64,000 nt of DNA, taken from NCBI GenBank assembly GCA_032622095.1, contig CP136061.1, positions 6,768,734-6,832,733 of the forward strand, given 5' to 3'. A program made the position numbers and the translations under genes. How positions within the stretch are numbered: position 1 is the stretch's first letter; the number at the start of each line of letters is the position of its first letter. This stretch comes from Siphonodentalium dalli. Taxonomy: Eukaryota > Mollusca > Scaphopoda > Gadilida > Siphonodentaliidae. This document shows positions 1 to 64,000 of the stretch, piece after piece. The notes beneath the pieces are model-generated. The model worked only from the letters and a program-made list of their open reading frames with translations. It was not told the DNA's origin and made no database searches.

Positions 1-120
1 CGATTAACATCAAATATGGCAACGAGGTTATCTAACTTGTATTTACTGCTGAACGCCATGGCTTCCCAGATTGAACCCTCTGCACTCTCACCATCACCAA
101 TCAAACAGTAGGTACGATAA
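1..120 (-). CDS. TKT: Transketolase, coding exon 5 (partial, runs off left edge)
   Basis: Read on the minus strand, a tctctttcag acceptor (121..130) is followed by an open exon encoding [20 protein letters not shown] and on through [19 protein letters not shown]. This matches the thiamine-diphosphate motif of animal transketolases: GDG begins the motif and the Asn of KLDNL closes it, the pair that holds the Mg-diphosphate. Transketolase moves two-carbon ketol units between sugar phosphates in the non-oxidative pentose phosphate pathway, in the cytosol. The exon starts in phase 2 (GA from exon 4 plus T gives Asp). It ends beyond base 1, so no donor is visible. The first 22 bases of this exon and its acceptor are also the unit of the 40-bp array that follows upstream (98..1238). 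The family assignment is very sure; whether it is TKT or a TKT-like paralogue cannot be told from this part. Confidence 0.95.
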
Positions 121-1238
121 CTGAAAGAGATATTAACCGATCAAACAGTAGGTACGATAACTGAAAGATATATTAACCGATCAAACAGTAGGTACGATAA
201 CTGAAAGAGATATTAACCAATCAAACAGTAGGTACGATAACTGAAAGAGATATTAACCAATCAAACAGTAGGTGCGATAACTGAAAGAGATATTAACCAA
301 TCAAACAGTAGGTATAATAACTGAAAGAGATATTAACCAATCAAACAGTAGGTACGATAACTGAAAGAGATATTAACCAATCAAACAGTAGGTACGATAA
401 CTGAAAGAGATATTAACCGATCAAACAGTAGGAACAATAACTGAAAGAGATATTAACCAATCAAACAGTAGGTACGATAACTGAAAGAGATATTAACCGA
501 TCAAACAGTAGGAACAATAACTGAAAGAGATATTAACCAATCAAACAGTAGGTACGATAACTGAAAGAGATATTAACCGATCAAACAGTAGGAACAATAA
601 CTGAAAGAGATATTAACCAATCAAACAGTAGGTACGATAACTGAAAGAGATATTAACCGATCAAACAGTAGGTACGATAACTGAAAGAGATATTAACCGA
701 TCAAACAGTAGGTACGATAACTGAAAGATATATTAACCGATCAAACAGTAGGTACGATAACTGAAAGAGATATTAACCAATCAAACAGTAGGTACGATAA
801 CTGAAAGAGATATTAACCAATCAAACAGTAGGTGCGATAACTGAAAGAGATATTAACCAATCAAACAGTAGGTATAATAACTGAAAGAGATATTAACCAA
901 TCAAACAGTAGGTACGATAACTGAAAGAGATATTAACCAATCAAACAGTAGGTACGATAACTGAAAGAGATATTAACCGATCAAACAGTAGGAACAATAA
1001 CTGAAAGAGATATTAACCAATCAAACAGTAGGTACGATAACTGAAAGAGATATTAACCGATCAAACAGTAGGAACAATAACTGAAAGAGATATTAACCAA
1101 TCAAACAGTAGGTACGATAACTGAAAGAGATATTAACCAATCAAACAGTAGGTGCGATAGCTGAAAGAGATATTAACCAATCAAACAGTAGGTATGATAA
1201 CTGAAAGAGATATTAACCAATCAAACAGTAGGTACAAT
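98..1238. repeat. 40-bp minisatellite built from the exon 5 splice acceptor
   Basis: About 28 units of 40 bp. Each minus-strand unit holds ttaat (branch-point-like), tctctttcag (acceptor) and the first 22-25 bases of exon 5 (TTATCGTACCTACTGTTTGA). Variant units (ggtgcg, ggtataa, ggaacaa, ctgaaagata) recur 560 bp apart (for example 161 and 721; 311 and 871; 431 and 991), so a block of 14 units was duplicated. Units other than the one at the exon would read [12 protein letters not shown]. Confidence 0.95.
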
Positions 1239-2960
1239 GAATGAAATACAATGTGAAAAGTAAAATTAGATATAACCATTTTAGTTCAGGCCAAATAAAA
1301 TAATACCTTTGTTTCCTGTTAAGGAGGACAAAATAAATTAGGGTTGGGAAGGGGGGGGTAATTTTTTTTTTTTTTTTTTTTTATAAATTCCCATAATGCA
1401 CAAGGTAATAACAGCCCTTAATGTATTGTAGATACAGGTATGCTATGAATATAGTCTATCTGGATAAAATTTTGTGATGAACTCGCAAGGCACTGTATTT
1501 TATATTCTTTAATTTAAGATTTTATTTATCATATGGCCTGGCAATAACAGGAGTCAGACCACTTTGTGCAAATCTCGCATATTGGAGACTGTCGAATGTT
1601 TTGTCTTAGGGAAGCTTTCACCACACGATTACCTTCCCCATATCGGACACAAACATAAGCTCGGCCATCACCAGAACCATAGTATGCCAACTCTAGAGGA
1701 TCAGACAGGGATAATCTTGAGTGTTTTTGGGAAAGGGTCCGGAGCCCATGCAATTAGGAAAAATAGATACCTTGTGGGGTAATTGGGAATTTTCGAATTG
1801 AAATAATGACACTATCAAATGAATTTAAAAAATAAGATGTTTAAAACTTAATGAACTAATGAATAAAACAAGTGTATATTCCAGCTCATACTAAGTCTGA
1901 GACAGTATCTCTAAAAAATCTAATACATGACATGTACAAACCAGCTCATACTAAGTCAATACCTCCATAAATCTGATATATACTTTATTCTAGTACATGT
2001 AGTTGAAATTATTATATACAAAGTATAGTCAGGACTATTATATATGATTCTTGGTATAAGTTAGTACATGCATGTAGAATTCCATAATAACATGTTGCAT
2101 TAAAGCATGAGTTCCCTTCCTGTATGTGAACAATATTCAACCTGCTAAAAAAATCCCACCTCCCTGCACCTTCCCACAAATCATGTTTCATCCAATTTTC
2201 ATATTAGAGTTACATGCTTCAGTGCTATCAGAAAATTTAACAACAGATTGTTGATAATTTGTATGAAACAATCAATAGCCATATTTGTACAAAGCCATTT
2301 AATTTCTATTAATCAACACCGCTAAACATATCAAATTGAGTTACTAAACATTATTCCATACCTATAACTCTAAAATACTTCGGGTTAAAGTTGCCTATTT
2401 TCGAGGAATCATGTTTTTGGATGTTTGTTAGCCCACTAACCCCATTTTGGTGTGTTTTGTGAGCGTGATTTTGCAAGTTAATTAGGCTAATTACTCATTG
2501 AATTAAAATCAGCAACTTATACTAATAGAAACTGAAAGAATAATGTCAAGTTGGGAGAATGAAATTGGGAACTTCGAAATTTATTTTATTTTGAAAATAA
2601 AAGTTGTTTTGGTAGGCCATTTGGCGAATGGGTTACAATAAACAAAGGTGTTATTTTCTTTTAGGCCTTATAGTACTCAAGCTTTAAATTAAACTTAGTT
2701 GTTGCTCACCAAGGTACAAAATATGTTGAAATACAAGATAATTTGGACCATTTATGATAAGGAAACACTCGTTATAATGAAGAGATAGAATTACTGCCTC
2801 ACAAAGACAATATGGGTCCCTTTAATCTTAGCATTTAACAACAAAGAGAGTTCTCTGTTAGTTTATCCCGTAATTGAGTGACATGCTCCGATTGGTCCAT
2901 GTATGTATTTGCCTGTGAATGCCATACCAGGAGTTAAAACTGTGGGTCAAAAATTGGAAG
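1239..2960. other. Transketolase intron 4, unique AT-rich part
   Basis: Intron sequence with no recognised element. It has a T-rich homopolymer run (1363..1382). A minus-strand open stretch at 1526..1753 with a nearby aataaa is discussed as a finding. Confidence 0.5.
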
Positions 2961-2970
2961 TAAACCTAGC

Positions 2971-3220
2971 TACAGTAATGCCCTAAATAATTGACTCTTT
3001 AACCGCAGCAGAATTATGGGTAACTTTTCAGGATTTAGTCGGATATATGGTTGTTGCCTGCCATTCATCGGAAAGCTCTCACTGCTTTCTGATGAATGAC
3101 AACAAGCCATATTTGAGAGCTTTCCGATGAATGGCAACAAGCCATATTTCCGATTAAATCCTGAAAAGTTACCCATAAATCTGCTGTGGTTAAGGAGTCG
3201 ATTATTTAGAGCATTACTGA
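2971..3220. mobile_element. Family E palindromic MITE, copy 1
   Basis: The arms start CAGTAATGCCCTAAATAATTGACTC and end with the reverse complement GCATTACTG, giving a nearly full-length hairpin. It is the same family as 8391, 23895, 25184, 25492, 47554, 51787, 56319 and 57160. Family hallmarks are CCACAGCAGAATTATGGGTA and GATTTAGTCGGAAATATGGC. Confidence 0.85.
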
Positions 3221-3309
3221 TTCTAATTTCCAATGGGAATGGAGCCCATCCCTGAAATGGGCCTATTCTTCTGCAGCATTTAATAATAAATAATAAATGC
3301 AAGACGTAC

Positions 3310-3407
3310 TCTGATTGGTCAATGTATTTGCCTGTGTACGCCATACCAGCTCCCACGCTGAGACCCTGGCCAAGAGATCCGGTCGCTACATCGATATAAG
3401 TCTGACG
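3310..3407 (-). CDS. TKT: Transketolase, coding exon 4
   Basis: The minus-strand exon encodes RQTYIDVATGSLGQGLSVGA followed by GMAYTGKYIDQS and two bases (GA) of a split Asp codon. DVATGSLGQGL and GMAYTGKY are near-invariant in animal transketolases, and the glycine-rich stretch helps bind the cofactor diphosphate. The acceptor is tttcgtttcag (ending at 3408) and the donor gtacgt (3304..3309). The length is 98 nt: 32 codons plus 2 nt, which joins exon 5 in frame. A second AG six bases into the exon (after CGTCAG) could also serve as an acceptor, dropping RQ and keeping frame. A long palindromic MITE (family E, 2971..3220) ends only 90 bases downstream of the donor. Confidence 0.95.
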
Positions 3408-3583
3408 CTGAAACGAAATATGTCATCAATATTAAACTCGGATGCTGAAATAAGATGTCATCAACATAACGTTTGAAACAAAACATATCACGTTTAAAAC
3501 TTAACTCAAGCTCCAAGTTATCAACAATTAAAGATTTAGAAAGGTCTGTTGATTAGGGCTGCAATGATATCATTGGTCACGAT

Positions 3584-4790
3584 TAGGGCTGCCACGATGC
3601 ATCGAGATTTCGATGCATCGCGATGCGCTTGACTCGATTCAATTTTCGATTTATCCAAAACCATAATCGAATAGTTTCGATGCGGACTGTACCGCACCGG
3701 CCGGTGCATAAGTCGATCTTTTGTCATTTACTAGTGTATAAAGACACCCCTATTTTATGTACGAATTATGAAGGTACATGTGTATCTGTGTATGGGTAAG
3801 TATAGCCATATGATGAAATTTTTGTGAAACGAGATCTGTTTTATTTATTTGGAATAGGCGTTGCGATACGGTAACTGTCGCCATTTTAATTGGAATTTCC
3901 CACTCTAAATATAGATGGTTTCGTTTGCTATCTAATTACCGCAGTGTGCAGACGAAAGCTAACATGAGAAGAATGATTTGATAGGCTGATTTCGGTAATG
4001 CGCATACTATTGACCAATGACCTGCCCTGTTTTAAAAGTCGATCGGGGTCAAACACGTGACACACTCAAAATCTTTTGCGAGCAGAGCTCTGATAGGTCA
4101 AAAGCTCAAATGTCACACTCGATAAACCAATGGTTATGCGTGTTATTTTACTATATGTGGTCACAGTGTGCGATATCAAAATGTCTGCTGAAAATAAGCC
4201 TGAAATATCTATCATTCAATCAAATTCGAATAAAAAATGAGGATTTACATTTATCAATTGCAAAAAATAAAAATCTGGACCTCACTTTCATGGCTTTCTT
4301 TGAAAGTTGGCACTTGCACAATGTACAGTATGGTTTAATTTAATATTGGATCCCAGAAGTACATGTACATGTTATTCAGAGATATTAGACCTGTCGACTC
4401 GCACATACTCAGTCCCAAGTATGGGCATATGGCCATTATGGGGTAAATTCAGGGTAATACGTGAACATTGAACAACATCTCTAAAAGTAAATGTTACCAT
4501 TGGAAATGCTTTTGGTAATTGATTTATTAACAGTGTTTAGAAACTCGAGTGCTGTTTAGTATTTACATATTGTATACATACATAGCAGTATAGATTACAG
4601 TATCATGACACAATACATGAATGGTATTTAAATTTTTCAAATAGACTTTCTGGGATACAGTGCCGCTGTCATGACTCTGAATCAGCAGACCTGTTTTTGC
4701 CGGTAACTTGCATCGCGATGCGCATCGCATAGTGGACAAATAATCGCGATGCGCATCGCATCGTGACCCCTCCGCATCGTGGCAGCCCTA
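3584..4790. mobile_element. hAT-type element nested in the outer hAT, perfect 8-bp TSD
   Basis: The termini TAGGGCTGCCACGATGC and GCATCGTGGCAGCCCTA are inverted repeats. Both sides carry gtcacgat (3576..3583 and 4791..4798), an exact 8-bp duplication as made by hAT transposases. It is 1207 bp with subterminal gcatcgcgatgc palindromes. No credible transposase is encoded. Confidence 0.92.
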
Positions 4791-4952
4791 GTCACGATAT
4801 GAAATGAATCACGATACATGATCAACGATACGATATCACAATACACTAAATTTTTGTTTCCAAATGAATGCCACCTGAATTATCAGAAACAACAAGTTTA
4901 TAACTAGAATAATACAATAGATAGTCTAGCCCAAAGGGACTTCATGGTGATC

Positions 4953-5050
4953 CAACAAATAAAAACGTAACACTCTTATTGGTAATTTTCGGCCACATGG
5001 CTTTCTTTTGGCAAAAATTTCCAATAAGAGTGTTACGTTGTTATTTGTTT
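4953..5050. mobile_element. Short hairpin element (about 98 bp)
   Basis: The arms aacgtaacactcttattgg and ccaataagagtgttacgtt form a stem around a 38-base loop. It is probably a very small MITE inserted in the outer hAT; no target duplication was resolved. Confidence 0.6.
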
Positions 5051-5174
5051 ATAACTAGAGTTCATTTTAAACTAAAATTGAGTTTAATTGTTGGGTAGAT
5101 GAGTCAAATATTCATACTATACATGTAAACTTGAGAGATAATTGGAGGTCTTGATTTTTTCCACTAGCCCAGAC

Positions 5175-5817
5175 CAGGGTTGTCAATAGCTACTGGTACC
5201 GGTAGCGGAACCGGCGGTAATCAGGAATTAAATCAGTACCGGTGTGCTACGACATCTTCCCCCCTGCGGGGGGGAAGATACAGAGTTACCAGAGTGTATT
5301 TGACTATTTTCTCTCTAAATCTATTTCAAATTTTCGAACTAGCCAACTACAACTAGGCTTACTGGAAACGACTTTGGTTTCATTGGGTGACATCATTTAT
5401 GAAATTACAACATGTGAGTAATATGGCCGATTTGTGAGTTCTCTAATTAATTACCACACAAATAAAATGGTGTACCGGGTATCCATATAATTCTACAATG
5501 TTGGCCGACCCAGTAGTCAAACATACATGTCTACATTCGTTCCACTCTGTATTCTGTCTTTTAAAAAATCCTCCCTTTGCGACTTGCCGAAAACCGTCGC
5601 AGACAACAACTTAATCATAAATGTCGTTGTGATTTTGATTTTCGTTGTTTGACTAATCCTCGAACTTACCGAATAATTGATGATGGAACCGCATGAAAAC
5701 AAAGTTATTTGCGGTATAAAAGTCCACTCAATGAGAACCGATACCGACCCGGTTTGCGGTACTGAACATCAGTACGGAACCGGTACCGAAAGTTGTGGTA
5801 CCGTCGGGACAACACTG
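5175..5817. mobile_element. Second hAT-type element nested in the outer hAT, perfect 8-bp TSD
   Basis: The ends CAGGGTTGTC and GACAACACTG are flanked by gcccagac on both sides (5167..5174 and 5818..5825). It is 643 bp with GGTACCGGTA-type subterminal repeats near both ends. It is non-autonomous. Confidence 0.92.
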
Positions 5818-6057
5818 GCCCAGACATTACTTGATTTCCTATATCGCGATACACATGACACGATACGATATGTGTATCATTTGAAAGTGTATCGCGATAC
5901 ATTGAATTCATGATGAATCGTTGCAGCCCTACTGTGATATTGTAATGGCTCATTGAACTGGGAGAAATATTCTATAAGAATTTTTACTATTCCTTAAAAT
6001 TTATTTTACATCTATTAATTTCTACGAAAGTCTACGAAAAATATATAAAAATAAAGA

Positions 6058-6178
6058 ATCAGGTGCCTGTCATTGGCAGAATGAGGTCCCCAGGGGTGAA
6101 TTTGGGGATGCTAGCCCGCTAAATTCACCCTCTGGGGACCTCATTCTGCAAATGACAGGCACCTTATTCTCAGGCCTG
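6058..6178. mobile_element. Family D hairpin MITE, short copy
   Basis: A palindrome of the D core: GCAGAATGAGGTCCCCAG..GTGAATTT and its inverse AAATTCACCCTCTGGGGACC, with outer ends CAGGTGCCTGTCATT and ATGACAGGCACCTTATTCTC. It lies 72 bases downstream of exon 3. Confidence 0.8.
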
Positions 6179-6249
6179 GAAGGAATTGACTTAGAACACA
6201 TGTATTCAATCATTGTGAATAGCTGAATATATTTACAAATAGAACTTAC

Positions 6250-6363
6250 TGGGGTAGGATGTCCCTCCAATTCACTGTCAATCTTACGTAGATTAGTCAG
6301 CTCCTCAATCGGAATGACACCAGCTTCGGCCCAGGCAGCATATAGAACCGGAGCGGCATGACC
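6250..6363 (-). CDS. TKT: Transketolase, coding exon 3
   Basis: The minus-strand exon of 38 whole codons encodes [20 protein letters not shown] then [23 protein letters not shown] carries the active-site His of the SKGHAAP motif and EGHPTP carries another conserved substrate-binding His. The acceptor is ttttttag (ending at 6364) and the donor gtaagt (6244..6249); both boundaries are phase 0, so the exon could be skipped without breaking frame. Its 5' part, acceptor and adjoining intron have been duplicated several times upstream (6364..6880), making an array of degenerate exon copies. I chose this copy as the real exon because only it continues to EGHPTP and a good donor. Confidence 0.95.
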
Positions 6364-6880
6364 CTAAAAAAATACATAATAGTAAATATATAGAACCCTA
6401 AATCGGATTGACACCGGCCTCGGCCCAGGCAGCGTATATAACCGGAGCGGCATGACCCTAAATAATACATAATAGTAAATATATAGAATCCTACATGTAA
6501 ATCGAAATGACACCGGCCTCGGCCCAGGCAGCGTATAGAACCGGAGCGGCATGACCCTAAATAATACATAATAGTAAATATATGGAATCCTAAATTGGAA
6601 CGACTCCAGCCAATCTTACGTAGATTAGTCAGCTCCTCAATCGGAATGACACCAGCTTCAGCCCAGGCAGCGTATTGAACAGGAGCGACATGACCCTAAA
6701 TAATACATAATAGTAAATATATAGAATCCTAAATCGAAATGACACCAGCCTCGGACCAGGCAGCGTATAGAACCGGAGCGGCATGACCCTAAATAATACA
6801 TAATAGTAAATATATAGAATCCTAAATCGGAATGACACCAGCTTCGGCCCAGGCAGCATATAGAACAGGAGCGGGAACAA
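6283..6880. repeat. Tandem array of degenerate transketolase exon 3 copies with acceptors
   Basis: Minus-strand units of roughly 93 to 140 bp repeat the acceptor tattatttag, the bases of [19 protein letters not shown] and part of the intron (aatacataatagtaaatatatagaa). Clear copies have their acceptors near 6364 (the real exon), 6459, 6557, 6695 and 6790, and a decayed one ends near 6875. The copy at 6602..6690 extends further into the exon (EELTNLRKI). The first upstream copy reads to ..AGVNPI then TAG. Confidence 0.9.
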
Positions 6881-7420
6881 ATATCTTATCCCCTGGACCA
6901 TAGTGAGTGTTGAGCTCGATGAAACATGTCGGAATTTATCGGAACGGATAACGTCCCAACACGGCGGAAGCATCAAATCCATTTCTGTTGGAAAAAACAA
7001 AACATCAGACTTCGACTCCGTCTCACCTGAATTGAAAGCCACACATTTTTGGCTTTTAGTTTCAGTATTAATAAAATTTCATTAAAATCAAATCAAGTAG
7101 TCATGTTTCAATGTCCGAACATTGGTTTTACAATTTTAGGATAAACAAATAAAAACCTGCCTGCCGGGAAATTTTTGTCATAAAATATGGTAATAAAAAC
7201 CTGCCTGCCGGTAAATTTTGGCCATAAAAAATAAATATAAAAATCTGCCTGCCTGCCTGCTTTGGGTAAAAAAGTGTCTGAGAAACAGAGAATCAACTTC
7301 CTGTGGCCTTACCAGTATATTATACGCATGATAAGATTCCATAATTTGAGGCAAAGTTGACCGGAAGCGGGCGGCCAGCATTAATGAAGCTTTGTTTTCA
7401 TTAACGCCTGCATAATAGTA

Positions 7421-7593
7421 ATAACATGATTTTGTCGGGCGCTATGGTTTATTAACGGCACTCCAGGAATGATTAACAACCCTCAGGCCTAACAGTGGCC
7501 CTCGACTGTGTCTCTAATAGGCCCTCGGGCTGTTAATCATTCCTGTCGAACCGTTAATAAACCATTTGATAACACCTTAAAAAATCATGTTAT
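7421..7593. mobile_element. Palindromic MITE-like element, about 173 bp
   Basis: The arms contain ATAACATGATTTT, ATGGTTTATTAACGG and AGGAATGATTAACA in inverted order on the other side (TGTTAATCATTCCT, CCGTTAATAAACCAT, AAAATCATGTTAT). The loop is GC-rich. No other copy is seen in the window. Confidence 0.7.
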
Positions 7594-7599
7594 TGGTAT

Positions 7600-7735
7600 A
7601 ATATATAGAACCCTAAATCGGAATGACACCAGCCTAGGCCTAGGCCCAGGCCGCATATAAAACAGGAGTGGCATGTCCCTACAAAAACATCAACAGTATA
7701 AATTTAGAGTCATCAATCGTGATTACACCAGAGTC
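7600..7735. repeat. Diverged exon 3-derived copies
   Basis: The sequences aatcggaatgacaccagcct and ccaggccgcatataaaacag match the exon 3 array unit at 6283..6880 with more mismatches. Another remnant follows the MITE at 8059..8090, so the array once extended further and was broken by insertions. Confidence 0.65.
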
Positions 7736-7740
7736 AGCGG

Positions 7741-8056
7741 AGGCTTGAAACAGTGTGTTTGTCATTTGCAGAATCTATAGTCTCAAATTAACATTGTCTT
7801 TAGTTACTTTTTCCCTTCTGTTCAGTTTCTATATCCCCTAATTTGCAGAAGATAAAATGCATAATTGAGGTGACTAATGGGTGAACATCACCAACTTCAA
7901 TCTGATACTTGGTCTCCCATAGCAGTTGAGGCCTAAGCAGAATGAGGTCACAAGAGGGTAAATTTAGTGATGCTAGCCCACTATGCGGGATAGCGTCACT
8001 AAATTCACCCTCCGGGGACCTCATTCTGCAAATGACACACACACTATTTCAAGGCA
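7741..8056. mobile_element. Family D MITE inserted in an exon 3-derived copy
   Basis: The ends GGCTTGAAACAGTGTGTTTG and CACACACTATTTCAAGGC are inverted. The right half keeps the full D hairpin (7938..8030); the left hairpin is deleted. The middle (ttagttactttttcccttct..gcagttgaggcct) matches copies at 48865 and 56557. Confidence 0.8.
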
Positions 8057-8390
8057 TGGGCCAGGCAGCATATATAAAACAGAAACAGAGCTGCATGTTG
8101 ACACAATGGCGGCAAATAAAAGTCATGCATAGCAGTAGAACTTTCAAATTCATAAAAAAAATTCCTTACTATATATGAAATATTGAACAAAATATTTGAA
8201 TATTTAACCATTCCATGACTGGAGCATCCAGAAATTTTGCGAAAACCCTGTGTCAATGCAAGTCTCCCATAGGGAACCTGGCTTATATAAGAGAATACAT
8301 TGGCCTCAATTAAATTGACCTATGGAAACTTGCATATATAATAGAATGTACAGCAACTCCCTTCATTAAAGGGTTAAGTAATCAGCATAT

Positions 8391-8522
8391 ACAGTAATGC
8401 CCTAATTAATCGACTCCATAACCACAGCAGAATTATGGGTAACTTTTCAGGATTTAGTCGGAAATATGGCTTGTTGCCATTCATCGGAAAGCTCTCGGGG
8501 AGCTTAATTAGGGCATTACTGT
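8391..8522. mobile_element. Family E MITE, one arm deleted
   Basis: The left arm ACAGTAATGCCCTAATTAATCG is complete to ..GGAAAGCTCTCGGGGAGC; most of the right arm is missing, but the terminal GGGCATTACTGTA remains. Confidence 0.8.
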
Positions 8523-8773
8523 ACATCATTTGATTGCCGACGGCAGCAATATTCCATATTCAAATCGTTACAATTTGTGTCCAATTCTAATTTTCACTCA
8601 AATAAGAACAAATATTTTTTTAAAGAGTCAGATGACAAGAAAATATCTGTACAATACCAACATTTCTTTAAGACTGACATGGAAAAACATGGATGGTAAT
8701 TATAGTTCGAGCCTCACCTTGGTACATTGTATATGTACATGGATGAACATGGTAATTTTAGTTTGAGCCTCAC

Positions 8774-8891
8774 CTTGGAGAGAATGAAGCGATCGTTGGC
8801 TGCATTCCTCACTTCCTCGATCGAGTACCTCATCACTTTGAAGAAGAGAACTGACATTATCTCCGCCATAGAACAGCATGATGTCGGATGT
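8774..8891 (-). CDS. TKT: Transketolase, coding exon 2
   Basis: The minus-strand exon encodes [20 protein letters not shown] followed by [19 protein letters not shown]. With the split Gly codon from exon 1 (GG plus A) it forms the SGHPTSCCS motif, whose His takes part in cofactor and substrate chemistry, and it ends at the FILSK that joins GHAAP of exon 3. The acceptor is gctttttag (8892..8900) and the donor gtgagg (8768..8773). The length is 118 nt (1 base plus 39 codons), so the frame is kept. Relative to human TKT the segment aligns without gaps as far as I can recall the family pattern. Confidence 0.95.
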
Positions 8892-9049
8892 CTAAAAAGC
8901 ATCGAAATAAAGTTATTATATTTATAATGTTGGCACGCTCTTTATTTTCATAAATTTATGTTTTCTCCATTTAAACCAGCGGTATTATGTGTTCTCCATT
9001 TATGTTTTGTTCCCACCATTCAAATCATCATATGTTTTCTCTATTAAAA

Positions 9050-9300
9050 CCCTCTGGGGACCTCATTCTGCTCAGGCCTCATCTTTTCGGGAAAGTATCT
9101 TTACTAACAAATTAACAAGTTTTTTTTAGCTTCAGAAAGTTTCTTTTCTTTTTTAGTTTAATTTCCTTATATGTGACCCGCCATATCAAATACAGTCGTA
9201 AGTCGGGATTTTTTTACCCTGTGCCAATGCATTCTCTTATATATGTGAGTCGACCATAGGTCGCCTCGCATATATAAGAGAATGCATTGGCCTAACAATT
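9050..9300. mobile_element. Fragment of family D joined to a solo A/B hairpin
   Basis: 9050..9090 is a D arm (CTCTGGGGACCTCATTCTGC). 9221..9294 is the 70-bp hairpin module GCCAATGCATTCTCTTATA.. and its inverse. The flank tttttttaccctgtgcc also occurs, inverted, at 12453..12545 with the same tatttgatatggcgggtcac neighbour, so the hairpin sits in a further repeat family. Confidence 0.7.
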
Positions 9301-9517
9301 TTTTATCATTTTTTTTTAAATAAATGTTTCTTACAATTTTTATGACATAAAATAAACAAGACAGTCATCAATGACTGTGGGGTCGCTCACCAGACTGCAA
9401 AGACTGATAAGACTGGGACTCTGGAGACCACAACAGTCAGAACTTTTCATAATCACTTTAAAAGAAGTAGATCTAAACAGGATATGTGGCCAAATTACCA
9501 AATGTACACTACTGATC

Positions 9518-9518
<1 letters not shown>

Positions 9519-9552
<34 letters not shown>
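9519..9552. repeat. Poly-C tract (34 C)
   Basis: An uninterrupted run of 34 C. Other runs are at 10533..10549, 18275..18294 (G), 18717..18731, 32254..32274, 48630..48654 (G), 49943..49956 and 54827..54858 (G). Confidence 0.95.
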
Positions 9553-9553
<1 letters not shown>

Positions 9554-9739
9554 CAAGTCCCCTCCCGACTGGGCTCCAGACTCCCAAGTCTTAGGTTGGA
9601 ATTACACAATTGATATCTCAAACTTTCCCAATTGTTGGAAATTTCCAATCTCACAAGCGCCTTTTTATAAAATAGACCTGATGGTCCTTGTGAAGGAAGC
9701 ATATTAAGAAGGAAACTGTCCTATTTTTCCAGGTTACCC

Positions 9740-10510
9740 CATTAAAAATATCTGTATCGCAGTCAAACAAGAACATTCCATGCTAAATAAGCCAACTAGT
9801 TCTTGGCTCTGCCATACATATTTTAAGAATTACTATGTTGTGAAATAGTTATGTCTCTGGCAATGCCCTTATTCGACTTTGTGATGCCATTTTCACAAAT
9901 CTGTCACCCAAGGTAATTTCCTACTAAATATAAGCAAAATAGGCCATTTCATGCTTGCATAGAAGACGTATGATGAATTACTATGGAGAGAAAGAGTAAT
10001 GTAGCTGGCCTTGCACCTACTTGACCTGGTGACCCTGATTAAACAAATCTGAATCACACATCACCAAAGGAGCCTCAATATTAAATGTGAACTAAATAGA
10101 GCTGGTGGTTCTTTCAAAGAACACTTTTCAAGTTTGCCAAATATGTTCTGGTGAAGTGGTGGGTGTGGGAGAGTTAAATGTCCTGTTGAAAGATTTGAAC
10201 AATACATATGATAGATTGATGTTGTAATTGGGAATTAATTACCTCTAGCAGATCTCCAGGAAATGTTTATAAAAATGTCAGACTTCACTTGCAATTTTTA
10301 ATATTTTGTGGAGTTATGTCCCTGCCCACATTTGACCCAGTGACCTCATTTGAACAAATCTGAATGTGAGTCACCTAGGCAATATCCACACCAACTATGA
10401 ACCCATTCGGTCTTATGGTTCCAGAGGAGAAGTTTAAAGAATTGTTGACGGACGGACGAGGAGTGATGACTATAGCTCCACCAGAGACTTTGTCTCAGGT
10501 GAGCCAAAAA
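9740..10510. repeat. Dispersed molluscan-type repeat, copy 1
   Basis: It contains repeated sub-blocks (gttatgtccctg..cagtgacctcatttgaacaaatctgaatgtgagtcacctagg..) and ends with gacggacgaggagtgatgac and a small stem GAGAC-ttt-GTCTC before aggtgagcc. The second copy is at 11745..12305. The class is unknown; the stem plus CTRR-like end would fit a Helitron tail, but the 5' end was not found. Confidence 0.6.
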
Positions 10511-11744
10511 CTATTGAAATTATAGAATGACTCCCCCCCCCCCCCCCCCACTTTGGATCAGAATTCAAACTTTTTTAATGGAAGGGGAAGAACTCCATCT
10601 TTAATATATAGAGTTATTCCCCCTGCATTGAAAATAATTTAGCTTTTTACTGCAATCGAGATGACAAAACTCTTTGGCAACTCAATAAAAACAACATGTC
10701 CACAGTTTATTATACTGGATAAGTTGATAATAGAATGTTTTGAAGCTTGCTCTTTCAAATGGTATATAATATGCCATATATTTTATATAATGTAATCTGG
10801 GGGTTAAACAATTAAGTAGTTTACTATTTTATATTCATTTTAGTCTATATAATTAATTTTGAGAAAACAAATTACATCTCATTGAACAATTCCACCCCCT
10901 CAACCCATGGGGACATCCCTGCAAGAATAGGACATCTGTGATTTATTGGATGCTTGTCTACATTTACCTAACAATATTTCCTTAACCTTGAAAGCCAGTG
11001 CATTCTCTTAGGTGAGGCTACCTGTGGGACACTCACATATATAAGACAATGCACTGACATGATACTAGTACTTTGTTATAAAATAATAAATATTGGACAA
11101 ATATTAAAACTAGGAGCTCATTTCTCTTGATCAATGGTCTATTATTTTATATTCATTTTATTTTAGTATATGTAATTGGTTTTGGAAAAACAATTACATC
11201 TCAATGAACAAATCTGATAAATTTGCCCCCTCCCCAAACATGTGGGGACATCCCTGCGAGAATAGGACATGTGTTATTTATTTGGATGTCTGACTATGTT
11301 GGCCTAACAATATTTCCTTGATCTTGAACCCCAGTGTATTCTCTTATATATAGGAGAATACACTGATGCAGGGTCTTTATTGCTGTACCAGCATAGCTCT
11401 GGTAATGAAATGGTTAATACTAATAATAAATGTGTAAACTGTCAAACAGTTAGAGTTGTATTTGAGATTGCTGTAAACACATAGGATTAAATTTCATTCA
11501 CACACATCTTTCTCTCTTAGCCTGATAAATGTGGATATTGAGATAAAAGGTAATTACTTTATAATGACTGGACACACAGCTGTGAGCACTGTGAGAATTA
11601 AGGCTGGTCAGTTCCTGGCATGTCATATAACTAAAGTGTAAGGCTTTTAATGGGGTGAACCTTGCAGGGATCTCTGGTGTGGGGTGGCAGGGACATGCAG
11701 TGGTGGGGAAGGTGTGGGGTGGAGGGGGGGGGGCAAGGGTTTAA

Positions 11745-12305
11745 AACAAGGATTTGAATTAACTTTTTTTTAAGAGTTATGTCCCTGGGCCCTGGCTCTG
11801 CCCCTATTTGACCCAGTGACCCCATTTGAACAAATCTGAACCCCAGTCACACAAGGACTCTCCATACCAAATGTAAGCTAAATCGGTCAAATGGTTCAAA
11901 AGAAGAAGTCATTCTAAGAATTACTATGGAGGAATAGAGTTATGGCCCTGGTTTCTCAACTAATCAACCTGGTGACCTCATTTTAACAAATCTGAATGTG
12001 AGTCAACTAGGGAACATCCACACCAAATATGAATCCATACGGCCTTATAGTTCAGTAAAAGAAGTCGTTCTAAGAATTACTATGGAGGAATAGTGTTATG
12101 GCCCTGCTTTCACAACTATTCCACCCAGTGACCTCATTTTAACAAATCTGAATGTGATTCACCTAGGGAACATCCACACCAAATATGAACACGTTAAGTC
12201 TTACGGTTCGGGACGAGAAGATGATTGTTGACGGACGGACGGACGACGGACGAGGAGTGATGACTATAGCTCCACCGGAGACTTCGTCTCAGGTGAGCTA
12301 AAAAC
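11745..12305. repeat. Dispersed molluscan-type repeat, copy 2
   Basis: Same terminal block as at 10450..10510 (GGAGACTTCGTCTCAGGTGA at the end), with three internal sub-blocks beginning aagaattactatggaggaat. Confidence 0.6.
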
Positions 12306-12390
12306 ATCCATTACCCTGCAGGGAGCCCGACACATATATAGAAGCATATAGAAAAGTGTCGTCTGCTCATGTTTGTCTGGGGCTCTGTAT
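12305..12390. mobile_element. Family C hairpin
   Basis: accctgcagggagcccgac.. pairs with ..gtctggggctctgtatgggt around the conserved GTCGTCTGCTC core. A similar but inverted copy followed by the same solo hairpin lies at 23128..23216. Confidence 0.65.
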
Positions 12391-12452
12391 GGGTGAAATT
12401 ATAAAATTGTTAAAGAATACAAGAAAAAATTATTAAAATTGTAAAAAATTGT

Positions 12453-12527
12453 TAGGCCAATGCATTCTCTTATATATGCGAGGCGACCTATGGTCGACTC
12501 GCATATATAAGAGAATGCATTGGCACA
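12453..12527. mobile_element. Solo A/B hairpin module
   Basis: GCCAATGCATTCTCTTATAT..GCGAGGCGACC-tat-GGTCGACTCGC.. and the inverse arm: a near-perfect 70-bp palindrome with a 3-base loop and one mismatch. Confidence 0.85.
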
Positions 12528-12997
12528 GGGTAAAAAAAATCCCGACTTCCGACTGGATTTGATATGGCGGGTCACATATCACCAAATTGGCAGACGACAC
12601 ATCACACATTGCATAATCAAGGAGCCCAATGGGATCTTCACCATCTGGGAACTTAAATCTTGAGCCTAAGTATCCCATAGCAGATGAGCCATAATGAAAT
12701 CCCCAGTGTTTTTTTCGAAATTGGCCAATAAAAAGCTAATTCAAAAGTGCTGAATAGATCAACAGTCCACACAAAGTTAGGTGACGAAAGTATTTCATAC
12801 TACGGAAATATCGTACTACGAAAACTAAAATTTATTTTGTAAAGGCAACATTGATTGAATGAGGACGATAAACAGACCTTGGTTGATGTATGACAATAAA
12901 AAGGGTGCGATGTTCTGTAGTGTGTGCATTCAGGCTGGCGTGAGTAACCATTTCGTTGCTGGCTACTAGTGGCTAGACATCATTGAAACTGTATATA

Positions 12998-13608
12998 CAG
13001 GGATTTTTTAGGTGTCCTCAGGGTCCGTTATTCGGCCCCATTCCCAATGGGAAAAAGGCACCTTTATTCCCAATTTTCAACCACCAAATTCCCAATTGCA
13101 GGCAGGTATATAATACCATCGGGTTTATTGAATAATTATCAATTTTTACGATGTTTTGTACACTCAGTCGATCGATAAACGGCTGAAAACAAGTAGTAAA
13201 TCAGCGACATTGGTAGCCCGCATCGTATAATGTACACACGGCGACCTAACTATTAGCTTAACATGCGAATTACCTCCCCTCTACCAGTCAGTGCATTTAT
13301 GAAAGAGGGAGGATAACTTTAAATAAATTGCTGATTTATATAAAACATGTGTACAGGAAATACTTGTCATGTCGCACAATTCAAAATACTATGTGAAAAA
13401 ACTAACAAAGCGGGGAAACAAGCCGGAGCAGACTATCACAAAGTTTAAGTTGCGTTATACACCGAAAATTACTATTTACTTGTGTGTAACAGTGATTAAT
13501 TGAATTTTTCTAAAACATGGAAAATTCCCAATTTTGGTTTGTGAAGACACATTTTTCCCAATTCGAAGGGACCCGGACCCATTCCCAAAATAGGCAGAAA
13601 AATCCCTG
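12998..13608. mobile_element. hAT-like non-autonomous element
   Basis: The ends CAGGGATTTTTTAGG and CAGAAAAATCCCTG are inverted, with further inverted matches inside (tcccaatggg/cccattcccaa, ggtgtcctcagggtcc/gggacccggaccc). The flanks tgtatata and atatattc do not form a clear duplication. It has no ORF. Confidence 0.65.
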
Positions 13609-14029
13609 ATATATTCAAACTTCATGAGACAGCGACATGTCAGCTCTAACATTTAACCAGCCATTTCAAATAATATTGGATTAATCGTAAAAACGCTTAA
13701 TCTGTACACTGGTTACGAATTTTTTGTTGATTAGGCAGGCTGTTAAAATAAAATACCTAAGGCCAAAACAACGAGAGGCCGATCACGATCGGCAGATGTT
13801 AACCCATCCCTTGGCGATGATTTTGAACCGATTTAAACAAATTTGGTGTGGTGATTCGGGGTACCATTGGCAGAGTTATAATGATGTTAGTTTTTCAAAT
13901 TTTTTTGGACACATTGGGAACCATTTTATCAACTTGTATCATAATCATCAATATCTAAATAAAAACAAATGAAAGAGTCAATGACATTTTTTTTATTATT
14001 ATTATAAAAGTAAAAAAAAATAATAATTC

Positions 14030-15262
14030 TTTCAAAAAAGGGTCATAACTCCTTTAAAATAAATCGGATCAAACCCATATTCAACTCACTCAGTATTTTG
14101 GGGTGTGAAACTCACATACCAAATTTGGTTCCAATCAGATAAAAAATGTTTGAGTTATGGCAATGTGTTAATTCTGAGTGGAAAAAGGGCCATAACTCTG
14201 TAACAAAATCTCGGATCAAATCCAAATTCAAACTCGATATGTATTTTGGGCTGAGAAACCCATATACAAAATTTGGTTCCGATCGGATAGAAAATGTTTG
14301 AGTTATCGCATTATGTACTCACATACCAAATTTACATACATCTCAATTCTATTAAGTATCAGGAATGTTGAGAAGGGTTCATTTTAACTACAAAAGTCCA
14401 TACTGTACAATCGAATGGGATATAATAGGAGAATGACTACATGAAAAATATACAAAAGCATAAAATTGATGACCAGGGTTAACAATTTTAACTCTATAAA
14501 ATTAGGGGACTGTATGTCACTTGAACAATGCATTGATAGGCAGCCTAAATCTGACAAAGAGCTGCCTGGGAGTCCTGAGCCAACAGGGTCCACACACTAT
14601 GGAAATGCAATAAACAGATGTCTAGCAGCAGTGAGTATCAGATTTCATTATCAATAATAGAGTTTAACTCTAGTCTCTTTCTCACAGATACCACAGTTAA
14701 TTATAAGCTGCTTCTGGTTATATGTTGCAAGCAAATATCAAATCTGTTCAATTCTAAGTTAAAACGGGGCCATAACTCTGGTATAAAAAACAGGATCTGA
14801 CCCATATTCAAACTCGATCTGTATTTTGAGTTGACAAACTCACATACCAAATATGGTTCCTATCAGATGAAAACTAGTAGATTTATTGAAGCATGCATTA
14901 ATTCTATGTCAAAGGGCCATAACTCCATTAAAAATAATCTGATCAAACCCATATTCGAACTCGAACTGTATGTTAGGTGGAGAAACTGACATACCAAATT
15001 TGGTTCTGATCAGTTCTGATCAGATCATTTTTTTTTAGTTATCATAGAATTTGTGAATTCTAAGTCGAAAAAGGGCCATAACTCCGTAAATAAAATTCCG
15101 ATCAAATCCATATTCGAACTCGATCTGTATTTTGGGCCAAGAAACTTACATACTAAATTTGGTTCCGATCAGATAGATAATATTTCAGTTATCGCACCAT
15201 GCGTAAAGTGTCTACAGACAGACAGACAGACAGACAGACAGACGGACGGACGGACTAACGAC
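14030..15262. repeat. Dispersed repeat with about five diverged internal units, CAGA/GACG tail
   Basis: The units share gggccataactc..ggatcaaacccatattcaaactcgatctgtattttggg..ctcacataccaaatttggttccgatcagat. They end in (cagaca)n then (gacg)n at 15216..15256. This arrangement is common in molluscan genomes; the class is uncertain. Confidence 0.6.
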
Positions 15263-15559
15263 GAGTGGTCAATCCGGGCAACGACACTATGTTTACCATA
15301 CTATGGTATGGGTAAACATAAAAATGATGCGTGTTTCCCGTAACCCGACCGACCGTCTTCAAAACCCCCCGACCCAAGTTCATTTTATTGGTTTTAAATA
15401 AAAAAAATCAATCTATAAACCGACCGACCGACCGACCGCACTGATAACCAAACTATGTACACGTGGTTCCATTTTATCTGATTCACCTCGCAAGATAAAT
15501 AATATCTTTGATATATTTATATATATTTCGCAAAGCATAGTCACTCTAACGGAAAGTCA

Positions 15560-15760
15560 TATTTAATACGATCTGATGCAATACCGGAAGATCTCATCAA
15601 GAGTTATCGTTCCTCTTCGCTGACCGGAAGCACGTGTTTGTGTTTGTGTTGATATTTACATTAAACATGATGGATGTTGCGGTTGATTAGAATCGAACCG
15701 AATCGATTCGAACAAGTTCATCTCAACGATGGCGGTTGCACATGGGTCGATTCGAAGTCT
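15560..15760. promoter_or_regulatory. Possible promoter-like block in transketolase intron 1
   Basis: It contains ETS cores ACCGGAAG (15583, 15622) and a CACGTG E-box (15631..15636) in CpG-richer sequence. The string CGGAAGCACGTGTTTGTGT is the same, apart from one T, as that at the transketolase promoter (about 30594..30611). It could be an alternative promoter, a duplicated promoter piece or chance. Confidence 0.3.
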
Positions 15761-16572
15761 CTGAGTGAAAATGGAGACGTGTTCTCTTTAATATTTACAA
15801 GCTGTATAACCACAGACTACAATCGATGCAATCAGGTTCCTCTTTCGTGTCCGGTTCGGAGTTATATCGTCCGGTTTGATAGCACAAAATACACTGTTTT
15901 CGAATGTCGTTCTCTTTCTCAAGAATTGACAAGTTACTGAATCCGATTTTTGGCGCATTAATTAGAATGGTTTTTCGTCACAAGAACACAACAATGTTCG
16001 GATTGCCAGATCACAATTTTACTGGGTGCATACAAAATTCAGGATGTGTTGATAAAAATCTTATAAATGTTGTCTCACATTCAATTATGTGATTTAATTG
16101 CAGGTTTCATATATATAAAACCCAGAAATATCATTTACATCTAAATATTAACTCAAATAATAGTTATCTTCCCCATAAACATGCAAGATTTGCAATTGAA
16201 AACTCAGAAAGTTTGTGCTGATTGTTAGCAAGTGCAGGGCTTTGTATTTTTTCGCATGCATGTTAATCGCAATTTACAACAGATATAATACACAAAATGA
16301 AGCCCATGGAATGACTTTGCATGAACAGGATGTTGTATTGTGGTATGGTAAGATATATATTACATATAGAACACCTTTACTTTGTCCATAGTATGCACAA
16401 TTTGAATTCCACATGCCATGCATGATTAACTAACTGATAAGCTACATACTATGATATAGATACCAACACTAACTAGTATCAACAGAAAACCGACTTTGCC
16501 ACTTCAAATTTTCTGGTTTAATACAAAACGTCCAACAGGACATCGAAAGTGGGCCTGTGATAAAACAAAATG

Positions 16573-16703
16573 TCCAATCATGGGGTGTTAGGTCCATTCA
16601 TGGGGTGTTAGGTCCATTCATGGGGTGTAAGGTCCACTCGTGGGGTGTTGGGTCCATTCATGGGGTGTTAGGTCCACTCATGGGGTGTTAGGTCCACTCA
16701 TGA
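16573..16703. repeat. 20-bp minisatellite
   Basis: About seven units of ggtccattcatggggtgtta with C/T and A/G variants. Confidence 0.9.
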
Positions 16704-16794
16704 ATATTCCCAGCTAAAAATTTTGCTTGGTTCAGGAGGTGTGAACTTCAGTTTGAAATAGGGGGTCCTGACATTTCCCAACAAAGACCCTGAA

Positions 16795-17465
16795 GCCAAC
16801 TAATAAACTTCTCATCTCTCCCCCGCGCCCCCTAAAATGTTTAACTGTCAACTAATAAATTACTCATCTCTCCCCCGTGCCCCTACAACAACTCATCTCT
16901 CCCCCGCATCCCCTACAATGTTAACTGTCAACTAATAGATTACTTATCTCTCCCCCGTGCCCCTACAACAACTCATCTCTCCCCCGCATCCCCTACAATG
17001 TTAACTGTCAACTAATAAATTACTCATCTCTCCCCCGCGCCCCCTAAAATGTTTAACTGTCAACTAATAAATTACTCATCTCTCCCCCGTGCCCCTACAA
17101 CAACTCATCTCTCCCCCGCATCCCCTACAATGTTAACTGTCAACTAATAGATTACTTATCTCTCCCACATGCCCCCTACAACTAATCTCTCCCCCACTCC
17201 CCATACAACGTTGACTGTTCCCCGCACCCACTACAACATTAACTGTCCACTAACAAATTACTCATCTCTCACACGTGGCCCCTATAACGTTACTAGAAAT
17301 TAACTGTCAATTAATAAATTACTCATCTCTCCCCCATGCCCCCTACAACTTGAACTCATCTCTCCCCCGTGCCCCCCTACAACAACTCATCTCTCCACTG
17401 CACCCCCTACAACAACTCATCTCTCCCCCGCGCCTCTACAACATTAATTCATCTCTCCCCGTGCC
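16795..17465. repeat. Pyrimidine-rich minisatellite with mixed unit lengths
   Basis: The core ctcatctctcccccgcgccc is followed by either ctacaacaa (short unit) or ctacaatgttaactgtcaactaataaatta (long unit), in irregular alternation. A block of about 190 bp (16800..16990 and 17033..17170) is repeated. Confidence 0.9.
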
Positions 17466-18178
17466 ATGCGGACATGTAAACTGTCTACTGTTATCTGTTT
17501 TATATGTTTCCCCTCAATATATCAGTTTTATCACTAATTTGTCGGTTGCTCTGGGTCATTGTATGGTGTTTGATGGTGGTTAGGCATGGCCCACACGAGA
17601 CCATAAAAAAATAAAATGAAAAAATAAAATAAAATGAAAAGCCCATATTTTTTTTGGGCTCGTTACGGGAAATACGCATTCATTTTGTTTTAGCCTAAAT
17701 GCATTGTCCCATATTGGATGTACAGGCTAGCAGTACTTAACTCAATGGTTACGTAATGTGTCATAAACTGACTCCCGTCTAATAACAACAACCTGGCTTC
17801 ACACCATAAAAGGTTTGAATATAAGAGATACTCAACAGTTATCATCTCACGATAATAAGCAACATTTGTTTTCAACTCTGCAAAAACAGAAATGACATCT
17901 AACACAGCTCATTACTTTATTAGTTATAATATTTAGTTTTCAAAGTTGTTTTGAGTTGTTTGAATTATGATTTTATTCTGAGTAACAAATACAGTTTAAA
18001 ACATTTATTTTAGTCATCAATTGTGAACCGCCCAGAAAATGGGGATTTAATTTGGCCAATGTTTTTTTTTTAAATGGCCAAAAAAAAACATTCGGCCAAA
18101 ATGTTTTTAATTTGGCCAATAAAATTTTCATTTGGCCAAACTTTTGGCCACAAGATTTTTTGGTCCAGCGCTAACACT

Positions 18179-18800
18179 GCCAGAGGATGAATTTGATAAT
18201 GCTAGCCCAATGTGCATGGTAGCATCACTAAATTCACCCTATGTGGACCAGGTGCGTAGGAAGGTATAATTATTGGGGGGGGGGGGGGGGGGGGTATCAG
18301 GGGCGTAGGAAAGTAGAATATGAGGGGCTATGGCCATCAACGACAGCCACAGGCTGGAGATGGGGAAAGCACGAGAGGGGTGTCCCCTCTCTTTGGTGGG
18401 GGTCTGGGGAAAAATTTTCTGAATTTAAAACCCTCAGATCGCATTTCGTTGCATCTGTGACAGCAATTATGTTAAATTTTGGAGCTTTGGACAAATTAGA
18501 TAGCGTTTGTGGGATAACACGATGATTTCTGAGAGAGTACTAACAAGGAGGTTTATAAGGAGCAAAGGCCGGTGGATAGCACCATACAGGGAGTTATAAT
18601 TTATTACCCGATAAAATTAACCTAAATGTTTGTACTTGTATGATAACACAAACCAGTGGTAGTTTAATTGTTGACCATTTTCTGGAAATTATTGGGGGGG
18701 GGTATTTACCCCCTTACCCCCCCCCCCCCCCTCCCGGTTCCTACGCCCCTGATGTGGACCCCCATCCTGAAAATGTCCAGCACCATATTTTGAGACCTGA
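18179..18800. mobile_element. Family D MITE fragment split by a hAT-like insertion
   Basis: gccagaggatgaatttgata..tagcatcactaaattcaccctatgtggac continues after the insertion as ccccatcctgaaaatgtccagcaccatat, matching the D end at 59055..59085. Confidence 0.7.
18249..18751. mobile_element. hAT-like element, perfect 8-bp TSD
   Basis: The ends CAGGTGCGTAGGAA and TTCCTACGCCCCTG are flanked by atgtggac on both sides (18241..18248, 18752..18759). A second copy of the left end (CAGGGGCGTAGGAA) lies at 18298, after a G20 run, so the left terminus is duplicated. A C15 run lies by the right end. Confidence 0.88.
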
Positions 18801-18842
18801 TTGTAACCAGAGTGTATTCATAACCGTGTACGAGTATATATA

Positions 18843-19240
18843 TTAACCCTTTACCCAACATAAGGGCCCTGTGCCAATGCATTCTCTTATATATGCGAGT
18901 CGACCATAGGTCGCCTCGCATATATAAGAGAATGCATTGGCTTAACACATTAAAAATTATAAAATTGTTAAAGAATGTAAGAAAAAATGGTAAAAAGTGT
19001 TAAAAAAAGATTTTTGTTAGGCCAATGCATTCTCTTATATATGCGAGGCGACCTATGGTCGACTCGCATATATAAGAGAATGCATTGGCACAGGGCATAA
19101 CTAACTATCACAATGTGGTCAAGGAGCCGGTTCCAATGATATCCATATTTGTATGGTTCTATTGAGACAGACCGAAGATATTTTAGGCTGTTGAAGCTTT
19201 ATTTGGTCGGTTTTGGCCGTTTTGTTGGGTAAAGGGTTAA
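18843..19240. mobile_element. Family A MITE (piggyBac-like), copy 1
   Basis: TTAA|CCCTTTACCCAACA at the left and TGTTGGGTAAAGGG|TTAA at the right, that is CCC-starting TIRs inside TTAA, as for piggyBac elements. Inside are two copies of the 70-bp hairpin module (18874..18942 and 19019..19088) separated by A/T-rich sequence, then a conserved tail (tggttctattgagacagaccgaag). Confidence 0.88.
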
Positions 19241-19261
19241 TAAGTTCACCACTCTTTTCAG

Positions 19262-20277
19262 GTTTCAGTTAACCCTTTATGGAGCCCCAGACAGAGAGAG
19301 AACAATGCACTGATGACTGTCGTCTGCTTGGGTCCACGAGAGGCTCCTTACGGGAGTGTTATATAACCCTTTCATGATGGGAACTTTATGGAGCCCAGAT
19401 AGATAGAACAATGCAGTGATGACTGTCGGCTGCTTGGGTCAGTCTGAGGCTCCTTACGGGAGTGTTATATAACCATATCATAACCGGAGCTTTATGGAGC
19501 CCAGGACAGAGAGAACAATTCAGTGATAACTGTCGTCTGCTTGGGTCCACGAGAGGCTCCTTACGGGAGTGTTATATAACCCTTTCATGATGGGAACTTT
19601 ATGGAGCCCAGATAGATAGAACAAAGCACTGATGACTGTCCGCTGCTTGGGTCCGTCTGAGGCTCCATATGGGAGTGTTATATAACCATATCATGACGGG
19701 AGCTTTATGGAGCCCCAGACAGAGAGAACAATGCAGTGATGACTGTCGTCTGCTTGGGTCCATGTGGGGCTCCTTATGGGAGTGTTATATAACCCTTTAA
19801 TATCTTTAAACCCTTTATGGAGCCCCAGACAGAGAGAACAATGCAGTGATGACTGTCATCTGCTTGGGTCCATGTGGGGCTCCTTATGGGAGTGTTATAT
19901 AACCCTTTAATATCTTTAAACCTTTTATGAAGCACCAGACAGAGAGAACAATGCACTGATGACTGTCGTCTGCTTGGGTCCATCTGAGGCTCCTTATGGG
20001 AGTGTTATATAACCTTTTCATGACAGGAGCTTTATGAAGCACCAGATAGAGAGAACAATGCAGTGATGACTGTCGTCTGCTTGGGTCCATGTGGGGCTCC
20101 TTATGGGAGTGTTATATAACCTTTTCATGACGGGAGCTTTATGAAGCACCAGACAGAGAGAACAATGCACTGATGACTGTCGTCTGCTTGGGTCCATGTG
20201 GGGCTCCTTATGGGAGTGTTATATAACCTTTTCATGACAGGAGCTTTATGAAGCACCAGATAGAGAGAACATTGCAC
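19262..20277. repeat. About 105-bp tandem array of a family C hairpin
   Basis: About ten units: ctttatggagccccagacag..gaacaatgca(c/g)tgatgactgtcgtctgcttgggtcc..ggggctccttatgggagtgttatataacc. The outer parts of each unit (gagcccc/ggggctc) pair, so every unit can fold. Confidence 0.9.
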
Positions 20278-20311
20278 TCTGTTATCCTGTGTCAGTGTAT
20301 TCTCTTATATA

Positions 20312-20679
20312 CAGGGGCGCCGGAAGCATCCAAGGGCAGGGGGGGGGCAGAGCCTACAAAAATGGCACTTTTCCGCAAAAAAGGGCATTTTCTCCGCAAA
20401 CTCGGGAAAATAACCATAAATTCATTGTGGCAAAAATCCCTATTTTAATGGTATTTGTCGGTTTTTATGGCCGTTTTGTGATAAAATTGACAAAAAATTA
20501 ATATTCCTTGTGAAATTGGTGGTATTTGGACCAAAAAAGTCACATTTTGCTATAAAAACACGAGATTAAACACACAAAAAGCATTTTCTGTCTCCAGAAA
20601 AAGGGCAAGTCCTGCCCCCGCTTGGTCAAGGGCAGGGGGGTCAGCTGCCCCCTCTGCCCCCCCTCTTCCGGCGCCCCTG
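20312..20679. mobile_element. hAT-like element inserted in an A/B hairpin arm, perfect 8-bp TSD
   Basis: The ends CAGGGGCGCCGGAAG and CTTCCGGCGCCCCTG form a perfect 15-bp TIR. cttatata flanks both sides (20304..20311, 20680..20687). The interrupted sequence tcagtgtattctcttatata..tggg is a family A/B hairpin arm. Confidence 0.93.
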
Positions 20680-21076
20680 CTTATATATGGGAGACAGGTT
20701 CATAATTAACGATTAGTCGGTGGCAGAGAGTAACAGTACAGCATACCACACTCATATCACGATTCAGTAATTAGTTAAATCATATAAAATGAAACTTAAC
20801 ACTGACAGTAATTTTATAATTGCCTTTCAGTTGCTATCAGACTACAGAATGTCATATGCAGAAACAGGCAGCTCAGAATTCCACTATGGTATCACTGAAC
20901 CACTCATTTAAATGTACATGGCTTATTATATGACATAATCAAGGGGGGAAGGCTTTGTATACCCAAGTGAATGAAGCAAACGCGAATTTTACCAGTAGGT
21001 CTGAAATTCTGAATCCCCAAGTGTTACGTAATCATCGAAACCAGTTGATTATTGTGTCAACTCCACACTTTCTACT

Positions 21077-21848
21077 GGAAATTTTGAACATTCGATATAA
21101 AAATGACTAATGAATATAGGGCTGATATTGGAGCCGGTATCGAGCGACCTTAATTGTTGTATCGGTGTCGAGATTTGACACGCCTTTGCATGCCTGGCTA
21201 AGCTGATTGCTGTTCACCTCAGAAATAATTCGTGCGCGAAGCCTTGTTGATTGGTGAACCATCCAATGTTAATATTCATTTTCGGAACAGCGCGTCCACT
21301 GAACGGACTCAATTTATTTCCCATCCCACCCGCCCTTATAATAATATATACATTAAATTCTGTTATATTTTAGTTATGTGTAATGGCATTTTTACCTTAG
21401 GCAGAATCGGTGGTATGCCCTATAACGGTGGCAGATGATTAGTGAGTACTGAGTATACTGTAGCGGATATATATGTGAGTAGATATCTATATCATTATAC
21501 ATGTATGTGATATTGTACAACATCTATTGTTTGAATGTATATGCACTTATAGTATGTATAAATATTACATTGATGTAAAATCAGCAGCCACGTAGAAATT
21601 TTATGATTTGAATGCTTTGAGTAGAATTACGGCCAAAATAAATATTTAAAAAACATATTGGCATGTTATAGTTTATATAGACCCTGAGAATTCATTTGGA
21701 AATTTTGAACATTCGATATAAAAATGACTAATGAATATAGGGCTGATATTGGAGCCGGTATCGAGCGACCTTAATTGTTGTATCGGTGTCGAGATTTGAC
21801 ACGCCTTTGCATGCCTGGCTAAGCTGATTGCTGTTCACCTCAGAAATA
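21077..21848. repeat. Two direct copies of a 150-bp sequence, 619 bp apart
   Basis: 21077..21228 and 21696..21847 (ggaaattttgaacattcgat..ctgttcacctcagaaataa) look identical by eye. Between them lie about 470 unique bases. They could be a tandem duplication or very short LTRs; no TG..CA ends or clear target duplication were seen. Confidence 0.8.
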
Positions 21849-22234
21849 AAAAAATTTTGGGTTGAATTTTGTTTGGGTATGCTTATAGCGAATTTAAAAA
21901 CAAACTGGTTAAAACCTTATGGGCATATTATAACTCAAAACTATCACCAAGTATTCATAGTAATAATTTTGATGCCCATGAAAAACGTAAGATTCCCTGG
22001 CACTAAACCTACAAAATAAGTCTGGCACTGAAAAAAGAGTAGAGAATATAAGTAAAAATTATTAAAATTGTAAAAAATTGTAAAAAATAATAACAAATGA
22101 TGAAAATTTGTTAGGCCAATGCATTCTTTTATATATGCGAGGCGACCTATGGTCGACTCGCATATATAAGAGAATGCATTGGCACAGGGTATATGGGTTG
22201 ATACAAAAATCGAACTTGGCACTGAAAGGGTTAA
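21849..22234. mobile_element. Family B MITE, left end missing
   Basis: The body (ttttgggttgaattttgttt.., aaaacgtaagattccctggca) and right end GGCACTGAAAGGG|TTAA match the copy at 28506..28918. The hairpin module is at 22113..22187. The left terminus is replaced by the 150-bp direct repeat. Confidence 0.82.
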
Positions 22235-22664
22235 TTTTGAGATTATGAAAATTGAAATAAGCACAAACTCAAGATTTCTATATGATTCTGATATCAAAAT
22301 GATGAGGTTACTGATAACTTTATGCGTGTACATATTCAAGTATATGGCTATGGCATACATGTGAACATTTAAATATTGAATAAAATACTACATGACACGT
22401 ACTATGTTGACTCCTATACTTGACCTGCTATAAAAATAATTTGTTTTGCCAAAGTTTATGTTTTGCTCAGAGTTCCGCCTGCACTATTATTTGGGTCTGC
22501 ACTTTTATTAACTTTCAATGGAATTTCCCCCTGCACTATTATTTGGGCCTGCACTTTTATTTGGAGCCCGAGAGTATGGACAACAATTCTAAAAATATCA
22601 TGACGATTGGGGAGTTAAATAGAAGCTATATATACTCCATTCACACAATCTGTGTCAGCACAAA

Positions 22665-22960
22665 ATCAAGCCAGAGTTTAGTGTGTCTGTCATTTGCAGA
22701 ATGAGGTCACCAGAGGGTGAATTTAGTGACACTATCCCACATATGGGGCTAGCATCACTAAATTCACCCTCTGGGGACCTCATTCTGCTTAGGCCTCATC
22801 TTCTCTGGAAAGTTTCTTTATTGTCAAATTTCTATATAAACTTCTTGACATAGATTCTATATCTTTTTTAGTTTAGTTTTTCTATATCCCCAAATTGGCA
22901 GACGACATATTAAGCTAACTTTCAAAGTGATTTTGATTTAGCCAAATAACAACATTAAAA
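22665..22960. mobile_element. Family D MITE, right part degraded
   Basis: Left end AGAGTTTAGTGTGTCTGTCATTTGCAGAATG and the full D hairpin (22699..22788), then the internal aggcctcatcttctctggaa..ccaaattggcagacgacat block shared with 57510..57950. Confidence 0.75.
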
Positions 22961-22994
22961 TTACGCTTGGTTAACTCCAATTTACGTTTTTTTA

Positions 22995-23360
22995 CCCTGT
23001 GCCAATGCATTCTCTTATATATGCGAGTCGAACATAGGTCGCCTCGCATATATAAGAGAATGCATTGGCCTAACAATTTTTTACAATTTTAATAATTTTT
23101 TCTTGTATTCTGTAACAATTTTATAATTTCACCCATACAGAGCCCCAGACAAACATGAGCAGACGACACTCTTCTATATGCTTCTATATATGTGTGGGGC
23201 TCCCTGCAGGGTAATGGATGTTTTTTTATTTTATGTCCTAAAAATTTTAAGAAACATTTATTTAAAACAAATGATAAAAAATTGTTAGGCCAATGCATTC
23301 TCTTATATATGTGAGGCGACCTATGGTCGACTCGCATATATAAGAGAATGCATTGGCACA
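22995..23360. mobile_element. Two A/B hairpins and a family C hairpin
   Basis: Hairpin modules are at 23000..23071 and 23286..23360 in opposite orientation, with a family C hairpin (23128..23216) between. The ends acgtttttttaccctgtgcc and ggcacagggtcaactttgaaacg form the outer inverted pair. It is a composite of two families. Confidence 0.7.
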
Positions 23361-23362
23361 GG

Positions 23363-23824
23363 GTCAACTTTGAAACGTTTACTAATTGCGACATTGTCCA
23401 AACTCCATGCAGGGTTTACCTCCATTTTTGATTATCTCAAAGAACTTGCTCTCTTAGCCTCTCTATGTCTTCAATTAGAAGACGAAGAACATTTTTTCCT
23501 TTTCTGTATGAAGAATATTAACCAAAGAAATAATTTATTTCTAAAACTCAATCAACAAGTGGAACCAAAAACTTTACAAGGATCAAAAGAATCTTTCAAT
23601 AATTTTCTATGTCTTCTTGGCCCATCCAAGCACGTGAAACAAAATTGATATGTGAATTTATTTCATGTTCTCTAGACTGACAGGGTCCTCCACAGATGTT
23701 TCACCTATTATAGTCAATTTATAGTCACCAAATATATGATTTCTTTCTCGGATATATATTGTATATATTATGTTAGGACAGACATTTTATGGTTTGTTTT
23801 AATAAATCTTATCTTATCTTATCT
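23363..23824 (+). pseudogene. 3' end of a non-LTR retrotransposon (CR1/jockey-like), frameshifted
   Basis: The frame reads LKRLLIATLSKLHAGFTSIF, then EDEEHFFLFCMKNINQRNNL, which fits the C-terminal zinc-knuckle-like tail of CR1/jockey-class ORF2 (family pattern C..EDTEHFFLFC..QR..L). The frame breaks near 23636: the normal ending TKLICEFISCSLD-stop is in another frame and stops at 23680. A short 3' UTR ends in aataaatcttatcttatctt, a microsatellite tail typical of these elements. The reverse transcriptase domain is absent (5' truncated). Confidence 0.7.
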
Positions 23825-23894
23825 GATTTGGTAAGGAAGTATGACTGGTGCACTCTGGTTACGATTGACATTTGTCCAAGATATATTATCTCAG

Positions 23895-23999
23895 GGAGAG
23901 CTTTCCGATGAATGGCAACAAGCCATATTTCCGACTAAATCCTGAAAAGTTACCCATAATTCTGCTGTAGAAGAGTCGATTACTTAGAGCATTACTGTA
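23895..23999. mobile_element. Family E MITE, right half only
   Basis: GAGAGCTTTCCGATGAATGG..CATAATTCTGCTGTAGAAGAGTCGATTACTTAGAGCATTACTG; the left arm is missing. Confidence 0.8.
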
Positions 24000-25183
24000 T
24001 GTCAAAATATTATTTTGACATCTCAACATATATTCTCGAGATCTCGACATATAATTAGTCTTGACATATGACCTCGAGATAATATTTTAATATCTCAAGA
24101 TGCTTTGTTGAGATTTCTAGATAATAACTCGGTGGAAAAAATGTATTAACCATGTCGCAAATCAGCCACGTAAGATTTGATCAATCTGCATGAGTACCCT
24201 ATTACTAGTAGTCATTGTTGAGCGTTCACTCAACTTCATTGTTCATTGCATTTTTCAACCACCAGTGGCATACAAATTTGAATCAGGTGGTGTAGTGGGG
24301 CAATATTTACGATCTCAAATTTGCAAAATATGATGAAATTTCAGCTAACTTACAATTTTATGATTTACTGCAGATTTTAATGACAATAAAGTTGACCTGC
24401 GATATAATATAAATGTTATTTTACAGTGATTTTTATTTTGTAATAAAAATTGCAAAGGGATTCTATATTCCGAGTCCCGTTTTCATAGACAATTTCTTCA
24501 GTATTTTCAACATGCAATACAACTAATTATATATTAAATTGAATTTTTAAATTATATTTAAAAATTCAATTTAATAGATAAATGAAAGTTACATACTGGT
24601 ATATAATTTTAAAAGTGTCATTTTTTTTTATCCATTTAGATTTTAGCAACAAAATTATAACTATTTACAACAAAGTTACACGTAAAACACATCGTAGATG
24701 CTCCAGTCATCAATACAGCCACTTGAAAAATTTGGACAAATTTAACCTTTTCACCCAATAATGTATGAATGAAATCCAATGTTTTCGCATATGTACATGT
24801 ATCTGACATGAAAACGTTTATCACAGCGTGTATCAACTAAATTAGAGGTATTGAATGTTAACTGTGAATTATTCCATAATATTTCCCTTGTCAATTTAGG
24901 TGTTCATGTGTACGGTGATGGAGTAAACACGTGATTGCAGATGTTGCCATGAGATGGAGAAAGTCGACGCCAAGTTGAAGCAAGAGACCACAGCTTTTAC
25001 CGAGGAAGAAGGACACTTTAAGTGCATAACCAAGACTATCCCAATCATGAGTGTGTGTTTGGACCAATGGGTACTTGAAGTTGCATGGTTAGGATGTCAG
25101 CAGCAATATAGTCATCTTCACGTCAAGTACAGACATAAAAAATACAGTTTATTCGGTGGTGCTATGGCTACCTTGGTTTACAT

Positions 25184-25395
25184 ACAGTAGTGTCATAAAT
25201 AATCGACTACTTAACAGCAGAATTATAGGTAATTTTTCAAGATTTAGTCGGAAATAAGGCTTGTTGTAATTCATCGGAAAGCTCTCAGTGAGAGCTTTCC
25301 GATGAATGGCAACAAGCCACATTTCAGACTAAATCCGGAAAATTTCCCATAATTCTGCTGTGGTTAAGGAGTCGATTATTTAGGGTATTACTGTA
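25184..25395. mobile_element. Family E MITE, near-complete
   Basis: ACAGTAGTGTCATAAATAATCG..to..GATTATTTAGGGTATTACTGT with a loop at ctcagtgagag; the whole element is a hairpin. Confidence 0.85.
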
Positions 25396-25491
25396 ACTGC
25401 AGACCTCTTTCATCGTGTACAGCGAATGCCATCAGGCATGATTTCCCGAATGATGGGGTGAATTACAGGGTCCTACCTGATTTACAGAGTG

Positions 25492-25672
25492 AACAGAATT
25501 ATGGGTAACTTTTCAGGATTTTGTGGGAAATATGGCTTGTTGCCATTCATCGGAAAGCTCTTGGGAACAGCTTTCCAATGAATGGCAACAAGCCATATTT
25601 CCGACCAATTCTGAAAAGTTACCCATAATTCTGCTGTGGTTAAGGAGTCTATTATTTAGAGCATTACTGTAG
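25492..25672. mobile_element. Family E MITE, left end truncated, starting a tandem array
   Basis: The arms from AACAGAATTATGGGTAAC to the right terminus GAGCATTACTGT. The right terminus is the first part of the next array's unit. Confidence 0.85.
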
Positions 25673-26275
25673 CTCCAGTTAAAGGTATATATAGTGCAAG
25701 CCTGAGTTTAGTGTGTATAACCCATAGAGAGCCCCACATAGACTGGAGCAGACGACACTCCACAGTGCATGCTTCCAACTGTGTGGGGCTCCCTGTGGGT
25801 TAAACATTAGAGCATTACTGTAGCTCCAGTTAAATGCATATACATGTATAGTGCAAGCCTGAGTTTAGTGTGTATAACCCATAGAGAGCCCCACATAGAC
25901 TGGAGCAGACGACACTCCATAGTCCATGCTTCCAACTGTGTGGGGCTCCCTGTGGGTTAAACATTAGAGCATTACTGTAGCTCCAGTTAAAGGTATATAT
26001 AGTGCAAGCCTGAGTTTAGTGTGTATAACCCATAGAGAGCCCCACATAGACTGGAGCAGACGACACTCCACAGTGCATGCTTCCAACTGTGTGGGGCTCC
26101 CTGTGGGTTAAACATTAGAGCATTACTGTAGCTCCAGTTAAATGCATATACATGTATAGTGCAAGCCTGAGTTTAGTGTGTATAACCCATAGAGAGCCCC
26201 ACATAGACTGGAGCAGACGACACTCCATAGTCCATGCTTCCAACTGTGTGGGGCTCCCAGTGGGTTAAACATTAG
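25659..26275. repeat. Tandem array of MITE E end plus family C hairpin (alternating 150/157 bp)
   Basis: Four units start with agagcattactgtagctcc at 25659, 25809, 25966 and 26117. Each holds a gagccccacatagactggag..gtggggctccctgtgggtta hairpin. Units 1 and 3 share ggtatatatag and cacagtgcatgc; units 2 and 4 share atgcatatacatgtatag and catagtccatgc, so a dimer was duplicated. Confidence 0.92.
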
Positions 26276-26887
26276 ACAATTGTGTGTAGAAACTAACAGT
26301 TCATGCTCCAATCGCTGTGTCCCATGTTTGATAAATTTCATAATAATATTATTAAAATGCGAGGTACAGAATGATTTATGTGAGGGTGTAACTTTTTTAT
26401 GTGTTCATTCTCCAGAAGAAGAAAAATTATTTTGTGACAGGGGTTACACTAATACATGCCGAATGAAAATTGATATTGTCTCAATGTCCCCTTACCTTGA
26501 ATTATTGCTGCACTTCGTTATTATCTAAATCAACATTCGGATAAACCAGTCTCACTTAATTAATGCAGTCGATATCAGATAGAGAGTAGTAATGAGATGC
26601 TTTTTATAATTATCATGGAAAAATAGGGGTTTAGGCATCTGATCATTTTATATCATGGTGATTTTATTGCATTGTGTTTTATGGCAGGGTTCCTGTAATA
26701 AAGACCCAGTTTTGGTTCCCAAAAAAATTAAACGGAATGTAAATCAATATAAAAAGAGTTGATTTGTGCAGTTCTGGTTGTGTATTTAATTTCCGAATAC
26801 CAGTCACCAATTTCAAAACTGCAACAGAATGAAAGCTCATACATAGGATAGAAGGGTACGCACTGCGTTCATGACTGAACTACCCTG

Positions 26888-27939
26888 CTGGACAAAACAA
26901 GTGTCCACTTAACCGCGGTGCGGTTAGCATTGCCACCGCGGCTTAAATGCAACTACACCGCAGCTAAGGCCAAAGAAAAAAGATACTATGTTTCCGTACA
27001 TCGACCGACCCTAAAAATAACCCGCCGACCCTAAACTTTTTATTGATATTTTGAGAAAAAGTCAAAATTTTCGCAATTTTAATTTCCTGAGAGTGGATCT
27101 CCTGCCTGCTTTATGTCTTGTTTGGGACTTATGGAACACTATCAACAGACATGGTGGGTGTGTATCTGTATATATACATGTAAAGAGGTTATCACTGCAT
27201 ATATTAGGGGTATACATGTAGCTACTGTTTCCAAAAACCAGGCATGCTCGGTGGGTGTACTGGCTACCCCCAGACAATGGGATGTAATCGTCACAATACA
27301 TGTACGGTATAATGGCGGTATTATTGGTAAAATTCTTATAAAAAGTTAGTGACATCAATTTTGTACGAAGTTTATAGCCAAATTTATGAAAATGTGGTAT
27401 TAGATATAATAAAAAACATACGTAAGCATGAAGTAAGTTTGATTTTTTATCAATCTTAATGTATATTTCCACTGTGTTGATCAAGTAATACTTTCCCCAT
27501 GGCACGGGTTGGCATTTTATGTCACTTTGGTCGAAGTAGTTCAATATTTCTGCAGCTGGATAAAAAATATCAAAATAAAATAAAATAAATTCCCTACCTA
27601 CCTACCCTAAATTTTTCGCTATGTTACCGGAAACATACAATCTTTTTTCTTTGGCCTAACTACAGTTGGGCCGCGGTGTACTTGCCGATCGGCCATGGTG
27701 TAGTTGCCGCGGTGTACGTTCATTTAACTGAAAAAAGACGATACAAACCAGAAATCTAACCACGGTGTACATGCCGTTCAGCCGCGGTGTAGTTGCCTTT
27801 CGGTCGCAGTGTACTTGCTGTTCGGCCGCGGAGTACTTGCCGTTCGGCCGCAGTGCTCAACTGCAGTTACAAACTCTGACACCTGCGCCCGAACGGCAAA
27901 CAACACACCGCGGTGCCAATGGACACTTGTTTTGTCCAG
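26888..27939. mobile_element. Transposon with CTGGACAAAACAAGTGTCC ends, interrupted by a TAA-flanked element
   Basis: The ends CTGGACAAAACAAGTGTCCA and TGGACACTTGTTTTGTCCAG are a perfect 20-bp TIR. The inside is made of ccgcggtgtagttgccgttcgg-type repeats on both sides (26921..26964, 27665..27920), so without its insertion it is about 360 bp. The superfamily is unknown and the target duplication unresolved. Confidence 0.8.
26968..27656. mobile_element. PIF/Harbinger-like non-autonomous element, TAA target site
   Basis: The ends GGCCAAAGAAAAAAGAT and ATCTTTTTTCTTTGGCC are perfect inverted repeats, followed by actatgtttccg/cggaaacata. TAA flanks both sides (26965..26967, 27657..27659), the 3-bp TWA site used by PIF/Harbinger. 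The interior has a 160-codon minus-strand open frame (27062..27544) that I do not recognise. Confidence 0.8.
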
Positions 27940-27944
27940 TGGGG

Positions 27945-28070
27945 TATATTAATGGTTCTTTGTAATCATATCGTTTGTCACTTTTGTCAAGAAATTTATC
28001 TAATGTGCTTATGAATTCGAACAGGCTTTCCGCAGTAACCATTTATGATGGTAATTTATTCCAGAGATCA
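27945..28070 (-). pseudogene. C-terminal fragment of a non-LTR retrotransposon reverse transcriptase
   Basis: The minus-strand reading DLWNKLPSS-stop-MVTAESLFEFISTLDKFLDK then RYDYKEPL resembles the widespread ending of LINE ORF2 proteins (W-N-x-L-P..V..A.S...F...LDK). It has an in-frame stop and is truncated on both sides. The left side is cut exactly by the element ending at 27939. Confidence 0.5.
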
Positions 28071-28505
28071 TATTCTATCAGTACAAACCCTGGGAACTTT
28101 GTGATATTCCAACCTAGTGAACCTACATTGTATTCTGACAGGGAATTTTATAGCATTGAACAAACAAGACAGGGTATATATATCTTTGTTAATACTTGTT
28201 CCTCGATAATCAACTTCACAGCAGGCGGTGGTCTCGGCTAGAGATGTCATGCTTTTTTTGTTACTTTTGTGTCAAGAGTTGAAATCGTAATAAACAATGA
28301 ATTAATTACCTGAAAGAAATTCCATGTATAAAGACACTTTGAGTCTTACAGACATTGCATGCTGATGCCGAGATTCAATTAAATGCACATGTTGATTATC
28401 TGATATTGCAACGAAAAGTATACTTCTTTTAGGAACTGCATGTCGAACTAATGAACCCTATTTCGAGTTGGGACCTTTACCTACAGACTGCAGTGAAATA
28501 CATAA

Positions 28506-28918
28506 TTAACCCTTTCAGTGCCAGGGGCCGATCTCATCGGCCCTAATTTACGGTCTGTAAAATCGGCCCTAAAAAAAGATTTTTTTGGGTTGAATTTTGT
28601 TTGGGTATGCTTAAGCATGCTATAGCGAATTTAAAAACAAACTGGATAAAACCTTAGGGGCATGTTATAACTCAAAACTATCACCAAGTATTCATAGTAA
28701 TAATTTTGATGCCCATGAAAAACGTAAGATTCCCTGGCAATAAACCTACAAAATAAGTCTGTTAAAGAATATCAGAAAAATTATTAAAATTGTTAAAAAT
28801 AATAACAAATGATGAAAAAATTGTTAGGCCAATACATTCTCTTACATATTTAAGAGAATGCATTGGCACAGGGTATATGGGTTGATACAAAAATCGGACC
28901 TGGCACTGAAAGGGTTAA
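28506..28918. mobile_element. Family B MITE (piggyBac-like), complete copy
   Basis: TTAA|CCCTTTCAGTGCCAGG and CCTGGCACTGAAAGGG|TTAA. It contains ccgatctcatcggccc, the ttttgggttgaattttgttt body and a shortened A/B hairpin (28827..28868). 413 bp including target sites. Confidence 0.9.
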
Positions 28919-28954
28919 AGACATATTATGGACTTGTTCGGGTGCGTTAAACTG

Positions 28955-29277
28955 TTGAGTTAGTATTCAGGCACTACGCCAACAGGAAGAATGTAGCATT
29001 CTAATAAATTGCGGAAAATTTCCAGCAAATCTACCGTACCTCTCCATAGAAACCATCATCTGAACTACGCTCAATTGTAAATATTTACATCTCGATTCGG
29101 GACGCAACTATCGGCGACAAAGTAACGAAAACGATTTTCGCCATCGAGAGTCACTGAATTTAATTAATATATAATAATGACGGTGTGTGTTGTCAGTTTG
29201 GATTTAATATTTGTAAAAATAACTACTTTGAGCAACATTATCATCCATTTCTATTTGATCACCCAATCACATCACTT
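28955..29277. repeat. Inverted-repeat partner of 36440..36720
   Basis: gacggtgtgtgttgtcag, ctacgctcaattgtaaatatttac and cctctccatagaaacc occur in reverse complement at 36480..36660. The right edge (catttctatttgatcacc..cacatcact) is the inverse of the 55-bp array unit at 35646. A family A MITE is inserted at its end (29277). Confidence 0.8.
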
Positions 29278-29667
29278 TAACCCTTTACCCAACAAACCGG
29301 CCAAATAAAGCTTCAACAGCCTAAAATATCTTCGGTCTGTCTCAATAGAACCATACAAATATGGATATCATTGGAATCGGCTCCTTGACCACATTGTGAT
29401 AGTTACAGTTATGCCCTGTGCCAATGCATTCTCTTATATATGCGAGTCGACCATAGGTCGCCTCGCATATATAAGAGAATGCATTGGCCTAAAAAAACTC
29501 TTTTTTTTAACACTTTTTACCATTTTTTCTTACATTCTTTAACAATTTTTTAATTTTTAATGTGTTAAGCCAATGCATTCTCTTATATATGTGAGGCAAC
29601 CTATGGTCGACTCGCATATATAAGAGAATGCATTGGCACAGGGCCCTTCTGTTGGGTAAAGGGTTAA
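29277..29667. mobile_element. Family A MITE, copy 2 (inverted)
   Basis: TTAA|CCCTTTACCCAACA..TGTTGGGTAAAGGG|TTAA; the body is in the opposite orientation to copy 1. Two hairpin modules at 29418..29487 and 29568..29637. Confidence 0.9.
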
Positions 29668-30215
29668 GGAAGAGATATTACCTGCACTGCTTTTTCAATT
29701 TCTTAACATCAAAAAGTTCCTAGATTTTGTACTGGTGGATTATGATCTCTACCTGTGTAGCTAAGTAGAGAGATTCATGGCATGATCTATCACCCGCCCC
29801 CACCACGACCTTCAGCATGGTGCTTCAGCCACCCCTGGCTGGAAGCTGTGGCTTGGAAGTGGGAGGAACGTTACACCATTGTACAATGTCAATTTTTTGG
29901 TGACCCATAATCATAAATATAGATGTTTACATTTTATCACATGAACTTCAGCTATACAATTTAGAACTAGTCAAACAAGTGTCAATTTTCTCAAAATTTT
30001 ATTTTTAGCATTGAATAGATATCTACATTAATTTACAAAGTCAGTGACCATGCTAAACTTATTTCAGATTTATGGTCCATTATACAGAATGTCAATAAAA
30101 CTGTCTTTCATTGAAAAAGACTAAACAGCAATTAAAAATAACCCTTTGGGGCATGCACTGTGTTCAGAAACACTTCAAACAGTGTTATATTTACATACTT
30201 ATTATAACTTGTCCA

Positions 30216-30334
30216 AAAATTAAGACTATTCGGATTAAGATATATTTTAATATTGGACATTTACGTTTATTTGGATTAAGATAAACGTAAATGGGCAAAT
30301 ATTAAAATATAGCTTAATCCGAATAGTCTAATTT
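30216..30334. repeat. 119-bp palindrome next to exon 1
   Basis: ttaagactattcggattaag..aaacgtaaatg arms of about 55 bases around tttggattaag. It ends 38 bases from the exon 1 donor (on the intron side). Confidence 0.85.
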
Positions 30335-30372
30335 GTTGGACTAATTTTAACAGTGAAAAACAAGTGACTTAC

Positions 30373-30479
30373 CCCGAATTGCTGGCATTGGTTGCGCGTA
30401 TGCTGTGAATACGTAATTTGTTAGCAATGTCTTTCAATTCTTGCAGCATCCTTGCATCGGGTCGGTGATAATCTGTCAT
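30373..30479 (-). CDS. TKT: Transketolase, coding exon 1 with start codon
   Basis: On the minus strand the ATG at 30479 opens [20 protein letters not shown] followed by [15 protein letters not shown] and two bases (GG) of the Gly completed by exon 2. This is the normal N-terminus of animal cytosolic transketolase, with the conserved [16 protein letters not shown] helix and no targeting peptide. The donor is GG|gtaagt (30367..30372). No upstream in-frame ATG is needed, because the family starts at this point. Intron 1, about 21.5 kb, follows downstream of this exon (8892..30372). A 119-bp perfect-looking palindrome (30216..30334) lies just inside it. Confidence 0.95.
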
Positions 30480-30720
30480 AGTGAAGAAGTTCTAATCCAC
30501 CGGGATGATATAAAGGTACAAAAATCGAGAAAATAAGTGCAGAGATTCGCTCAGACCGACCGGCGAAAACGGAATGACCGAGTCAAGAATAATCGGAAGC
30601 ACGTGTTGTGTCACGTGGTCGTATCAATTTAACTTTCGCGGCAAAGTCAAACTTCAAAGAGTCGCCGCCAAAGATCAAAGGTAAAGTATCGGCACGGTTA
30701 AATGTTATTTGGTGTGTGGT
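30480..30720 (-). promoter_or_regulatory. Putative transketolase promoter and 5' UTR with paired CACGTG E-boxes
   Basis: Upstream of the start codon there is a region richer in CpG than its surroundings. It holds two perfect CACGTG E-boxes at 30600..30605 and 30612..30617 with a 6-bp spacer, plus a CGGAAG ETS-like core just before them. No TATA box is obvious at a fixed distance. bHLH factors such as MondoA/ChREBP-Mlx, CLOCK-BMAL1 or Max partners bind such sites in other animals; ChREBP elements usually have a 5-bp spacer, while 6 to 7 bp is typical of tandem clock E-boxes. The motifs are seen; their use is inferred. Confidence 0.6.
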
Positions 30721-32820
30721 AAACTTTAAAACTACTAAATACACATTTACCATTTCATAAAACTTTACCTATATGCCCTAAACTTTCTATTTGAGACAGC
30801 AGAGTTGCCACTGCATTGATAGACCGTGATATGGGTGGAGGATTACAACTTTGGCCAAAATTGTCAGCAGTTGGAAATTTCATGCCTCAAAGAACATTAA
30901 TTGGAAATTTATTACCGCTTAGGGTTGAATTTGTTCTGAAAGTTTTATAGTCCTACCCAAAGTGTCATGAGTGACAATTTTTCATACTTTCGGTCAAAGT
31001 TTTGGACCGAAATGGCAATTAATTGTAATTTTCCAACAATAGGGAGTGTTTTATGTTGTAAATAGTTTGCGGTACCAGTTGAATAATTTTAACCCAAGGG
31101 AGGAGTACAAATTGAATTTTTCATATTGGAAATTTCAGTTTGCTTCAGTCAAGAGGTGGTGCATGCAGTTGGAAATTCCAATGTGGGCCCCACCCCCACG
31201 GAGAACCTCTAGCCACGTCCTGATTTCAGGATGTCACCCCTTTCTTTCCTCGTATAGGCTACATGAGATGTTCGGTTGGTTGTTACGCACTAGTCATACT
31301 CCTTATTGTTAACCGGTCTATATGTATGTATATACTCGGGATTCATATGCCCTATTTTAAAGGAACGGGCGACTTTCGTTGCAGAAATATTCATATTTGT
31401 TCAAATCGCCATCAACGGAAGGAATATTAAAATATATATAGTTTTGTTCATATGCCAAACATAATCAGCGCGTAAATAGTATATATTGTCGTCAAGACGT
31501 ACGGTGGTGTACGTAAACAAGAACATGCTCGAGTTACAGAATTTTTGCTTCTGTTTGCATAACACAGCGCAATTCTATTGGTTAATCACACACAAATGAT
31601 ATAAACGCTCTTTATTATTTCTATATCAGGAAAACAGTAACAAATAACGCTATTTGTGTTTACCATATCCGGATCTAAACAAAAGCCAGGTTTTGTAACG
31701 AATTTTTTTGCCTTTGTGTACATAACAAAGGAAAAACATGTGACAATAACATAGGCCTACTGTTTATGCCATATTTCTGATTGTTATAAGAACAAGGTCT
31801 GTCTATATTTTACTATTATTTCTGTTTATGGCGGTTTTTGACGGAGCTCAATATTTTAACAGCATACCCACCCACCGCGAACGCGGCCCGTCGACCTTCA
31901 ATTATAACTGCACCCCCCCCCCCCCTTGAATCAGAATCAGAATCAGACCAAACACAAGTTTTGCATAATTCCATTTGCACCCCTTCGCACCTCAGTGTTC
32001 GGGCCTATATATTCATAAACCATGGTTCTATATTCCAAGTATGAGAACATTCAGATATTTTTAACCTGAATCTAGTGGTCTATAACTCCAGACAAATGCA
32101 CACGGCTACGGACAAGGGACCAGCAGGACACACTGGGCTGACCATGGAGAAAATTTAGAAAACTATATACAAGAAAATGAAAATCGCAAATCCTAGCATC
32201 TAGACTGACCTCAACTGAAGCTTTCCTAGTGTTGGACATTTCACACTCATACCTCCCCCCCCCCCCCCCCCCCCTCAGGTTGGAAAATGCTCCAACTGAT
32301 GTCCATTTCAATCCACAGTTTGACGAAATGTAGTAAAATATTGTTTTCTTAAACTAATTAGAAGTTTTGTATCGACCACGGGGGAGGGACAATGAAACAC
32401 CGGGTCGACCATGGTTCATAATGTATTTAGAACGTGTTACTAATGTTACTCCCCCACCACATGCACGACTTGTCTAAATGTTGTCTTTCTTTTCTATTGG
32501 GATGCCAGGTTGGAATCAAATTTTGTCAACAATTAGAAAAAGTACCAAGAACTTCTGTAAAAAAAAAATTCAAAATTGTACAGTATAGTTCATATATCCA
32601 TGATATCTCAAGATCACGAGAAAATACCTAATTATTCTTCATTCGTGAAATTTAATGATTATTTTCATTTGTAGAAAGGCAACTACCCATAAATAATTTT
32701 CAATATTTGAGAATTTTAATGTCATGCCTGTTAATCAATGAAAAATTGACTTGAGATGAGTTGTGGGTCATGCATGGCATCATAACCAAGTTAAAGCTGA
32801 CCACCATATCTCTTAACACT
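30721..32820. other. Intergenic sequence without recognised elements
   Basis: AT-rich, with two C runs (31912..31925, 32254..32274). No coding or transposon signal stood out. Confidence 0.5.
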
Positions 32821-32883
32821 GTGGCGGGGTGAAGGAGAAGATCACTCGATGCGCAGACGAGATCTCGGAAACGGGTGGAGCTA

Positions 32884-33678
32884 CACTCTTATAACTAATG
32901 TGTAGAAATGATTACACATCAAATGTGTAAACCCGGTTAATACACATAGCAATGTGTAGTTTTACATACAAATACATTGACAAGTGCCGTTCTACACATA
33001 ATGTGTATATTTTGTTACACATAAGTGTGTAAGAACGTAGACATGCGCATTGCGGTGCCTTCAGTTTCATAGTCTGCTACGTGACGGCCATATTGTTTGA
33101 GTATATGTTTTGGAATACAATCTACAGCGATCGTAGACAAGGACGTAAGTTCAGAATTCCAATTTGTGGGTTTAGTATTAATAGTATATCAGGATTTATT
33201 TGTTAAAACTTTCATGGCGATTACTGCCCTTAGACTCTTGTTATGATTGTTGTAAAAATACTAATATTATGCAATCACGCCTCGACTCTGGTTTGTTCAT
33301 TCAAAGCAAAAACTCACAGTGCAGAACAAAATACTACACACCACTATGCGCCATGAAAGTTTTAACATATAAATCTGCATATATCTTTAATACTATACCC
33401 ACAGGTCGGACTACTGAACTTGCATTTCTTGTCTACAAACTGTGTGTGTAAGAACCTACACAAAATGTGTAAGGGATATGTGTTGATTTTATACACACAG
33501 TTGTGTATAAATGTGTAAAAATATACCCATTTATGTGTAAAAATTGTTACACAATTTGTGTACGAATATGAAACTACACATATACTACACAAATATGTTT
33601 AAGATCAAAATTGAATAATGATTGTGTAGCAGGGCTACACATTTTGTGTAGAAAACCTACACATTAGTCATAAGAGTG
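32884..33678. mobile_element. TA-flanked (Tc1/mariner-type) element with adjacent empty site
   Basis: The ends CACTCTTATAACTAATGTGT and ACACATTAGTCATAAGAGTG are flanked by TA on both sides (32882..32883, 33679..33680). The body is filled with acacat/atgtgt motifs. The flank gatctcggaaacgggtggagc|TA|tcgact recurs uninterrupted at 33780..33808. Confidence 0.9.
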
Positions 33679-33683
33679 TATCG

Positions 33684-33860
33684 ACTTGAAATTTGGTATG
33701 TGAATGTATCTTGCCCCGGATACGAATTTTATCGGGTCGCCGAGCCCGTGCGACGCCAGCTTCGCGCATGCGCAGACCAGATCTCGGAAACGGGTGGAGC
33801 TATCGACTTTGAAATTTGGTTTTTGAATAGCCCGGACAACGTCGGGCTCATCGGCTAGTA
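33684..33860. repeat. Tandemly duplicated flank of the TA element
   Basis: tcgacttgaaatttggtatg (33681) and tcgactttgaaatttggttt (33804), and gcgcagac(g/c)agatctcgga (32852, 33770): a diverged duplication of roughly 125 bp. Confidence 0.75.
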
Positions 33861-35271
33861 TGTATATATGGGGGTATGTTCATGGTGCTATGTTCCATTT
33901 CAATGTCAATGTCAGACCATGTTGCCGGCAATCAACCACAATAACGTATAATATTATGCAATTAAAAATCTAACTCAACATTGATACAAATGAAGCCATG
34001 CAAGCTATTTGGTGATCGGAGTTTTGTGTGAAATTATTAATTATTCTGGCAGTTCTTGGTACGAAATGGACAATAAAAAAAAATTAAAAAAAGTATTTTC
34101 AACATCTCAAATGTATTGAAATCCATTGTATTTGTTTTCTCTTAATCATTGCTCAGATTCTATATATACAATGAAGATGATAATATGAGAAACTTAGTAT
34201 ATTTTGCCCAGATATATCCAGAGAAATTATTTGTTGAAAATCTATTGCCATTTTTGGTTGGATTTATGCAAAACGTGCATGCGCCCCCCACGTAACCAAT
34301 AACCAGTAACTGAAGAACACATTATGCACCGACAAAATATATGTCCCAGAAATCTAAGGCCTCGATCATCTATCCAAGGATGAACATCATTGTACAATAT
34401 AGTATAGGAAAATATTTATATCTTTCAATATTCATACCATCTAAAGCTCCAGAAGAATTAAATGAGCTGATGTTGGCATCACATGGATAATAGAAGGTAA
34501 AAAAAAAAAACATTCAAAACCTGTAAAAACTTATCGAATTGCTTTATTCAGTGCAAGGTTTTCCTCGTATATCAGGGAGGAGTCGGAAAAAATTTGCAGG
34601 CACGTATGCTGATTTTTGACTTTCGACCCTTGTTGGGACCCACCCACCCCCGCGTCCAAATAATTTTTTCCGTTTTCGGCAGTTTTTTCGGACCAATTTT
34701 GGACACCAGTCCACCTTTTAACACTAAAACAGAGATTTGCGGGGGATATTCACTGTAAACAGCTGTATATGAATTTATGTGCATATTATTAGTCATGGGT
34801 GTTGACATTGACATGTAAATAGGAACAAGACATTTTGGGGTCATTCGGTCAAAAAAAGACATGGCTGCCAGCAGCCATCTTGGATTTCAAAATTCAATCC
34901 ATTAACATGGGCTATATATACAGGCTATACTGTTTGTCTGATCATCATGAAAGTTGTCATTTATGTTAATATTGACATATATAGATGTGTTTTAAGCCAA
35001 ATTCATTGCAAAAACAGTCAAAAAGACTTGCAGGAAAAATATTTTTGAGTTGCGGAAAAATTAGTTTGTTGGTCCTATCGACCACCCACCCACCCCGGCA
35101 CACGTGCCCGAAAAAAACTTTTTTCCCACCCCCTCCCCCTGCGTATATAAGAAGAAGCGGGACACACTCCATGATATCGTATTAGAAATGACAAAAAATA
35201 AACTAAAAAAGAAATAGAATCTATGCGAAGAAGTTTCCTTATAAATTTGATAATATATAAAGAAACTTTCC

Positions 35272-35390
35272 AGAGAAGATGAGGCCTTAGCAGAATGAGG
35301 TCCCCCCAGAGGGTGAATTTAGTGATGATAGCCGCTATGCGGGATACCTCTGGACACCTCATTCTGCAAATGACATGCACACTATATATA
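35272..35390. mobile_element. Family D hairpin fragment
   Basis: gaggccttagcagaatgagg..gagggtgaatttagtgatga..ctcattctgcaaatgacatg; one arm is shortened. Confidence 0.7.
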
Positions 35391-35645
35391 TAAACTCAGA
35401 CGTGCAATTACTGTGCTGCATTTTATTAGTTAATTATTTAGTTAACTCAACTTAGATCATGGAGTGCGCAATTTAACTTTTTAATTTCAGACGGGCCAAG
35501 GGCAATTGTACCTATATAATATTTGAACATTTCCTGAAGAAATTGCATGTCAATGAGTATTTAGTATAAACTGCATGTCAAAGAGTATTTAGTATAAAGC
35601 AACCGCTGATTCATCAGTTAACTATGTTGACTGGAGCTTCATTAA

Positions 35646-36445
35646 AGTGATGTGAAACACTCCGGTATGGTGATCAAATAGAAATGGAGAATAATCTTAA
35701 TGTGATGTGAAACACTCCGGTATGGTGATCAAATAGAAATGGAGAATAATCTAAATGTGATGTGAAACACTCCGGTATGGTGATCAAATAGAAATGGAGA
35801 ATAATCTTAATGTGATGTGAAACACTCCGGTGTGGTGATCAAATAGAAATGGTTAAAGTGATGTGAAACACTCCGGTATGGTGATCAAATAGAAATGGAG
35901 AATAATCTTAATGTGATGTGAAACACTCCGGTATGGTGATCAAATAGAAATGGAGAATAATCTTAAAGTGATGTGAAACACTCCGGTATGGTGATCAAAT
36001 AGAAATGGAGAATAATCTTAATGTGATGTGAAACACTCCGGTGTGGTGATAAAATAGAAATGGTTAATGTGATGTGAAACACTCCGGTATGGTGATCAAA
36101 TAGAAATGGAGAATAATCTTAAAGTGATGTGAAACACTCCGGTATGGTGATCAAATAGAAATGGAGAATAATCTTAATGTGATGTGAAACACTCCGGTGT
36201 GGTGATAAAATAGAAATGGTTAAAGTGATGTGAAACACTCCGGTATGGTGATCAAATAGAAATAGAGAATAATCTTAAAGTTATGTGAAACACTCCGGTA
36301 TGGTGATCAAATAGAAATAGAGAATAATCTTAAAGTGATGTGAAACACTCCGGTATGGTGATCAAATAGAAATGGAGAATAATCTTAAAGTGATGTGAAA
36401 CACTCCGGTATAGGTGATCAAATAGAAATGGAGAATAATCTTGTT
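35646..36445. repeat. 55-bp minisatellite with 46-bp variants
   Basis: About 15 units of gtgatgtgaaacactccggt(a/g)tggtgatcaaatagaaatgg followed by agaataatcttaa (long) or ttaa (short). Short units carry the g variant. The unit is the inverse of the end of the repeat at 28955..29277. Confidence 0.93.
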
Positions 36446-36720
36446 CAAAGTAGTAATTTTTACAAATATATATCCAAATTGACAACACACACCGTCATTC
36501 TTATATATGAATTAAATGCAATGACTCTCTATGGCGAAATCATTTTCGTTAGTTTATCGCCGATATATGCGTTCCGAATCGAGTAGTAAATATTTACAAT
36601 TGAGCGTAGTTCTGACGATGTTTTCTATGGAGTGGTACGGTCGATTTGCTTAAAATTTTCGGCGATGTTAGTAGAATCAGAATGTTACATTCCTCCAGTT
36701 GTCGTAGCGGCTGGATTCTT
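36446..36720. repeat. Inverted-repeat partner of 28955..29277
   Basis: Contains tgacaacacacaccgtcatt, ctctatggcgaaatcatttt and acaattgagcgtagtt in opposite orientation to the intron 1 copy, with about three-quarters identity by eye. Confidence 0.8.
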
Positions 36721-36774
36721 ATATATCTTTATTGCCTCCTTCTATGGAGATATTGAATATATATAAAACCTGTG

Positions 36775-38935
36775 CCAATGCATTCTCTTATATATGCGAG
36801 TCGGGCCGGGCTTACTGAAACCACCCACCCACCGGGCTTGGTATCCTGGAATGTTTTCGCGACCCCCTAATATTTAGAAACCACCCATGCATGCATGCAC
36901 CCACGGGCTTGGTATCCTGGAATGTTTTCGCGACCCCCTAATAGTTAGAAACCACCCACCCACCGGGCTTGGTATCCTGGAATGTTTTCGCGACCCCCTA
37001 ATATTTAGAAACCACCCACCCACGGGCTTGGTATCCTGGAATGTTTTCGCGACCCCCTAATATTTAGAAACCACCCACCCACGGGCTTGGTATACTGGAA
37101 TGTTTTCGCGACCCCCTATAATATTACAGAAACCACCCACCCACGGGCTTCGTATCCTGGAATGTTTTCGCGACCCCCTAATATTTAGAAACCACCCACC
37201 ACGGGCTTCGTATCCTGGAATGTTTTCGCGACCCCCTAATATTTAGAAACCACCCACCCACGGGCTTGGTATACTGGAATGTTTTCGCGACCCCCTATAA
37301 TATTACAGAAACCACCCACCCACGGGCTTCGTATCCTGGAATGTTTTCGCGACCCCCTAATATTTAGAAACCACCCACCCACCGGGCTTGGTATCCTGGA
37401 ATGTTTTCGCGACCCCCTAATATTTAGAAACCACCCACCCACGGGCTTGGTATCCTGGAATGTTTTCGCGACCCCCTAATATTTAGAAACCACCCACCCA
37501 CGGGCTTGGTATCCTGGAATGTTTTCGCGACCCCCTAATATTTAGAAACCACCCACCCACGGGCTTGGTATACTGGAATGTTTTCGCGACCCCCTATAAT
37601 ATTACAGAAACCACCCACCCACGGGCTTCGTATCCTGGAATGTTTTCGCGACCCCCTAATATTTAGAAACCACCCACCACGGGCTTCGTATCCTGGAATG
37701 TTTTCGCGACCCCCTAATATTTAGAAACCACCCACCCACGGGCTTGGTATACTGGAATGTTTTCGCGACCCCCTATAATATTACAGAAACCACCCACCCA
37801 CGGGCTTCGTATCCTGGAATGTTTTCGCGACCCCCTAATATTTAGAAACCACCCACCCACCGGGCTTGGTATCCTGGAATGTTTTCGCGACCCCCTAATA
37901 TTTAGAAACCACCCACCCACGGGCTTGGTATCCTGGAATGTTTTCGCGACCCCCTAATATTTAGAAACCACCCACCCACGGGCTTGGTATACTGGAATGT
38001 TTTCGCGACCCCCTATAATATTACAGAAACCACCCACCCACGGGCTTCGTATCCTGGAATGTTTTCGCGACCCCCTAATATTTAGAAACCACCCACCCAC
38101 GGGCTTGGTATACTGGAATGTTTTCGCGACCCCCTAATATTTAGAAACCACCCACCCACGGGCTTGGTATCCTGGAATGTTTTCGCGACCCCCTAATATT
38201 TAGAAACCACCCACCCACGGGCTTGGTATACTGGAATGTTTTCGCGACCCCCTATAATATTACAGAAACCACCCACCCACGGGCTTCGTATCCTGGAATG
38301 TTTTCGCGACCCCCTAATATTTAGAAACCACCCACCACGGGCTTCGTATCCTGGAATGTTTTCGCGACCCCCTAATATTTAGAAACCACCCACCCACGGG
38401 CTTGGTATACTGGAATGTTTTCGCGACCCCCTATAATATTACAGAAACCACCCACCCACGGGCTTCGTATCCTGGAATGTTTTCGCGACCCCCTAATAGT
38501 TAGAAACCACCCACCCACCGGGCTTGGTATCATGGAATGTTTTCGCGACCCCCTAATATTTAGAAACCACCCATGCACCCACCGGGCTTGGTATCCTGGA
38601 ATGTTTTCGCGACCCCCTAATAGTTAGAAACCACCCACCCACCGGGCTTGGTATCCTGGAATGTTTTCGCGACCCCCTAATATTTAGAAACCACCCACCC
38701 ACTGGGCTTGGTATCCTGGAATGTTTTCGCGACCCCCTAATATTTAGAAACCACCCACCCACGGGTTTGGTATCCTGGAATGTTTTCGCGACCCCCTAAT
38801 ATTTAGAAACCACCCACCCACGGGTTTGGTATCCTGGAATGTTTTCGCGACCCCCTAATATTTAGAAACCACCCACCCACGGGCTTGGTATCCTGGAATG
38901 TTTTCGCGACCCCCAATATTTAGGAAATATTTAAG
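36775..38935. repeat. 59/60-bp minisatellite with higher-order repeats
   Basis: About 36 units of gggcttggtatcctggaatg ttttcgcgaccccctaatat ttagaaaccacccacccac(c). Variants (tatactgg, ataatattacag, ggcttcg) recur in a 478-bp block (for example 37236 and 37714). The left edge breaks an A/B hairpin arm at 36775..36806. Confidence 0.95.
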
Positions 38936-39012
38936 GGTAGTTGACTTTTCAAATGAAAATAATCATTAAATTTCACGAATCAAGAATAATTAAGTACTCT
39001 CGTGAGATGCAG

Positions 39013-39082
39013 ATATGATATGATATGATATGATATGATATGATATGATATGATATGATATGATATGATATGATATGATATC
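39013..39082. repeat. (GATAT)n microsatellite
   Basis: About 14 copies of the pentamer. Confidence 0.95.
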
Positions 39083-40100
39083 ATGGATGAATGAACTGCA
39101 ATCAATTTGTTTATTCTCTTCACTCAAAATTGCACATTTGAAAAAAAATATATTTTACAGAAGTACCCGAAAACAGTGATCTTTTAATTATTTATCATGT
39201 CATAATTTGTATGTGACTATAAATGAGGTTATAATTTCCAACGGGTTGATGTGTTTCTTAAAGATTGCGTCACAATACTCGCTTAATTGTGCCAAATTCC
39301 AAGGCAAAAGAAATTCCTGACAGAGTTTGAGAAAATCCATTTTGTATTATACCAGTACATTTTTTTTGCAAAACGTACGTGGGTCTGACCCTTAAAACTC
39401 ATATTTTATATCTTATTATACAACTTGACAATTTAATTTAGAATTTGAATTTTCAACTAGAAATTCAACTTTAAACCAATGTTTGAACTCAATATTTTAA
39501 TTTTGATTGGAAATGGGAATGGCGCATGCATGTGTTTTAATTTGCGCACCTTTGTTGTATTTCTCTCCAAATGCACCCGCCCTTGATTCAGTGTCCATGC
39601 ACCCCACCCCAAACCCAAACCAAATACTTGTTTTCCATTTACAGTTGAGTTAAAATTCACAGAATATAATATTTGTTATCAATGTGCATATATAGGCCTA
39701 CTGTATGCATGACTATTGCTTCATGCTATATATTCAGCCATTGTTTTTAAATCATTTGAAATATGTCATCGGTTCAACGGGGCAAATAGTTTGTATGGTA
39801 TTTTGTGTCGCCTTTGTGGTTTTTCTCGTCTAGCCAGTGGTTGGGAACTTCATGGCTGGGCGATCTTTGGTATTTCCTTATGCCATCAACAAACGTCCAC
39901 CCGACTAATATGTTTACATGCTAAAAATAGAAATCGGCTGGAACGTACCGAGAAACTGCAAACAAAACGACAACACAGTAATATTCTCAGATTTTATCGC
40001 AAACAAAAGGGTGTTAAATACTTAGAAATATATTTATAATTGTATTCACATAGAACTAACTCTCAAACTACTATAGAAGTTGGTTTATTAAAGACGCATT
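39083..40100. other. Unique sequence upstream of VGLL4
   Basis: No transposon recognised. An open frame of 107 codons (39716..40039) is not assignable to any family. Confidence 0.4.
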
Positions 40101-40484
40101 CCTAAAATTCCACACGCAAATCTTCTCTGAACATGTTGTGAAAGTCACATGACTTGGTCACATGACCAACGGGAATTCCATTCATTCCTGTGTATGTCGC
40201 ACGAGGGTATAAAGACTGTTCAATCGTATTGATGGAAGACGGTTATCGGAGAATTTGGTAAGATATTTCAGATTATTTACTCGATTATACGTCACATTCT
40301 CTCGACATACACTTACTTTGACAAACACATTTTTATTTGTAATCGCGGATATCACGATTTTTATCACATCGTTGATCTAAAGCGGCTTCTGCAATTTTCA
40401 ATTTCAGAAGTTATATCCGCTGCCATTTGACACCTCTTTGGTTCTCGTGTCGTGGCTGCTGTGGTTTGTCACTCACAGACTTCT
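40100..40484 (+). promoter_or_regulatory. Putative VGLL4 5' region with two GTCACATGAC sites
   Basis: A stretch of more complex, CpG-containing DNA precedes the VGLL4 exon. It carries two identical 10-mers GTCACATGAC at 40144..40153 and 40157..40166, which contain the M-box TCACATGA bound by MITF/TFE factors in vertebrates. A CATTCC (TEAD-type core) lies at 40183..40188; a 6-mer like this occurs often by chance. The region may be the 5' UTR, an upstream intron or the core promoter. Confidence 0.4.
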
Positions 40485-40560
40485 ATGATGATGGAGACGC
40501 CGTTAGATGTACTATCGAGAGCTGCTTCCATGGTGGAGACGACCCACACGAATGGTAACG
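40485..40560 (+). CDS. VGLL4: Vestigial-like family member 4, first coding exon
   Basis: The plus-strand exon encodes MMMETPLDVLSRAASMVETT and then HTNGN before a gtacgtgtat donor at 40561. METPLDVLSRAAS is the conserved N-terminus of vertebrate VGLL4, a nuclear cofactor that binds TEAD factors through later Tondu domains and opposes YAP in the Hippo pathway. The family start corresponds to the ATG at 40491; two more in-frame ATGs precede it (40485, 40488). The bases gtcactcacag just before ACTTCTATG look like a splice acceptor, so an upstream untranslated exon is possible. An alternative donor gtaacg lies 5 bases earlier. No Tondu-coding exon (VDDHFAKAL type) was seen in the following 23 kb, so the next intron is long. 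Confidence 0.85.
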
Positions 40561-41470
40561 GTACGTGTATATATATAAACTACAGCTCGGGTAACAACAC
40601 AGCGTTTATTATATCACTGTGTATCGATCGCATTGCTGAAATATTTCTGAGATATTTGTTAATCTCCGTGAGGCGTTTTCACCATTTACGGCGCAGTTGT
40701 TAGGAATTCTTATCAAAATCACCCAGTAAAGACACATAGTTACCATTTACATGTAGTCGTCAATTTTACATTAGATTGACTAGATGGATATGTTCATTGT
40801 GTTTTTGTGCACTGACTGTTCAAAATTCAGTGATTCACGTGCACATGGGTTTTTTTTATTTATAATTAAATGTTTGATATTAATCATATTATTAAAGTGC
40901 CTCATAATGATCAGAGCTAAAATTTATCACACAACATTTATTATATCACGTTGTATCTATCACATTGCTGAAATATTCCTGTGATGTTTGCTAATATCTA
41001 CGAAAGGCATTGTCTCTATTCTTGATACAGTTGGCAATTCTAAATTAATCAAAATAAATCAGGAAAGATACATAATGGGCCCTTTAATTACAATGTAACA
41101 TCCATATTTCATAGAGAGATCATTATATATATACATGTACATTGTGCACTTATTCTGTTCAGAATTCATAGTGATTCACATATGAGATCTTTTTTATTTA
41201 TAATCCCAATTTTCGATATTAAAAGTACTCTATCGATTCGACGGTCCTCATATCATCAGATTCCAACAACACAAACATTATATGCCTGTTTGTCAAATAT
41301 CTGACACAAAAAAGACACTTGATTTTAGAGTTATCCATCTTCATCTGCAAAATTAATATCTGATCACTCTGAACTCTGATTCCTCGACTCGAATCAAATA
41401 TTTTTTTATCCCCGAAGCCAAGGCAATAGTAATTTGCAAGCGTTAATTCGGATTATGTGTCTTTAACAAT
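40561..41470 (+). other. VGLL4 first coding intron, unique start
   Basis: It begins with gtacgtgtat. It contains a diverged local duplication (tatatcactgtgtatcgatc.. at 40609 and tatatcacgttgtatctatc.. at 40941). No exon seen. Confidence 0.5.
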
Positions 41471-41473
41471 TAT

Positions 41474-41864
41474 TTAACCCTTTACCCAACAGAAGGGCCC
41501 TGTGCCAATGCATTCTCTTATATATGCGAGTCGACCATAGGTCGCCTCGCATATATAAGAGAATGCAATGGCTTAACACATTAAAAATTATAAAATTGTT
41601 AAAGAATGTAAGAAAAAATGGTAAAAAAAAGATTTTTTTTAGGCCAATGCATTCTCTTATATATGCGAGGCGACCTATGGTCGACTCGCATATATAAGAG
41701 AATGCATTGGCACAGGGCATAACTGTAACTATCACAATGTGGTCAAGGAGCCGGTTCCAATGATATCCATATTTGTATGGTTTTATTGAGACAGACCGAA
41801 GATATTTTAGGCTGTTGAAGCTTTATTTGGCCGGTTTTGGCCGGTTTGTTGGGTAAAGGGTTAA
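41474..41864. mobile_element. Family A MITE, copy 3
   Basis: TTAA|CCCTTTACCCAACAGAAGGG..GGCCGGTTTGTTGGGTAAAGGG|TTAA; two hairpin modules (41505..41573, 41642..41712). Confidence 0.92.
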
Positions 41865-42096
41865 AGTGACTTATAATATTCGGGACTGAAATTGAAGCTA
41901 CCAATAATTGCTCGTATTTGTCATGGTCACAGGCTATGATGATACAAACAGGTTGATATAATAACTCTTATAAGTTTATACTCTAACTAGTATATAACCA
42001 CACACCCTCTGCATTCACACAATTAGCTTCCGTAAAAATCGTGATACGGTTTCACAAACTTTTTCGACGTTCATCAGGCAATAACTGAAGGCGCTA

Positions 42097-42184
42097 TTAA
42101 CCCTTTATAGAGCCCCACATAGACTGGAGCAGACGACACTCTGCAGTGCATGCTTCCATCTGTGTGAGGCTCCCTGTGGGATAA
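42097..42184. mobile_element. Family C hairpin, single copy
   Basis: TTAACCCTTTATAGAGCCCCACATAG with core GGAGCAGACGACAC and the inverse gaggctccctgtggg. The TTAACCC start resembles families A and B. Confidence 0.75.
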
Positions 42185-42193
42185 ATCTCTTAA

Positions 42194-42594
42194 TTAACCC
42201 TTCACCCAACAAAACGGCCGAAAACGCCCAAATAAAGCTTCAACAGCCTAAAATATCTTCGGTCTGTCTCAATAACACCATACAAATATGGATATCATTG
42301 GAACCGGTTCATTGACCACATTGTGATGGTTACAGTTATGCCCTGTGCCAATGCATTCTCTTATATATGCGAGTCGACCATAGGTCGCCTCGCATATATA
42401 AGAGACTGCATTGGCCTAATAAAAAATCTTATTTTAACACTTTTTACCATTTTTTCTTACATTCTTTAACAATTTTATAATTTTTAATGTGTTAAGCCAA
42501 TGCATTCTCTTATATATGCGAGGCGACCTATGGTCGACTCGCATATATAAGAGAATGCATTGGCACAGGGCCGTTCTGTTGGATAAAGGGTTAA
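42194..42594. mobile_element. Family A MITE, copy 4 (inverted)
   Basis: TTAA|CCCTTCACCCAACA..TGTTGGATAAAGGG|TTAA; opposite orientation to copy 3, only about 330 bases away. Confidence 0.9.
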
Positions 42595-42750
42595 TCCAAA
42601 CACATGGTGTTGTTAAATTGGGTGCACTTTCAACTCCATTTGTCGATATTTTCCTATGACATGTTATGATGCCAGTTTGTTTATGTTTCTGCGTGAATGT
42701 GATTCATGTTTTGGGCTCATTTGCTTTGGGCTATGAATTAACTCTGTTGA

Positions 42751-43831
42751 TATGGGAGGCCAAATTCACATTTAAAAAACCAATTACGCTTAAGCGTAAT
42801 CCCATTGCACTTAAGCATAATCGTTTAATCGCGTAAGCGTAATGCTATTACGCTTTAGCGTAATCCCATTATGCTTAAGCGTAATCCCATTATGCTTAAG
42901 CGTAATTCAGATTTCCATTACGCTTAAATGTAATGCCATTACACTTAAGCGTAATGCAATTATGCTTAAGCGTAATGGAATTTGTATTACTCTTCAGCAT
43001 AATGGGATTACGCTAAAGCATAATTCAAATTCCATATCTCAAAACACCCTGAGGCTGAAATGGATGCAGCCAATTACTGATGCTAGTAACTTTTAATATA
43101 TACCTACTGAAGCATAGAGGCCCAAGATGAATTATATTGGTATGTAGACACGCCATTACAAACTCTGTATCTGCCTTTATTTAGACCCCTCCCCCACATA
43201 CTGCATATTTCTTATAGAAATATGGATAATATCAATATTGCGCTATGCACCTAACCGACCGATTCAGCCTAATGGTACTCCCAGGCACGGCATTACCACA
43301 TCCGTGTTTCACATTCTTCCCAGATCCTGACAGCTATCTATCTGATTCTCGTTGAAATATAAATACGATATCAATAATGTGATATGCACCTGATCCACTG
43401 AGTCACCGAATGAGACTCCAAGCCACCGTTACTATAGTAACTTGCTGCAGCAGGATAGCTAACTTGCTGCAGCAAGATAACTAACCTGCTGCAGCAAGAT
43501 AGCAACTTGCTGCAGCAAGATAGTAACTTGCTGCAGCAAGATAGCTAACCTGCTGCAGCAAGATAGTTAACTTGCTGCAGCAAGATACCAATATAATTCA
43601 TCTGGCACCTCTACGCTTCCGTATATACCTACCTTAGATGATACCATTATATGTAATGTAGTAAGGCTATGAAAACATATTACGCTTAAGAGTAATGGCA
43701 TTACACTTAAGCATAATGGAGTTGTGAGTGAGGCTATTACGCTTAAGCATAATAGCATTACGCTGAAGCGTTATTACGCATTTATATGCTTAAAGGTAAT
43801 TAGCTATTAAATGTGAATTTGGCCTCCCTTA
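42751..43831. mobile_element. Palindrome-rich transposon with ATTACGCTTAAGCGTAAT arrays
   Basis: The ends TATGGGAGGCCAAATTCACA and TGTGAATTTGGCCTCCCTTA are inverted; tgttga flanks both (42745..42750, 43832..43837). Subterminal arrays of the attacgcttaagcgtaat motif lie at 42785..43025 (about ten) and 43678..43795 (about five). Inside, a second inverted pair (tatatacctac..atgaattatattggtat) encloses the cttgctgcagcaag array. Confidence 0.8.
43438..43588. repeat. cttgctgcagcaag palindrome array
   Basis: About seven units of 21-24 bp (aacttgctgcagcaagatag); each unit is itself a 14-bp palindrome. Confidence 0.93.
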
Positions 43832-43949
43832 TGTTGATGCTGCAAAAAAAGAGATATTTCAGGAAATGTCCAGTTTTATTTCCAATGTTGCCAGTGAATA
43901 TACAACGTACTAGTATATGATTATAAGAAAAGACTGGCTGATCCATTGG

Positions 43950-44354
43950 CAAGCCTTGAAATAGTGTGCCTGTCATTTGCAGAATGAGGTCCCCAGAGGA
44001 TGAATTTAGTGATGCTACCCCGCATAGCGGGCTAGCATCACCAAATTCAACCTCTGGGGACCTCATTCTGTTTACAACTCAGCAGAATGAGGTTCCCAGA
44101 GGGTGAATTTGGTGATGCTAGCCCGCTATGTGGGGTAGCATCACTAAATGCACCCTCTGGGGACCTCATTCTGCAAATGACAGGCACACTATTTGCAGGT
44201 TTTCTCCTACTCCAGTAAGTGAAATAACTCATGAATGTTTTATATGTAACCCACAGGGAGCCTCACACAGATGGATGAATGCACCACAGAGTGTTGTCTG
44301 CTCCAGTCTGTGGGGGGGCTCCCTATGGGTTCAAGCACACTATTTCAAGGCTTG
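43950..44354. mobile_element. Family D MITE with 8-bp TSD, carrying a family C hairpin
   Basis: CAAGCCTTGAAATAGTG..CACTATTTCAAGGCTTG flanked by tccattgg (43942..43949, 44355..44362). Two D hairpins (43978..44070, 44083..44175) and a family C hairpin (44238..44331). Confidence 0.92.
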
Positions 44355-44377
44355 TCCATTGGGATCATTGGGTATGA

Positions 44378-44830
44378 CCGGCAGAGTATTATGCAAGTCG
44401 ACCATACATGTACATGTAGGTTGCCTCGCATATAATAAGAGAACGCATTGGCCAAACAAATTTTAAATTATTGTTTATAATTGTTAAAAAATGTAAGAAC
44501 AAATGATAAAGAATTTAAGAAAATATGATAAAAATTAAATTGTTAAAGAATGCTTGAAAAAATTATTAAAATAATTTTTTTTGAAAGATTATAAGAAAAA
44601 ATGATAAAAATTTGTTAAAGAACGTAAGAACAAATGATAAAAAATGTTAAAGAATGTAAGAAAACTTGATAATAAATGATGAACATTTGTTAGGCCGATG
44701 CATTCTCTTATATATGCGAAGCGACCTATGGTCGACTCGCATATAAAGAGAACGCATTGGCACATGGTCCTTAATGTTGTGCCAACGCAGCTCCCGTTAT
44801 GAAGAGGTTTAATCAAAATTAAAATCGGCT
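44378..44830. mobile_element. Diverged A/B-type element
   Basis: Hairpin modules at 44393..44452 (enlarged loop with tacatgtacatgta) and 44694..44763, separated by repeated gttaaagaatgtaagaaaaa motifs. Termini not resolved. Confidence 0.65.
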
Positions 44831-45235
44831 GCTTTACCCCATTTATAAAAATAAATTGAATGAAAACCTAGCAATTTCGATTGTGGCAAACAAGTTACAT
44901 TATTTATTGGAAAGTCAAGATCCCCTGATTTTTTCGTTCAAAAATCAATTAAGCTTCAATCCAGTAAATCTATTGATTGAAGATTTTGTGTTCTATAGTG
45001 CTTGTAACAGTCTCTACCCAATGCCTGCACCAGCCACAGTATGACAGTAATTTGGCATTCTGCAGAGAAATGTATTGATTTTGGAGGAAATCGCTCCATG
45101 TGAGCCCATGTGATGGGATTCTCTCCACCGCCATTTGCTTGTGTTAATTGCAGTGAATCATTCTACAGTGATGCTTTCAGGGACATTATAATTATTTTAT
45201 AATTATTTTCTGGACTTTTTATATTAATTTTGGCA

Positions 45236-46138
45236 CAGGGTTGGCTGATTTAAATCAAGCGATTTAAATCATTGATTTAAATCAAGATTTAAATCAATGA
45301 TTTTTTTCAAAAAAATCATTGATTTAAATCAAAATTTTTGAAATGATTGCATATCTCAAAAATTTGCAATAACTAACAAAGTTTTTTGTAAACTATAACA
45401 TGATTATGATTAAACAATATACAAAATTGGATAATAGATATGAAATTGTGCAGTAATTGTCAACCCTATAGAAACAGACATACTGCATGGTTCTGTGATT
45501 ACTGCTCTAGCAACGGCCTGTTCGGGTTATTTGTAACTACAATCAGATTCAGCACTCCTCATTACACTATTAAATTTCCTTTCCTTTTCTGATTGCCATA
45601 CATGTAAATGCCAACCAAGTAATTCTACCATATACTCAGCCATCTAAACTACTCTAGTTGTCTAATGTCCATACTTGATATATGGTGTGATTACATGTAT
45701 GTCCTCAAGTCACCGAGGAGCAAAGATGATTGATAATATATTCAGTTCTCAGCTAAAATTTACTAAATTTATAAGTAAATCTTTAAGCACAGGTTTACCT
45801 ATCCAGATATCACAACATTGGAACTCACATGGACCTAAGTGTATGCATAATTAAAGTACATGGTCGCTATATCTGTTCTACCATGATATTTGTGCTTGAT
45901 ACATGTAGTCATACAAAAAATAATAAATAAAAATAGAATTTTGATTAATCCAGCCTTGGATATAATAAGCAACACCTTTTGGAACCTTCAATTATCAAAG
46001 ACATTGCACAATTGCATATTTTCATAACAATTAGAAAAAAATCAAAAAAATCGATTTAAATCAAATAAATCTGATTTAAATCAAATAAATCGATTTTATT
46101 GATTTATTTTAAAAAAATCAAAAAAATCACCAACCCTG
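45236..46138. mobile_element. hAT-like element rich in TGATTTAAATCA
   Basis: The ends CAGGGTTGG and CCAACCCTG. The flanks attttggca and attttgga look like a decayed 8-bp duplication. Subterminal regions at both ends contain repeated gatttaaatc palindromes. Confidence 0.7.
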
Positions 46139-46829
46139 ATTTTGGATAAGAAATTGATTGAAGCTACATTGCAGTTTGCACTTCTAAATACACCTAATAT
46201 TTACTTTTGAATTTTTCCTGGTAACAAAATAGGTCGAAAATACCTAAACTACCTTTCTACAAGCAATATATGTTCCAGAAAGACACATTGAATCATAAAA
46301 AAAAAAAATTCAAACACAATGTACGGGTCTCGTACAAAAACAGTGCCATTTTTATTCACCGGAAATGTCCGAAATTATGGAATCGATAATGTCCGGAAAA
46401 GGTATATTGCGTTACCATATAATATTTACATAGCCTGTCTGTGTTGGACTAAAACCCGTTTGGTGATTGGTCAACTGCCAATTGGGTCACCCATTTCATA
46501 CCCCATTAACAAAGACTGTAACATGAACACAAAATCACAAATTGTTGACCAAATCAGTAAAAGCGGTCAGCAGAATAATTGGGTGTGCTTTTAAAAGTTC
46601 AGCCGAATTGCATCTGAAGCCAGTTACTTATATCGATCACGTGATCATTGCTAAAGTCTTGGAAATCTTATATTGGGCTTACTTAAGAGCTGCATGGGCT
46701 ATTCTCAAATTCTCGGCAGATTTTGTGAAAATAACTAAGAAAACATTCAGCTTTTTATGGGAATAAATAAGAAAAAAGCTATATAAATATAAGAAATGAA
46801 TATAGTGGGTGTGTGTGTTATTGGGGGAT

Positions 46830-47083
46830 CAAGCCTTGAAATAGGGTGTCTGTCATTTGCAGAATGAGGTCCCCAGAGGGTGAATTTAGCGATGCTACCC
46901 TGCATAGCGGGCTAGCATCACCAAATTCACCCTCTGGGAACCTCATTCTGCTGAGGTGTAAGCAGAATGAGGTCCCCAGAGGGTGAATTTGGTGATGCTA
47001 ACCTGCTATGCGGGGTAGCATCACTAAATTCACCCTCTGGGGACCTCATTCTGCAAATGACAGACACCATATTTCAAGGCTTG
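46830..47083. mobile_element. Family D MITE, compact form, perfect 8-bp TSD
   Basis: CAAGCCTTGAAATAGGGTGT..ATTTCAAGGCTTG flanked by tgggggat (46822..46829, 47084..47091). Two D hairpins joined by ctgaggtgtaag. Confidence 0.94.
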
Positions 47084-47553
47084 TGGGGGATACACCGCTC
47101 TGGTCGTTAGGGCATATTTAGGGAGGACCGTTCTACCACAGTACCCTATCCCCCAATAAGACACACACCCACTACATTCATTTCTTAAATAACATGAAAC
47201 TATTTAAAAGATTCACATGCTGCTTTCTCTTCATTATAATCATCAAAATGATGTAATACCATAAATGTTTCAGAGTGACTACAGGTCTCGATTTTCTTCC
47301 CATTGTCTACAGTTGCACATTTTACATGACCGCTGATTATAAACTTGAACACGCGCACAAAACAATTTCAAATTTATCGAAAATTTTAAGAATCAAAACA
47401 GGTATTTTCAGTGTTACACGGTATCTCAACAAATTTAATCTTTTAATACCAAACAATGTATACATAATTTTCGGGTTTGAACGAGCCATGACCCTTTAAA
47501 ATTCTCCACCAATGACTGAGATTTGTTGAATGAGTTGCCCAGAGGGTGAATTT

Positions 47554-47738
47554 ACAGTAATGCTCTAAATAATCGACCCCTTAACCATAGCAGAATTATG
47601 GGTAACTTTTCAGGATTTAGTCGGAAATATGGCTTGTTGCCATTCATTGGAAAGCTCTCCCTATTTCCGACTAAATCCTGAAAAGTTATCCATAATTCTG
47701 CTGTGGTTAAGCAGTCGATTAATTAGGGCATTACTGTA
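47554..47738. mobile_element. Family E MITE inserted in a family D hairpin (TA target)
   Basis: gggtgaattTA|CAGTAATGC..GCATTACTG|TAgttatgctaccc: the host sequence is a D arm (gggtgaatttagtgatgctaccc), so the target is TA, as for Tc1/mariner elements. Confidence 0.88.
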
Positions 47739-48084
47739 GTTATGCTACCCTTAACAGCAGGCTAGCCAGTCTCTTTGAAAAGCTGACGAAAATCCTATCG
47801 AATGTACGTCTAGATCTCTCGATTATATTCATTTCTACGATGACGCAGCATTCCCAACATGACGTAATTCACCGTTTCCAAATATTCCTGCCGCAATAAA
47901 TGTTTGTGAGAATCTTAGTATTTAGAAATAGTTATAAAAACAAAATGCGAGAGAATAATGAGTCATGAATATCATTGACTGATAAAACAAACCTCGAAGA
48001 TGATGTCTCCTGTATGAATTGTGGATCTATCTCCTGTATTCATGTTTACATCATTACATTAGTTTACCACCCGCAACATAGTTG

Positions 48085-48560
48085 TGGGGGGTATACTGGA
48101 ATCAGCTTTTCTGTCCATCCATCCGTCGTCCGTCCGTGGACTAAAATTTGTCCGGAGTTTTTCTCAGTCATTTTTTAATCAATTTCCGTGAAACTTGGCA
48201 CAGACATCAACCACTATGGGAACCTGTGCACCTGTGATTATGACGTCTGTTGGACTTTTTTTGGTGGAGTTATCCCCCCCTTTTTTTACTTAGAAATTTT
48301 TCGCAACATGTATAATTTTGTCCGAGCTTTTATTCCTACATTTTTAGGTCAATTTTTCTTAGACTTGGCACATATATTTAGTACCATGGGAACCTGTGTA
48401 CCTGCGATTATGACGTCTGTCCGACATTTTATGGTGGAGTTATACCCCTTTTTCGACTTAGAAATATTTTTGCAACATGCATAATTTTGTCCAAGCTTTT
48501 ATTCCTACATTTTTCGGTCAATAAGTTTAAGATTAGGGTTAGGTTGTGCACCTGCAATGG
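48085..48560. repeat. Dispersed molluscan-type repeat with two internal units
   Basis: cacagacatcaaccactatggg and cacatatttagtaccatggg units about 190 bp apart, each followed by gggaacctgtg(c/t)acctg.. and tggtggagttat. Confidence 0.6.
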
Positions 48561-48629
48561 GAACTGTTATTTTATTCTTTTAACTAAATGTTTACTGACA
48601 TGTGAAACATCTTAGTATTTTAAAAACAC

Positions 48630-48654
48630 GGGGGGGGGGGGGGGGGGGGGGGGG
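48630..48654. repeat. Poly-G tract (25 G)
   Basis: Uninterrupted run. Confidence 0.95.
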
Positions 48655-48864
48655 TGTATCCTTAGTCACACACACAGTCACACCTCTAGTTGTGTTTGAC
48701 AATGGGTGGGAAAATTGTCAACGTGTTTTTGGTCTCTGATCTCGTTATTAAAATATAACCAACCACGAAACAGTGTCTGTCATTGCTATCGGCTTTGTAT
48801 AGAGGTTGGATTCTGCCTTAAAGTGATCTGTTACGTCTCTAACCAATGAAATCATGCATGCTCT

Positions 48865-49309
48865 CAAGCCTGCAAATAGCGTGTCTGTCATTTGCAGAAT
48901 GAGGTCCCCAGAGGGTGATTTTAGTGACGCTATCCTGCATAGCGGGCTAGCATCACTAAATTCACCCTCTGGGGACCTCATTATGCTAAGGCCATCAACT
49001 GCTATGGCAGACCTAGGATCAGATTGAAGTTCCCCAGTTGAAGTTGGTGATGTTCACCCATTGGGCACCTCAATTATGAATGTTATCTTCTGCAAATTTG
49101 AGGTTATAGAAACTTCCTAGAAGGGAAAAGTAACTAAAAACAATGTTAATTTGATACTATAGGTACTTCCCAGAAGATGAAGCCTAAGCAGAATGAGGTC
49201 TCCAGAGGGTGAATTTGGTGATGCTTGCCCGCTATGCGGGGTAGCATCACTAAATTCACCCTCTGGGGACCTCATTCTGCAAATGACAGACACGCTATTT
49301 GCAGGCTTG
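48865..49309. mobile_element. Family D MITE, full-length form, perfect 8-bp TSD
   Basis: CAAGCCTGCAAATAGCGTGT..ACACGCTATTTGCAGGCTTG flanked by catgctct (48857..48864, 49310..49317). 445 bp: left hairpin (48893..48985), a middle of about 205 bp and right hairpin (49192..49280). Confidence 0.94.
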
Positions 49310-49429
49310 CATGCTCTGCGCCACTCTCCAATGAAATAGAGGGAATCCCATCAAATATGAAACTAATATAAACCACAGATCAAGAGAGTACATCCAATGG
49401 ACCGATTTTTTTCAAAGAGACTGTGGACT

Positions 49430-50136
49430 AGCGTCACCAAATTCACCCTCTGGGAACCTCATTCTGCTTAGACCTCAACTGTTGTTCATGTAGGAGACCT
49501 AGGATCAGATTGAAGTTTCCCAGTTGCAGTTGGTGACAAGCCTTGAAATAGGGTGTCTGTCATTTGCAGAATGAGGTCCCCAGAGGGTGAATTTAGTGAT
49601 GCTACCCTGCATAGTGGGCTAGCATCACCAAATTCACCCTCTGGGAACGTCATTCTGCTGAGGTGCAAGCAGAATGAGGTCCCCAGAGGGTGAATTTGGT
49701 TGGTGATGTTCACCCATTATATACATGTATTAAACAAAATAATAAAAAAAAGTTCTTGGATTCATGTGGTATAAAGCTTATAATTAAGAATGCTCTCTGA
49801 ATTGGTCAATTTTTCCAAGTTTTCTTCACTTCATGTAAACCAGATAGTGAAATTGGTAGGGATAATACTGGTTTTTATCAAAATACGATAGCTAATTTGA
49901 AGGAAACTTGGACTAATGTTTCTGTTGATTATGCCAGCAGCACCCCCCCCCCCCCCGCATAGCGGGCTAGCATCACCAAATTCACCCTCTGGGGACCTCA
50001 TTCTGCTTACACCTCAGCAGAATGAGGTTCCCAGAGGGTGAATTTGGTGATACTAGCCCGCTATGCGGGGGGTAGCATCATTAAATTCACCCTCTGGGAA
50101 CCTCATTCTGAAAATGACAGACATACTATTTGCAGG
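49430..50136. mobile_element. Broken and nested family D copies
   Basis: D hairpins or arms at 49430..49470, 49567..49660, 49675..49715, 49957..50015 and 50018..50112, with 230 bp of other sequence and a C14 run between. At least two insertions overlap. Confidence 0.75.
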
Positions 50137-50182
50137 CTTGTGTCAGTAATCAATCTCAAACCTCATTGATAAACTTTATTGT

Positions 50183-50538
50183 TTAAATCTTTCAGTGCCA
50201 GGGGGTGATCTCATCGGCCCTAATTTACGGTCTGTAAAATCGGCCCTAAAAAAATAAAAAACATTTTTTTTTTTTTAGATTTTAAAAAATTTATTAAAAT
50301 TGTAAAAAATAATAACAAATGATGAAAAATTGTTTGGCCAATGCATTCTCTTATATATGCAAGGCGACCTATGGTCGACTCGTATATATAAGAGAATGCA
50401 TTGGCACAGGGTATATGGGTTGATACAAAAATCGGACCTGGCACTCAAAGGGTTAACCCACAGGGATCCTCAAACAGATGGAAGCATGCAATATGGATTA
50501 TCGTCTGCTCCAGTCTATGTGGGGCTCTCTATGGGTTG
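50183..50538. mobile_element. Family B MITE abutting a family C hairpin at a shared TTAA
   Basis: B runs from 50183 to ..GGCACTCAAAGGG|TTAA (50453..50456). Family C starts at the same TTAA (TTAACCCACAGGGATCC) and ends at gggctctctatgggttg. Confidence 0.82.
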
Positions 50539-51039
50539 TGACTGACTCATAATTGTTTTGCTGTCCACCACTTTGGACTTCGCAAATCCGCACATTCCCT
50601 GAGGCACCATTTGAAACACAGTCAAATGCATGCCGTACATTCAAAAATCTGTGTGTAAATTAAGAGTGGTCTGTTTAATTTTCCGCCCAATGGAGCAAGT
50701 CAGACGTCACAATCTTTCAAATGTTTTCAAACAATTTTGCATGAATAAATTCCACTGGCTTCCACCACAATGGATGCTATTTCAAAAGGAATGTTTCCCA
50801 TTGAGATTTATTGATAATGGTCACCCGAATATTTACAAATTAAATTTGATCGAATGTTGAATCAGTTGTAAAATAATTTTTGATATATAAATAGGGTATA
50901 AAATATGACAAGAATTTAGTTCACACCGTATCACTGGCTTGACATTTTCATACAACTATGCCTGAAATTCATGTGTGGTATTACTGTTGCCACTTTTTAT
51001 ATGTTATTTTGAAAAAAAGGTTGTATTATTGAATCAGTC

Positions 51040-51430
51040 TGTCCATCCATCTGTCCGTCCGTTCCTCTGCAGGTTAACATTTGTGGTTTCCGTTCGATAT
51101 CTCCAGTTTGGATTATTTAATCTGAACCAAAGTTGGTATGTGTATTTCCAATCTAAAGATACAGTCCAAGTTCGAATATGGTTTCCGACAATTATTTTTA
51201 CATGAGTTATGGCCCTTTTTCGACTAAGAATTTGACCAGTTTCATAATTTTTCTGTTTCTGACCGATAACTCCTGTTTGGAATACTTGATTTGAACCAAA
51301 GCAAAGCTGATAGGCGTGTTTCCCAGCTAAAACTACAGGCCAAGTTCAAATATGGGTTCTGTCCAATTATTTTCACATGAGTTAGAGACACTTTTCGACT
51401 TAGATTTTGATTGCATTTTGGCATTTAAAT
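51040..51430. repeat. Dispersed molluscan-type repeat
   Basis: Two units with tgaaccaaag..ctacaggccaagttcaaatatggttc and tttcacatgagtta. Confidence 0.55.
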
Positions 51431-51752
51431 TAGGGGTTTATCAGATATTCTTGGTAAGCTCAAATTATTATTTTAGTTTGCAGTAGTAAAATTTGAAATG
51501 GCTTGCTCTCGTTAACTGTTGGAAATACCAAGATTGTGAAATATTCAATTTGATATTCAGTTCATTTTCACTACAACCCCTCGTTGATACCCAATGAAAC
51601 CGCCTTCACAAAAAGCTGTGTACAGCTTTGCAATATAAAATAATTTACCCTTTCAGTGCCAAGTCCGATTTTTGTATCGACCCATATTTCCTTGATCATT
51701 TTTCAAATTTATTGATTATAATAATGTGATACATTGATGGAAAGAGCTCTTA

Positions 51753-52003
51753 CCCAATACTGAATTAAGTCCAGATGTACTGCATGGTAATGCTCTAAAT
51801 AATTGACTCCTTAACCACAGCAGAATTATGGGTAACTTTTCAGGATTTAGTCGGAAATACAAATGTATGGCTTGTTACCATTCATCGGAAAGCTCTCACT
51901 GAGTAAATCTGACTAAAACCTGAATAGTTACCCATAATTCTGCTGTGGTTAAGGAGTCGATTATTGAGGGCATTACCAGTACACCTGGACTTAATTCAGT
52001 ATG
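51753..52003. mobile_element. Family E MITE inside a longer palindrome
   Basis: The E element (51787..51972) is flanked by cccaatactgaattaagtcc and its inverse ggacttaattcagtatggg, so the palindrome continues about 30 bases beyond each end. Confidence 0.82.
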
Positions 52004-52244
52004 GGAATGGAAATGATCTACGGTATTATAGGCAGGCTGAAGTTCATTGGCCATGAATGTTGTATCTGGACATCGCGATTTATTATGATATTATGATAAT
52101 GAGTATTTGAATACCAGCTGTGTGTGTGAATACCAGGTGTTCATACTGCATGTAGCTGTGTAAAACTAAAATACATGATTGAGGTGACCAGAGCCCAGTC
52201 TAGAGGATTCAAATTGGGAGAAGTCACTTCTCCCTGTTTGGTTA

Positions 52245-52486
52245 TTAACCCTTTGAGTGCCAGGTCCGATTTTTGTATCAACCCATATACCCTGTGCCAA
52301 TGCATTCTCTTATATATGCGAGTCGACCATAGGTCGCCTCGCATATATAAGAGAATGCATTGGCCTAACATTTTTTTTTTTTTTACAATTTTCTACCATT
52401 TTAATAATTTATTCTTATATTCTTTAACAGACTTATTTTGTAGGTTTAGGGCCGATGAGATCGGCCCCTGGCACTCAAAGGGTTAA
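52245..52486. mobile_element. Family B MITE, short inverted copy
   Basis: TTAA|CCCTTTGAGTGCCAGG..CCTGGCACTCAAAGGG|TTAA; one hairpin module at 52296..52366. Confidence 0.9.
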
Positions 52487-53036
52487 GGAGAAGCGGACTG
52501 TTATCAGGGAGAAGTAACAATGGATTAAGTTCAATTTACTCCCCAATACCACCCTTCTATGATGAATTAGTTATGTAAGGGTTAGAGCACAAGAATTGTT
52601 CTTTAAAGAACTATTCGCATGCTCTGACCGACTTGGAGCATAATTGATCCCACATAATGCAATCAACTGGAAATGTGCCATTGAGCGTGTTTTGACTACA
52701 ACGCACAATCCGTGCGCTGGCTGCGATTGGACACAATAGCCGGTTAGCCACGCCCAACAACTTGATTAACATGCACTGATCGCCGTTGAATGTGAATAGA
52801 AATGTCCGAAACAACACGGTCCCGTGCGGCGATTTGTCTGTTATGAGTTGCGTGTGCCTAACAGTGGGATAATCACTGAACTATTCCTCGCCAGCCTTGG
52901 GAATGGGTGTGATTTACCAAAAATCGGGGAATGATTGTAACAATGGGATTGTGCTCTAAAGTATTATACAACACAAGAGCCCGATTATAAAATAATTGTA
53001 GTGAGTAAGAATACCATTATAATCAGTAAATACACT

Positions 53037-53437
53037 TTAACCCTTTACCCAACAGAAGGGCCCTGTGCCAATGCATTCTCTTATATATGCGAGTCGACCA
53101 TAGGTCGCCTCGCATATATAAGAGAATGCATTGGCTTAACACATTAAAAAAATTATAAAATTGTTAAAGAATGTAAGAAAAAATGGTAAAAAGTGTTAAA
53201 AAAAGATTTGTTTAGGCCAATGCATTCTCTTATATATGCGAGGCAACCTATGGTCGACTCGCATATATAAGAGAATGCATTGGCACAGGGCATAACTGTA
53301 ACCATCACAATGTGGTCAATGAGCCGGTTCCAATGATATCCATATTTGTATGGTTTTATTGAGACAGACCGAAGATATTTTAGGCTGTTGAAGCTTTATT
53401 TGGCCGGTTTTGGCCGGTTTGTTGGGTAAAGGGTTAA
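53037..53437. mobile_element. Family A MITE, copy 5
   Basis: TTAA|CCCTTTACCCAACA..TGTTGGGTAAAGGG|TTAA; hairpin modules at 53067..53135 and 53215..53285. Confidence 0.92.
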
Positions 53438-53454
53438 TTATACTGGTGGAACAT

Positions 53455-54033
53455 ACTAGTATGCATATGGGTGTATGATAGAGAAGTCACTTCTCCCTCG
53501 GAACATATGTATATGGGTATATGATAGAGAAGTCACGTCTCCCTCGGAACATATGCATATGGGTATATGATAGAGAAGTCACTTCTCCCTCGGAACATAT
53601 GTATATGGATGTATGATAGAGAAGTCACTTCTCCCTCGGAACATATGTACATGTATATGGGTGTATGATAGAGAAGTCACTTCTCCCTCGGAACATACAT
53701 GTATGTATATGGGTATATGATAGAGAAGTCACTTCTCCCTCGGAACATATGCATATGGGTATATGATAGAGAAGTCACTTCTCCCTCGGAATATATGTAT
53801 CTGGGTATATGATAGAGAAGTCACTTCTCCCTCGGAACATATGCATATGGGTATATGATAGAGAAGTCACTTCTCCCTCGGAATATATGTATATGGGTAT
53901 ATGATAGAGAAGTCACTTCTCCCTCGGAACATATGCATATGGGTATATGATAGAGAAGTCACTTCTCCCTCGGAACATATGTATATGGGTATATGATAGA
54001 GAAGTCACTTCTCCCTCGGAATATATTCATATG
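53455..54033. repeat. 46-bp hairpin minisatellite, left part
   Basis: About 12 units of gatagagaagtcacttctcc ctcggaacatatg.atatgggtatat. Each holds the palindrome gagaagt-c-acttctc. It continues at 55577..55660 after an inserted transposon. Confidence 0.94.
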
Positions 54034-54823
54034 CAGGGTTTCCGCCAGGGGGAATTAATGAGTCCGTATTGGGGAAACACATAAAACGCGACGGGACGAC
54101 CATGGTTCGTCCTGTGGGGCGAAAAGTTTGTTATTTGACACTGAAAAGATGCCATTTCCTTGCACCTGAGTGTCCCACAAAGCAATCCAAAGCTACGTAT
54201 ATTATGCAAGTCGATCATTTCCGTGGGTGCATTAATTCTGTCGATGGTATCCAAATAATTAGTCATTTAATTACATACGTATAAGACTGCCGTCTGATTG
54301 AAGACTATATAAATGAACGAGCTACGAGTTTAATACAGTGTTTACAAATTTATAACTTACAATAAGATTCCCACAGGTATAATGAATCTAAACACTAAAA
54401 AGCATCTACGCATTGACCAATAATACATAGCAAGGAGAATTGAATAAAGTATTTCTTAGAATTTCAAGTAGCGTCAGTGAAAATGAAACTGACAGGATTA
54501 TATATTCTGTCAATCGTAAAACTATTTGTGTGCCGTGACGTCCTACTGCAGGGTTTGTTTGCAGGAGATATTTATAGCGTCGAAATACGAATGGTAGTGA
54601 AATCTTTCACCTGGAACGCGTAGCTTGCATGTTCAATAGTCTGTATTAGTCCAACAACAGTACTGATGACCGCAGCTATAGCACAGAGTTTTAGCCAACG
54701 TGTTATAAAATTTAATTGAGTTTTTGGCGGGAAATGTGAAAAAGTGCGTCGTTGATTATTGTGCTTGGGGACCTAGGCGGGACAACGAAACTATTATTGA
54801 CCGTACTTTGACTTTATCTCCAT

Positions 54824-54859
<36 letters not shown>

Positions 54860-55576
54860 GGGGGGGGTATGTGTTCGTGTTTATCCTCCATGCATGTAAT
54901 ATGGCTCAAATGAATGGTGTTCTCACTATGAATTCCCGCTATAAAGACTGATTTGGGACAGGTTCCGTATTATTGTGAAATCACTTTGGGATTGTGTTAA
55001 GTTTGCATGGCAATATACGCATAATAATCAACACGCGTAGAGAATCACATGTATTTTTCAGGAACTTCACTTACCGGTACATCGAACTCAAAACAAATGA
55101 TAATACAGCAATAAGATAAATGATCAACATTGGGTAGTTTCATCCATACACGAAAATCCCGTGCATAAAAATATCCCCGACTCGGCAATTGGGTGTTCTT
55201 TGATCCAATTATGTAATCGTACGATAGCACGGGGTCTTCGAGCGTGAGTAGTTTCATCCATGGAATTCCGTGCACAAAAATATCCGCACTCAACGGTCCG
55301 GCATTCTTTGATGTTACCGCGACATGTATTACGCTGTATCTAATGTCGCTATTTGACACGCTCTTTCTTATTGTTTTTTCGGGAGATGGACTGTGTCAAT
55401 TTCATTTTGTCAATATTAATGAAAATAAGTGTAGATATATAGCCTGTCGACACAGACAAGACTGAAAAAGTTTTTAATAACGTCATTTATTTGTGTATGA
55501 GCGGGATTTCATGCAACGACTGACGGGGGGAATGGGTCCGTGGGACGGACCCGCAGCCGGCCTGGCAGAAACCCTG
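54034..55576. mobile_element. 1.54-kb transposon inserted in the 46-bp array
   Basis: The ends CAGGGTTTCCGCCAGG and CCTGGCAGAAACCCTG match at 15 of 16 positions as inverted repeats. catatg occurs at both junctions (54028..54033, 55578..55583), but the array itself contains catatg. hAT-like ends. The interior is CpG-richer than the surroundings, has a G32 run (54827..54858), a diverged internal duplication (gtttcatccat..aaaatatcc at 55137 and 55249) and no recognised transposase. Confidence 0.85.
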
Positions 55577-55639
55577 GCATATGGGTATATGATAGAGAAG
55601 TCACTTCTCCCTCGGAACATATGTATATCATGGGTATAT

Positions 55640-56310
55640 GATAGAGAAGTCACTTCTGGGTGGGGGCAGAATGGGGGGGGGGGGGTAGAGGGTGGTTGTC
55701 TGGGCTGGTTCTCGGAAGGGGAGAAGGTTTCTAAGATATCTTCCTGATGAGTGTCTTGTATCTTGTAAATACTATGAATTCCTGTATATCTTTATGTAAG
55801 GACTGCCGATTAATACAGGTATCTGAGATGCTGTTGATGGGTGGGGGCAGAATGGGGGGGGGGGGTAGAGGGTGGTTGTCTTGGCGTGTTCTCGGAAAGG
55901 GGGAGGAGGACTGCCGATTAATACAGGTACATGTATATGAGATGCTATTGATGGGTGGGGGGCAGACTGGGGGAGGGTGGTTGTCTTGGCGTGTTATCGG
56001 AAGGGGGGAGGGGAGGACTGCCGATTAATACAGGTATGTGAGATGCTATTGATGGGTGGGGGCAGACTAGAGGGTGGTTGTCTGGGCGGGTTCTCGGAAG
56101 GGGAGAAGGTTTCTAAGATATCTTCCCAATGAGTATCTTGTATCTTGTAAATACCATGCATTCCTGTATATTTTTATGTGAGGACTACCGATTAATACAG
56201 GTATGTGAGATGCTATTGATGGTGGGGGCAGACTGGGGGTGGGAAGGGGTGGTTGTCTTGGCGGGTTCTCAGAAGGGGAGAAGGTTTCTATGATGTCTTC
56301 CCGATGAGTA
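55640..56310. repeat. Purine-rich tandem array
   Basis: Five diverged units: tgggtgggggcagactgggg..gagggtggttgtcttggcg..ttctcggaaggggagaagg, some with an extra block (ttctaagatatcttcccgat..gactgccgattaatacagg). Confidence 0.88.
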
Positions 56311-56318
56311 TCTGGTAC

Positions 56319-56501
56319 AGTAATGCCCGAAGTATATGACCCTTTAACCACAGCAGAATTATGGGAAATGTTTCAGGATTTAGTCAGAAATATGGTGAGA
56401 GCTTTCCAATGAATGGCAACAAGCCATATTTCCGACTAAATCCTGAAACAGTTCCCATAATTCTGCTGTGGTTTATGGGTCGATTATTTAGGACATTACT
56501 T
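56319..56501. mobile_element. Family E MITE
   Basis: CAGTAATGCCCGAAGTATATGACC..GTCGATTATTTAGGACATTACT with loop tatggtgagagctttcc. Confidence 0.85.
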
Positions 56502-56556
56502 TATCTTGTAAATACCATGAATTCCTGTATATCTATGTGTGAGGACTGCCGATTAA

Positions 56557-57001
56557 CAAGCCTGCAAATAGCGTGTCTGTCATTTGCAGAATGAGGTCCC
56601 CAGAGGGTGAATTTAGTGATGCTATCCTGCACAGCGGACTAGCATCACCAAATTTACTCTCTGGAGACCTCATTCTGCTTAGGCCTCATCTTCTTGGAAG
56701 TATCTATAGTATCAAATTAACATTGTTTTTAGTTGCATTTCCCTTCTAGGAAGTTTCTATATCCCCTAATTTGCAGAAGATAAAATTCATAATTGAGGTG
56801 CCTAATGGGTGAATATCACCAACTTCAACTGGGGAACTTCAATCTGATCCTAGGTCTGCCATAGCAGTTGAGGGCCTTAGCAGAATGAGGTCCCCAGAGG
56901 GTGAATTTAGTGATGCTAGCCCGCTATACGGGATAGCATCACTAAATTCACCCTATGGGGACCTCATTCTGCAAATGACAGACACGCTATTAGCATGTCT
57001 G
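56557..57001. mobile_element. Family D MITE, full-length, 7/8 TSD
   Basis: CAAGCCTGCAAATAGCGTGT..ACGCTATTAGCATGTCTG flanked by ccgattaa and gcgattaa. Same 445-bp layout as 48865..49309. Confidence 0.9.
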
Positions 57002-57159
57002 GCGATTAATAGAAGAATGTGAGATGCTATTTATTTATGAAGTAACCAAGTCGAGTAAATAAAGTCCTTTATTATGGAGACAGCACTACTATTTAGTAAC
57101 TTATTAAGTTATTATAGGTACATTAACCATCCTATGTACTCTAACAGATCAGAGGTATA

Positions 57160-57372
57160 CAGTAATGCTCTAATTAATCGACTCCTTAACCACAGCAGAA
57201 TTATGGGTAACTTTTCAGGATTTAGTCGGAAATATGGCTTGTTGCCATTCATCGGAAAGCTCTCGGGGAGAGCTTTCCGATGAAAGGCAACAAGCCATAT
57301 TTCCGACTAAATCCTGAAAAGTTACCCATAATTCTGCTGTGGTTAAGGGGTCGATTACTTAGGGCATTACTG
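57160..57372. mobile_element. Family E MITE, best-preserved copy, TA target
   Basis: TA|CAGTAATGCTCTAATTAATCG..GTCGATTACTTAGGGCATTACTG|TA. The arms match almost throughout with loop ctctcggggagag. Confidence 0.92.
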
Positions 57373-57504
57373 TATGAGAGTGATCAGAGTGCTGCATGCC
57401 AAGACATTACACATTCCAATTCACTGGGTGTCATCTACTCAATAAATCTCGGAATGCACTTCTTCTCTTCTGTTAGTTCCGGATAAAGGGCAAGTCTGAT
57501 TACA

Positions 57505-57955
57505 GCGGGTCTCATATGCAGAATGAGGTCCCCACAGGGTGAATTTAGTGACTATCCCGCATAGTGGGCAAGTATCACTAAATTCACCCTCTGGGGACCT
57601 CATTCTGATTAGGCCTCATCTTCTCTGGAAAGTTTCTTTATTATCAAATTTCTATAGAAATTTCTTCACATTGATTCTATTTCTATTTTAGTTTAGTTTC
57701 TCTATATCCCCAAATTGGCAGACGACACATTGCATAATCGAGGTTCCCAATGGGTGTACATCACAATATTCACCAATTGGGAACTTCAATCTCAGTCTAT
57801 GTCTCCATAGAAGATGGAAGTCTAATCAGAATGAGGTCCCCATAGGGTGAATTTAGTGATGCTAGCCTGATATGCAAGATAGCGTGACTAAATTCACCCT
57901 CTGGGGACCTCATTCTGCAAATGACAGACACACTAAACTCAGGCCTGTTGGTACA
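57505..57955. mobile_element. Family D MITE, second subfamily
   Basis: Two D hairpins (57518..57607, 57829..57919) around aggcctcatcttctctggaa..aatcagaatgagg; the right end is CAGACACACTAAACTCAGGCCTG. Confidence 0.85.
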
Positions 57956-58269
57956 TAATCCAGTTCATGCCTCGGAGGATTCCTCAAATGACTTAGTCGT
58001 TGTCCGTTAATAAATAACTGGATTTACTGTTGTATCATCATTGTTTTCATTGGCTATTGGCAATGCGTCACTCGGATCTATAAAGTGGGTAGAAAGATTG
58101 GGGAATGCAGTCATTATTAGCCTGTGGAATGCTAATAAAACGCTAGGAATGTGTGAAATTTTATTCTCCTTGTATTTATCTCCATATATCCGTGCACATA
58201 TTAGAATTATGTTGTGGAATGTAGTCATTATTAGCATATGGAATGTTAATAAAATGCTAGATTTTGTCT

Positions 58270-58570
58270 GTCTGTCCATCAGCTAGTTTGTCACTCCATT
58301 CAGATATATCATGGGTTATTAGATCTCAGTGAAATTTGACATAGGTTTCCCCTGTAACCTGCACTGTCAAAAGAATGTCAATGTGGAACAAAATACAAAT
58401 TTCACATTTTATTTAGAGTTATCCCTCTTTGTTCATCTGGAAATGTTTGTTTCTGTCCATCCATCCATGATAATAGCTATAATATGGGTTATCACATCTC
58501 AATGAAATCTGGTGATCAGCCTTCATGCAGTTCCCATTCTAGAGTTATCCTTCTTTGCTTATCTGTAGTG
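58270..58570. repeat. Dispersed molluscan-type repeat
   Basis: catcatgggttattagatctcagtgaaattt and tatgggttatcacatctcaatgaaatct units, each followed by gagttatccctctttg-type text; related text occurs at 60245..60370 and 61640..61720. Confidence 0.5.
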
Positions 58571-58651
58571 ACCTGTAGTCATCATTAGCTTGTGGAATGC
58601 TAATAAAACACTAAGAATGTGTGAATTGTTTTTATTCTCCGATCTATTGCC

Positions 58652-59089
58652 AGGCCTGGGAATATGTTGCTGGACATTTGTAGCATGAGGTCCCCAGAAG
58701 GTGAATTTAGTGACGGTTCCTTGCACAGCGGGCTTGAGGTCCCCAGAACGTGAATTTAGTGACGGTTCCTTGCACAGCGGGCTTGAGGTCACCAGAACGT
58801 GAATTTAGTGACGGTTCCTTGCACAGCGGGCTTGTATTACTAAATTCATCCTCTATGGACCACATTCTATGTGGCATCATCTGCTGTGGGTAGACTCAGA
58901 TTTAGGATCCCAGATTTAATAGATAATAAATATACATTGTACTTTTTCAAATGTACTTTCCAAAGATGATGCCTTAGCTGAATGAGGTCCCCAGAGGGTG
59001 AACTTAGCTGAATGAGGTCCCCAGAGGGTGAACTTAGTGGTGCTCTGGGGACCTCATTCTGAAAAATGTCCGGCACCATATTCTCAGGT
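58652..59089. mobile_element. Family D-related MITE with a local triplication
   Basis: The ends CAGGCCTGGGAATATG and CATATTCTCAGG. Inside, gtccccagaacgtgaattta gtgacggttccttgcacagc occurs three times (58690..58830), with a 29-bp duplication (gctgaatgaggtccccagag) at 58977 and 59007. Confidence 0.78.
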
Positions 59090-59149
59090 CTATCCACATC
59101 TTATAAACAATCTTGTACCAAATACTTTAAAGGTCCACTTAATTTTCAA

Positions 59150-59875
59150 ATCACCAGATTACATCACATTATATACAACATGTCACCAGATTACATTACA
59201 ATTTACATGTATACACAACATATTCTATATTATACACCAGATTACATCACATGTATATACAACATATCACCAGATTACATTACATGTATATACAACATAT
59301 CACCAGATTACATTACATGTATATACAACATATTCTATATTATACACCAGATTACATCACATGTATATACAACATGTCACCAGATTACATTACAATTTAT
59401 ATGTATACACAACATATTCTATATTATACACCAGATTACATCACATGTATATACAACATATCACCAGATTACATTACATGTATACACAACATACACACCA
59501 GATTACATTACATGTATACACAACATATTCTATATTATACACCAGATTACATTACATGTATGCACAACATATACACCAGATTACATTACATGTATACACA
59601 ACATATACACCAGATTACATTACATGTATACACAACATATTCTATATTATACACCAGATTACATTACATGTATATACAACATATTCTATATTATACACCA
59701 GATTACATTACATGTATACACAACATATTCTATATTATACACCAGATTACATTACATGTATACACAACATATTCTATAATATACACCAGATTACATTACA
59801 TGTATGCACAACATATTCTATATTATACACCAGATTACATTACATGTATACACAAGATATTCTATATTATACACC
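59150..59875. repeat. ccagattacattacatgtat minisatellite with alternating spacers
   Basis: About 18 cores of caccagattacattacatgt atacacaacatat followed by nothing or by tctatattata. Unit lengths of about 30 to 45 bp keep several frames open by chance. Confidence 0.94.
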
Positions 59876-60050
59876 ATTTGATAGAGGAAGCTCCAAAACA
59901 TTTTATTGTCAACTCATCTGGTCGAATAAAGTGGGAACATGTTTTTGTCGAGGTACCGAGGTGCGTTCTATGCTTAATTTTGACCAGGACTGTAAGATAA
60001 TTCTTCTCAATGGAAGGGGAATAACTCTATCTCTTAGTTTGAATTCTGAA

Positions 60051-61282
60051 TTCTGGGGGAACTCTTGGAATGAATCTGAGAATCTCTACCACTTAGTGGA
60101 CACTCCTAGGCCACAGCTTTTACATATTATGGTGGAATATATATATTATTGGTTCTGCTTCCAAATGGTATATAATATGGAATATATAATATTATCTTGA
60201 TTCTAATTTGGCATTCGAAAATTAAAAAAATTTCACATTTTATTTCGAGTTATCCTTCTTTGTTAATCTGAACATTTAAATTTTCTGTCACATCTCAATG
60301 AACTTCAGCATGAAGATCGTCATCATCAGTATTTCCCATTCTAGAGTTATCCTTCTTTGCTTATTTGCAGTGGAATATAGTCATTATTAGTGTATGGAAT
60401 GTTAATAAAACACTAAGAATGTGTGAAATTCCCCCTCATCTATCTCCTTATAATACTGTATACACCCATCAGTAAGCCCAGGGGGGGGGTCTTACAATTT
60501 TTTTTTCAAAAGGAAAATATTACTGGGACTGCGCTTACCTTCGAGGACCGCACTTAAGGGCTTAAGCCCTTAAACATTTTTGTTTTTTCCATATTAACTG
60601 TTGTTTGGGGTCTACGGTATAAATCATTCTAACACAACTTTCTAAAAACCACAGAATTCGGACAAATTCTGGGGGAACTCTTGGAATGAATCTGTGAATC
60701 TCTACCACTTAGTGGACACTCCTAGGCCACAGCTTTTAATATTCTGGTGGAATATATATATTATTGGTTCTGCTTCCAAATGGTATATAATATGGAATAT
60801 ATAATATTATCTTGATTCTAATTTGGCATTCGAAAATTAACAAAATTTCACATTTTATTTCGAGTTATCCTTCTTTGTTAATCTGAACATTTAAATTTTC
60901 TGTCACATCTCAATGAACTTCAGTATGAAGATCGTCATCATCAGTATTTCCCATTCTAGAGTTATCCTTCTTTGCTTATTTGCAGTGGAATATAGTCATT
61001 ATTAGTGTATGGAATGTTAATAAAACACTAAGAATGTGTGAAATTCCCCCTCATCTATCTCCTTATAATACTGTATACACCCATCAGTAAGCCCAGGGGG
61101 GGGTCTTACAATTTTTTTTTCAAAAGGAAAATATTACTGGGACTGCGCTTACCTTCGAGGACCGCACTTAAGGGCTTAAGCCCTTAAACATTTTTGTTTT
61201 TTCCATATTAACTGTTGTTTGGGGTCTACGGTATAAATCATTCTAACACAACTTTCTAAAAACCACAGAATTTGGACAAAAT
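60051..61282. repeat. Recent 616-bp tandem duplication
   Basis: 60051..60666 and 60667..61282 are nearly identical (ttctgggggaactcttggaa..accacagaatt(c/t)ggacaaa); only a few substitutions and small indels are seen (lost acat, C8/C7-type run length). Confidence 0.9.
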
Positions 61283-61800
61283 AGGACAAGGATTGAGGGC
61301 TTAAGCTCATTAACCCTGGACCTTCATACTAATATATATGCAAATAAATTTTATTTTTCTCCAGTACTGAAGAGTTTACATAACACATAGACGTGTACAC
61401 ATCAAATTACTAATAACAGATTTTACAGATATAACATGTTGTATATGTGGTATGCTAATATCAATATTCAACGTAGCCCTGAAACCTCTTTCGTTGGTGC
61501 ACTTTTTGATGCCTCGTTTAAGCTTGTTAATATGACCGGACCTCAGCTCATAAACCACTGTCCACTTAAACACCCTTTCGTTTGTCTAGCTGTTCGCTCA
61601 TTTATCTCAACCATTGTTATCGGATATCGATGAAATTTGTTATGCTGATTTGGCATCAGGAGGGCTTTCATTGACGTTGTTCACATTTTCCAATCAAAAG
61701 TTATCCCTCTTTGTTTATCGGAAAATGGTGGATTTCCGTCCATCGTTCATTAGAATTGTCCAGTAATATTTTCCTTTTGAAAATATTTTTTAAGACCAAA

Positions 61801-64000
61801 CGTGTTATCCTACTCACAAGATGTTATCCTACTCTCAAGATGTTATCCTACTCTCAAGATGTTATCCTACTCTCAAGATGTTATCCTACTCTCAAGATGT
61901 TATCCTACTCTCCAGATGTTATCCTACTCTCAAGATGTTATCCTACTCTCAAGATGTTATCCTACTCACAAGATGTTATCCTACTCTCAAGATGTTATCC
62001 CACTCTCAAGATGTTATCCCACTCTCAAGATGTTATCCCACTCTCAAGATGTTATCCTACTCTCATGATGCTATCCTACTCTCAAGATGTTATCCTACTC
62101 CCATGATGTTATCCTACTCTCATGATGTTATCCTATACTCTCAGGATGTTATCCTATACTCTCATGATGTTATCCTATAATCTCAGGATGTTATCCTACT
62201 CCCATGATGTTATCCTACTCTCATGATGTTATCCTATACTCTCAGGATGTTATCCTACTCCCATGATGTTATCCTACTCTCATGATGTTATCCTATACTC
62301 TCAGGATGTTATCCTACTCTCATGATGTTATCCTATACTCCCAGGATGTTATCCTACTCCCATGATGTTATCCTACTCTCATGATGTTATCCTATACTCT
62401 CAGGATGTTATCCTACTCCCATGATGTTATCCTACTCTCATGATGTTATCCTATACTCTCAGGATGTTATCCTACTCTCATGATGTTATCCTACTCTCAT
62501 GATGTTATCCTATACTCTCAGGATGTTATCCTACTCTCATGATGTTATCCTATACTCTCAGGATGTTATCCTACTCTCATGATGTTATCCTACTCTCATG
62601 ATGTTATCCTATACTCTCAGGATGTTATCCTACTCGCATGATGTTATCCTATACTCTCAAGATGTTATCCTACTCTCATGATGTTATCCTATACTCTCAG
62701 GATGTTATCCTACTCTCATGATGTTATCCTATACTCTCAGGATGTTATCCTACTCTCATGATGTTATCCTATACTCTCAGGATGTTATCCTACTCTCATG
62801 ATGTTATCCTATACTCTCAGGATGTTATCCTACTCTCATGATGTTATCCTATACTCTCAAGATGTTATCCTACTCATGATGTTATCCTATACTCTCAGGA
62901 TGTTATCCTACTCTCAAGATGTTATCCTACTCTCATGATGTTATCCTATACTCTCAGGATGTTATCCTACTCTCATGATGTTATCCTATACTCTCAAGAT
63001 GTTATCCTACTCTCATGATGTTATCCTATACTCTCAAGATGTTATCCTACTCTCATGATGTTATCCTATACTCTCAGGATGTTATCCTACTCTCAGGATG
63101 TTATCCTACTCTCATGATGTTATCCTATACTCTCAGGATGTTATCCTACTCTCATGATGTTATCCTATACTCTCAGGATGTTATCCTATACTCTCAGGAT
63201 GTTATCCTACTCTCATGATGTTATCCTATACTCTCAGGATGTTATCCTACTCTCATGATGTTATCCTATACTCTCAGGATGTTATCCTACTCTCAAGATG
63301 TTATCCTACTCTCATGATGTTATCCTATACTCTCAGGATGTTATCCTACTCTCAAGATGTTATCCTATACTCTCAAGATGTTATCCTACTCTCATGATGT
63401 TATCCTATACTCTCAAGATGTTATCCTACTCTCATGATGTTATCCTATACTCTCAATATGTTATCATACTCTCATGATGTTATCCTATACTCTCAAGATG
63501 TTATCCTACTCTCATGATGTTATCCTATACTCAGGATGTTATCCTACTCTCAGGATGTTATCCTATACTCTCATGATGTTATCCTATACTCTCAGGATGT
63601 TATCCTACTCTCATGATGTTATCCTATACTCTCAAGATGTTATCCTATACTCTCAGGATGTTATCCTACTCTCATGATGTTATCCTATACTCTCAGGATG
63701 TTATCCTACTCTCATGATATCCTATACTCTCAAGATGTTATCCTACTCTCATGATGTTATCCTATACTCTCATGATGTTATCCTACTCTCAGGATGTTAT
63801 CCTATACTCTCATGATGTTATCCTACTCTCATGATGTTATCCTATACTCTCAGGATGTTATCCTACTCTCATGATGTTATCCTATACTCTCAAGATGTTA
63901 TCCTACTCTCATGATGTTATCCTATACTCTCAAGATGTTATCCTACTCTCATGATGTTATCCTATACTCTCAGGATGTTATCCTACTCTCAAGATGTTAT
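61801..64000. repeat. 19/21-bp minisatellite running off the right edge
   Basis: More than 100 units. 61801..62100 is mostly 19-bp gttatcctactctcaagat; from about 62130 the array becomes alternating 19-bp (ctactctcatgatgttatc) and 21-bp (ctatactctcaggatgttatc) units, a 40-bp dimer. At least 2.2 kb. Confidence 0.96.

Follow-up and report, generated by a model that had tools for sequence, protein, structure and literature searches.

Choice among equal 3' splice sites, whether by scanning or by proximity on the intron or exon side, has classically been studied with pairs of competing sites, PMC9225289 being one example. In the scaphopod Siphonodentalium dalli, a transketolase (TKT) gene carries 28 such sites in front of its fifth exon. 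This raises the questions of which of them can yield TKT, how the array arose and why the gene bears it. The window analysed here is a stretch of 64,000 nucleotides (C1:6768734-6832733) from a 2.2267-Gb assembly of 9 contigs, and the exons beyond the window were read from a further 70 kb downstream.

The transketolase gene

Five TKT exons lie in the window, all on the minus strand (window positions):

30373..30479, minus strand: exon 1, start codon to donor
8774..8891, minus strand: exon 2, without local copies of its edges by the edge-comparison criterion
6250..6363, minus strand: exon 3
3310..3407, minus strand: exon 4, with donor ATCAGA/gtacgt, joining exon 5 in phase 2
1..120, minus strand: first 120 of the 192 nt of exon 5, which extends 72 nt past the window start

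The joined protein of exons 2-5 matched solved transketolases with a best E of 9.1e-70. Among the best 120 matches listed, the named proteins near the top were mostly from molluscs (75-79%), with chelicerates and others among them. The top match, a transketolase-like protein in which the first part is present twice, is from another species and was set aside. Exons 1-11 join as a single frame of 569 aa with no stops, identical to the TKT of Ostrea edulis at 414 of 569 positions (73%) with 0 gap columns, and to that of Potamilus in 401 of 568 aligned columns with one gap column. Exon 12 starts at C1:6727137 and has a stop codon at its end. One frame without stops, a gap-free alignment and this final stop therefore indicate that the TKT gene is intact.

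A mollusc TKT query gave 12 exon matches in the assembly, all in C1:6726977-6799212. A second TKT exon set was not found in the 2.2 Gb, the match elsewhere being one weak one (26%) on C4 (18 candidates scored). With a single TKT exon set found, the animal presumably needs this gene and tolerates its array. A reading frame on the opposite strand (METPLDVLSRAASMVE; window 40431-40703, +), head to head with TKT, resembles the start of VGLL4.

The start of exon 5 is predicted at window 120, from in-frame joining of exons and gap-free alignment to animal TKTs. It is scarcely credible that exon 5 truly starts elsewhere and that the array is a non-coding repeat, since joining the phase 2 donor of exon 4 to this acceptor gives a protein that aligns without gaps to the TKTs of oyster and other animals, the codons for YRTYCLIG lie within the units and only the last unit runs on into exon 5. 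The 192-nt exon is flanked by introns of 3189 nt (intron 4) and 10241 nt (intron 5).

The exon 5 array

The 40-bp tandem array at window 96-1246 (minus strand) comprises 28.8 copies with 94% matches and is far beyond chance expectation (TRF score 2064). Its minus-strand unit consists of 24 nt of the start of TKT exon 5 and 16 nt of intron end (TTAATATCTCTTTCAG). The array presents 28 CAG acceptors at 40-nt spacing, with their G at window 121 + 40k (k = 0 to 27; 121, 161 ... 1201). The G at 121 belongs to the acceptor of TKT exon 5 itself, and the other 27 (G at 161-1201) are decoys. This count of intact acceptors within the TRF array bears out the original prediction that the acceptor of transketolase exon 5 has been amplified about 28 times. 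Departures from the rest in the acceptor region include:

1217..1246, minus strand: partial copy at the 5' edge, in which TTTCAT replaces TTTCAG, leaving no acceptor AG, followed by exon-like sequence (unit table)
161..200, minus strand: unit with the nearest decoy acceptor, its pyrimidine tract weakened (C to A)

The C to A change is confined to units 161-200 and 721-760, which are 560 bp apart. The chance that the nearest decoy should be a weakened one is about 2 in 27, and no claim is attached to it. Eight kinds of unit can be told apart among the 27 full ones at 121-1200, which vary at 7 positions. A single one of these positions belongs to the 16-nt intron part, and selective conservation of the acceptor part was not significant (binomial P 0.16).

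Shifted by 560 bp (14 units) and compared with itself, the array shows 98.1% identity across 590 bp, including an exact match of 479 bp that starts at window 100. This degree of identity at a 14-unit lag makes one recent block duplication event likely. The 14-unit (560-bp) block proposed from the first inspection thus holds in its step, and has to be shortened in its exact tract, which spans about 12 units. The exact match could also reflect a mis-joined repeat, in which case the block or the array length would be an artefact of assembly. This is very unlikely: three contigs of 277-301 Mb imply long reads that should be able to span 1.15 kb, at least 14 units are still left when one block is subtracted, the units are of 8 distinct types, and separate arrays are present at exons 3, 7 and 11.

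In a search that skips very common words, the 1151-bp array sequence occurred once in the 2.2267-Gb assembly, besides a 69-bp match (79%) on C4 which has no TKT coding match nearby and was taken as unrelated. An exact-pattern search of viral contigs with 24 nt of the 40-bp unit gave 0 matches. The predicted folding of an RNA made up of five units and the adjoining 40 nt of exon 5 was unremarkable (z -0.15), and a structure concealing the decoys was rejected for want of a folding signal.

Consequences of acceptor choice

When exon 4 is joined to the upstream acceptors, translation reads DY(RT, CS, YT or HT)YCLIG and then TAA in 27 of 27 cases, and the acceptor at 121 is the only one in the array whose translation continues as TKT. 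The decoys that read YCSY include those at 441, 521, 601, 1001 and 1081. Both had been foreseen from the letters of the sequence, namely that any upstream acceptor would read through YCLIG to TAA and that only the last unit gives protein.

Scored with a human acceptor matrix, 25 of the array's 28 acceptors, including the real one, reach 5.7, those at 161 and 721 reach 4.2 and that at 1161 reaches 6.0. As the scores are nearly equal, position must decide. By the same matrix, 120 of 1439 AGs sampled from the DNA of introns 1-4, outside the two acceptor arrays, score as high as the real acceptor; what had been called a good acceptor is an average one. The branch-like TTAAT of the same account fared no better. 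Under the AG-exclusion rule, the branch site for acceptor 121 would lie inside its own 40 nt, where there are two yUnAy matches, TTGAT at -21 and TTAAT at -13. By the usual spacing rule, TTAAT, just 13 nt from the AG, was rejected in favour of TTGAT. The latter lies in the copied coding part of the unit and is the likelier branch site, so that coding sequence may serve as a branch site.

The units might be read as mini-exons or recursive sites with TTG/GTTAAT as donor. This was rejected on account of the weak donor (1.2) and of a 23-nt exon that would shift the frame. The best GT in the unit examined has this donor score of 1.2, and 469 of 1595 intronic GTs score as well.

Copies of other splice junctions in the gene

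Copies of exon edges, which the original prediction did not mention, also occur at other TKT exons (window positions for the first three; the last two lie just outside the window):

6307..6874, minus strand: second acceptor array (TRF), unit 93-99 bp, with the exon 3 acceptor (G at 6364) at its end
7612..7719, minus strand: older copy (76%) of the region around the exon 3 acceptor, with the AG intact at 7679
2871..2930, minus strand: degenerate copy (78%) of the end of exon 4 within intron 4, with the donor lost
C1:6753556-6753752: exon 7 donor array, with two copies of the exon 7 end downstream at a 65-bp period
C1:6734443-6735042 and C1:6736474: exon 11 acceptor array, with 35-36-bp units and 10 decoys

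The decoys of the exon 3 array lie at 6458, 6557, 6696 and 6789, in four copies that are 90-94% identical. Together with 7679, 5 of 5 lead to a stop in translation. In intron 10, before exon 11, are ten TCTAG acceptor-like decoys in steps of mostly 35-36 nt, with a lone site at -2031. With the exon 10/11 border taken as phase 0, 10 of 10 lead to a stop; several have AG/GT and some AG/GTT. The exon 11 array was found by edge comparison and motif count; TRF does not report contact with the junction, and the array stands outside the count of 3/22 given below. Downstream of exon 7, the first copy of its end lacks the GT and the second retains it.

Acceptor-side copies lie upstream and donor-side copies downstream of their exons, that is, in the intron. 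This placement would be expected if arrays survive only where the exon is left whole. The sole exception in the edge comparison, a stretch of 21 nt upstream that matches the end of exon 3, fits the longer exon 3 copy at 6696.

About 190 bp interrupt the exon 11 array before its last two sites and look, by eye, like a dispersed element that occurs in the window as well, around 3000-3230 and 8390-8520. A recurring inverted-repeat element, which starts with GCAGAATGAGGTCCCCAGAGGGTGAATTTAG and ends in its reverse complement, appears MITE-like by eye and is sometimes tandem:

Window 6077-6150, 7937-8029, 43979-44173, 46859-47054 and 58686-59037: GCAGAATGAGGTCCCCAGAGGGTGAATTTAG inverted-repeat element

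In an EEF2-like gene, at an exon near C1:37024794-37025054, the acceptor and the first 20 or so coding bases have been copied 696 bp upstream (92%). The copy is followed by a run of G and is a one-step case of the same process.

The decoys of TKT might act as a rheostat, capturing splicing and sending transcripts to NMD, so that array length would set the level of the enzyme. There are 27 of them at exon 5, near-equal in strength, 40 nt apart and each leading to an in-frame TAA; the same layout recurs at exon 3 (5 decoys) and exon 11 (10 decoys), and equal-strength upstream 3' sites are not ignored in human data (PMC9225289). However, any intron-bearing unit readily yields stops, the acceptor part is under no significant constraint, as shown above, and the nearest decoy has been weakened rather than kept at strength. 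Regulation of this kind is unlikely.

Repeats and junctions: chance or targeting

Tandem repeats cover 21.7% of the window (79 TRF rows in 64 kb), the large minisatellites being:

Window 36812-38923: 59-bp unit
Window 61803-64000: 40-bp unit
Window 35642-36442: 55-bp unit
Window 19275-20278: 107-bp unit

When the arrays were rotated within the window, at least 2 of the 4 TKT acceptors fell in arrays in 138 to 259 of 1280 rotations, depending on the repeat definition. Repeats make up 19.0% of the whole TKT gene, and the repeat-finder arrays include 3 of its 22 junctions (the exon 3 and exon 5 acceptors and the exon 7 donor), as against 4.2 expected at random (P(≤3) 0.38). Since this matches random placement at such coverage, the overlap of arrays and junctions in TKT needs no targeting.

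Other genes differ. EEF2, an EEF2-like gene, parts of EFL1- and EFTUD2-like genes and enolase were used for comparison, the first four being named from their match pattern. Those four have 64 exon ends in 147.6 kb with 10.2% repeat, and 0 of 64 lie in arrays or within 20 nt of one (expected 6.5; P 0.001 under free placement). In enolase, 0 of 16 lie in arrays. The 80 comparison ends are alignment ends, good to a few nt, and a few of them are gene starts or stops. Against these 0/80, the 3/22 of TKT gives a Fisher P of 0.009, and 2/21 without exon 5 gives 0.042. Counting arrays within 20 nt, which adds the exon 6 donor and the exon 7 acceptor, the figures are 5/22 and 0/80 (0.0003, or 0.0015 when the exon 5 acceptor is left out). 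Local copies of exon edges were found in 5 of 12 TKT exons and in 1 of 32 exons of the four other genes, enolase being left out of this count (Fisher 0.0037; 0.011 without exon 5). The 32 are taken from 34 matches, with C4:216601352 and C3:288026884 left out, and several flanks are incomplete. TKT was chosen because of its array, so all these P values flatter it.

Introns provide a second standard. By a criterion similar, not identical, to that used for edges, local copies were found for 133/336 intronic 80-mers in TKT, 83/335 in EEF2 and 50/177 in the EEF2-like gene. Edges with local copies number 0/24 in EEF2 and 1/26 in the EEF2-like gene, compared with 25% and 28% of their intronic 80-mers. 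Exon ends outside TKT thus seem normally protected from repeats, whereas those of TKT seem to tolerate or suffer them about as freely as its introns do.

Splice junctions, of TKT or of transcribed DNA, might alternatively be preferred targets of amplification, for example through co-transcriptional DNA structures. The excess of TKT over the other genes, both in edge copies (5/12 against 1/32) and in arrays within 20 nt, would agree with this, as would the involvement of both acceptors and a donor. On the other side, TKT edges are affected no more often than TKT introns (40% of 80-mers, by the similar criterion), both the junction count and the rotations match random placement, the edges of EEF2 and the EEF2-like gene fall far below their introns, and TKT was selected for having an array. 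Preferential targeting is accordingly unlikely. It is also improbable that TKT combines a hot spot of junction amplification (acceptors 3, 5 and 11; donor 7) with a length-tunable, stop-coupled rheostat on this pentose-phosphate enzyme, evolving by repeat number.

Comparison with known systems

The head-to-tail units of the exon 5 array, highly identical (40 bp × 28.8, 94%) and within the range of about 10-100 bp, are those of a minisatellite. In period, homogeneity, block duplication and setting it is like an ordinary intronic minisatellite, from which it differs in that its unit holds a splice acceptor and 24 nt of coding exon.

In the closest natural case, the human CBS 844ins68 allele, the intron 7/exon 8 junction is duplicated, and the distal site is strongly favoured, giving normal mRNA (PMC2630376). 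That paper terms the sites donors, and a paper it cites speaks of 3' splice site selection. The TKT unit likewise spans an intron end and an exon start (16 nt + 24 nt), and in CBS the upstream exon piece is removed. The CBS case is one polymorphic 68-bp duplication, whereas TKT has 28 acceptors, further arrays and a choice of site that is predicted.

In polyubiquitin UBC, too, a single gene with internal repeats carries splice sites in tandem. Its units are coding monomers of 228 nt, whose AGGT sites can serve as donor or acceptor and keep the frame (PMC10809524). Those of TKT exon 5, in contrast, are 40 nt long, carry CAG/TTATCG, are out of frame and lead to a stop at each decoy. A dual-specific array of the UBC type was rejected, as the sites lack AGGT and the best GT in the unit examined scores 1.2. 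Recursive splice sites were rejected for the lack of AG/GT in the exon 5 array, and NAGNAG tandem acceptors because these need a 3-nt spacing and the exon 5 acceptors are 40 nt apart. The premature stops of unproductive splicing and poison exons were found by translation behind 27/27, 5/5 and 10/10 decoys of the three acceptor arrays.

Intron gain by tandem genomic duplication (PMC4974935) likewise remodels intron/exon structure; in TKT, unlike there, an existing acceptor has been multiplied and no new intron has formed. Among the literature listings examined, no described case of an acceptor amplified to such a degree stood out, which is a weak negative. By definition, then, the exon 5 array is a minisatellite, and it resembles a CBS-type junction duplication carried to 28 acceptors.

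Probable tolerance of minisatellite growth

The original prediction had left open whether the array sets splicing efficiency, brakes TKT according to its length or is tolerated through 3'-most preference or NMD. The last of these is the best reading, and no finding supports the other two. It is probable that a hyperactive minisatellite process caught the splice junctions of TKT and that the copies on the intron side have been tolerated by way of exon definition. A very active process of this kind would first have duplicated DNA spanning the boundary of intron 4 and exon 5 and would then have amplified the 40-bp unit. Since the remainder of exon 5 follows only the 3'-most unit, the others would in effect be intron, and growth of the array would lengthen intron 4 and leave the protein unchanged, provided that the last acceptor is chosen. 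With introns 4 and 5 so long and exon 5 so short, exon definition may be invoked for this choice: the exon 5 donor would pair with whichever acceptor lies closest to it. Since another AG stands at -40, the functional branch site is expected to be limited to the last unit, in which TTGAT at -21, a piece of copied coding sequence, is best placed. Any splicing that leaked to the nearest decoys would insert 40n nt and a stop, and the products would be removed by NMD.

Tolerance agrees with the persistence of an array in which 27 of 27 decoys are non-productive by translation, and acceptors are not singled out, because an array also sits on the exon 7 donor. It also suits the repeat-rich setting of the window and of the TKT gene. 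In human long introns, splice sites closest across the exon are favoured (PMC9225289), and in CBS 844ins68 it is the downstream copy that wins (PMC2630376). In PMC9225289, however, the upstream preference among equal-strength 3' sites in long introns is only reduced, and the 27 decoys could therefore well leak. Mostly last-site use is thus expected, with some +40n leakage to NMD. Against tolerated growth, free placement with uniform tolerance poorly explains the difference between TKT and the 0/80 of the comparison genes. On balance, the exon 5 array is real and unusual in degree, and it is probably passive and presumably neutral.

TKT, an intact gene with 28 near-identical acceptors before a single exon, offers a natural test of splice-site choice; the same transcript also contains comparable sets of 6 and of 11 acceptors and, in mirror image, a donor array of three copies. 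The unit variants act as tags, so that choice could be measured directly against position, and differences in allele length would bear on the idea of a brake. If the last site is indeed the one chosen, growth of a repeat over a splice junction can be absorbed by the intron.
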